The translations under genes were made by a program, and so were the position numbers. From an uncultured Pirellulaceae bacterium (lineage in GTDB: Bacteria > Planctomycetota > Planctomycetia > Pirellulales > Pirellulaceae), in assembly GCA_938091115.1 (NCBI GenBank), contig CALKNI010000162.1, positions 1 through 32,207 of the forward strand: a DNA stretch of 32,207 nt, in the 5' to 3' direction. This document shows positions 1-32,207 of this stretch, piece after piece (within the stretch, counting starts at the first letter, position 1; each line of letters begins with the position of its first letter). The notes beneath the pieces are model-generated. The model made no database searches. It worked only from the letters and a program-made list of their open reading frames with translations, and was not told the DNA's origin.

Positions 1-1367
1 CATCGGCGTACATCCGCAACTGCAACACCGTCGAGTTTACCTGAAGTACCAGCGTAAATAACCATGATCTGGTCGCAGACGTGAAGCGGCTTATATTGCG
101 GTTGCTTCAGCAACTCAACCATCCGGTAACCCCGATCCAGGTCGGCCTGAGTCGCAGCATCCAAGTCCGTTCCCAGTTGAGCAAACGCTTCCAACGCTCG
201 GAAAGCTGCCAACTGAAGTCGCAAACCACCCGCGACGTTCTTCATTGCTGAGACCTGAGCATTACCACCGACGCGGGAAACCGAAATACCAGCGTTCATC
301 GCGGGTCGAACACCCGAAAAGAACAAGTCCGGCTGAAGATAAATCTGGCCATCTGTAATCGAAATCACGTTGGTTGGAATGTAAGCAGAAACCTCACCCT
401 CCTGTGTTTCAATAATCGGAAGCGAGGTGATTGAGCCACCACCCAGTTCGTCACTAAGCTTCACGCTTCGCTCAAGCAGACGCGAGTGACAGTAAAACAC
501 GTCACCAGGATAAGCTTCACGACCAGGAGGACGACGCATCAGCAACGATAATTCGCGATAGGCAACCGCCTGCTTGGAAAGGTCATCGTACACAACTAGA
601 CAGTGACCGCCGGCGTACATGAAATGCTCGGCCATCGCAGTCCCGGCATAGGGAGCGATGTACTGCATTGGAGCTGGAGAACTCGCACCAGAAACGATAA
701 CCGTGGTGTAATCCATGGCTCCGTTTTCTTCCAATTCCTTGATGACACCGGCAACCGAAGAATCTTTTTGACCAACAGCAATGTAAAAACATTGAACGCC
801 AGTCCCTTTTTGATTAATGATTGCATCAATGCCGATTGCCGTTTTACCAGTTTTTCGGTCACCAATGATCAATTCGCGTTGCCCGCGTCCTACCGGCGTC
901 ATCGCGTCAACCGCTTTGATACCGGTTGGCATCGACTCAGTCACAGGCTTTCGCTCTGCAACCCCAGCAGCGATAATTTCAACTGGACGCGTAGCATTTG
1001 AATTAACCGGACCTTTTCCGTCGAGCGGATTACCTAGCGGATCCACTACGCGACCGACAACCGCTTCACCAACAGGCACCGAGAGTAACGTTCCCAGCGA
1101 TTTAACCTGATCACCTTCGTTAATCTTAAGGTAATCACCCAAAATAATAATACCGACTGAGTTCTCTTCGAGGTTAAACGCTAGGCCGATGATTCCCCCC
1201 GGGAATTCGACCATCTCACCTGCGGCAACATTCGTAAGACCATGAACACGGGCAATACCGTCACCGACTTCCAGCACGGTTCCGACTTCGCGAACATCAA
1301 TCTCGCTCTCAAAGTTAGTGATTTCCTGTTGAATCACCGAGGCGATTTCGTCAGCACTGATTTTCAT
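1..1367 (-). CDS. atpA: F1 ATP synthase subunit alpha (3'-truncated by window edge)
   Basis: This is the non-catalytic nucleotide-binding alpha subunit of the F1 head of ATP synthase. The reading frame runs off the left edge of the window, so only the first 455 codons are visible. The N-terminal beta-barrel segment (residues about 1-95) and the P-loop domain follow the family order. The P-loop reads GDRKTGKT at residues 169-176, where E. coli has Gln after the Arg. The stretch [11 protein letters not shown] carries the conserved arginine that faces the catalytic site. The ATG at 1365-1367 is preceded by GAGGAAA at suitable spacing. The gene follows atpH after about 100 bases and is the last visible gene of the atp operon; atpG, atpD and atpC would be expected beyond the edge but are not seen. 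Confidence 0.97.
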
Positions 1368-1467
1368 TGATTTCCTCGTTATTTTTAAAAGACAACCCTT
1401 CGGCCATCCTTGCTTCAACCAATTGAAGTTTGTTGTATTTTCTAAAGCCTCTGGATCTACTCAACCA

Positions 1468-2088
1468 TTAATCCGAAGTGGTAAAGCGATCCAATTTCTC
1501 TCGAATGGCATCCGAGGCACGCTTCACAGCCCGCGACCGAACCTGAGACAACTGATTTACCACACTGCCGTCGTAAACCGTGTCACCCACTCGAACCACA
1601 ATCCCGCCAAGTATTTCAGGATCGACTAGAACCTGAAGACTGACATCCTTGCCAAGTGTCTTAGACAACTGATCGGTGATTCGACCAACGGCTTCGCCAT
1701 CTATCGGAGACGCAGATGTCACGACCGCTTGAACGCGACCCGACATCTCATCACGCAAAGTTTTTGCCGAAGCTGAAATTGCACCAAGACAGTCGAAACG
1801 ACCCTTACTACCTACAACCTTAAGGAAGTGCAGCAAGCCTTTTTCAACCTTTCCCGCAAACGCTTTATCGAGCAAATCCATCTTAGAAGTTACACCGATC
1901 CTCGGAGACTCCAAGGCCTCTCGCATACCAGCAACGCCGTTTATTGCGTCGACGACTTCGCCGAGCTCATCGACCAGCTGGTCGACGTTTCCAGCATCCG
2001 CACCAAACGCCAATAGCGCCCGTGCATAAACATCGCCCAACTGTTGCTGGTCGCTGTCGAAAACCGTCGATTGTTTCGCTTCTACCAT
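1468..2088 (-). CDS. atpH: F1 ATP synthase subunit delta
   Basis: The 206-residue protein belongs to the delta/OSCP family, which joins the F1 head to the peripheral b stalk. The N-terminal part (residues about 15-120) is the helical OSCP core, starting with GDVYARALLAFG. The C-terminal part carries the family signature region LQVLVDPEILGGIVVRVGDTVYDGSV followed by a basic tail. It is slightly longer than the usual 175-185 residues because of about 15 extra residues at the N-terminus and a charged C-terminal tail. The start ATG at 2086-2088 has only a weak ribosome site. It lies between atpF and atpA on the same strand, as in most bacterial atp operons. Confidence 0.95.
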   Translation of the reverse strand: MVEAKQSTVFDSDQQQLGDVYARALLAFGADAGNVDQLVDELGEVVDAINGVAGMREALESPRIGVTSKMDLLDKAFAGKVEKGLLHFLKVVGSKGRFDCLGAISASAKTLRDEMSGRVQAVVTSASPIDGEAVGRITDQLSKTLGKDVSLQVLVDPEILGGIVVRVGDTVYDGSVVNQLSQVRSRAVKRASDAIREKLDRFTTSD

Positions 2089-2132
2089 CGAAAGTGACTA
2101 CCTAATCAGTCGTTGATTGATCTAAACGGCAA

Positions 2133-2675
2133 CTATGCCCCAGTGGTGAACTGCTCAAGTGATTTCTCAATCAAGTCGGTATGATCCGATTTATCAAGTG
2201 ATCGCCCGACGATACTGCCCGCAAGACTTACAGCCGAGTCCACACTCGATTCCGCCAGATCCCGCACCGCAGCGGTCTTCGCCGCTTCAATGTCAGCCAA
2301 CGCCCGCTCTCGAGTTTTCTGAGCCTCAGCAGCAGCCTCGGCCATGATTTTCTCTTTGGCAACGTTTGCGGTTGACTTTGCTTCGGCGATCAAGGCCGAA
2401 GCCTCCCCGTCTGCTCCAGCCATCTTTTCTTGATAAGCAGCGAGTTGAGCTTCAGCTTGGTCTTTAGCGATTCGGGCTGCCTCAATGTCATCCACCATCC
2501 GCTTCTCTCTCGCATCCAAACCCTCGATAATTGGGTTCCAAGCGAACTTAAATAGTACCGCCAAAAGCCCAATAAAAATCAGGAGGGAGAAAAATAGCGT
2601 ATCGACTCTCAGCTCCAACGGAGGGCTCGCGGCCCCGGAAGCAATCAAGCCTACCAGATTTTGGTTCAACATCAT
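2133..2675 (-). CDS. atpF: F0 ATP synthase subunit b
   Basis: This is the b subunit forming the peripheral stalk. One membrane helix (about residues 26-46, SLLIFIGLLAVLFKFAWNPI) is followed by a long charged alanine-rich coiled coil running to the C-terminus, with the pattern EKRMVDDIEAARIAKDQAEAQL. The 180-residue length is normal for the family if slightly long at the N-terminus. Three in-frame starts lie together (GTG at 2676-2678, ATG at 2673-2675, ATG at 2670-2672). A GGTGA site centred near 2684 fits the middle ATG best, so that one is chosen. Only one b gene is visible, so the stalk is probably a b homodimer, unless a b' gene lies elsewhere. Confidence 0.93.
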   Translation of the reverse strand: MMLNQNLVGLIASGAASPPLELRVDTLFFSLLIFIGLLAVLFKFAWNPIIEGLDAREKRMVDDIEAARIAKDQAEAQLAAYQEKMAGADGEASALIAEAKSTANVAKEKIMAEAAAEAQKTRERALADIEAAKTAAVRDLAESSVDSAVSLAGSIVGRSLDKSDHTDLIEKSLEQFTTGA

Positions 2676-2766
2676 CACTCTTCACCAAGTAAGAAAATCA
2701 AACTGAACAATCCACCTTAGGTTTGCCCAAAAGCACAGATTGAGCTTTTGAGCTAGTCCCCAAGAT

Positions 2767-3081
<315 letters not shown>

Positions 3082-3132
3082 TCAAAAGTTCTCCAAATTC
3101 AAAGAGCAGCAAATTTTTCTAAAATATTCAAA

Positions 3133-4284
3133 TCAGTGAGGATGAATAGCCGCACCGATAAACAACGAAGTCAAAAACGCAAAAACATAAGCCTGAATAA
3201 AGGCCACCAACAACTCGAGAATGTTGACCGCAATCGTTGTCAGAATCACCGCAGGACCAACACCCCAAATCAACTGGGTGTGCCAGGTTACACCGATAAA
3301 TGCGACAAATACGCCGACCACCAAGTGACCGGCAAACATATTTGCAAACAATCGAACCGCCAACACGGCATGCTTGATCAGCAAGCCAAAGACCTCAATA
3401 CCCCAAATCATCGGAATGAGGATTATCTTTAAAAAAGGATTGATGTCGAGGTGGGGTGCCTGAGCTTTCAAGAAACCCGCAAAACCCATCTTCTTAATTC
3501 CAGTCGACATTACCACAAAGAAGACCGAAATCGCCAACGCCGCAGTCACTGAAATCGAACCAGTGGCGGCCCCCAAACCAGGAACCATTCCCAAAAGATT
3601 CAGGGCCAGCACAAAAAAGAATATTGTCCAAATAAACGGCAAAAACCGCTTGGCGTCCGAAGAACCAATCCCGGGAACAGCAACCTCATCGCGGATATAG
3701 CAAACCATGACGTCAATCACGTTCCAAAAGCGACCAACGGGACGATCGCCGCTCTTAATCCGCTTAGCATATGGAATAAAGATCGCCGCTACAATCAACG
3801 CCCCAATCAACTCCAGCACCACAAACTTGGTTGGCTGAAAAGTGACAGGGCCCACAAAATCATTTTTCTGGTACGCCCAAACCGAACCGTTCTCGCCCAT
3901 CATTGGACTTTCGTCCGTGTACGGGGAAATCTGCGGAATATACAACTTGTCCTTAATCATTCCTTCGCCCCACGGCGGAAAAGCCGGTAGCTCAAAGTGA
4001 TCTGAATCCTGAACATGCCCAATCAAACTATCGGGACTCAGATAATACCCCATCGCAAGGTCAATATTCTCATTCCATTCATCAGTCGATGCCGAATCTC
4101 CGCCATGCCCATGACCGTCTTCGTGGTGACCGTCTTCGTGGTGACCGTCCTCATCGTGGCCATCTTTACCATGACTACCTGCGTCGTGATCATGGCCACC
4201 TTCATCATGCCCATGACCCTCTTGTGTCGTCTGTTGTTCGTCATCCTGAGGACCAACGACCGAGAGTAAGCTGTTTTTTTTCAT
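3133..4284 (-). CDS. atpB: F0 ATP synthase subunit a with histidine-rich N-terminal arm
   Basis: This is the stator channel subunit of the proton path. The essential arginine is R311 in LAVRLFANMFAGH, and the C-terminal helix LLVAFIQAYVFAFLTSLFIGAAIH matches the family. At 383 residues it is more than 100 residues longer than E. coli subunit a (271). The extra part is at the N-terminus: residues 21-62 hold 12 histidines mixed with Asp, Glu and Gly, including a doubled GHHED unit, then about 90 residues lead to the first membrane helix near 153-170. The ATG at 4282-4284 has no clear Shine-Dalgarno site, but the coding pattern continues through the arm. Metal binding by the arm is an inference from composition only. 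Confidence 0.95.
   Translation of the reverse strand: MKKNSLLSVVGPQDDEQQTTQEGHGHDEGGHDHDAGSHGKDGHDEDGHHEDGHHEDGHGHGGDSASTDEWNENIDLAMGYYLSPDSLIGHVQDSDHFELPAFPPWGEGMIKDKLYIPQISPYTDESPMMGENGSVWAYQKNDFVGPVTFQPTKFVVLELIGALIVAAIFIPYAKRIKSGDRPVGRFWNVIDVMVCYIRDEVAVPGIGSSDAKRFLPFIWTIFFFVLALNLLGMVPGLGAATGSISVTAALAISVFFVVMSTGIKKMGFAGFLKAQAPHLDINPFLKIILIPMIWGIEVFGLLIKHAVLAVRLFANMFAGHLVVGVFVAFIGVTWHTQLIWGVGPAVILTTIAVNILELLVAFIQAYVFAFLTSLFIGAAIHPH
4112..4158 (+). repeat. 15-base tandem repeat encoding GHHED units in atpB
   Basis: Two identical 15-base units (4112-4126 and 4127-4141) and a diverged third unit (from 4142) lie in the histidine-rich arm of atpB. On the coding strand they encode GHHED-GHHED, then a degenerate copy. 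The in-frame period suggests that the arm grew by slippage or unequal exchange. Confidence 0.8.
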
Positions 4285-4333
4285 CGAGCAGCAACTGCCT
4301 ATTAATTTCTATTTTGACTTCCGCCGAACCAGT

Positions 4334-4750
4334 TTATCCAGAAATCTCATCTCCGCCAGCACCTGCGGGACCAAGTTTTTTTAAAGCAACCTGAACGTCC
4401 GCGACCATACCCACGAAATAAAAGCAAATTATATAAAAAACCAAACTCAAATCGAGCGGTGGATCACGCAAATAGATTCCCCAGACCGCAACCAAACCGG
4501 GAATACTCACCCTAATTGCCATCTGCATCGCCATGCGAGCCATCAACAGCTCATGTCCCCTCGGATACTCGCTCGCAACATGAGCGGCAAGTGTCGAAAC
4601 GAGACAAACACCCAATGCCAAAAAACCAGTATTAACATCGGTTTCAAGAAACCATCCTACGGGAATCACCACAGCACCCGCCAACAACTCCACAACTGTT
4701 AGGAAAAGCAACCGTACAAACATCGACTGCAAGGCCAACTGCTGAAACAT
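4334..4750 (-). CDS. ATP synthase I-like membrane protein of the atp operon
   Basis: This 138-residue hydrophobic protein has about four predicted membrane helices (roughly 14-36, 42-62, 78-95 and 100-120) and a short polar C-terminal tail. It sits between the atpZ-like gene (8-base gap) and atpB, where AtpI-type assembly factors are found. AtpI proteins are thought to help assemble the c ring or to move Mg2+; nothing in this sequence shows a catalytic motif. AGGGG lies just upstream of the ATG, and the tight spacing suggests translational coupling to the preceding gene. The family call rests on position, size and topology more than on motifs; an AtpR-like protein is the alternative. Confidence 0.7.
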   Translation of the reverse strand: MFQQLALQSMFVRLLFLTVVELLAGAVVIPVGWFLETDVNTGFLALGVCLVSTLAAHVASEYPRGHELLMARMAMQMAIRVSIPGLVAVWGIYLRDPPLDLSLVFYIICFYFVGMVADVQVALKKLGPAGAGGDEISG

Positions 4751-4758
4751 AACGGCCC

Positions 4759-4998
4759 CTAACTTTGTTGTGAATCTTCATCCGAGTCAGCTTTCGAGAC
4801 TCGCCCTACATCAACAGGCCCCGATACCAGTAGCATGAGTTGCCTAACCGCAACCCCCATCCCCAGCACCAACCCCAAAAGGGTAAACACCAACACCGAC
4901 CCAATATTTTGATCGATCCAATAACCCACCAAACCAGGAACGATCATCATAATACTGATGGACGTTACCTCTGAAGCCTTAGAAAAAGACTTCGCCAT
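4759..4998 (-). CDS. AtpZ/AtpI-family small membrane protein
   Basis: This short protein has two membrane helices joined by a tight turn. The pattern VPGLVGYWIDQNIGSVLVFTLLG...GVAVRQL matches the AtpZ/AtpI family, whose members read GYWLDxxxGT...LLGLxxG. Such proteins open many atp operons and are thought to assist F0 assembly or ion loading. An ATG at 4996-4998 gives 79 residues; an in-frame TTG at 5026-5028 would add ten residues (MVNTLDDRSP) and has a weak AGGTC-type site. The ATG is preferred because the added residues do not look conserved, but the ribosome-site evidence does not settle it. It is the first gene of the operon. Confidence 0.8.
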   Translation of the reverse strand: MAKSFSKASEVTSISIMMIVPGLVGYWIDQNIGSVLVFTLLGLVLGMGVAVRQLMLLVSGPVDVGRVSKADSDEDSQQS

Positions 4999-5390
4999 GG
5001 GAGATCGGTCATCAAGCGTATTTACCAACGTTCTGACCTGCCACGACTGTAAGATTGGCCTGTTTTTTTCGAGTGAAAAACCTTTCGGGCTAATCTAATC
5101 ACTGGTATGTCACCCGACAAGCCCGCACCCAGAAAGATTGAGAATATTTTCACAATGTTGACATAAACTATTACACACCAGTATTTTACATCTTAAAAAC
5201 TCACCCGTGAAGTTGCCGAAGTAATTTAACTTACGATGACTCAATTTCCCTTAATCCAAGATTGCGTCTGTGGCAAAAACGTAAGCCTTTACGATTAAAA
5301 CACTTAGGCCAACCCCAAAAGCAATGAAAACGCCCCAAGAACCTCCAAAACGTTTGCTTTTTGAGCATATTTCAACTAAACTTATCGAAA

Positions 5391-5406
5391 GAAACGTGGA
5401 CGTTTC
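5391..5406. promoter_or_regulatory. Operator-like palindrome GAAACGT-GG-ACGTTTC
   Basis: Two perfect 7-base half sites are separated by two bases, in the divergent region between the atp operon and the DUF4912 gene. Such a short, near-continuous palindrome is typical of a dimeric repressor or activator site rather than an RNA hairpin. No regulator can be named. Confidence 0.35.
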
Positions 5407-5445
5407 AATGCGATGGGGAGCTTTTGAGACTTCAGCGTTTATCGC

Positions 5446-5626
5446 GGTAGTTTTGCTACCCCTAGTTTTTTAGTTGCGTTCCAAAACAGAGACCTCGCAA
5501 CCTTTTCAACGTGAACTGCTTTGCAGGGGTCGGCGACCGCAAGGGATACGGTCGATTAACAATTCACTTCCTTCTTCGGATCGGACTCCGCAAAGCCGGA
5601 ATTGTGTACTGGGTATCTCCAGTACA
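5446..5626 (+). promoter_or_regulatory. Hairpin-rich 5' leader of the DUF4912 gene
   Basis: Three short inverted repeats follow each other. GGTAG/CTACC (5446-5460) is followed by a T-run, CGACCG/CGGTCG spans 5534-5554, and the 8-base perfect stem TGTACTGG/CCAGTACA spans 5605-5626. The last ends about 40 bases before the start codon. This looks like a structured leader transcript; the first hairpin with its T-run could act as an attenuator. It matches no riboswitch class I recognise. Confidence 0.35.
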
Positions 5627-5667
5627 AACATTCGACGCCCCCTGGGCTGCGTCGAGGAGTACGAAAC

Positions 5668-6801
5668 TTGATTACTGCAGCGAACCTAGCGTCTCAAAAA
5701 TCCAAAGAACTCGCCCAGATGGCCAAAGAGAAAGGCGTTTCTGGCTGGCATTCGATGCGAAAAGACGAGCTGGTCAAGGCTCTTCTGAAAGTCGCCAAAC
5801 AAAAAGCGAAAGCTAAATCTGGAACCACTCGTAAAAAGGCCACAACGACAAAAACTGCTGGAAAGTCAGTTCGCGCCACCAAAGCTTCGGCTACCAACAA
5901 AAAGCCAAAGCAATCGGATTCTGCGATTGCAAAGAAGATCCGAATCGAGCGAGAACGACAAGAAAATTTAAAAAACCTGTCTTCCGCCGTCGGCATGGCC
6001 AGGCGCAACACCCCACCCGAAAAAGATCGCGTGATCTTGATCGTGCGAGATTCATTCTGGCTTCAGGCGTACTGGGAAGTCACTCGAGCGACCGTGCAAC
6101 GGGCCAAGGTGGCAATGACTGGAATTTGGCACAACGCGAAACCAGTTCTACGCCTCCTAGAAATCACAAGCGACGGTAACACCAACTCCGTTGAGAAAGT
6201 TGTTCAAGAAATTGAAATTCACAGCGGCGTAAACAATTGGTACGTCAACATCACCGAACCCTGCAAAAATTATCGGATTGCAATCGGCTACACCGCCCCG
6301 GGTGAAAAATTTCACCTGATTTCGAAAAGTAATCAGGTCTGCCCCCCGCCGGGCAGTTCACCTGAAGGTGAACACTGGACCGACATCACCAATGACGTAG
6401 AAAAATATTACTCTTTGAGTGGGGGGCACGACCCAAGAACCGTCTCAGCAGATCTACAAGAAGTGTTTGAAGAAAAGGCTCTTCAGCCAATGCACGCTCC
6501 GGCATTCGAGCGGTTAGGGTCTGGCGTAAACGCCAATGGACAGCGATTCAACTTCCAAGTCGACGCTCACATGATTGTACATGGAGCGACCGACCCAAGA
6601 GCGACCGTAACTGTCGCGGGAGAACCAATTCGCCTCCAGCCCGATGGATCATTTGCCCTGCGACTGGAACTCCCGGACCGTAGACAAGTCCTTCCCGTCG
6701 TCGCATCCAGTCGCGATGGCACTCACCAGCGAACGACCGTCCTCGCCGTTGAGAGAAACACCAAAGTTATGGAGCCCATAACCAACGACAATAAATCGTA
6801 A
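5668..6801 (+). CDS. DUF4912 protein with Rho_N-like N-terminus and basic linker
   Basis: The 377-residue protein has three parts. Residues 8-44 (SQKSKELAQMAKEKGVSGWH...) resemble the Rho N-terminal/SAP-like helical fold that can bind nucleic acid. Residues 45-92 are a Lys/Ala/Thr-rich linker. Residues about 119-228 match DUF4912 (VRDSFWLQAYWEVT, then WYVNITEPCKNYRIAIGY), followed by an acidic stretch and a beta-rich Ig-like tail (about 298-365, HGATDPRATVTVAGEPI) that accompanies DUF4912 in many proteins. A TTG start at 5668 is chosen because GAGGAG lies 8 bases upstream; the upstream in-frame TTG at 5602 lies inside a hairpin and has a poorer site. Function is unknown. A terminator follows at 6842-6872. 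Confidence 0.88.
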   Translation: MITAANLASQKSKELAQMAKEKGVSGWHSMRKDELVKALLKVAKQKAKAKSGTTRKKATTTKTAGKSVRATKASATNKKPKQSDSAIAKKIRIERERQENLKNLSSAVGMARRNTPPEKDRVILIVRDSFWLQAYWEVTRATVQRAKVAMTGIWHNAKPVLRLLEITSDGNTNSVEKVVQEIEIHSGVNNWYVNITEPCKNYRIAIGYTAPGEKFHLISKSNQVCPPPGSSPEGEHWTDITNDVEKYYSLSGGHDPRTVSADLQEVFEEKALQPMHAPAFERLGSGVNANGQRFNFQVDAHMIVHGATDPRATVTVAGEPIRLQPDGSFALRLELPDRRQVLPVVASSRDGTHQRTTVLAVERNTKVMEPITNDNKS

Positions 6802-6841
6802 GAATCAGGCGTTTCCTCGCCGACTATCTAACCAACACTCT

Positions 6842-6885
6842 GAGCCACTGCGGGACTTCTCGCCAGTGGCTCGTTGCTTTTCAAG
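6842..6885 (+). terminator. Rho-independent-type terminator after the DUF4912 gene
   Basis: A perfect 9-base stem GAGCCACTG (6842-6850) / CAGTGGCTC (6864-6872) with a 13-base loop is followed by a short T-rich run (GTTGCTTTTC). It lies about 40 bases after the stop codon of the preceding gene. Confidence 0.65.
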
Positions 6886-7063
6886 AGATTCAAGCATTGA
6901 TTCTCAACCCCTATCGCTTCTCGCCCCAACACGAACGAAGGGAACTCGCTAAAATCGGCACAGTCCAAGTTACCCCGCGTTCGAAGACCAATCAAAAACC
7001 TAAATAATTGTGAACCACTCATCCTGCAAATGGATTTTGGAAATCACAGAAACAAACAAGCAC

Positions 7064-8092
7064 ATGACGAAAGACAGCCGCGAGAATAGAATTCCACCTG
7101 GTCAACAACTAGTGGCGCCTGGAAAATGGCCTGTGATTGGTGAACGCCTACCGGCAGAAACCAACACCCCCTGGTCGCTCAAAATTATCGGCGAAGTCGA
7201 TAAATCAATCACGTTAAGCCTCGAAGAGCTACGATCGCTTCCACAAACCAAGCGAACGATGGACATTCACTGTGTTACACGATGGTCGATGTTAGATACG
7301 ACTTTTTCGGGAGTGTTGCTCAAGGACTTGCTTTCCGAAACCGGGGTAAAGCCGAGTGCAAGATTCGTCTCTTTTCTGGCGAGATCGAAACGAAAACATG
7401 CCGCCTCCCTGGCTCTCGAAACCGCCATCAATCTCAAAACTCTCATTGCGACCGAGGTCAATGGGGAGCCAATTGGCATCACTCACGGTGGCCCCATTCG
7501 AAATATTGTTGAATCAAGATACTTCTACAAAAGCGTGAAATGGCTGGAAAAGATTGAACTGCTAAACGAAGATCGACTTGGATTCTGGGAAGCCGAATCA
7601 GGCTACCACAATCAGGCCGACCCCTGGGCAGAACAGCGTTACATGGCACCAACGATTGATCGACGAACCGCCCTTAAGCTGATTGAGACAAAAGACTTCT
7701 CCGATCAGGATCTGCGCAGTATCGACGCATCTCAACGCAACCTTGCGGGGCTTAACGCGAACGGTGCTTCATTAAGAGACGCCAATTTCTCAGGGACGAC
7801 CCTTGCAGGTGCCGACTTCACCAATGCCAACCTTTCCAATGCTCATTTCCACAATGCGAACCTTTGCAATGCCGTGTTTGTGGACGCCGACTTGGAAGGG
7901 GCAGATTTCTCTGGAGCCGACTTGAGAGGGGCCAATTTTACAGGCACGTCATTGATCGGCGCCTCGTTTTTTTCCGACAAGCTAGGAGTCGCGGTCGGCG
8001 CAATATTTGACAAAACGACCCAATTACCTCCCGCAGCGATCGAGCCCTTATTCCCTGAACAACTTCATTATGTGAACAAAGCGATGGGATAA
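7064..8092 (+). CDS. Molybdopterin oxidoreductase (sulfite-oxidase fold) fused to pentapeptide repeats
   Basis: Residues about 10-195 match the oxidoreductase molybdopterin-binding family (sulfite oxidase/YedY type). RIPPGQ opens the domain, IHCVTRWS contains the cysteine that ligates molybdenum (C70), and THGGP and GYHNQADPWAEQRY are late signatures. Residues about 211-302 are pentapeptide repeats of the A(D/N)(L/F)xx type, about 18 units, forming a right-handed beta helix in known proteins. There is no Tat or Sec signal, so it should be cytoplasmic. The ATG at 7064 is chosen because family members begin shortly before PPGQ; a GTG at 7010 would add 18 unconserved residues, and neither start has a clear ribosome site. 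Substrate and the role of the repeat tail are unknown. Confidence 0.9.
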   Translation: MTKDSRENRIPPGQQLVAPGKWPVIGERLPAETNTPWSLKIIGEVDKSITLSLEELRSLPQTKRTMDIHCVTRWSMLDTTFSGVLLKDLLSETGVKPSARFVSFLARSKRKHAASLALETAINLKTLIATEVNGEPIGITHGGPIRNIVESRYFYKSVKWLEKIELLNEDRLGFWEAESGYHNQADPWAEQRYMAPTIDRRTALKLIETKDFSDQDLRSIDASQRNLAGLNANGASLRDANFSGTTLAGADFTNANLSNAHFHNANLCNAVFVDADLEGADFSGADLRGANFTGTSLIGASFFSDKLGVAVGAIFDKTTQLPPAAIEPLFPEQLHYVNKAMG

Positions 8093-8120
8093 CAGTTCCC
8101 AGAAGGGAATCTGTTTCGCC
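8091..8120 (+). terminator. Possible terminator after the molybdopterin-pentapeptide gene
   Basis: The arms AACAGTTCCC (8091-8100) and GGGAATCTGTT (8105-8115) pair with a four-base AGAA loop and one bulged T. The stem overlaps the stop codon region. The following T-tract is short (TTTCG), so this may be an inefficient terminator or only a 3' stabilising hairpin. Confidence 0.4.
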
Positions 8121-8260
8121 CAAGGTGCCCTCGGGTTGCCCAGAACATTTTTTGCCAGTCCAATGCCTAATCAACGCTGAAAGATCCACGACTTGCTGTT
8201 GCAACACAGAGCTCTGGACAATCACTACTGGGAATTCACCTCAGCTTTCTGGAGAAATCT

Positions 8261-10051
8261 ATGTCGTCAGACACAAGAACCGACCAAATGAAGACTTTGT
8301 CGCCAAAACGAAACACATCCAGCGCGACCACCGCGGCAGAACTCGCAGCAGAACAGCTGAAACATTTCCATATCGAACCAGACACCGAATACGGCCAAAC
8401 GCTATCGCGAGTCGTCGAACGCATGTACGAGTCTCAAGGCGATATCTCGCATCTCTGGCAGCTCACGCTTGAATCGATGAATTCGCTCGATCAGAATGAC
8501 CGAATTCAACGCTTCAACGCGAAAAAGTTTCTTTCATTCCAACTTGCAAAAATCCTCGACACGCTCCAGCACCCATTTCGCAAGAGCTATCAATCTCTAG
8601 GCTACAAATCGGAAACCATGGCGGCGAAAGGGCCCTACCCGGTTTTCGACAATGTTACCGCGCTCTTTTCCGCCACCCCCGTCATCACTCGCACGGCAAC
8701 CTACATCTACGCGTGTGCCGAGTGGATTGAGGACGCCTTCCGTGGCAAAGAGCTCATGCTGGAGATTTACTCGCGACTCTTAAACCCAACCAGCGTCTGC
8801 CTTGCCAATCACATTGTCGACCTTGAAGCAGGAGATTACGCGTCGGAGTACATGGCTTGGAACTTCAATAGCGGTATGGCTGCAATCGATTCAGCTCTGG
8901 CTCACCTCCTCGGACGCGATGACATTCTCATCACCAGCCGTAATATTTACGGAGGTGCCTACCAACTTATTCACGACTGGTACGCGAAAGACGGCAACCT
9001 CGAAATTTCAGTGGAGACCTTCGACGGCTATACAGCTGCCGAATTTGCCCCATTCCTTGCGTCCGTTCAGGAAAAGGACGCCGACCGCATCTCACAAGGG
9101 CGAAAGATTTATATCTATCTCGAATCCCCAAGCAACCCGCAGGGATACGTCCTTGATGTTGCCGGCATTTCAAAAATCGCTCACCAACAGGAACTTAAAG
9201 TCATTCTTGATGCGACCGTTGGCACACCCTTTCTCTACCGACCCTTGAATCGCAAGAATCCGGACGAAAGGCCTGACTTTGTGATTCATAGCTACACCAA
9301 AGATCTGAGCGGATGCGGCGCTGTGATCGCCGGTTGTGTGATTGGAAAAAACAACGAAATGTTTATCCCCAAAGGCCAATCTGTGGGCGGGCGATCCTGG
9401 GACGAAACAATGTTCTGGAATGTCTATTACATCAAAGGGGCGTTCCTTAACGCTGACGCCGCATTCGAAGTGATGCAAGGGATGAAAACGCTTACCGTGC
9501 GGATGCTCAGAAAGTGTATCAATACCCAAATCCTTGCAGACTTTCTGGATTCTCACGCGGATATCCAAGTCAACTGCAACGGTGTTCAAGGCAACGCCAA
9601 TTCAAACCTCAGAGAAGAAAATCTTTACCTTGGCCTGCCCGCTCCCTTATTCACTTTTGACATGGGCGATATCGAACGAGATGCCTTTCAGAGATTCTTC
9701 GACTCCCTTTCACCAACTTTCGGCCATATGATCAGTCTCGGACAATCGAACACGATCGTGAGCTGTCCGTCGCTGACAACGCATTCTGAATTAAACGAAG
9801 AAGCACTGGAAGATTCAGGCTTGACGCCGACCACGGTTCGCTGTGCCGTTGGAGACGAAGACCCCATCGACCTAATTAGGCATTTTGTCCACGCTGCCCG
9901 GGGGACGATCGACCTCGCCTGCCCCGGATACTCCGATGGCTTCATGAACGAAGCAGACACGCGGCAGATGATTCGAGATAGATATACGGCAACTCATTCT
10001 TCCCATGTTGAATCTCAACTTGAGCGATCCGGTGGAGAGCATTGGTTTTAA
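8261..10051 (+). CDS. Cys/Met-metabolism PLP-dependent enzyme with long N-terminal extension
   Basis: This is a fold-type I PLP enzyme of the trans-sulfuration family (cystathionine gamma-synthase, O-acetylhomoserine sulfhydrylase or methionine gamma-lyase type). The motifs appear in the family order: YSRLLNPTS (170-178), NSGMAAIDSAL (203-213), ESPSNPQG (288-295), the PLP-ring aspartate D317 in ILDATVGTP, and the Schiff-base lysine K347 in HSYTKDLSGCGAVIAG. At 596 residues it is about 200 longer than the usual 380-420. Residues 1-125 form an extra helical N-terminal region, and the C-terminal domain is also enlarged. GGAG lies 7 bases before the ATG. The exact substrate cannot be told from sequence. 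It follows the molybdopterin enzyme on the same strand after about 170 bases. Confidence 0.88.
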   Translation: MSSDTRTDQMKTLSPKRNTSSATTAAELAAEQLKHFHIEPDTEYGQTLSRVVERMYESQGDISHLWQLTLESMNSLDQNDRIQRFNAKKFLSFQLAKILDTLQHPFRKSYQSLGYKSETMAAKGPYPVFDNVTALFSATPVITRTATYIYACAEWIEDAFRGKELMLEIYSRLLNPTSVCLANHIVDLEAGDYASEYMAWNFNSGMAAIDSALAHLLGRDDILITSRNIYGGAYQLIHDWYAKDGNLEISVETFDGYTAAEFAPFLASVQEKDADRISQGRKIYIYLESPSNPQGYVLDVAGISKIAHQQELKVILDATVGTPFLYRPLNRKNPDERPDFVIHSYTKDLSGCGAVIAGCVIGKNNEMFIPKGQSVGGRSWDETMFWNVYYIKGAFLNADAAFEVMQGMKTLTVRMLRKCINTQILADFLDSHADIQVNCNGVQGNANSNLREENLYLGLPAPLFTFDMGDIERDAFQRFFDSLSPTFGHMISLGQSNTIVSCPSLTTHSELNEEALEDSGLTPTTVRCAVGDEDPIDLIRHFVHAARGTIDLACPGYSDGFMNEADTRQMIRDRYTATHSSHVESQLERSGGEHWF

Positions 10052-10264
10052 TCACCCCAGCCATTGCCGCCGGTTAATCAAAACCACAAATTCACCAAAT
10101 TAGAGGTGGCGATTCACAACCAACGCTTGTCTAATTCATTGCCGATCTGAAATTCATCGTATTGTTTTGCGTGAACGAACCCCGACGCATTTGCGTAACA
10201 CTCACGGTATTGAGCCGTGCGAGAAACTATCCCGTCCCCATTTCTGTTTTGCAAGAGGATTGCT

Positions 10265-10546
10265 ATGTCTCCCGATGAAAGCCCGGAAGAACTTACATCC
10301 TTAGTTCACGTACCAACCGAAGCAGAGGCCGCACCGATTGTTGACGCCTTAAAGGCGGCGGGCATCTCCGCAACAATGACCGGCGGTTTCACTGCTGGCT
10401 TCATTGCCGAAGCACCCGGGGACATCTCGATTCAAATCTTCAAGCGGGATGAAGCTGCAGCTTCAGAGATTGTAAAAAACTTCAAGGCTGACAATGCTGC
10501 CATCGATTGGGATCAAGTTGACGTGGGCGAACCGGAGGACGAGTGA
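10265..10546 (+). CDS. DUF2007-family small protein
   Basis: The 93-residue soluble protein has the alpha-beta pattern LVHVPTEAEAAPIVDALKAAGISATMTGG...ISIQIFKRDEAAASEIV, typical of DUF2007 (putative signal-transducing proteins with a ferredoxin-like fold). The C-terminus is acidic (DVGEPEDE). AGAGGA lies 5 bases before the ATG at 10265, which decides the start over an upstream in-frame codon at 10217. It is convergent with fabF. Its role is unknown. Confidence 0.82.
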   Translation: MSPDESPEELTSLVHVPTEAEAAPIVDALKAAGISATMTGGFTAGFIAEAPGDISIQIFKRDEAAASEIVKNFKADNAAIDWDQVDVGEPEDE

Positions 10547-10667
10547 TTCCCTAATTCCAACTCCTGCTCAGCCTGAAGGAGGGCAGGGGAGGCTTGAAGA
10601 ACACCGAGGTACCGATTACTGCCTCAGACCTAGTTCGAACGGTGAATTTCAAACAACATTCGAAAAA

Positions 10668-11912
10668 TCACTCGCTGAACTTCCGAACAATGATCGATGC
10701 GTTGTGGCCACCAAACCCAAAACTGTTACTCATTGCATAGGTAATTTCACGTTCTTTGGGAACATTCGGCGTGTAGTCCAAATCGCAATCAGGATCAGGG
10801 TTGGTCAGATTAATCGTTGGGGGAATAATTCCTTTCTGAAGCGCCTTGATCGATACGATCAGTTCGATCCCGCCACTCGCCCCTAAGGAATGGCCCAACT
10901 GACTCTTCGTGCTACTGATGCTCAGATTGTAAGCGTGCTCTCCAAAAATGGTTTTCACCGCACGCGTCTCTGCCTTATCTCCCAAGGGAGTACTGGTCCC
11001 ATGGGCGTTGATATAATCGATCTCGCTCGGTTCTAATCCTGCATCTTGCAAGGCCATTTGCATAGCCATCGCAGCACCCGACCCGGTATCGTCGGGCGAA
11101 GTGATATGGCCAGCATCACAAGAGGTTCCAAATCCAACCACCTCAGCAAGAATGTTGGCACCCCGCGACTTGGCATGCTCCAACTCTTCAAAAATAAGTA
11201 CCCCAGCGCCTTCGGAAAACACAAAACCATCTCGGCCCGCATCAAACGGACGACTCACCGTTGCCGGGTCCTCTTTTGAATACGATAGAGCTTTCATGTT
11301 GGCGAATGCAGACATCGCCAAACGACTTAACGCAGCCTCAGTGCCTCCGGTAACCGCGAGATCACAAACGTTGGAACGAACCAACTCCCAGGCGTTACCC
11401 ATCGCATTGGTCGCACTCGCGCAAGCAGTTGCAACACTGTAATTGGGCCCGCGCAACCCATGCCGGATTGCAATATTTCCACCACCAGCGTTCAGCATTA
11501 GCTTGGGAATCGTCATTGGAGAAACGCGGCTGGGGCCCTTCTGAACCAAGCGGGTCATCTGCTCTGATATGGTGGTCATTCCACCAATTCCAGAACCCAG
11601 AATGCAACCATAACGTGCTGCATTTTCACTCCCAACAGGATCAAACCCCGAATTCTCAAAGGCGCTGGCCGCGGCCACCATCGCAAACTGGGAGTACCGG
11701 TCTATCTTGTTGGCTTCTTTTTGGCCAATTATTTCGTTCGCGTTCCAATCGTAAACATCACCGCCGATTTGGACTTTGATGTCGTCAACCTCGAACAGTT
11801 TGATTCGATGGATTCCACTTTCACCGTTCAAAATCCTGTCCCAACAATCGTCTACATCACAACTGAGTGAATTGACTAATCCCCATCCAGTAATGACCAC
11901 ACGTCGCGCCAT
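10668..11912 (-). CDS. fabF: Beta-ketoacyl-[acyl-carrier-protein] synthase II
   Basis: This condensing enzyme elongates acyl-ACP with malonyl-ACP in fatty-acid synthesis. The catalytic residues are all present: nucleophile C164 in TACASATNAMG, H304 in NAHGTSTPLGD, K336 in STKSQLGH and H341, with the C-terminal NSFGFGGHNA loop at 396-405. The 414-residue length matches the family. The ATG at 11910-11912 is chosen because GGAG lies 8 bases upstream and MARRVVITGWG is the normal N-terminus; an upstream ATG at 11963 would add 17 unconserved residues. It is the last gene of the fabD-fabG-acpP-fabF group, but a hairpin separates it from acpP, so it may be expressed at a lower level or from its own promoter. 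Confidence 0.96.
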   Translation of the reverse strand: MARRVVITGWGLVNSLSCDVDDCWDRILNGESGIHRIKLFEVDDIKVQIGGDVYDWNANEIIGQKEANKIDRYSQFAMVAAASAFENSGFDPVGSENAARYGCILGSGIGGMTTISEQMTRLVQKGPSRVSPMTIPKLMLNAGGGNIAIRHGLRGPNYSVATACASATNAMGNAWELVRSNVCDLAVTGGTEAALSRLAMSAFANMKALSYSKEDPATVSRPFDAGRDGFVFSEGAGVLIFEELEHAKSRGANILAEVVGFGTSCDAGHITSPDDTGSGAAMAMQMALQDAGLEPSEIDYINAHGTSTPLGDKAETRAVKTIFGEHAYNLSISSTKSQLGHSLGASGGIELIVSIKALQKGIIPPTINLTNPDPDCDLDYTPNVPKEREITYAMSNSFGFGGHNASIIVRKFSE

Positions 11913-12083
11913 GAAACTAACTCCGAATTCCCTGCTGTTATTTTCGTTTGAAAACTCAACCATTTAGTTTTTGGCGAGTTCATGAGTTCATTTAACTCAA
12001 AGATAATTCTATTGAGCTTGCCGCTGGATTCGATTCACGAAGAACCAAAGCAAAGCCGCCAACATCTCGCGGAGAAACTGAAC

Positions 12084-12123
12084 CTAAAAAATAACCGCAG
12101 GATAACTAAATGCCATCCTGCGG
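12084..12123 (-). terminator. Terminator-like hairpin between acpP and fabF
   Basis: A perfect 9-base inverted repeat (CCGCAGGAT at 12095-12103, ATCCTGCGG at 12115-12123) is followed on the minus strand by TTATTTTTTAGG. It lies about 55 bases after the acpP stop codon. The shape is that of an intrinsic terminator or attenuator inside the fab group. On the plus strand the hairpin is followed by ATTGTTTT, so it could also work weakly in the other direction. Confidence 0.65.
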
Positions 12124-12175
12124 ATTGTTTTAAAGACCGTCTCGCGACGAATCAATTCAATTTCAGCATCTTCAA

Positions 12176-12418
12176 CTAAGCTGTCGCAGAAGAGCTCTCG
12201 ATATGACTAATCGCTTCACCGACCGTCTGAATTTTCTCTGCAGACTCGTCAGGAATGTTGATATCAAATTCCTCTTCAAGCTCCATCACCAACTCGACAG
12301 TGTCGAGCGAATCTGCTCCGAGGTCATTGACGAAATTCGACTCTCGTTTAATTTTGTCTTTCTCGACGCCAAGTTGCTCAGCAACAATGTTGACGACGCG
12401 TTCTTCGACCGATGACAT
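12176..12418 (-). CDS. acpP: Acyl carrier protein
   Basis: The 80-residue acidic helical protein carries growing acyl chains in fatty-acid synthesis. The phosphopantetheine attachment serine is S37 in [13 protein letters not shown], and helix III ends in [21 protein letters not shown]. Length and composition are those of housekeeping ACP. A near-consensus AAGGAGG site lies 7 bases before the ATG, the strongest in the window, which fits the very high expression expected of ACP. It sits between fabG (about 210 bases upstream) and fabF on the same strand. Confidence 0.97.
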
Positions 12419-12627
12419 ATATCGGCCTCCTTCTAAAAAATTACCTTGCGGAAAACTGTTAACGTTGATTACTCATCTCAGCCCTCAACAGTTCGCAATC
12501 AAAGCGAAAACGTCTCGGTGGCAACATGAACAACGGCAATAAGATAGAGGATTCCGACAAAAAGGGTCAAGGCAACATCTCGAGAATCCCACTTTTTTAG
12601 CCTTAAAATTCGTTATTTCCGTCGAGT

Positions 12628-13389
12628 TTAGGCTGTCATTCCCCCATCGACAGTCAGAACTTGCCCAGTTACGTAAGATGCAGCAGGACTCGCTAAAAAT
12701 AGAACACAAGCGGCAACGTCGTCCGGAGTGCCGATTCGATTGGCTGGAATCCGCTTTTTTACCTCGCCTAGGATCACATCTCCGAGTTTTTCGGTCATTT
12801 CGCTCTCGATAAACCCCGGGGCCACAGCGTTTACGGTGACCTTTCGTTTGCCCAGTTCCTTAGCAAGACTGCGGGTCATCCCGATCACTCCTGCCTTGGA
12901 AGCGGAGTAGTTGGTCTGACCCGCGTTTCCAATTAAGCCCGAAACGCTCGAAATGTTGATGATCCGACCATAACGAGAACGCATCATGCGCTGGGATGCC
13001 GCTCGCGTAAACAAAAATGTTCCTCTCAAGTTAACCGCAATCACGTCATCCCACTGCTCATCGGTCATCATCGGCATCAACGTGTCACGCGTAATCCCCG
13101 CATTGTTGACCAAAATATCAAGCTTGCCCCACTCGGTCGAGACTTTTTCGACGATCTCTTCAATCGCCTCTTTTTGACTGACGTCAGCTGCCATTACCTC
13201 TGCGGCACCACCCGCCTCTTCAATCAAACGCGCCGTCTCGGCCAGCTTTTCAGCATTTCGTGCTACCAAAGCAACACGGGCACCAGCTCCTGCTAAAGCG
13301 ATAGCCATCGAGCGGCCCAACCCTTGAGATGCTCCCGTAACAATGGCATTTTGCCCAGAAAGATCAACCTTCATCGATTCCAAACTCAT
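12628..13389 (-). CDS. fabG: 3-oxoacyl-[acyl-carrier-protein] reductase
   Basis: This is the NADPH-dependent SDR that reduces 3-ketoacyl-ACP. The cofactor motif TGASQGLG is at 18-25, NNAG at 95-98, and the catalytic set is N120, S148 (in NISSVSG), Y161 and K165 (in NYSASK). The C-terminal region [21 protein letters not shown] is typical of FabG. The 253-residue length is normal apart from about six extra N-terminal residues. GAGGA lies 5-6 bases before the ATG. Its position between fabD and acpP supports the specific assignment over other SDRs. Confidence 0.96.
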
Positions 13390-13448
13390 TTGTTCCTCAA
13401 ATTTCTCTTACAAAAATTACTTGTGTCTGCTTGACGCACTAATCCGAT

Positions 13449-14360
13449 TTAATCCAGCACGCCGTAACATTTAGTCTTTCGGTTAATTCGTTTCATCAGG
13501 CTTCTCAGAACACGGCCTACGCCGACTTCATAAAACTCATCGAACCCGTCTTCCAACATTCGTTCAATTGAATCCTGCCACAGAACGGGAGCACAAACCT
13601 GCTTCACCAACTGATCCTTAAACTCAGCTGGATCGGTATGAGGACAGGCATCCACATTAGAATATACCGGTAAACGTGTCGGCTGTATTTCGACTTGTGT
13701 TAGCGCTTCAGAAATTTTCCCGACCGCCGATTCCATGACGGGAGTATGAAATGCTCCAGCGACAGCCAAAGGGACTGATTTCATGGCTCCCGCCGCGTCT
13801 GCTACCGACGGAACTCGCTCGCAACTGGCCAGACCACCGGAAACAGCAATATTTCCCTTGCAAAGGAGATTAGCAATTTGCAAAACTTCCCCGTCTACCC
13901 GCGCTTCATCACATACCTTTTGCGTTTGCTCTCGATCAAGCCCCAGAACGCTAACCATAGAGCTAGGCGTCTCATCAGCTGCTTCTTGCATTGCCTGGCC
14001 ACGCTTTTGAACCAACTGAAGCCCGTCTTCAAAACTCATCCCGCCAGCAAATGCCAAGGCCGTATACTCACCGAGGCTTAGACCGGCCGCGCCTTCACAA
14101 TTCTGAAAAACATCTGGCTTTTCAATTTTTAGTTTCTCTAAAACCGCCATGCTACTGACGTACAAGGCAGGCTGACTAATGACGGTCGAATTAAGCTTTT
14201 CCGCGGGGCCATTAAAGCAAATATCCGCCAAATCGTAGCCTAACTGTTCAGCCGCCCGCTTGAATAACTCACTGGCCGCTGGCAACTCGTCGCAGAGTTC
14301 CCGCGCCATTCCAACTGTCTGAGCTCCCTGGCCGGGAAATAAAAAAGCAATCTTGGTCAA
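13449..14360 (-). CDS. fabD: Malonyl-CoA:ACP transacylase
   Basis: The enzyme moves malonyl groups from CoA to ACP, feeding fabF. The opening IAFLFPGQGAQTVGM, the nucleophile S95 in GLSLGEYTAL, R120 in VQKRGQAMQ and H205 in AGAFHTPVM give the full active site. The 303-residue length is typical. The start is a TTG at 14358-14360 preceded by GAGGTG about five bases upstream; an overlapping ATG is out of frame and stops at once. A 59-base gap leads to fabG. No fabH or plsX lies upstream, so this fab group begins with fabD; the promoter should be in 14361-14635. Confidence 0.95.
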   Translation of the reverse strand: MTKIAFLFPGQGAQTVGMARELCDELPAASELFKRAAEQLGYDLADICFNGPAEKLNSTVISQPALYVSSMAVLEKLKIEKPDVFQNCEGAAGLSLGEYTALAFAGGMSFEDGLQLVQKRGQAMQEAADETPSSMVSVLGLDREQTQKVCDEARVDGEVLQIANLLCKGNIAVSGGLASCERVPSVADAAGAMKSVPLAVAGAFHTPVMESAVGKISEALTQVEIQPTRLPVYSNVDACPHTDPAEFKDQLVKQVCAPVLWQDSIERMLEDGFDEFYEVGVGRVLRSLMKRINRKTKCYGVLD

Positions 14361-14635
14361 TGCATCACCTCATTGAAGTTTTTGTTGATCCGTCAATCTA
14401 AGAACCGTAGATTTTGGTGTCAACGACGGGCGAGGTCTCAATTGCCGCCCCATCCACCAACTTCGTCACTTGACGTTAAAAATTTCCGAATAAAACAGGC
14501 AGAGCAGCAAAATTACTTACCACTGTGCCTGCCCGGTGCACCCGAAAGGCTCAGAACCAATCCGTCAATGTCACGTTGCCGTTAATAATTCACAATCGAA
14601 GATCATCAATGGCCACCAGTGAGTGCCTCGCTCAA

Positions 14636-15646
14636 CTAAAAAATCCCGTTTTCCGGGGGAATCTCATATTTCATATGCGCGAACGCCTTCGCGGTCGCAA
14701 CCCTGCCCCGAGGGGTTCTCAAGATCAATTCACTTCTTAACAAAAACGGCTCAACCTCATCGGCAAGAGTATCTGACACTGTATTCATCGTCGCAGCGAT
14801 CGTACCAATTCCCGTTGGACCTCCCATGCAAACACGAATCAACGTATCGAGGTATCTCCGATCCTGTCGATCCAATCCGAGCGTATCAATCTCGGCCATT
14901 TGTAATGCCGCACGAGCTACCTCCACTGTAATCTCTCCTGCAGCTCGGCTCTGGGCAAAATCGCGCACCCATCGCAAGCGGTTGTTGGCAACCCGCGGCG
15001 TGCTGCGACTGCGCAACGCGACTTCACTCGCGGCATCATCGGAAATACCCACGTTTAATTTGCTCGCATTACGACGAACAATTTCCGTCAAATCATCGTC
15101 GTCGTAAAACTCTAAATGCTCTCGTATCTGAAAACGATCGCGTAATGGACCAGTCAACATCCCCGCCCGAGTGGTCGCGCCGATTAAGGTAAATGGCTGC
15201 AACTTCATATTGTGAGTTCGCGCGTTGATCCCCTCACCAAGAATTAGGTCAATTCGAAAGTCCTCCATTGCCGTATAGAGATATTCCTCCACTGACTTGG
15301 GAATCCGATGAATCTCATCAATAAACAAAACCTGCTTCGCCTGGAGGTTAGTCAAACTAGGAACGAGATCCTTGGGAGCCTTCAGACTGGGGCCTGATAA
15401 AAAATCAACCGGCACTTCCATTTCCAGCGGGATGCAATGAGCAAATGTTGTCTTGCCAAGCCCGGGAGGACCATCAAACAAAACGTGGCCAAGGACATCA
15501 CTCCGCTGCCGCGCAGCTTCAATTGCAATCTGCAACCGTGCGATTACGTCCCGCTGACCGACCATATCGGCCATTCGCGAGGGACGTAGGCTAGGGTCAT
15601 CCTCTTCAGGCACTGGATTGTTTGAAAGAATGGGTTCTCGGGTCAT
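14636..15646 (-). CDS. ruvB: Holliday junction branch-migration helicase RuvB
   Basis: RuvB is the AAA+ motor that drives branch migration with RuvA at recombination junctions. Walker A GPPGLGKT is at 59-66, Walker B LFIDE at 107-111, sensor 1 GATTR at 156-160, and the arginine-finger region GPLRDRF follows. The C-terminal winged-helix part with STPRVANNRLRWVRDF and the GGPTGIGTIAATM stretch is RuvB-specific. The 336-residue length is normal. The segment around 72-95 is more diverged than usual. There is no clear ribosome site before the ATG. ruvA and ruvC are not adjacent. It is divergent from the regulator gene at 15927. Confidence 0.94.
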   Translation of the reverse strand: MTREPILSNNPVPEEDDPSLRPSRMADMVGQRDVIARLQIAIEAARQRSDVLGHVLFDGPPGLGKTTFAHCIPLEMEVPVDFLSGPSLKAPKDLVPSLTNLQAKQVLFIDEIHRIPKSVEEYLYTAMEDFRIDLILGEGINARTHNMKLQPFTLIGATTRAGMLTGPLRDRFQIREHLEFYDDDDLTEIVRRNASKLNVGISDDAASEVALRSRSTPRVANNRLRWVRDFAQSRAAGEITVEVARAALQMAEIDTLGLDRQDRRYLDTLIRVCMGGPTGIGTIAATMNTVSDTLADEVEPFLLRSELILRTPRGRVATAKAFAHMKYEIPPENGIF

Positions 15647-15926
15647 ACATTTCGGTTGGGTAAAATTTTCAAAACAGTGCGGCTAATCTCTACCAATTCT
15701 ACAAGATCAGCCCAGGCTAAATATAACGGTCAGATGACGTTTTCTATAGTTCAATCGGCCAGCCTGAATCGCACATTCGAATTTAATCTTTGGTTTCTCG
15801 AAAAAACGCTGGCTGGGTGGTATGAAATTTGAACCCACCACTCGGTTTAAGCTAAGTTATATAAGGTCAGTTCGACCGCTGCCTGCGCTGACGGAGCTAC
15901 GAATTTTACGACGATTTATCACGACT

Positions 15927-17387
15927 ATGGCAAACTCCAAACCTTCACCTCGCATACTTAACCGAGCGTTTGACCGCGCTGTCTCGCCTGTTTACCTCGT
16001 CAGTATCGACTTTGAAATCACCTATGCCAATCCAGCCTGTGGGCAATGGTGCGAAACAGACTTAGAGCAGATTCTCGGAGAGAAGTGTGTTTTTTCGAGC
16101 CAGGCTTCAGGTGGCCCTGAGAACAAAATCAATGGCCTCTGCCCGCCACCATCTCACTTCGAGCCCAACACTCCGCTGTCAGCTCCCTCGCGAGTCTTTA
16201 CTCCCTCTGCGATTGACGAAAACAACCAAACAACCTGGAAATTCGCCTCGACCTTCCCCCTGAAAAATGCTGATAAAAAACTACTAGGCTTACTCGTTAT
16301 CTGTGCCCCGCACACTTTTAATTCACCACCGGATCCCCAACCAGAGTCTTCCAACTTCTTACCAGAAACACTTCACACTCAACTTGCCGCCATCCGAGCA
16401 CGCTCCGAGCACACCCATTCTCTCGAAAGTATGGTTGGATCCAGTTCGTTCTCAAAACAATGCCTTAAACGGGTAACCGCCGCAATTCAATGCGATGCTG
16501 ATCTACTCATTACGGGACCACCGGGAAGCGGAAAGGAGCACATCGCGAGAGTCATCCACACTGCCCGGAACCCCAATCGGCACATCGATCTCCTCCCGAT
16601 CCACTGTGCAATTGCAGATCAAAAACTAATTCAACAACGCATCAAGGAAATCACCAGCGAGCTGCCCAACAGCGGGAAGCTCTCCAATTCACAAACCTGG
16701 CTTCTTCTCCTTGACGTCGATCGCCTGGAACAAACTGCTCAGAGCGAACTCCTGGGCTTCTTACAACTCCCAGACTTTCCCTTGAGAACCATTGGCACTT
16801 CATCGTTGTCGCAGATGGAACTAACCACTTCCACTCAGTTCTCCTCTGAATTAGCGAATCAACTCGGCGTCATGGTCATCAACATGAATCCACTCTCCGA
16901 AAGAGTTGAAGATATTCCGCTGCTGTCTCAAGCACTGCTTGAACGAAACAACAACAATCGCAAGAACCAACTCACTGGGTTTTCCGACGAGACGCTTCAG
17001 CTTTTGCTCGAATTCAATTGGCCTAAAAATATTGACCAACTAAACCGAACCATTCAACTGGCTGCTCTCAATGCTGACTCCACTCTCATCCACCCCAGGG
17101 ACTTGCCGGATGAATTCACACAATCCTTGAAAGCGATGCGTATCGGCAGATCTAAAGAAACAAAGATTGACCTAGATGCATTCTTGAGAGACGTTGAAGA
17201 AGAACTAATCACCCGAGCAATGAGGGAATCGAAAGGCAATAAAGCTAAGGCTGCTTCGCTGCTTGGAATCAGTCGCCCCAAACTGCTCCGCCGGCTACAG
17301 AATTTTGACACCCCTCCGAAACCTGTAGACCACTATCCCGGTTCAACTGATGAAATCGACTCTTCGGCATTCGAGGAACTCGAATGA
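15927..17387 (+). CDS. Degenerate NtrC-like regulator: PAS, AAA+ and Fis-type HTH
   Basis: The protein has the architecture of a sigma-54 activator but lacks its working parts. Residues about 15-50 resemble a PAS domain (SPVYLVSIDFEITYANPACGQW). The AAA+ domain keeps a Walker A, GPPGSGKE (197-204), and the family stretch NMNPLSERVEDIPLL. It has no GAFTGA loop, Walker B reads LLLLDVD so the catalytic Glu is lost, and the FRxDLYYRL arginine-finger segment is FSSELANQL. The Fis-type HTH (about 427-456, KGNKAKAASLLGISRPKLLRRL) is intact. It should bind DNA and perhaps ATP, but it is unlikely to remodel sigma-54 polymerase. Start is uncertain: an ATG at 15822 would add 35 Arg-rich residues. The stop overlaps the next start. 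Confidence 0.85.
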   Translation: MANSKPSPRILNRAFDRAVSPVYLVSIDFEITYANPACGQWCETDLEQILGEKCVFSSQASGGPENKINGLCPPPSHFEPNTPLSAPSRVFTPSAIDENNQTTWKFASTFPLKNADKKLLGLLVICAPHTFNSPPDPQPESSNFLPETLHTQLAAIRARSEHTHSLESMVGSSSFSKQCLKRVTAAIQCDADLLITGPPGSGKEHIARVIHTARNPNRHIDLLPIHCAIADQKLIQQRIKEITSELPNSGKLSNSQTWLLLLDVDRLEQTAQSELLGFLQLPDFPLRTIGTSSLSQMELTTSTQFSSELANQLGVMVINMNPLSERVEDIPLLSQALLERNNNNRKNQLTGFSDETLQLLLEFNWPKNIDQLNRTIQLAALNADSTLIHPRDLPDEFTQSLKAMRIGRSKETKIDLDAFLRDVEEELITRAMRESKGNKAKAASLLGISRPKLLRRLQNFDTPPKPVDHYPGSTDEIDSSAFEELE

Positions 17388-17812
17388 GCCCTAACCCCAC
17401 CGTCATTGTCTGGGGGCACTCCCCTCCGTGGTGCTCTGCGATTTCCCGCCAACTCAGCCAATTTCGGCTTTCATGGGTGCTCAATCACGAGTCACTGTGG
17501 GCCGAAGCATTAAAAATTGATGCCTCGACAGTTGTGATCGAGATACCGGATAAATCACTTGACTCCTTGGCTACCACCCTGGCCGAACTCGATAACAATG
17601 CCTTCCAAATCAAGACATTTACGGTCGGCAAACTACCTAACCCATTATGGGAACGAGAATTAAGAATGCTGGGCAATTGCGGTCATTTTGATTCCGCAGC
17701 TGACTTCCCTTCACTTGAAATTGCAATCCGACGTCACCACCAACACAGAATCCACAGTGAAACATCTGTCGAGCAAAATGTCTGGGCAAATCTGCCTTGG
17801 CCCACTCCCTAA
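17384..17812 (+). CDS. Unknown protein translationally coupled to the NtrC-like regulator
   Basis: I do not recognise this 142-residue protein. Its ATG overlaps the stop of the preceding gene (ATGA), so the two are almost certainly translated together. The alternation of short hydrophobic strands and helices (PTVIVWGHSPPWCSAISRQL, then STVVIEIPDKSLDSLATTLAEL, then QIKTFTVGK) recalls a degenerate receiver-like alpha/beta fold, but the phospho-acceptor Asp and Lys of true receivers are not evident. It has no signal peptide or membrane segment. A partner or sensor role for the regulator is an inference from coupling only. Confidence 0.75.
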   Translation: MSPNPTVIVWGHSPPWCSAISRQLSQFRLSWVLNHESLWAEALKIDASTVVIEIPDKSLDSLATTLAELDNNAFQIKTFTVGKLPNPLWERELRMLGNCGHFDSAADFPSLEIAIRRHHQHRIHSETSVEQNVWANLPWPTP

Positions 17813-17875
17813 AATCAATTGCGAACGTAGAATCGTTATTCACCTCTAACAACTTTATTATCTGAACAAATCAAC

Positions 17876-18955
17876 ATGACAGATCTCCCCCCCCTTGAGA
17901 CGCGAGCCCGCCAATTACTCGGCACAGTCAAAGACCCTGAAACCGGTCGAAATCTCGCAAAACAGATCCACTCGGTCACCGCAGATAACAATGAACTAAA
18001 AATCCAGGTCGGATTGACTACGTTTGCTGCCCCTTTAAAAGCAGACTTTGAAAATGAGATCACAACACTCCTCAATGAGAACTTAGCCAGTGAAGTTGAA
18101 GATATATCTGTTGAAATCACCGAACATATTCGTCCCGCCCAACCACTTGGCCAAGTGGGACTCACAGCCAAAGCCGTAATTGCTGTAGCTGCAGGAAAAG
18201 GCGGCGTCGGCAAGAGCACGGTAGCGACCAGCCTAGCGCTGGCTTTAAAAAATGCAGGCTGCAAAACTGGAATTCTCGACGCGGATGTTTACGGGCCTAG
18301 TGTCCCACAGCTCACTGGTGTTCGTGGCCAAGTCCAAAAAATAGACGAGAAGATCCAACCGCTTGACTTTAACGGCATTCCTCTGATGAGCATAGGATTC
18401 ATGCTTCCACCAGACCAAGCTGTTATTTGGCGAGGTCCCATGCTGCATTCGGCAATCAAGACTTTTGTTCAGGGAACGGCATGGGGCGACCTCGATTATC
18501 TCATTATTGACATGCCACCGGGAACCGGCGACATCGCCTTAAGCCTTTCTCAATTATTGCCGCTAACCGGAACCGTCATCGTCTGCACACCGCAAGAAGT
18601 TGCCTTGATCGACGCCATCAAAGCTGTGGGAATGTTCCGCAAAGTTAAAATCCCCGTCCTTGGCTTAATTGAAAACATGAGCAGTTTCATTTGCCCTGAC
18701 AATGGCAAGGAGTATGACATCTTCGGCAAGGGCGGTGCCCAAAAATACGCAACGGAAGACAACATCGAGTTCCTCGGTGATATTCCGATCAATATCCAAT
18801 TACGCGAACGCGGTGATGCGGGTGAGATGGCGGCCAACTTCGAGGACGACGAGGTAGCCCCACACTTAGTGAAGATCGCCCACAATCTCGTTAAAACGCT
18901 GGCAAAAAATGCCGCCGAAACCCCCGTGCAGGCACAACTTCCTGTGCTTGGCTAA
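17876..18955 (+). CDS. mrp: Mrp/NBP35-family iron-sulfur cluster carrier ATPase
   Basis: The 359-residue protein has an N-terminal MIP18/DUF59-like domain (about 5-85) followed by the Mrp P-loop NTPase. The deviant Walker A GKGGVGKS is at 108-115, and DADVYGPSVPQL, WRGPML and IIDMPPGTGD are all family signatures. Members carry and transfer Fe-S clusters in the cytosol. The cluster-site region reads FICPDNGKEYDIFG, so C273 is present but the second cysteine of the usual CxxC is Asn 276. The ATG has only a weak ribosome site. It follows the coupled regulator pair by about 60 bases and is ended by the terminator at 18998-19022. Confidence 0.94.
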   Translation: MTDLPPLETRARQLLGTVKDPETGRNLAKQIHSVTADNNELKIQVGLTTFAAPLKADFENEITTLLNENLASEVEDISVEITEHIRPAQPLGQVGLTAKAVIAVAAGKGGVGKSTVATSLALALKNAGCKTGILDADVYGPSVPQLTGVRGQVQKIDEKIQPLDFNGIPLMSIGFMLPPDQAVIWRGPMLHSAIKTFVQGTAWGDLDYLIIDMPPGTGDIALSLSQLLPLTGTVIVCTPQEVALIDAIKAVGMFRKVKIPVLGLIENMSSFICPDNGKEYDIFGKGGAQKYATEDNIEFLGDIPINIQLRERGDAGEMAANFEDDEVAPHLVKIAHNLVKTLAKNAAETPVQAQLPVLG

Positions 18956-18997
18956 ATGCAGTCACACAAATCCCGCCTACCATCAGCGCAAAACTTA

Positions 18998-19027
18998 GGG
19001 CCACTTTTAAATAAAGTGGCCCTTTCT
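18998..19027 (+). terminator. Terminator after mrp
   Basis: A perfect 10-base stem GGGCCACTTT (18998-19007) / AAAGTGGCCC (19013-19022) with a five-base loop is followed by TTTCT. It lies about 40 bases after the mrp stop and about 45 bases before the end of the convergent lysine-pentad gene, so it could serve both. Confidence 0.85.
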
Positions 19028-19067
19028 CGTTGTTTCAATGTGTCAGTTGCTTAACTCGAAAATCGAG

Positions 19068-19340
19068 TTACTTCTTCTTTGCAACTTTTTTCTTAGCAGC
19101 TTTTTTCTTAGCAGGCTTCTTCTTAGCAACCTTCTTCTTAGCTACTTTTTTCTTAGCTACTTTTTTCTTAGCTACTTTTTTCTTAGCAACCTTCTTCTTA
19201 GCTACTTTTTTCTTAGCAACCTTTTTCTTGGCTACTTTTTTCTTAGCTACTTTTTTCTTAGCTACTTTTTTCTTAGCTACTTTTTTCTTAGCTACTTTTT
19301 TCTTTGCAGGCTTCTTCTTTGCTGCTTTCTTTTTGGCCAC
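19068..19340 (-). CDS. Histone-H1-like protein made of 18 xAKKK pentads
   Basis: The whole 90-residue product is 18 pentads of the form xAKKK, so 54 residues are lysine. From the N-terminus the first residues are M, A, P, then V twelve times, then P, A, V. The GTG at 19338-19340 is chosen because GGAGGA (19347-19352 on the complement) lies six bases upstream; a TTG at 19385 would add 15 unrelated residues. AKKK/PAKKK arrays occur as DNA-binding tails on histone H1, Hc1-like and HU-like proteins, so nucleoid binding is the likely role, but here there is no globular domain. The gene is convergent with mrp and has a non-coding A/T-tract region upstream. Confidence 0.82.
19071..19340 (-). repeat. 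Tandem array of 18 fifteen-base units
   Basis: The array coincides with the lysine-pentad coding sequence. Units differ mainly in Lys codons (AAA or AAG) and in the first codon (GTA, GTT, CCT, GCT or GCA). Four consecutive identical units near the 5' half and runs of the same unit elsewhere suggest recent expansion by slippage. Confidence 0.95.
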
Positions 19341-20401
19341 AGGACGTCCTCCGTTAATAGACCGTGGCGAGTCGCCCCCTAGCAAACATATGCCAGTCTT
19401 AAAGCAAACTCACCATTCGAAATTAAACCACTTCTAGAAATGGATCGAATGTCAGCTCGTTTCCAACCTTCGATGGTCAGAGTTCAATTTCAAATTTCAT
19501 ATTCGAAAAAACAATCTGCTTCCGTCGAAAACAAAATCTGAACTCAAGTTGACGAGCGTCTTTGATTCGTAAGTTTTAAAAAACAAAAAAAACTTTTCAA
19601 TATTGTTTTTGAAGTTTTCGGATTTTTTTTCCTCAACATTGAACCTGTTTTTTTCAATTAATCTAATCGACGTTAAAAAACGAACCCGAAGAGTTCGTTC
19701 CAAAACCAATAACTTCCACTTTCAACTGCAACAAGCCGTTAAAGTCAATTTCGAATTTCACTTAAAGTAATAAATGACCAATAAAAGAAACTTTGATCGA
19801 GACAGTGTTTCTCAACATGAGACAAACTACCTAGTCGACCAAAAAAACCATTGCATTGAGAGAGTTTGAAAAAAGGGATTTGGACAAAAAACACTTGGAA
19901 AAACAGAAAAAACAAAACACAACACCTTACGAATTAGTTTTCCTTCGACAGAAAACTCTTTGCACATGAATTTAAACTGAAACATCCAAGGCATCGATTC
20001 CTTCACAAACATTCCAGCAAAAACTAACGTAAACACGCACTGTTAGATTTTGATCTAAACAATTCACGCAAAATCGCCACACTTCAGTCCACAAAGCCGA
20101 CGTCATTCGTAAGATTAAAAACACTGCGAAAAAAAAAATCAAAAAAAGTGTTTTTTTTTCTTAGTTTTGCTCCTTTAAGTCGATTTCGGAGTCGCTATCC
20201 ACAATTTTTTGCAAACTGACTGAACTTCCCGCAAAGCAAAATTCACCTGCTATGCTCGACCTTGAAATTAAAACTGCGATTAATCTTGGCGTTAGACCCG
20301 ATGCGGCTTCTAAGAACACAAGCAGTTCGAATCACCCGAACGAGACTGGTGAGGGACGCGGCGAAACCACTTGGCAGCCACTGGATTAGCTGAAGTTGCA
20401 A
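19341..20401. other. Long non-coding region rich in A- and T-tracts
   Basis: About 1 kb between the lysine-pentad gene and the site-2 protease gene holds no ORF with coding character. It is visibly richer in A and T than its surroundings, with many runs of five or more A or T, often spaced irregularly (for example 19577-19591, 19622-19628, 20130-20160). A 9-base inverted repeat AAAAACACT (20117-20125) / AGTGTTTTT (20147-20155) encloses an A-run and is followed by more T. A shorter hairpin, ACGAAC/GTTCGT, lies near 19680-19700. No tRNA, RNase P, tmRNA or SRP RNA signature was found. Promoters for the pentad gene should lie at its left end. Confidence 0.6.
20117..20160 (+). terminator. Possible terminator-like hairpin with T-run
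   Basis: The arms AAAAACACT and AGTGTTTTT pair over nine bases around a 21-base A-rich loop, and nine T in total follow the G. The stem is A/T-rich and the loop is long, so it is a weak candidate and could simply reflect the A-tract composition. Confidence 0.25.
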
Positions 20402-21211
20402 CTACCAACGTGGGCCGTTGTACTGCTGGAGCATTTGATAATTGGTCCACGCCATAAACCCAAAAAAGAAGGCAAGAAACCGGTCCCCTGCCATAAAGCT
20501 GAATACTGCAATTAAAATCGCACAGCCAAGCGATAAAATGATACTGTTTCGAATTCCATTGTAAGCATCGATCTTCACCATGAACTGCCGAGCGATCTGC
20601 CCTCCATCGAGCGGGTATATCGGTGCAAGATTGAGTAGGTTCAAAAACAAGTTCAACATGATTCCGCCGTAACAGATCATGAATACGATCCCTCTTCCAG
20701 CATACTTGGACTCTTCGGAAAAGACGGGAATGAATAACGGCGGAAAACCTTCGTACCAGAGCAAAACTCCGCCTCCTAGCAAATACACCAAACCATAAAA
20801 AACCACTGCGAGCGCAAGCCCAAATGCTGGCCCGGCCACAGAGACGATAATTTGCTGGTTCGGATTTAATGCCCTATTCGACTGGCTACCCCACGCGCGT
20901 GAGGACTCAGGAATTGCCAATCCACCCATCCAATAAAGAACGATCCGAGAAGGAATACCAAAATATCGAAACGCAACGGCATGCCCAAGTTCGTGAATCA
21001 GAATGGAGACGAAAAAGATACCCGTTACCACCAAAAGCCCAACCCCTTGATTGACCTCTCTGGTGATTAAGCCTCTTCCCAGTAATAACGGCATGATGAA
21101 AAACGCGGGATGAACCCGAACGGGAAAACCGAAACAGGAAAAATTAAGATCATAACTAGTTCGCCCAGGCTCACTTAGAAACACCGCGACCTCCTTCTGA
21201 CTCAATGCCAT
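20402..21211 (-). CDS. Site-2 protease family (M50) intramembrane metalloprotease
   Basis: The zinc-binding HELGH is at 73-77 within a membrane helix (VTGIFFVSILIHELGHAVAFRYFG), and the third ligand D202 is in LNLAPIYPLDGGQI. About six membrane helices are predicted, with the conserved VSVAGPAFGL loop at 123-132. It resembles the compact SpoIVFB/YdiL-like M50 proteins (269 residues) without PDZ or CBS domains. Such enzymes cut membrane-bound regulators or signal-peptide remnants; the target here is unknown. The ATG at 21209-21211 is preferred, with GGTGG nine bases upstream; an adjacent TTG is possible. It lies downstream of lpxB on the same strand, after about 180 bases with an inverted repeat. 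Confidence 0.92.
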   Translation of the reverse strand: MALSQKEVAVFLSEPGRTSYDLNFSCFGFPVRVHPAFFIMPLLLGRGLITREVNQGVGLLVVTGIFFVSILIHELGHAVAFRYFGIPSRIVLYWMGGLAIPESSRAWGSQSNRALNPNQQIIVSVAGPAFGLALAVVFYGLVYLLGGGVLLWYEGFPPLFIPVFSEESKYAGRGIVFMICYGGIMLNLFLNLLNLAPIYPLDGGQIARQFMVKIDAYNGIRNSIILSLGCAILIAVFSFMAGDRFLAFFFGFMAWTNYQMLQQYNGPRW

Positions 21212-21297
21212 CAATTAAACCACCCCAAAGGAGCCCACGGTTGTGCAAACCGAGTGTCCGCAAATATCAATCAAATTCCCCAATAGTCTAACCAATA

Positions 21298-21343
21298 ATA
21301 GAGATTCTCCAACGGTCACTCAGGGTGGAACTCGAATCTCTAT
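21298..21343. repeat. Inverted repeat between lpxB and the site-2 protease gene
   Basis: The 10-base arms ATAGAGATTC (21298-21307) and GAATCTCTAT (21334-21343) are perfect, with a 26-base interior containing a further TCCA/TGGA pair. It follows the lpxB stop by about 50 bases in the direction of transcription. There is no T-tract, so it could be a Rho-type 3' end structure or a processing hairpin rather than an intrinsic terminator. Confidence 0.45.
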
Positions 21344-21393
21344 GGACGCAAATGTTCTGGATCTGAATTTCAAGCCTTGGACGCCTCAGACCA

Positions 21394-22638
21394 TTAAGCA
21401 GCCTTCTCGGCATCTGATAAACCTTGGAGAGACGGCACTTCATCACTCGAACGCTGACTAGATAGTTCCCTTAACAAATAATCGGCGGCCCTGGCAGTTG
21501 CCCCTGGCTGAGCGTAGCGATTTGCCAAGTGATTTAATTGGGCGACGTTTTCAGAATACAAACGAACGTCTTTCAGCCACCCTAGAACTCGCCGAGCGAC
21601 CTTTTGAGATGGATCGCCAGCAGTCAAATATTCTGGCATTACACATGATTCTGCCTTGGGATCATCAGGGTCGTAAGGCCGAAAGTTACGGCGACGTATC
21701 TCTTTTGTCGCAATCAAATTAACCAGAGTAATGAACTTAATCCTCAACAAAAAAGCCTGGGCGACCATTACCCAACGCCGGACTTTAAAAACAATGACAG
21801 TGGGCTTGCGATGATACAGCAACTCTAATGAGACAGAACCACTACAGGCAACACAGGCGAAGGCCGCCCGCATCAACTCCGGAGTCTTCCCAACATAAGC
21901 TTCCACTGCAACGCTTGACTGGGAAATTAACTCAGACGATTCCTGCCGTTGCGATTCATTGTAAAACGCGATGGCAAAACGGCACGTCTCGTCTTCTTGC
22001 AAAACGGCTTTGGCCGTATCCAACAAAACTGGCAATACACTTCTGACTTCTTGATTTCGACTTCCCGGTAACAAAGTGATCAGCCTTTTATCACCCTTCA
22101 CCAACTCCTCAGAAAAAGCGCTGTCGTATTCTTGATGTACTAGTTGGTCAAAATAAGGATGCCCGACATAAGTCGCATGACAATTCCGCTGCTCAAACCA
22201 CGTCGCTTCAAAGGGAAGTTTACAGAGAACATGATCTACCAGCTTTTGAATTTTCCGAATCCGCCACGGAGCCCAGGCCCAAACTTGAGGAACCCCGTAA
22301 AAGAAAACAGGGATTCCGTTTTTTTTAGCTTTTCTGGCAATCCACCAGTTGAACCCTGCATAGTCGATTAAGACAACTGCATCGACTTGATGGGTTTCAA
22401 GATAACGATCCGCCTCTGCGATCAAACGAAAAAACAACCGGATGTTTTTTAGCACCGAAGCCAAAAACATAACTGCCAATGAAGTCAGATCAAAATGCAG
22501 ATCACAACCGGCAGCTTGCATTTTGGGGCCACCCAAGCCAACGCACTCAATCGCCGAATCACGAGACTTCAAACGACGAATAAGATTCGCTCCATGCAAA
22601 TCGCCGCTCGGTTCCCCGACTGAAAAAAAAATCCGCAT
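21394..22638 (-). CDS. lpxB: Lipid-A-disaccharide synthase
   Basis: This GT19 glycosyltransferase joins UDP-diacylglucosamine and lipid X in lipid A synthesis at the inner membrane. The opening RIFFSVGEPSGDLHGANLI, then GLGGPKMQAAG, DYAGFNWWIARKAKK, YGVPQVWAWAPWRIRKI, YVGHPYFD, LLPGSRNQEVRS and CSGSVSLELLYHRKPTVIVFK follow the family order. The 414-residue length is slightly longer than usual because of a polar C-terminal tail. The ATG at 22636-22638 is chosen because AAGGA lies eight bases upstream and the MRIFFSVGEPSGD start is conserved; an upstream ATG at 22719 would add 27 residues. Its presence implies an outer membrane with lipid A. Confidence 0.96.
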   Translation of the reverse strand: MRIFFSVGEPSGDLHGANLIRRLKSRDSAIECVGLGGPKMQAAGCDLHFDLTSLAVMFLASVLKNIRLFFRLIAEADRYLETHQVDAVVLIDYAGFNWWIARKAKKNGIPVFFYGVPQVWAWAPWRIRKIQKLVDHVLCKLPFEATWFEQRNCHATYVGHPYFDQLVHQEYDSAFSEELVKGDKRLITLLPGSRNQEVRSVLPVLLDTAKAVLQEDETCRFAIAFYNESQRQESSELISQSSVAVEAYVGKTPELMRAAFACVACSGSVSLELLYHRKPTVIVFKVRRWVMVAQAFLLRIKFITLVNLIATKEIRRRNFRPYDPDDPKAESCVMPEYLTAGDPSQKVARRVLGWLKDVRLYSENVAQLNHLANRYAQPGATARAADYLLRELSSQRSSDEVPSLQGLSDAEKAA

Positions 22639-22751
22639 TGGTCCGTCCTTGGCCAGTTTCTGAATATCAGAAATTATGCCAAAGCCACGCCAACGCGGAA
22701 AGATCAGTAAAAATCGCAATTTACCGCTTTTGTTTAGCCGTCTAGGTCAAA

Positions 22752-22904
22752 CTAGAACACAATCCAGTAAACGATCGCCAGCAATGCCAGCAAACCAGCA
22801 AACCAAATCAAAGCACTGCCAATTCCATAAGCATGCAAATCTTCTGGCCGTGGATTCTTTACCGGATCGTAGTCCTTCTCGACTGGTGCGTCTGAAAACG
22901 ACAT
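22752..22904 (-). CDS. Small single-pass membrane protein
   Basis: The 50-residue product has a polar N-terminal half (SFSDAPVEKDYDPVKNPRPEDLHAYG) and one C-terminal membrane helix (about 29-50, SALIWFAGLLALLAIVYWIVF). GGGAG lies seven bases before the ATG at 22902-22904, which supports a real gene. A longer frame reaching 22988 lacks support. It lies between the CCxxC protein and lpxB, both on the same strand. I do not recognise a family and give no function. Confidence 0.7.
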   Translation of the reverse strand: MSFSDAPVEKDYDPVKNPRPEDLHAYGIGSALIWFAGLLALLAIVYWIVF

Positions 22905-23007
22905 AAGTAACTCCCTTTGTTTGCTTTCGAGCTTAAAAAAAAACACGGTCCATCGCACTTTTAATTTCGTCTGAGAAATCACATTCAAAGGGATTAATCA
23001 GTCGTTT

Positions 23008-23859
23008 TTAGTTAGAAAACGCTTTGTCGAACCGCTTCTTTCCGAATACCAATTCGATTTTTGCCTCTTCCGTGGCGGCACCTTCAACTTTTGCCTTACA
23101 TTTATCACAACACAATTTCACTGTCAGACCGCCAACGACCACTGCTTGATCTTCATCAACATCGCCACCTGAAATAGGACAGCCAATTTGATGGTACTGC
23201 CCGGATGCAACAAGTTGGTGATTTGCCAGCGTTTCGAATTTTTCGGGCGCGCCTGAATACTTTTTTACACATCGATCACAGCAGAAATAAACCTTTCCGT
23301 CTTTGTGATCAACGGACTTCGACTCAACCACTTTTCGCTTTTTCATTAACAAGCAATTGATGGACTCCAAATTTACTTTGGCTTTTTTCTTTTCAAAACC
23401 CTTCGCGAATGCAGACTTCGAGAAAACCAAATCTGCCTTTGCCTCAAGTCCTTCTGCACCGTTAACTTTCCCTAGGCAATTTCCGCAACAAAAGGCAACC
23501 TTAGCACCACCTATTTCGGCAACCTTGGAAGCATCAACGGCACCACCACTGATCGGGCATCCCTTTTGGGTGAATTGACCAGTCACGACCAACTGGTGAT
23601 TCGCCTTCGTTGTGTACTTTGCTTTGTTCTTCAACTTCATGTCAGCCTTAAATGCCTTCACGCAATTGCTGCAGCAAAAGTAAACTTTGCCGCCTTGATA
23701 GTCGACAGATGCACTCGCCTTTGCAGACTTCTTACCGTTGATAATACACTTCACGCCTGTCAAATCTTGAGCGTTTGCAACGGAAGATGCGACCAAGACA
23801 ACGGCCAACGCCAACAACCCACCGCACGAGATCCGAATAGCTTTCAAATTGAGCTTCAC
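23008..23859 (-). CDS. Secreted protein with four CCxxC metal-binding modules
   Basis: A signal peptide (residues 1-30, GGLLALAVVLVASSVANA, then Gln) is followed by two tandem copies of a region of about 130 residues. Each copy has two modules, each with a leading Cys and a later CCxxC. The leads are C38, C101, C169 and C227, and the CCxxC motifs are at 62-66, 124-128, 193-197 and 250-254. The second and fourth modules share GCPISGG. The layout resembles TRASH/YHS-type heavy-metal domains, so binding of zinc, copper or a similar metal in the periplasm is inferred. The GTG at 23857-23859 is chosen because GGAG lies eight bases upstream; a start at 23925 would put 22 residues before the signal. 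Confidence 0.85.
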   Translation of the reverse strand: MKLNLKAIRISCGGLLALAVVLVASSVANAQDLTGVKCIINGKKSAKASASVDYQGGKVYFCCSNCVKAFKADMKLKNKAKYTTKANHQLVVTGQFTQKGCPISGGAVDASKVAEIGGAKVAFCCGNCLGKVNGAEGLEAKADLVFSKSAFAKGFEKKKAKVNLESINCLLMKKRKVVESKSVDHKDGKVYFCCDRCVKKYSGAPEKFETLANHQLVASGQYHQIGCPISGGDVDEDQAVVVGGLTVKLCCDKCKAKVEGAATEEAKIELVFGKKRFDKAFSN

Positions 23860-24027
23860 CTGTTTTTCTCCAACAAAACCAATACACAGTAATTTATCGG
23901 TGAGTCTATCGGTCGATGTCAGCAAAATCCAGACTCAACGGTCGTGAGAATTATTCAACTTATCACAGACTGTTACCCAGTTCACACTTTTGAGGGGATC
24001 GTGATAAAACCCGTTGAAAAATGAACG

Positions 24028-25410
24028 TTATCGCGAACCTGCGCTCAATTTCCGAGGCTCCCTCAGCGTGAATGTCATCAGCCAGCCCGTAAACACACAC
24101 GCGGTTACGATCGCAAAAATCAGCTCAAAACCAACCGAGTCTATTAGGGCACCGACTAGCGGGCTCAACAGAATCGGCGGAGCGGCAATCGCAAAAGCCA
24201 ACGTACTTAAATAGCAAGGATGCTCGTCACGGCTCACGATCTCCAACGTGTAATTATTTAGAAACCGCATCGCCACTGGCGTCAGCCCCAATAAACCAAA
24301 GACTACCGTGAACCATGCTGGTTGCAACGCCGCCCCCCAAGAAATGGCCAACGCCAAAATAGGGGCGAAACACAACACCACCATTATTAACTGAAGCACC
24401 AACCGGTTACCGTAGCGATCTGCCAACCAGCCCGTTGGGATACTGAACAGAGCTGCGCCAATATTCTGGGCCAACACCCATGGAATCAGTGCGCTCAAAC
24501 CGAGGTCAAGCCGGTCTCGCCCCAATCTTTGATAATGGGGGAATAGAGTCAGATACATTCCAAATAACGCCGCAATCACCGCAAGCCTTCGAAAATTTCG
24601 ATCGGTCTTAAAGGTCTCAAAAGCTGCCAGTAACAGGTCTTTACCGCCGCGCCGCTGTATTTGATTTTCATCTGGAGCTTCCTTGAGAAATAAACTTACA
24701 ACAGCAGCCCCCAAAAAAGTCATTCCAGTAAAGAAGAAGATCATCTCAAAGTTTGCGCGGGGACCATTAGCACCAGCCCCATCGATTAACCAACGATTTA
24801 AAAAATACCAACCGCAACCAACTGCGATCGTCGCTCCAATCACCGTCCCAAACAAAGACAGTCGCCCGCGACGATCAATCCGTATCAATTTTCCAGAAAT
24901 CGTATTCAAGATCATCATATTGATCCCCGTTGCGGTAAAAAACACGGCGTAGACTAAGAGAAAAGCCACGGGAAGCCACCAACTCTTCGCACCCTCCGTA
25001 ATCGCCCAGATGGCTGCAAGCAATAAAAAGCAAACTCCCATGGTGAAAGTCGTGTTAAACAAACCAAACTTTTTTAATCTCGCTCCGCGAACGCGATCAG
25101 ATGCCAACATCGGGGGGAGGCTTTGTCCAAGCCGGTTTAGCATCGGCAGACAGCCCCTCAACCAACCGGCACCTCCGATGACATCCAGAACCGCAGGCAT
25201 AATGATGCTCTCGGTTTTAAAGATCCAACCCGTTCTCATGAAAACCATATAGAGAACTGCCAGACGGAAGTTGTGCGCATGATGTGGTGGCTCACTCACC
25301 GCGAGGGTGTTATTGCAAGTCTCCAGTTGTCCAGCTCCACGATGAGTTTGGGGCAGGGGAGAACGCAGGGCACGAGTTTCAAAATGATCATCAGGCAGTT
25401 CAGAGGACAT
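24028..25410 (-). CDS. MFS-type membrane transporter
   Basis: The 460-residue protein has a polar N-terminus of about 45 residues and then roughly 12 membrane helices. The loop GWLADRYGNRLVLQ in the second half matches the MFS motif between helices 8 and 9, and the first-half loop around SDRVRGARLKKFG corresponds to the equivalent between helices 2 and 3. The substrate cannot be told. Its start lies 13 bases after the stop of the CYTH gene, so the two form an operon. The ATG has no clear ribosome site. Confidence 0.85.
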   Translation of the reverse strand: MSSELPDDHFETRALRSPLPQTHRGAGQLETCNNTLAVSEPPHHAHNFRLAVLYMVFMRTGWIFKTESIIMPAVLDVIGGAGWLRGCLPMLNRLGQSLPPMLASDRVRGARLKKFGLFNTTFTMGVCFLLLAAIWAITEGAKSWWLPVAFLLVYAVFFTATGINMMILNTISGKLIRIDRRGRLSLFGTVIGATIAVGCGWYFLNRWLIDGAGANGPRANFEMIFFFTGMTFLGAAVVSLFLKEAPDENQIQRRGGKDLLLAAFETFKTDRNFRRLAVIAALFGMYLTLFPHYQRLGRDRLDLGLSALIPWVLAQNIGAALFSIPTGWLADRYGNRLVLQLIMVVLCFAPILALAISWGAALQPAWFTVVFGLLGLTPVAMRFLNNYTLEIVSRDEHPCYLSTLAFAIAAPPILLSPLVGALIDSVGFELIFAIVTACVFTGWLMTFTLREPRKLSAGSR

Positions 25411-25423
25411 GCAGCAAGTCTAG

Positions 25424-26023
25424 TCATTCCTTCTGATTTCCACGAGGTCCCGTCGGAGAACCCTCAGGCGTCGATTCGCGTGACCTCAGCAACATCTCTA
25501 GGTAACTTGTTCGGGTGCTGCCTGACAAACCCAATTGATCAGCCAGTTCGACCAGCTTGAGTTTGGCTGATGCCACCCGTTCCTGCGACTGAACAACCAA
25601 CTCCAATTCAATAAAACCACCCACTTCAGCGACTTCATCCAAACAAAAATGCACTGAAGACAAATCATCGCAACCGACAAATTCTTCTCGGCGTTTCACA
25701 ACCTTGGCAACCGAAACCAACCCCATCCCTCCTAGGACCCTCTGCATTTGCCCAGCAGCTAAAGCGTCTTGGAGTGGCATTTCGATCTCTTTACGAATTT
25801 TTGCCGCTGAATCTAAATTTGGCCCTTTATAGGTGAGCCAGAATTTTTCATCGCATTGCCGAATTCGTACCGCAATGTCGAGTTTGGCGTAATTACGTTC
25901 CGGATCATTAAAATACTCATCCGTTTGCATTGACACACCTTTTGAGATTGCCCCCAACGACTGTAACTGATGGCGAATCTCTTCAAGCGAGGAAACCGGA
26001 AACTTAAATTCCACTTCGATCAT
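25424..26023 (-). CDS. CYTH-domain protein (class IV adenylate cyclase / triphosphatase type)
   Basis: The first residues contain the CYTH signature ExExK (E3, E5, K7 in IEVEFKF), and further family positions follow: VRIRQCDEKFWLTYKGP, IRKEIEMPL, VVKRREEF and CLDEVAEVGGFIELEL. CYTH enzymes bind triphosphates with metal in a beta-barrel tunnel and act as adenylate cyclase CyaB, thiamine triphosphatase or inorganic triphosphatase; I cannot choose between these. The closest look is to CyaB-like proteins with a C-terminal LGLSGSTRTSYLEML segment. A polar tail of about 20 residues ends the protein. It is the first gene of a pair with the MFS transporter. Confidence 0.88.
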   Translation of the reverse strand: MIEVEFKFPVSSLEEIRHQLQSLGAISKGVSMQTDEYFNDPERNYAKLDIAVRIRQCDEKFWLTYKGPNLDSAAKIRKEIEMPLQDALAAGQMQRVLGGMGLVSVAKVVKRREEFVGCDDLSSVHFCLDEVAEVGGFIELELVVQSQERVASAKLKLVELADQLGLSGSTRTSYLEMLLRSRESTPEGSPTGPRGNQKE

Positions 26024-26087
26024 GTATTTTCCAGAAATAATCTTTTAAAATAATCAACGAGCCAACGGAAATTTAACCAAACCCCAA

Positions 26088-26102
26088 CGGGCGTTTCGCC
26101 CG
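26088..26102. repeat. GC-rich hairpin in the divergent CYTH/Fae-like spacer
   Basis: A perfect six-base stem CGGGCG/CGCCCG with a TTT loop stands out in an otherwise A/T-rich 200-base divergent spacer. It could be a leader hairpin or an operator half. No T-tract follows in either direction. Confidence 0.35.
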
Positions 26103-26227
26103 AACAGGCACTGTTTTGGAGCAGTTCATTTTTATTATTACACCCGTGACATATTAGTGAACAAGTCTTAGACTCAGAACCACTTAACGAAAATTACTAT
26201 TTTTAAATCAGAAATAGCGAGTTGATC

Positions 26228-26776
26228 ATGAGCGAACGAATTGTAATGAGAACCGGCGAATGCCTGATTGCCGGAGGGCCCCCCTTTACTGCAGCCGAAC
26301 CGGAAATCGTCATTGGCGAACTCGATGGCCCTGTGGGGACTGCGATCGCTACTTTGACGGGCAACCAATCCGCCGGACACTCCAAAGTATTTGCGATCCT
26401 CAATACCGACATTCAGGTTCGCCCAGTAACGCTGATGGTCAGTAAAGTAACCGTCAAAAGCTCCCGATACACCAATATCTTAATGGGAACGGTTCAGGCA
26501 GCAATTGCTAACGGCGTTCTTGATGCAGTCCGTGCAGGTTTCATCCCGAAAGAAAAAGCAAATGATCTGGGAATCATCTGTTCCGTCTGGCTGAACCCCG
26601 GAGTCGCGACTGATGACAACCTCGATCACAAAGCCCTATTTGAAATTCACCGCGAAGCTACAACCCAGGCGATCCGAAAGGCAATGTGTAACGAGCCTGA
26701 CATTGACTGGTTACTAGAAAACCAAGAATCGATCACACATAAATATTACGAGCGCGGGCTTGCTGGCGAAATTTGA
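26228..26776 (+). CDS. Fae-like protein (formaldehyde-activating enzyme homologue)
   Basis: The 182-residue protein aligns over its length with formaldehyde-activating enzyme, which condenses formaldehyde with tetrahydromethanopterin. Shared features are GECLIA at the start, GPVGTAIATLTGNQSAGHSKVFAIL (34-58), the lysine segment SKVTVK (72-77), MGTVQAAIANGVLDAVRAGFIP (86-107) and IHREATTQAIRKAM. The AHID segment that carries the catalytic histidine in characterised Fae is AEPE here, with E24 at the His position. It may therefore be one of the Fae-like paralogues with altered chemistry or a carrier or sensor role. The ATG at 26228 has no strong ribosome site. The FGGY kinase follows on the same strand after about 110 bases. 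Confidence 0.85.
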   Translation: MSERIVMRTGECLIAGGPPFTAAEPEIVIGELDGPVGTAIATLTGNQSAGHSKVFAILNTDIQVRPVTLMVSKVTVKSSRYTNILMGTVQAAIANGVLDAVRAGFIPKEKANDLGIICSVWLNPGVATDDNLDHKALFEIHREATTQAIRKAMCNEPDIDWLLENQESITHKYYERGLAGEI

Positions 26777-26884
26777 GCCACGTCAGCGGCGCGATTCGAG
26801 ACGAAAGAGATCGACCACGGAGGGAGATCTTTTTTTGATATATTTTTGATTCCAAGTCACATTCGAAGTTGAGGATGCAAACAG

Positions 26885-28411
26885 ATGGCAATTAAGGGCT
26901 ACCTTGGTGTTGATGCGGGCACGCAAGGACTTTCCGTTGTTTTCACCGATGAAGATCTGAAAGTTCTCGGCACTGGCGAGGCTTCCTACGAGATGATCCC
27001 TAACCTCGAGGAAGGATGTTACGAACAACTTCCAGCTGACTGGGACGAAGCCCTCTCAAACGCAATGCGCGACCTGCGCGATCAATTGGACGACGATTTC
27101 GACGTTTTAGCAATTGGTATTTCAGGGCAGATGCACGGTGAAGTTCTGGCCGACGAGAACGGAGCGGCCTTAGGAGCAGCAAGACTTTGGTGTGATGCAA
27201 GAAACGAAGCGGAAGAAAACGAGCTTACCGAATCGTTGGGTGTGAAAATGCCCAAGAGAATCACTTCTGCGAGATGGCTCTGGACGTTACGCAACCGCCC
27301 CGAGCTCGCCAAACGCACCCGCCATATAACAACCCCGGCGGGCTGGCTGGCATTTCAACTGACTGGAGATTGGTTGCTCGGGATTGGTGACGCAGCAGGG
27401 ATGTTTCCAATTGACCAGAAAACCCTCGATTACGACCTCGGACTTCTTGAAATATATGACAGCGTTGCAGGGCACTCAACTCCACTCCAGACACTTCTAC
27501 CGCAGGTTCGCTGCGCTGGACAATCTGGAGGCGTGCTGAACGCTCAGGGTGCAGCTCGACTCGGACTTCGGGAGGGCATCCCTGTCGCTCCCGCCGAAGG
27601 TGACCAACCTGCGGCGCTCGCCGGTTCTCTGATCGGGGAAGCAGGAGTGATCTCCTGTAGTTTTGGAACCTCCGTTTGCGCTAACTCTGTTGGCGATCGT
27701 TCATTTTCAGGAGTTAGCAAAGCCGTCGACCACTTTTGTGCACCCGATGGAAAACCAATCAACATGGTTTGGCTACGCAATGGTACGACTTTTATGAATA
27801 GCGTCGTCGAGATGTTTAGTCAGGCAATCGGCGGAAACCGCGGTGACGGATTTGAGAAAGTAATCCCGATGCTTCTCGCTGCCAATCATGACTGCGGCGG
27901 AATCCTGGCACTTCCGTTCATGGACGACGAACCCGGCATCAACGTTTACCGAGGTGGCACCGCAATGCTAGTCGGGCTCAACTCTGAAAACGCTACCCCG
28001 GGGAACGTGGTCAAAGCTGCCTTACTTGCCACCATGTTCAATCTTCGCCTCGGCTGCGAGATCCTCGACGGCCAGGGATTTCCTCGAACGGAATTAGTTC
28101 TCTCGGGAGGACTGACGAAAACGCCAGAACTCGCCCAATTACTCGCTGATGTTTTCGCCAACCCGGTAACGCTCCTCGAAAGTGCAGAAGAGGGAACCGC
28201 CTGGGGCGCCGCCTTGATGGCGAAATACCGCAACCAAGTCCTTCAGGGCTCAGCTCGTCCGTGGTCAGAGTATCTAAAAGAGCAAGCGATGGGGTCGCAT
28301 AAAAAATACCAACCTGAATCTGCTGCAATTACCGCTTATGAAGCGGTATACCAGCAGTACAAAAAACTGGTGGACGCGCAACCAATGCTTGATCAAGCCA
28401 TCAACGATTAG
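26885..28411 (+). CDS. FGGY-family sugar kinase, xylulokinase-like
   Basis: The 508-residue protein has both FGGY ATPase-fold domains. GVDAGTQGLSVVF (8-20) is the phosphate-1 loop. GQMHG (81-85) and LWCDARN (101-107) are xylulokinase signatures. D240 in PAEGDQPAALAGS is the expected catalytic base, CSFGTSV is the second phosphate loop, and LVLSGGLTKTPELAQLLADVF is the adenosine motif. Xylulokinases make xylulose 5-phosphate for the pentose-phosphate pathway; another ketose substrate is possible. GAGGA lies nine bases before the ATG. Its last 11 bases overlap the end of the convergent DUF4956 gene. Proximity to the Fae-like gene suggests, but does not prove, a common operon. Confidence 0.9.
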   Translation: MAIKGYLGVDAGTQGLSVVFTDEDLKVLGTGEASYEMIPNLEEGCYEQLPADWDEALSNAMRDLRDQLDDDFDVLAIGISGQMHGEVLADENGAALGAARLWCDARNEAEENELTESLGVKMPKRITSARWLWTLRNRPELAKRTRHITTPAGWLAFQLTGDWLLGIGDAAGMFPIDQKTLDYDLGLLEIYDSVAGHSTPLQTLLPQVRCAGQSGGVLNAQGAARLGLREGIPVAPAEGDQPAALAGSLIGEAGVISCSFGTSVCANSVGDRSFSGVSKAVDHFCAPDGKPINMVWLRNGTTFMNSVVEMFSQAIGGNRGDGFEKVIPMLLAANHDCGGILALPFMDDEPGINVYRGGTAMLVGLNSENATPGNVVKAALLATMFNLRLGCEILDGQGFPRTELVLSGGLTKTPELAQLLADVFANPVTLLESAEEGTAWGAALMAKYRNQVLQGSARPWSEYLKEQAMGSHKKYQPESAAITAYEAVYQQYKKLVDAQPMLDQAIND

Positions 28412-29027
28412 CGGTGCCATGGTACTTTAAGACGATGATCGCATTCGATTTTTGCAGGTCAACTTGCTTTATATTAACGCGTAGAACATCTATTCCAGTT
28501 CTCTGTTTGAGTTCCGCAATCAGTTCTTCCTCACGATCAGGATGCAACAAAGCAATATTGTCGTAAACGACTTCATAAGATGCCAACTTAGGCGGTTTTA
28601 CCTTCGTCGGCTCTGCCACACGCCACTCCAGGAGGTAAGTCGCTCCAAAGATAACAGAATTTGTGAGCAGCAATTCGAGATAGGACGTCTGCTTATTCGA
28701 CAATGCGTTGATAACCGCCAGTCCGATGACAACAAACAAGTAAGTCATATCCTTGACGTCAATTGCGTCGGTTCGATATCGGATAATGGCAAAAATTGCA
28801 AATAGACCAAGTGCCATTCCCAATCCTAAGTCAAGTTTCTTCAAAGTGAAACAAATGAAGAACACGACCACATTCATAACCAGCAAGTTAAAAACCTGCC
28901 GATGGTTTTGCTGATGAAGCCAATAGGAAACACCGACGACGAGATAAAGGAAAACCAGATTAATGGTTAGCCGAACAACCAGCTTATAAATATCATCATC
29001 AAAAATTGGAACATCGAGAAATTCCAT
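28401..29027 (-). CDS. DUF4956 membrane protein
   Basis: The protein has four or five membrane helices in its first 130 residues, including the family stretch LGLGMALGLFAIFAIIRYRTDAIDVKDMTYLFVVIGLAVINAL, then a cytoplasmic domain of about 80 residues (VVYDNIALLHPDREEELIAELKQRTGIDVLRVNIKQVDL). This is the DUF4956 layout. In other bacteria such genes often sit next to VTC-like polyphosphate polymerase genes; none is visible here. The ATG at 29025-29027 gives 208 residues. A GTG nine bases upstream sits closer to the GGAG site and is a fair alternative; an ATG at 29138 would add residues without family character. It overlaps the convergent sugar-kinase gene by 11 bases. Confidence 0.85.
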   Translation of the reverse strand: MEFLDVPIFDDDIYKLVVRLTINLVFLYLVVGVSYWLHQQNHRQVFNLLVMNVVVFFICFTLKKLDLGLGMALGLFAIFAIIRYRTDAIDVKDMTYLFVVIGLAVINALSNKQTSYLELLLTNSVIFGATYLLEWRVAEPTKVKPPKLASYEVVYDNIALLHPDREEELIAELKQRTGIDVLRVNIKQVDLQKSNAIIVLKYHGTANR

Positions 29028-29290
29028 TAGCTTCACGTTTCTCCGGCCACAAACGGCTAAAAGATCATTCAAACAAAAATGCGGATAGCTCTGCAATATA
29101 CTTCGCCAGCCTAAGCTCAACTCTTTTACATTTCGCAATCATAGCTGATAACAATCGAGAAAAAACGTCAGGTCACAGCGGATGCGATTCAAAAAGTAAA
29201 ATTCACCTCCTGCAATCCGCATTATACCAACAAGATAGAAGCCTGAAATTATCCCATCGGCACCCCAACCCCGCTCAATTCCAATAAAAA

Positions 29291-30394
29291 TTACCTCGAG
29301 TGCGTGAGACAGCGTTTGAATTCTCGCACTATGGCGCTAACTTCATCCGGTTTGTTAATTGCGCCACTGACCGCAACCCGACGTACCCCGGAATCAATGA
29401 CCCTCGATAGGTTATCAAGAGTAATTCCACCAATTGCAAAGATTGGTAACTTAATCTCTGCAAAAACTTCCTGGACTAACTCAAGCCCCACATGTTTTTC
29501 AAAATGCTTTGTTGTCGAAGGAAAGACAGGTCCGACTCCAATATAATCGGCGCCCATGGCTACCGCCTCTCGAGCCTGCGCGAGCGAGTGAGTTGAAACA
29601 CCAATCACTTTTGAAGGGCCGACGATTCGCCTGGCATCGCCCACGTTAAGATCATCCTGACCTAAATGTACTCCGTCTGCCCCAACCACATTCGCTAAGT
29701 CAGCGCGGTCGTTCATAATAAACGTCGTATTACTATCTCGCGTCAATTCCGAAATCCTTCTGCCGATCGACACAATCTCTCGGTCAGCTCGATCTTTATC
29801 TCGCAATTGGATCAAATCGACCCCGGCCTCCACCATCGCCTTAATCCTCGACTCCCATTCGCCTTGCGTGTCAACTAAAGCGTACAAACTGGCGTTGACG
29901 AGTTCACAACGCTCAAACAGCATTGCGTTGTAGGACTTCTCAAGCGAATAACAACGATACCGAATTTGTTCTATTTTTTTTGCGACATCGATATCTACTA
30001 ACTTTGAAAACTCTTCAATGGTTCGAAGCCCTTGTTGTGCTCGAGAGAAATTTGCTTTGATCGTTCCCTCGATGCCTTCAACCCGCCCTTCGCAGGGGAC
30101 AAAATTGGAGCTAACGTCCACCTCCTTGTCCCCCGTTCTTTCATATTCACTCGGCAACTCGATTTCAGTACCGACATCTCCATGGGTATCTCTCGCGCGC
30201 ATTCGCTTGGAACGCTCGATCCCTTTGCCTGCTTCCGCTAAATCATGCCGTAGACGTTTTAACTCCGTGGATAAAAACTCATCGTCAACGGCAAGCCGAG
30301 CGTAATCCTCGACAACGCGTAAACCTTCGGTTGTCCGGTTAAAGGCAGCGTCCAAGATGCGAAATAAAGAAAATTCGGAATGTTTATCGTTCAT
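29291..30394 (-). CDS. thiE: Thiamine-phosphate synthase with N-terminal ThiD2-like domain
   Basis: Residues about 165-367 are ThiE, which joins HMP pyrophosphate and thiazole phosphate. VDLIQLRDKDR, FIMNDRADLANVVGADGVHLGQDDL, ADYIGVGPVFPSTTKH, FAIGGI and RRVAVSGAI mark the TIM barrel and phosphate loops. Residues about 10-160 (RILDAAFNRTTEGLRVVEDYARL, later KANFSRAQQGLRTIEEFSKL) match the helical domain called ThiD2, fused to ThiE in cyanobacteria and some other bacteria and proposed to supply HMP-phosphate kinase activity. The ATG at 30392-30394 follows an A-run and has no Shine-Dalgarno site. A symmetric palindrome lies 26-51 bases upstream. I see no TPP riboswitch in front of the gene. 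Confidence 0.93.
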   Translation of the reverse strand: MNDKHSEFSLFRILDAAFNRTTEGLRVVEDYARLAVDDEFLSTELKRLRHDLAEAGKGIERSKRMRARDTHGDVGTEIELPSEYERTGDKEVDVSSNFVPCEGRVEGIEGTIKANFSRAQQGLRTIEEFSKLVDIDVAKKIEQIRYRCYSLEKSYNAMLFERCELVNASLYALVDTQGEWESRIKAMVEAGVDLIQLRDKDRADREIVSIGRRISELTRDSNTTFIMNDRADLANVVGADGVHLGQDDLNVGDARRIVGPSKVIGVSTHSLAQAREAVAMGADYIGVGPVFPSTTKHFEKHVGLELVQEVFAEIKLPIFAIGGITLDNLSRVIDSGVRRVAVSGAINKPDEVSAIVREFKRCLTHSR

Positions 30395-30796
30395 TTTTTT
30401 TTAAAAAAATCTGCCAGTTTGACACCTCGAACGTTCGTTTTGTCAGTGAGCAATAACGTGATTGAGATAAATTTAGACATGAAATAAAGATTTTTTGGTT
30501 TGAACTGGGCAGCCTAAAGTGAAGCTTCTTAATTTGATAGCGGTTTAAAATGGGTTGAAAAACGAGGAAGGACCCGCTCGAAACTAAACCAAATACAGGA
30601 AATTAACGTATAGATCATAGGTAAACGGTAACTAATAATCCCCCTTAGAATCCCCCGAAACCTGTTTTTTGATTGAGATTGACCTATTTTGCGTCCAGAT
30701 TGATACTTATTCGTTACGGGGAACCTCGACTGGCTGATTTTATTGCCGCGCCGCTGTTTTCCGGTGGTATTTTTAATTGGAAATTGGAGATCACCC
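30395..30796. other. Divergent intergenic region between thiE and the TPR gene
   Basis: About 400 bases hold no credible coding sequence. Beside thiE there is an A/T-run and the palindrome at 30420-30445. The rest should contain the promoters for thiE (leftward) and for the TPR-clpC genes (rightward), which I cannot place. A long leftward frame here is antisense to the TPR gene and lacks protein character. Confidence 0.55.
30420..30445. promoter_or_regulatory. Nested operator-like palindrome upstream of thiE
   Basis: The arrangement is TGACA, three bases, CGAACGTTCG, three bases, TGTCA: 20 of 26 positions in perfect dyad symmetry. It lies 26 bases before the thiE start codon. The double dyad suggests a dimeric DNA-binding regulator. 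It does not match the Gram-positive LexA box, which needs spacing between GAAC and GTTC. Confidence 0.5.
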
Positions 30797-31414
30797 ATGC
30801 GTTGGGGTCCATTATTGCTGTGCAGCTGGCCCGGGTTACCGGGTCTCTGGTGTAAAGGCCATTGGTCTTCACTGTTCGCGGCAGTTGGATTCGCAATCCT
30901 GTTGAACATTGCTTTGATTTCCAGTTTCTTATGGAGGTGGTCACTCGGGGAAGCATTCCCGCTGATCGCCTGGCCGGTAATTTGTTTAATTTGGGCCGCA
31001 ACGGCTTTAGTTTCGTACAACCGGTTGACTGACTTGGTGGCAGTGCCAACGACTGACAAGGTTGCTGCCACTGAGCGACCCGACACCTTGTTTATTCAAG
31101 CACAACACGAATACTTAAAGGGACATTGGGGAGAAGCTCAAACTTTATTGAAACGTCAGATTGATCAGCACCCGCGAGACATCGAATCTCGGCTACTACT
31201 AGCCACATTATTTCGGCACTCACGGAAACTCGACCAAGCGCTGCAACAGCTAGAAGAAATCAAACGTTTTGACGAAGCAGTAGAGTGGAACTTTGAGTGC
31301 GAGCGAGAAGAAGAATTAATTCGAGAGATTATTTCTGCACAAGACGGGGAAAAACTCGAACATTCGTTAACGATTGAGTCAAACAATAAAAATGAGTGGT
31401 CTGACGCCGCTTAA
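30797..31414 (+). CDS. Membrane protein with C-terminal TPR-like helices
   Basis: The 205-residue protein has two membrane helices (about 25-45 and 50-70) after a short hydrophobic N-terminus. The soluble part then contains helical pairs resembling one or two TPR units (IQAQHEYLKGHWGEAQTLLKRQIDQHPRDIESRLLLATLFRHSRKLDQALQQLEEIKRF). The tail is acidic. GGAG lies eight bases before the ATG at 30797, which decides the start over an in-frame ATG at 30743. It precedes clpC by about 130 bases on the same strand. A scaffold role is plausible, but no partner is known. Confidence 0.8.
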   Translation: MRWGPLLLCSWPGLPGLWCKGHWSSLFAAVGFAILLNIALISSFLWRWSLGEAFPLIAWPVICLIWAATALVSYNRLTDLVAVPTTDKVAATERPDTLFIQAQHEYLKGHWGEAQTLLKRQIDQHPRDIESRLLLATLFRHSRKLDQALQQLEEIKRFDEAVEWNFECEREEELIREIISAQDGEKLEHSLTIESNNKNEWSDAA

Positions 31415-31422
31415 TACAAAGC

Positions 31423-31441
31423 CGATTATCACGTATAATCG
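31423..31441. promoter_or_regulatory. Palindrome upstream of clpC
   Basis: Perfect seven-base arms CGATTAT and ATAATCG flank CACGT, about 100 bases before the clpC start. The half ATAATCGA recurs near 31511. This could be an operator for clpC or a weak 3' hairpin of the TPR gene; there is no T-tract. Confidence 0.35.
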
Positions 31442-31541
31442 AGCAACAAAGATAATCACCAACTAATAAAAACGATATTCAGACTTTCAGTTTTTGTTTT
31501 TGAGATTTGAATAATCGAAGGGTTAGGACGAGGAACAGAAT

Positions 31542-32207
31542 ATGTACGAACGCTTTACTGATCGAGCAAGAAAGGTCATGCAACTGGCCAATCAAGAGGC
31601 TCAGCGTTTCAATCACGAATACATCGGTACCGAGCATATGCTGCTCGGTCTTGTAAAAGAGGGCACGGGTGTTGCCGCCAATGTCTTGAAAAATCTTGAT
31701 GTAGACCTTCGAAAAATCCGGCTGGAAGTAGAGAAATTAGTTCAGAGTGGTCCAGAAATGATCACAATGGGCAAACTTCCACAAACCCCCCGAGCCAAAA
31801 AGGTCATCGAGTACTCCATGGAAGAGGCTAGAAACCTCAACCATAACTTCGTTGGCACCGAGCACATCTTGCTGGGACTTCTTCGAGAACAAGAAGGAGT
31901 CGCAGCACAGGTACTAATGAACCTTGGATTAAAGCTTGAAGAAGTGCGTGAAGAGGTACTTAATCTCCTCGGGAACGGTCTCGAAGGGGGCGAAGGTTCC
32001 GAACGGGGAGGTCGCGAAAGTTCCGGCGGTGGCGAAGGAAGCGAACGTAAGCAGGGTGGAAAATCAAAAACTCCTGCCCTCGATAGCTTTGGACGGGATC
32101 TTACAGAGTTAGCAAAACAAGGAAAACTGGATCCCGTCATTGGTCGCGCCGAAGAAATCGAGCGTGCGATTCAGGTCTTATGCCGTCGAACAAAAAACAA
32201 TCCCGTT
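31542..32207 (+). CDS. clpC: Clp protease ATP-binding subunit ClpC (5' part)
   Basis: Only the first 222 codons lie in the window. Residues about 4-75 and 78-148 are two Clp_N repeats ([30 protein letters not shown], then [30 protein letters not shown]). A Gly/Ser/Glu-rich linker follows (about 148-180), then the start of the first AAA+ module ([43 protein letters not shown]). ClpC unfolds substrates for ClpP; adaptor binding is through the N repeats. The repeat pattern and linker fit ClpC rather than ClpA or ClpB. GAGGA lies about nine bases before the ATG. Confidence 0.95.

Follow-up and report, generated by a model that had tools for sequence, protein, structure and literature searches.

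Hc2 (HctB) of the Chlamydiaceae (PF07382) is described in part of one study as a protein that condenses DNA and is built of lysine-rich pentamers, containing Lys, Ala, Val, Thr and Pro, whose number varies in frame (PMC2848022). The same part of that study gives its length as 165–237 residues, its pentads as two lysines or arginines with three other residues, and its C-terminal domain as having another charge pattern. BpH1 of Bordetella (182–206 residues in B. pertussis) and the Hc2-like proteins of Burkholderia, Ralstonia and Herminiimonas are likewise reported there to have lysine-rich pentads and to vary in size by repeat number (PMC2848022). In Pseudomonas, AlgP and PhaF carry C-terminal KPAA domains, Lys/Ala/Pro repeats that an extract of a second paper describes as predicted to be disordered and as DNA-binding, with a helical N-terminal domain preceding the repeat in AlgP (PMC9239181). 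Lysine repeats are also reported, in an extract of a third, for actinobacterial TopA (PMC7398561).

For planctomycetes, an excerpt of a tomography study of Gemmata states that no histone homologue was found, only HU proteins (PMC3440768), and an excerpt of an essentiality study of Planctopirus describes planctomycete DNA as highly condensed, most likely with DNA-binding proteins, which it leaves unnamed (PMC10632474). What we report as new is a widely kept gene for a pure polycation in the Planctomycetota. Among the literature matches listed, no title or abstract beginning pointed to such planctomycete proteins.

The polycation, its locus and its likeness to known proteins

The gene lies in a stretch of 32,207 nucleotides (the window) from an uncultured Pirellulaceae bacterium, whose genome is a 4.19 Mb bin of 232 contigs. 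The positions of the gene and of the features around it are given in Table 1. Analysis of the minus-strand frame confirmed both the coordinates and the count proposed in an earlier sequence-only reading, in which all 90 residues fell into 18 pentads: the 90 codons form exactly 18 xAKKK units. The product contains 54 lysines and no acidic or aromatic residues, and the first residues of its pentads run V A P V(x12) P A V. The underlying 15-bp array was detected by TRF at 19075–19304 (15.3 copies, score 334). An Rfam scan of the whole window gave no matches at gathering scores.

Table 1. Positions of the polycation gene and associated features in the window
Feature	Position	Strand	Remarks
mrp/ApbC-type P-loop ATPase gene (NUBPL family)	17876..18955	+	PF10609, 318.9 bits; convergent neighbour, marks the locus
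Intrinsic terminator-like hairpin	18997..19023	+	Between mrp and the polycation gene
xAKKK polycation gene	19068..19340	-	GTG at 19340, TAA at 19070-19068; orthologues at the same place
10-bp perfect palindrome AGGACGTCCT	19341..19350		Overlaps the ribosome site
Shine-Dalgarno GGAGG	19348..19352	-	7 nt before GTG
Inverted repeat CATTCGA...TCGAATG	19409..19454	-	69-114 nt upstream of the start, in many genus members
M50 peptidase gene	20402..21214	-	PF02163, 65.4 bits; upstream of the polycation gene, same strand

Terminator-like sites numbered three in the scanned stretch, against 1.5 expected by shuffling. An AT-rich spacer of ~1 kb separates the M50 peptidase gene from the polycation gene. 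In one relative (G013) an M50-like protein, recognized by eye, adjoins the polycation gene while mrp is on a different contig. A scan of viral contigs with the M50 protein as query found no relative. Elsewhere in the window, the plus-strand frame at 5602–6801 encodes a Rho_N domain, a K/T/A-rich linker and DUF4912, and is another lysine-rich, possibly nucleic-acid-binding protein. In addition, a 15-bp tandem repeat at 4112–4149 (within 3133–4284), near the start of a putative F-ATPase a subunit assigned by eye, encodes a His/Asp/Gly-rich N-terminal extension, HEDGHHEDGHHEDGH.

Searches of Pfam, NCBIfam and solved structures, together with AlphaFold2 modelling, found no globular domain in the polycation, as the sequence-only reading had held. 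The sole Pfam match at E 1 was to HC2 (PF07382), at 27.8 bits against a cut-off of 40, with no linker histone H1 winged-helix domain, and a Pfam match at E 0.01 was obtained for only one of 17 aligned members. Scores against the NCBIfam models for Hc2 (NF038052, 15.3 bits) and the Burkholderiales histone H1-like protein (NF038053, 17.7 bits) were also below their cut-offs of 135 and 80, respectively. The HU core (PF00216) was not matched in the polycation. The two PF00216 matches of this genome sit on other contigs, and of these HU-family proteins one (L034) has no lysine tail and the other (L033) is tail-less as far as it can be followed before its contig ends. Among solved structures, there was no match by sequence at E 1 and none in the PDB by fold at E 10. 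AlphaFold2 returned one helix spanning residues 9–89 (mean pLDDT 90, pTM 0.42), a prediction that carries little weight, as its input was one sequence of low complexity.

The resemblance to Hc2 lies in the tandem lysine-rich pentads and in their in-frame copy-number variation, with 9–19 units in eight genomes of the clade. However, the polycation is shorter, at 90 residues, than either Hc2 or BpH1, it has three lysines per pentad rather than two basic residues, and its array reaches the stop codon without a C-terminal domain of the Hc2 kind. Unlike AlgP, it consists of the repeat alone: the array begins at the GTG, with no N-terminal helical or phasin domain. The tails of topoisomerases, as in the topoisomerase-type protein of this genome, are likewise K/A/T-rich but form part of a large enzyme and have no separate gene. 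In that protein (L220, 601–3345, minus strand) the tail is irregular and K/A/T-rich, and a short terminal segment containing acidic residues comes after it. As the family cut-offs were not reached and the additional Hc2, H1 and AlgP domains were not found, we have not assigned the polycation to any of these families.

Occurrence at the mrp locus and beyond the family

The sequence-only reading had suggested a search of related genomes for stand-alone proteins at the mrp locus, and such proteins were found to be widespread. Within the genus, mrp was present in 26 of 28 genomes (E 1e-60), and in 21 of these 26 a stand-alone polycation gene follows it on the opposite strand within 1.5 kb. Among the remaining five, the contig ends no more than 260 bases from mrp in G004 and G023, with G023 retaining a 24-residue fragment; in G006 the polycation gene is ~1.6 kb from mrp and cut by the contig start; and in G013, as mentioned above, it is on a contig other than that of mrp. 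G001 yielded no candidates, either by the mrp locus or by whole-genome search.

Across the family, mrp was found in 138 of 149 genomes, of which 130 were examined, as 30 loci and 100 stretches. A stand-alone Lys/Ala polycation is encoded just downstream of mrp, and convergent with it, in 88 of these 130 genomes (5 of 6 genus loci, 17 of 24 further loci and 66 of 100 stretches, the last including some contig-end fragments or weak cases, namely L273, L281, L283, L285 and L308). The other 42 regions have no polycation gene at mrp, a figure that includes short stretches such as L282 (13 bases), L254 (188) and L245 (504). A control scan of both strands of 130 whole loci (L035–L164, some genomes being represented twice) gave matches in 77, all of them downstream of mrp on the opposite strand. 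In the 100 family stretches, mrp's own strand gave two matches (L225 and L252); in L225 the polycation gene of a family member is on the strand of mrp and not convergent with it. Named species with the gene at this locus include Blastopirellula marina DSM 3645, Bythopirellula polymerisocia and Botrimarina colliarenosi. Among 80 named loci, 39 have the polycation gene, 40 do not and one has no mrp motif.

Whole-genome searches of 13 other genomes, most of them without the gene at mrp, identified a recognizable stand-alone copy in six (G006, G013, G062, G125, G023 as a fragment, and G030 with 39 residues) and none in seven, of which three (G001, G004 and G142) gave no matches and four (G014, G026, G143 and G107) only matches of other kinds. 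Judging from these searches, the polycation gene may be absent or dispensable in some genomes. With the single protein as query, 25 of 60 relatives were matched at E 0.001, some of these matches being tails of long proteins. The profile built from alignment A1 was less sensitive (1.3e-6 for its own gene against 9.2e-22 with the single protein), which we attribute to composition correction, and the census counts were therefore based on the mrp locus.

Outside the family, too, stand-alone polycations of a similar kind are found, in other orders and classes of the phylum. Matches were obtained in 90 of 248 genomes in a class-wide search (E 0.01) and in 52 of 148 genomes in a phylum-wide one (E 0.001), both figures mixing stand-alone genes with tails of long proteins. 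On reading, 14 of the 24 loci added from the class (L182–L205) were judged to be stand-alone, each with GGAG before a GTG, as were eight of 14 from the phylum (L206–L219), which start with ATG. In one distant relative (L219, 717–1725) no stop codon separates a MAKKK array from the ORF upstream of it in the same frame, an arrangement that may be an overlap or a fusion. These class- and phylum-wide polycations may share one origin or have arisen repeatedly.

Composition, start region and coding strand

To describe what is kept we used 109 distinct proteins, identical ones being counted once, which were picked by composition (K+R at least 0.30, and no more than 7 % of residues other than K, R, A, P, V, T, G or S) and by a start motif. 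L091, cut by a contig end, was dropped; L077, for which no start was found, had been omitted earlier; and L250, L265, L273, L281, L283, L285 and L308 were left out on account of ambiguous bases, an improper start or truncation. The proteins are 54 % lysine and 25 % alanine, followed by V, T, P and R, with a K+R fraction of 0.39–0.70 at lengths of 28–153 residues. Only seven of 8177 residues are acidic (D+E) and 37 (0.5 %) do not belong to the eight residue types named above, figures that are partly by construction yet far within the selection limits. Strict xAKKK order (at least 90 %) is found in only six of the 109 proteins, the others having irregular units that range from AKKKK and ATKKK to AAPKK. 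On this comparison, the strict pentad is a local state, and composition is what stays.

The sequence-only reading had also remarked on a palindromic order of the pentad variants. This order is present in the window protein, where its post hoc chance is 0.4 % given 14 V, 2 A and 2 P, but as a conserved feature it was rejected. In the eight clade genomes (the window's own included), the array keeps its frame throughout, a few units being tetrads; three of them (G000, G008 and G007) show the mirror order, G017, which has one tetrad unit, shows it when first letters are compared, and the other four (G022, G019, G003 and G018) break it. VAP stands at the start and PAV at the end of the array in six of the eight genomes each. 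The apparent palindrome consists of two fairly constant ends with a middle of like units between them. As the codons of the two ends differ, no DNA inverted repeat lies behind it.

The ribosome site, by contrast, is nearly invariant. GGAGG is located 5–8 nt before the start (within 20 nt) in 108 of the 109 distinct proteins, the window's included, and was no criterion in their selection; the one exception, L086, is 2.6 kb from mrp. Translation starts at GTG in 101 and at ATG in eight, followed by AKK, ATK or AKT, although the selection itself, in which each row was made to begin at a motif of this kind, accounts for part of these start and N-terminal figures. By comparison, GGAGG precedes the listed start of none of the 23 other window ORFs taken as main genes, whose starts were set mechanically and are perhaps wrong in some cases. 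These data support the argument of the sequence-only reading that a strong ribosome site marks a true gene. A frameshift linking the array to a globular domain in relatives, which that reading had raised as an objection to itself, was not borne out, and the candidate of a missed upstream domain was likewise rejected: the frame upstream is not conserved, and those relatives that were read at this locus also lack a domain. An extra base between GGAGG and GTG in L054 and L055 indicates that the leader is non-coding.

The palindrome AGGACGTCCT occurs in 19 of 21 aligned genus leaders (it is absent from L054 and L055) and was not seen in the leaders inspected from other genera. The inverted repeat further upstream could possibly be a leader hairpin or an operator for autoregulation. 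Its fold, computed without near-copies and rows lacking a clear repeat, has 12 predicted pairs, two of them with two-sided change (10 of 21 genus rows), with little covariation and a single-sequence z-score of -1.07. No sigma-70-like promoters were found near the polycation gene, against 2.0 expected by shuffling.

The codon comparisons bear on whether there is a lysine protein at all. In the 18 units, positions 1 and 2 of the A-K-K-K codons are invariant and third positions vary. Between the window and its closest relative of equal length (G022) there are 18 base differences in 17 codons, and 16 of the 17 codon changes are synonymous; random placement of 18 base changes (20,000 draws) altered a mean of 13.8 residues and never fewer than five. 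In a second equal-length pair (G008 and G007), six of seven changed codons were synonymous. One can nevertheless argue that there is no functional lysine protein here, and that the locus is a slippage-prone DNA repeat or that the real product is that of a hydrophobic antisense FFLAT-repeat frame at 19030–19437 on the plus strand, which is open and, when G000 is compared with G022, shows equally little change (1 of 16 changed codons). Because the antisense frame is as quiet as the lysine frame, the codon test shows selection on one of the two frames without choosing the strand, and the choice of strand rests on the start region of the lysine frame. That region speaks for the lysine frame, with its GGAGG no more than 20 nt upstream in all but one of the distinct proteins and with the GGAG site and GTG recurring in the 14 stand-alone loci of the class-wide search; in addition, irregular arrays with no strict DNA repeat retain the composition. 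We consider the absence of a lysine protein highly improbable. The lysine frame is very probably a true gene, and the codon comparisons show that a frame here is under purifying selection. The open antisense frame would be a by-product of the lysine codons, and its mis-annotation as a membrane protein is possible.

Candidate partners of the polycation and its meaning

Based on these findings, we favor the interpretation, at a probability of about 0.58, that the gene encodes a domainless DNA-condensing polycation of the nucleoid that resembles an H1 tail and works like Hc2, BpH1 or H1 tails. The sequence-only reading had suggested compaction of the nucleoid or RNA binding, and of these the nucleoid role is the one we find plausible and prefer. 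A chain of this composition would bind DNA electrostatically with no sequence preference; its lysines would neutralize phosphates and the chains would bridge duplexes, thereby helping to maintain the condensed nucleoid of these planctomycetes, and Ala and Val would permit a helix after charge pairing. Gain and loss of units would shift array length and so set the charge of the chain, with the order of units being irrelevant. The strong, near-invariant ribosome site would fit a protein that is translated at a high level and made in quantity. By our own arithmetic, at +54 per chain, it would take ~16,000 copies to pair one-tenth of the phosphates in a chromosome of 4.2 Mb.

That DNA is the partner and condensation the effect is inferred from several observations. 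The gene keeps its place and orientation in most genus and family genomes examined, synonymous changes dominate, the composition stays far inside the selection limits and a lysine-rich tail is also present on this genome's topoisomerase-type enzyme. In addition, Hc2 is reported, in the part of the study cited above, to condense DNA (PMC2848022), and planctomycete DNA is described as highly condensed in the excerpt on Planctopirus (PMC10632474). Several points weaken the case: a polycation would bind RNA and polyphosphate too, known nucleoid genes are not adjacent and mrp is merely a convergent neighbor, about a third of the family's mrp regions (42 of 130) lack the gene, no sigma-70-like promoter was found, and AlphaFold2 predicted, from a single low-complexity sequence, one confident helix and not a disordered chain.

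After DNA, the most likely target is RNA or polyphosphate. By analogy with AlgP, the protein might have RNA, ribosomes or polyphosphate as its main partner and serve as a charge scaffold for granules or ribonucleoprotein. The chemistry would be the same, and the extract on AlgP reports that this KPAA-repeat protein localizes to polyphosphate granules and that the repeat domain is needed for granule spacing (PMC9239181). However, the N-terminal helical domain of AlgP is missing from the polycation and no polyphosphate gene was evident among the window ORFs, as judged by eye and from six proteins scanned against Pfam; we regard such a partner as a real but less likely alternative. Less probable still is an accessory charge reservoir, in which a stand-alone lysine tail aids topoisomerases or other DNA enzymes in trans or acts as a basic counter-ion or storage peptide. 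The irregular K/A/T tail of the topoisomerase-type enzyme and the similar tails of long ORFs in relatives are consistent with this suggestion, but the polycation is encoded by a gene whose start, ribosome site and locus are its own and are conserved.

If the polycation does condense DNA, it is tempting to extend the interpretation to the whole phylum, with domainless chromatin proteins, each a pure Lys/Ala "naked tail" with a gene of its own, as a main agent of the condensed nucleoids of Planctomycetota. We offer this broader proposal as a speculation that we hold to be doubtful. Such proteins may have been overlooked because trypsin would cut them into pieces too short for proteomics, because they are domainless for profile searches (the domain libraries tested gave nothing above cut-off) and because the masking of low-complexity sequence can conceal them from BLAST.

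The polycation is a good candidate for one of the as yet unnamed proteins that pack the dense DNA of planctomycetes. The gene is short, its locus is recurrent and cultured strains, Blastopirellula marina DSM 3645 among them, carry orthologues, which makes the question of nucleoid condensation a testable one. If our interpretation is correct, this would be a chromatin protein kept across a family by its composition and charge, in whose gene the ribosome site and the start would be the most fixed letters.
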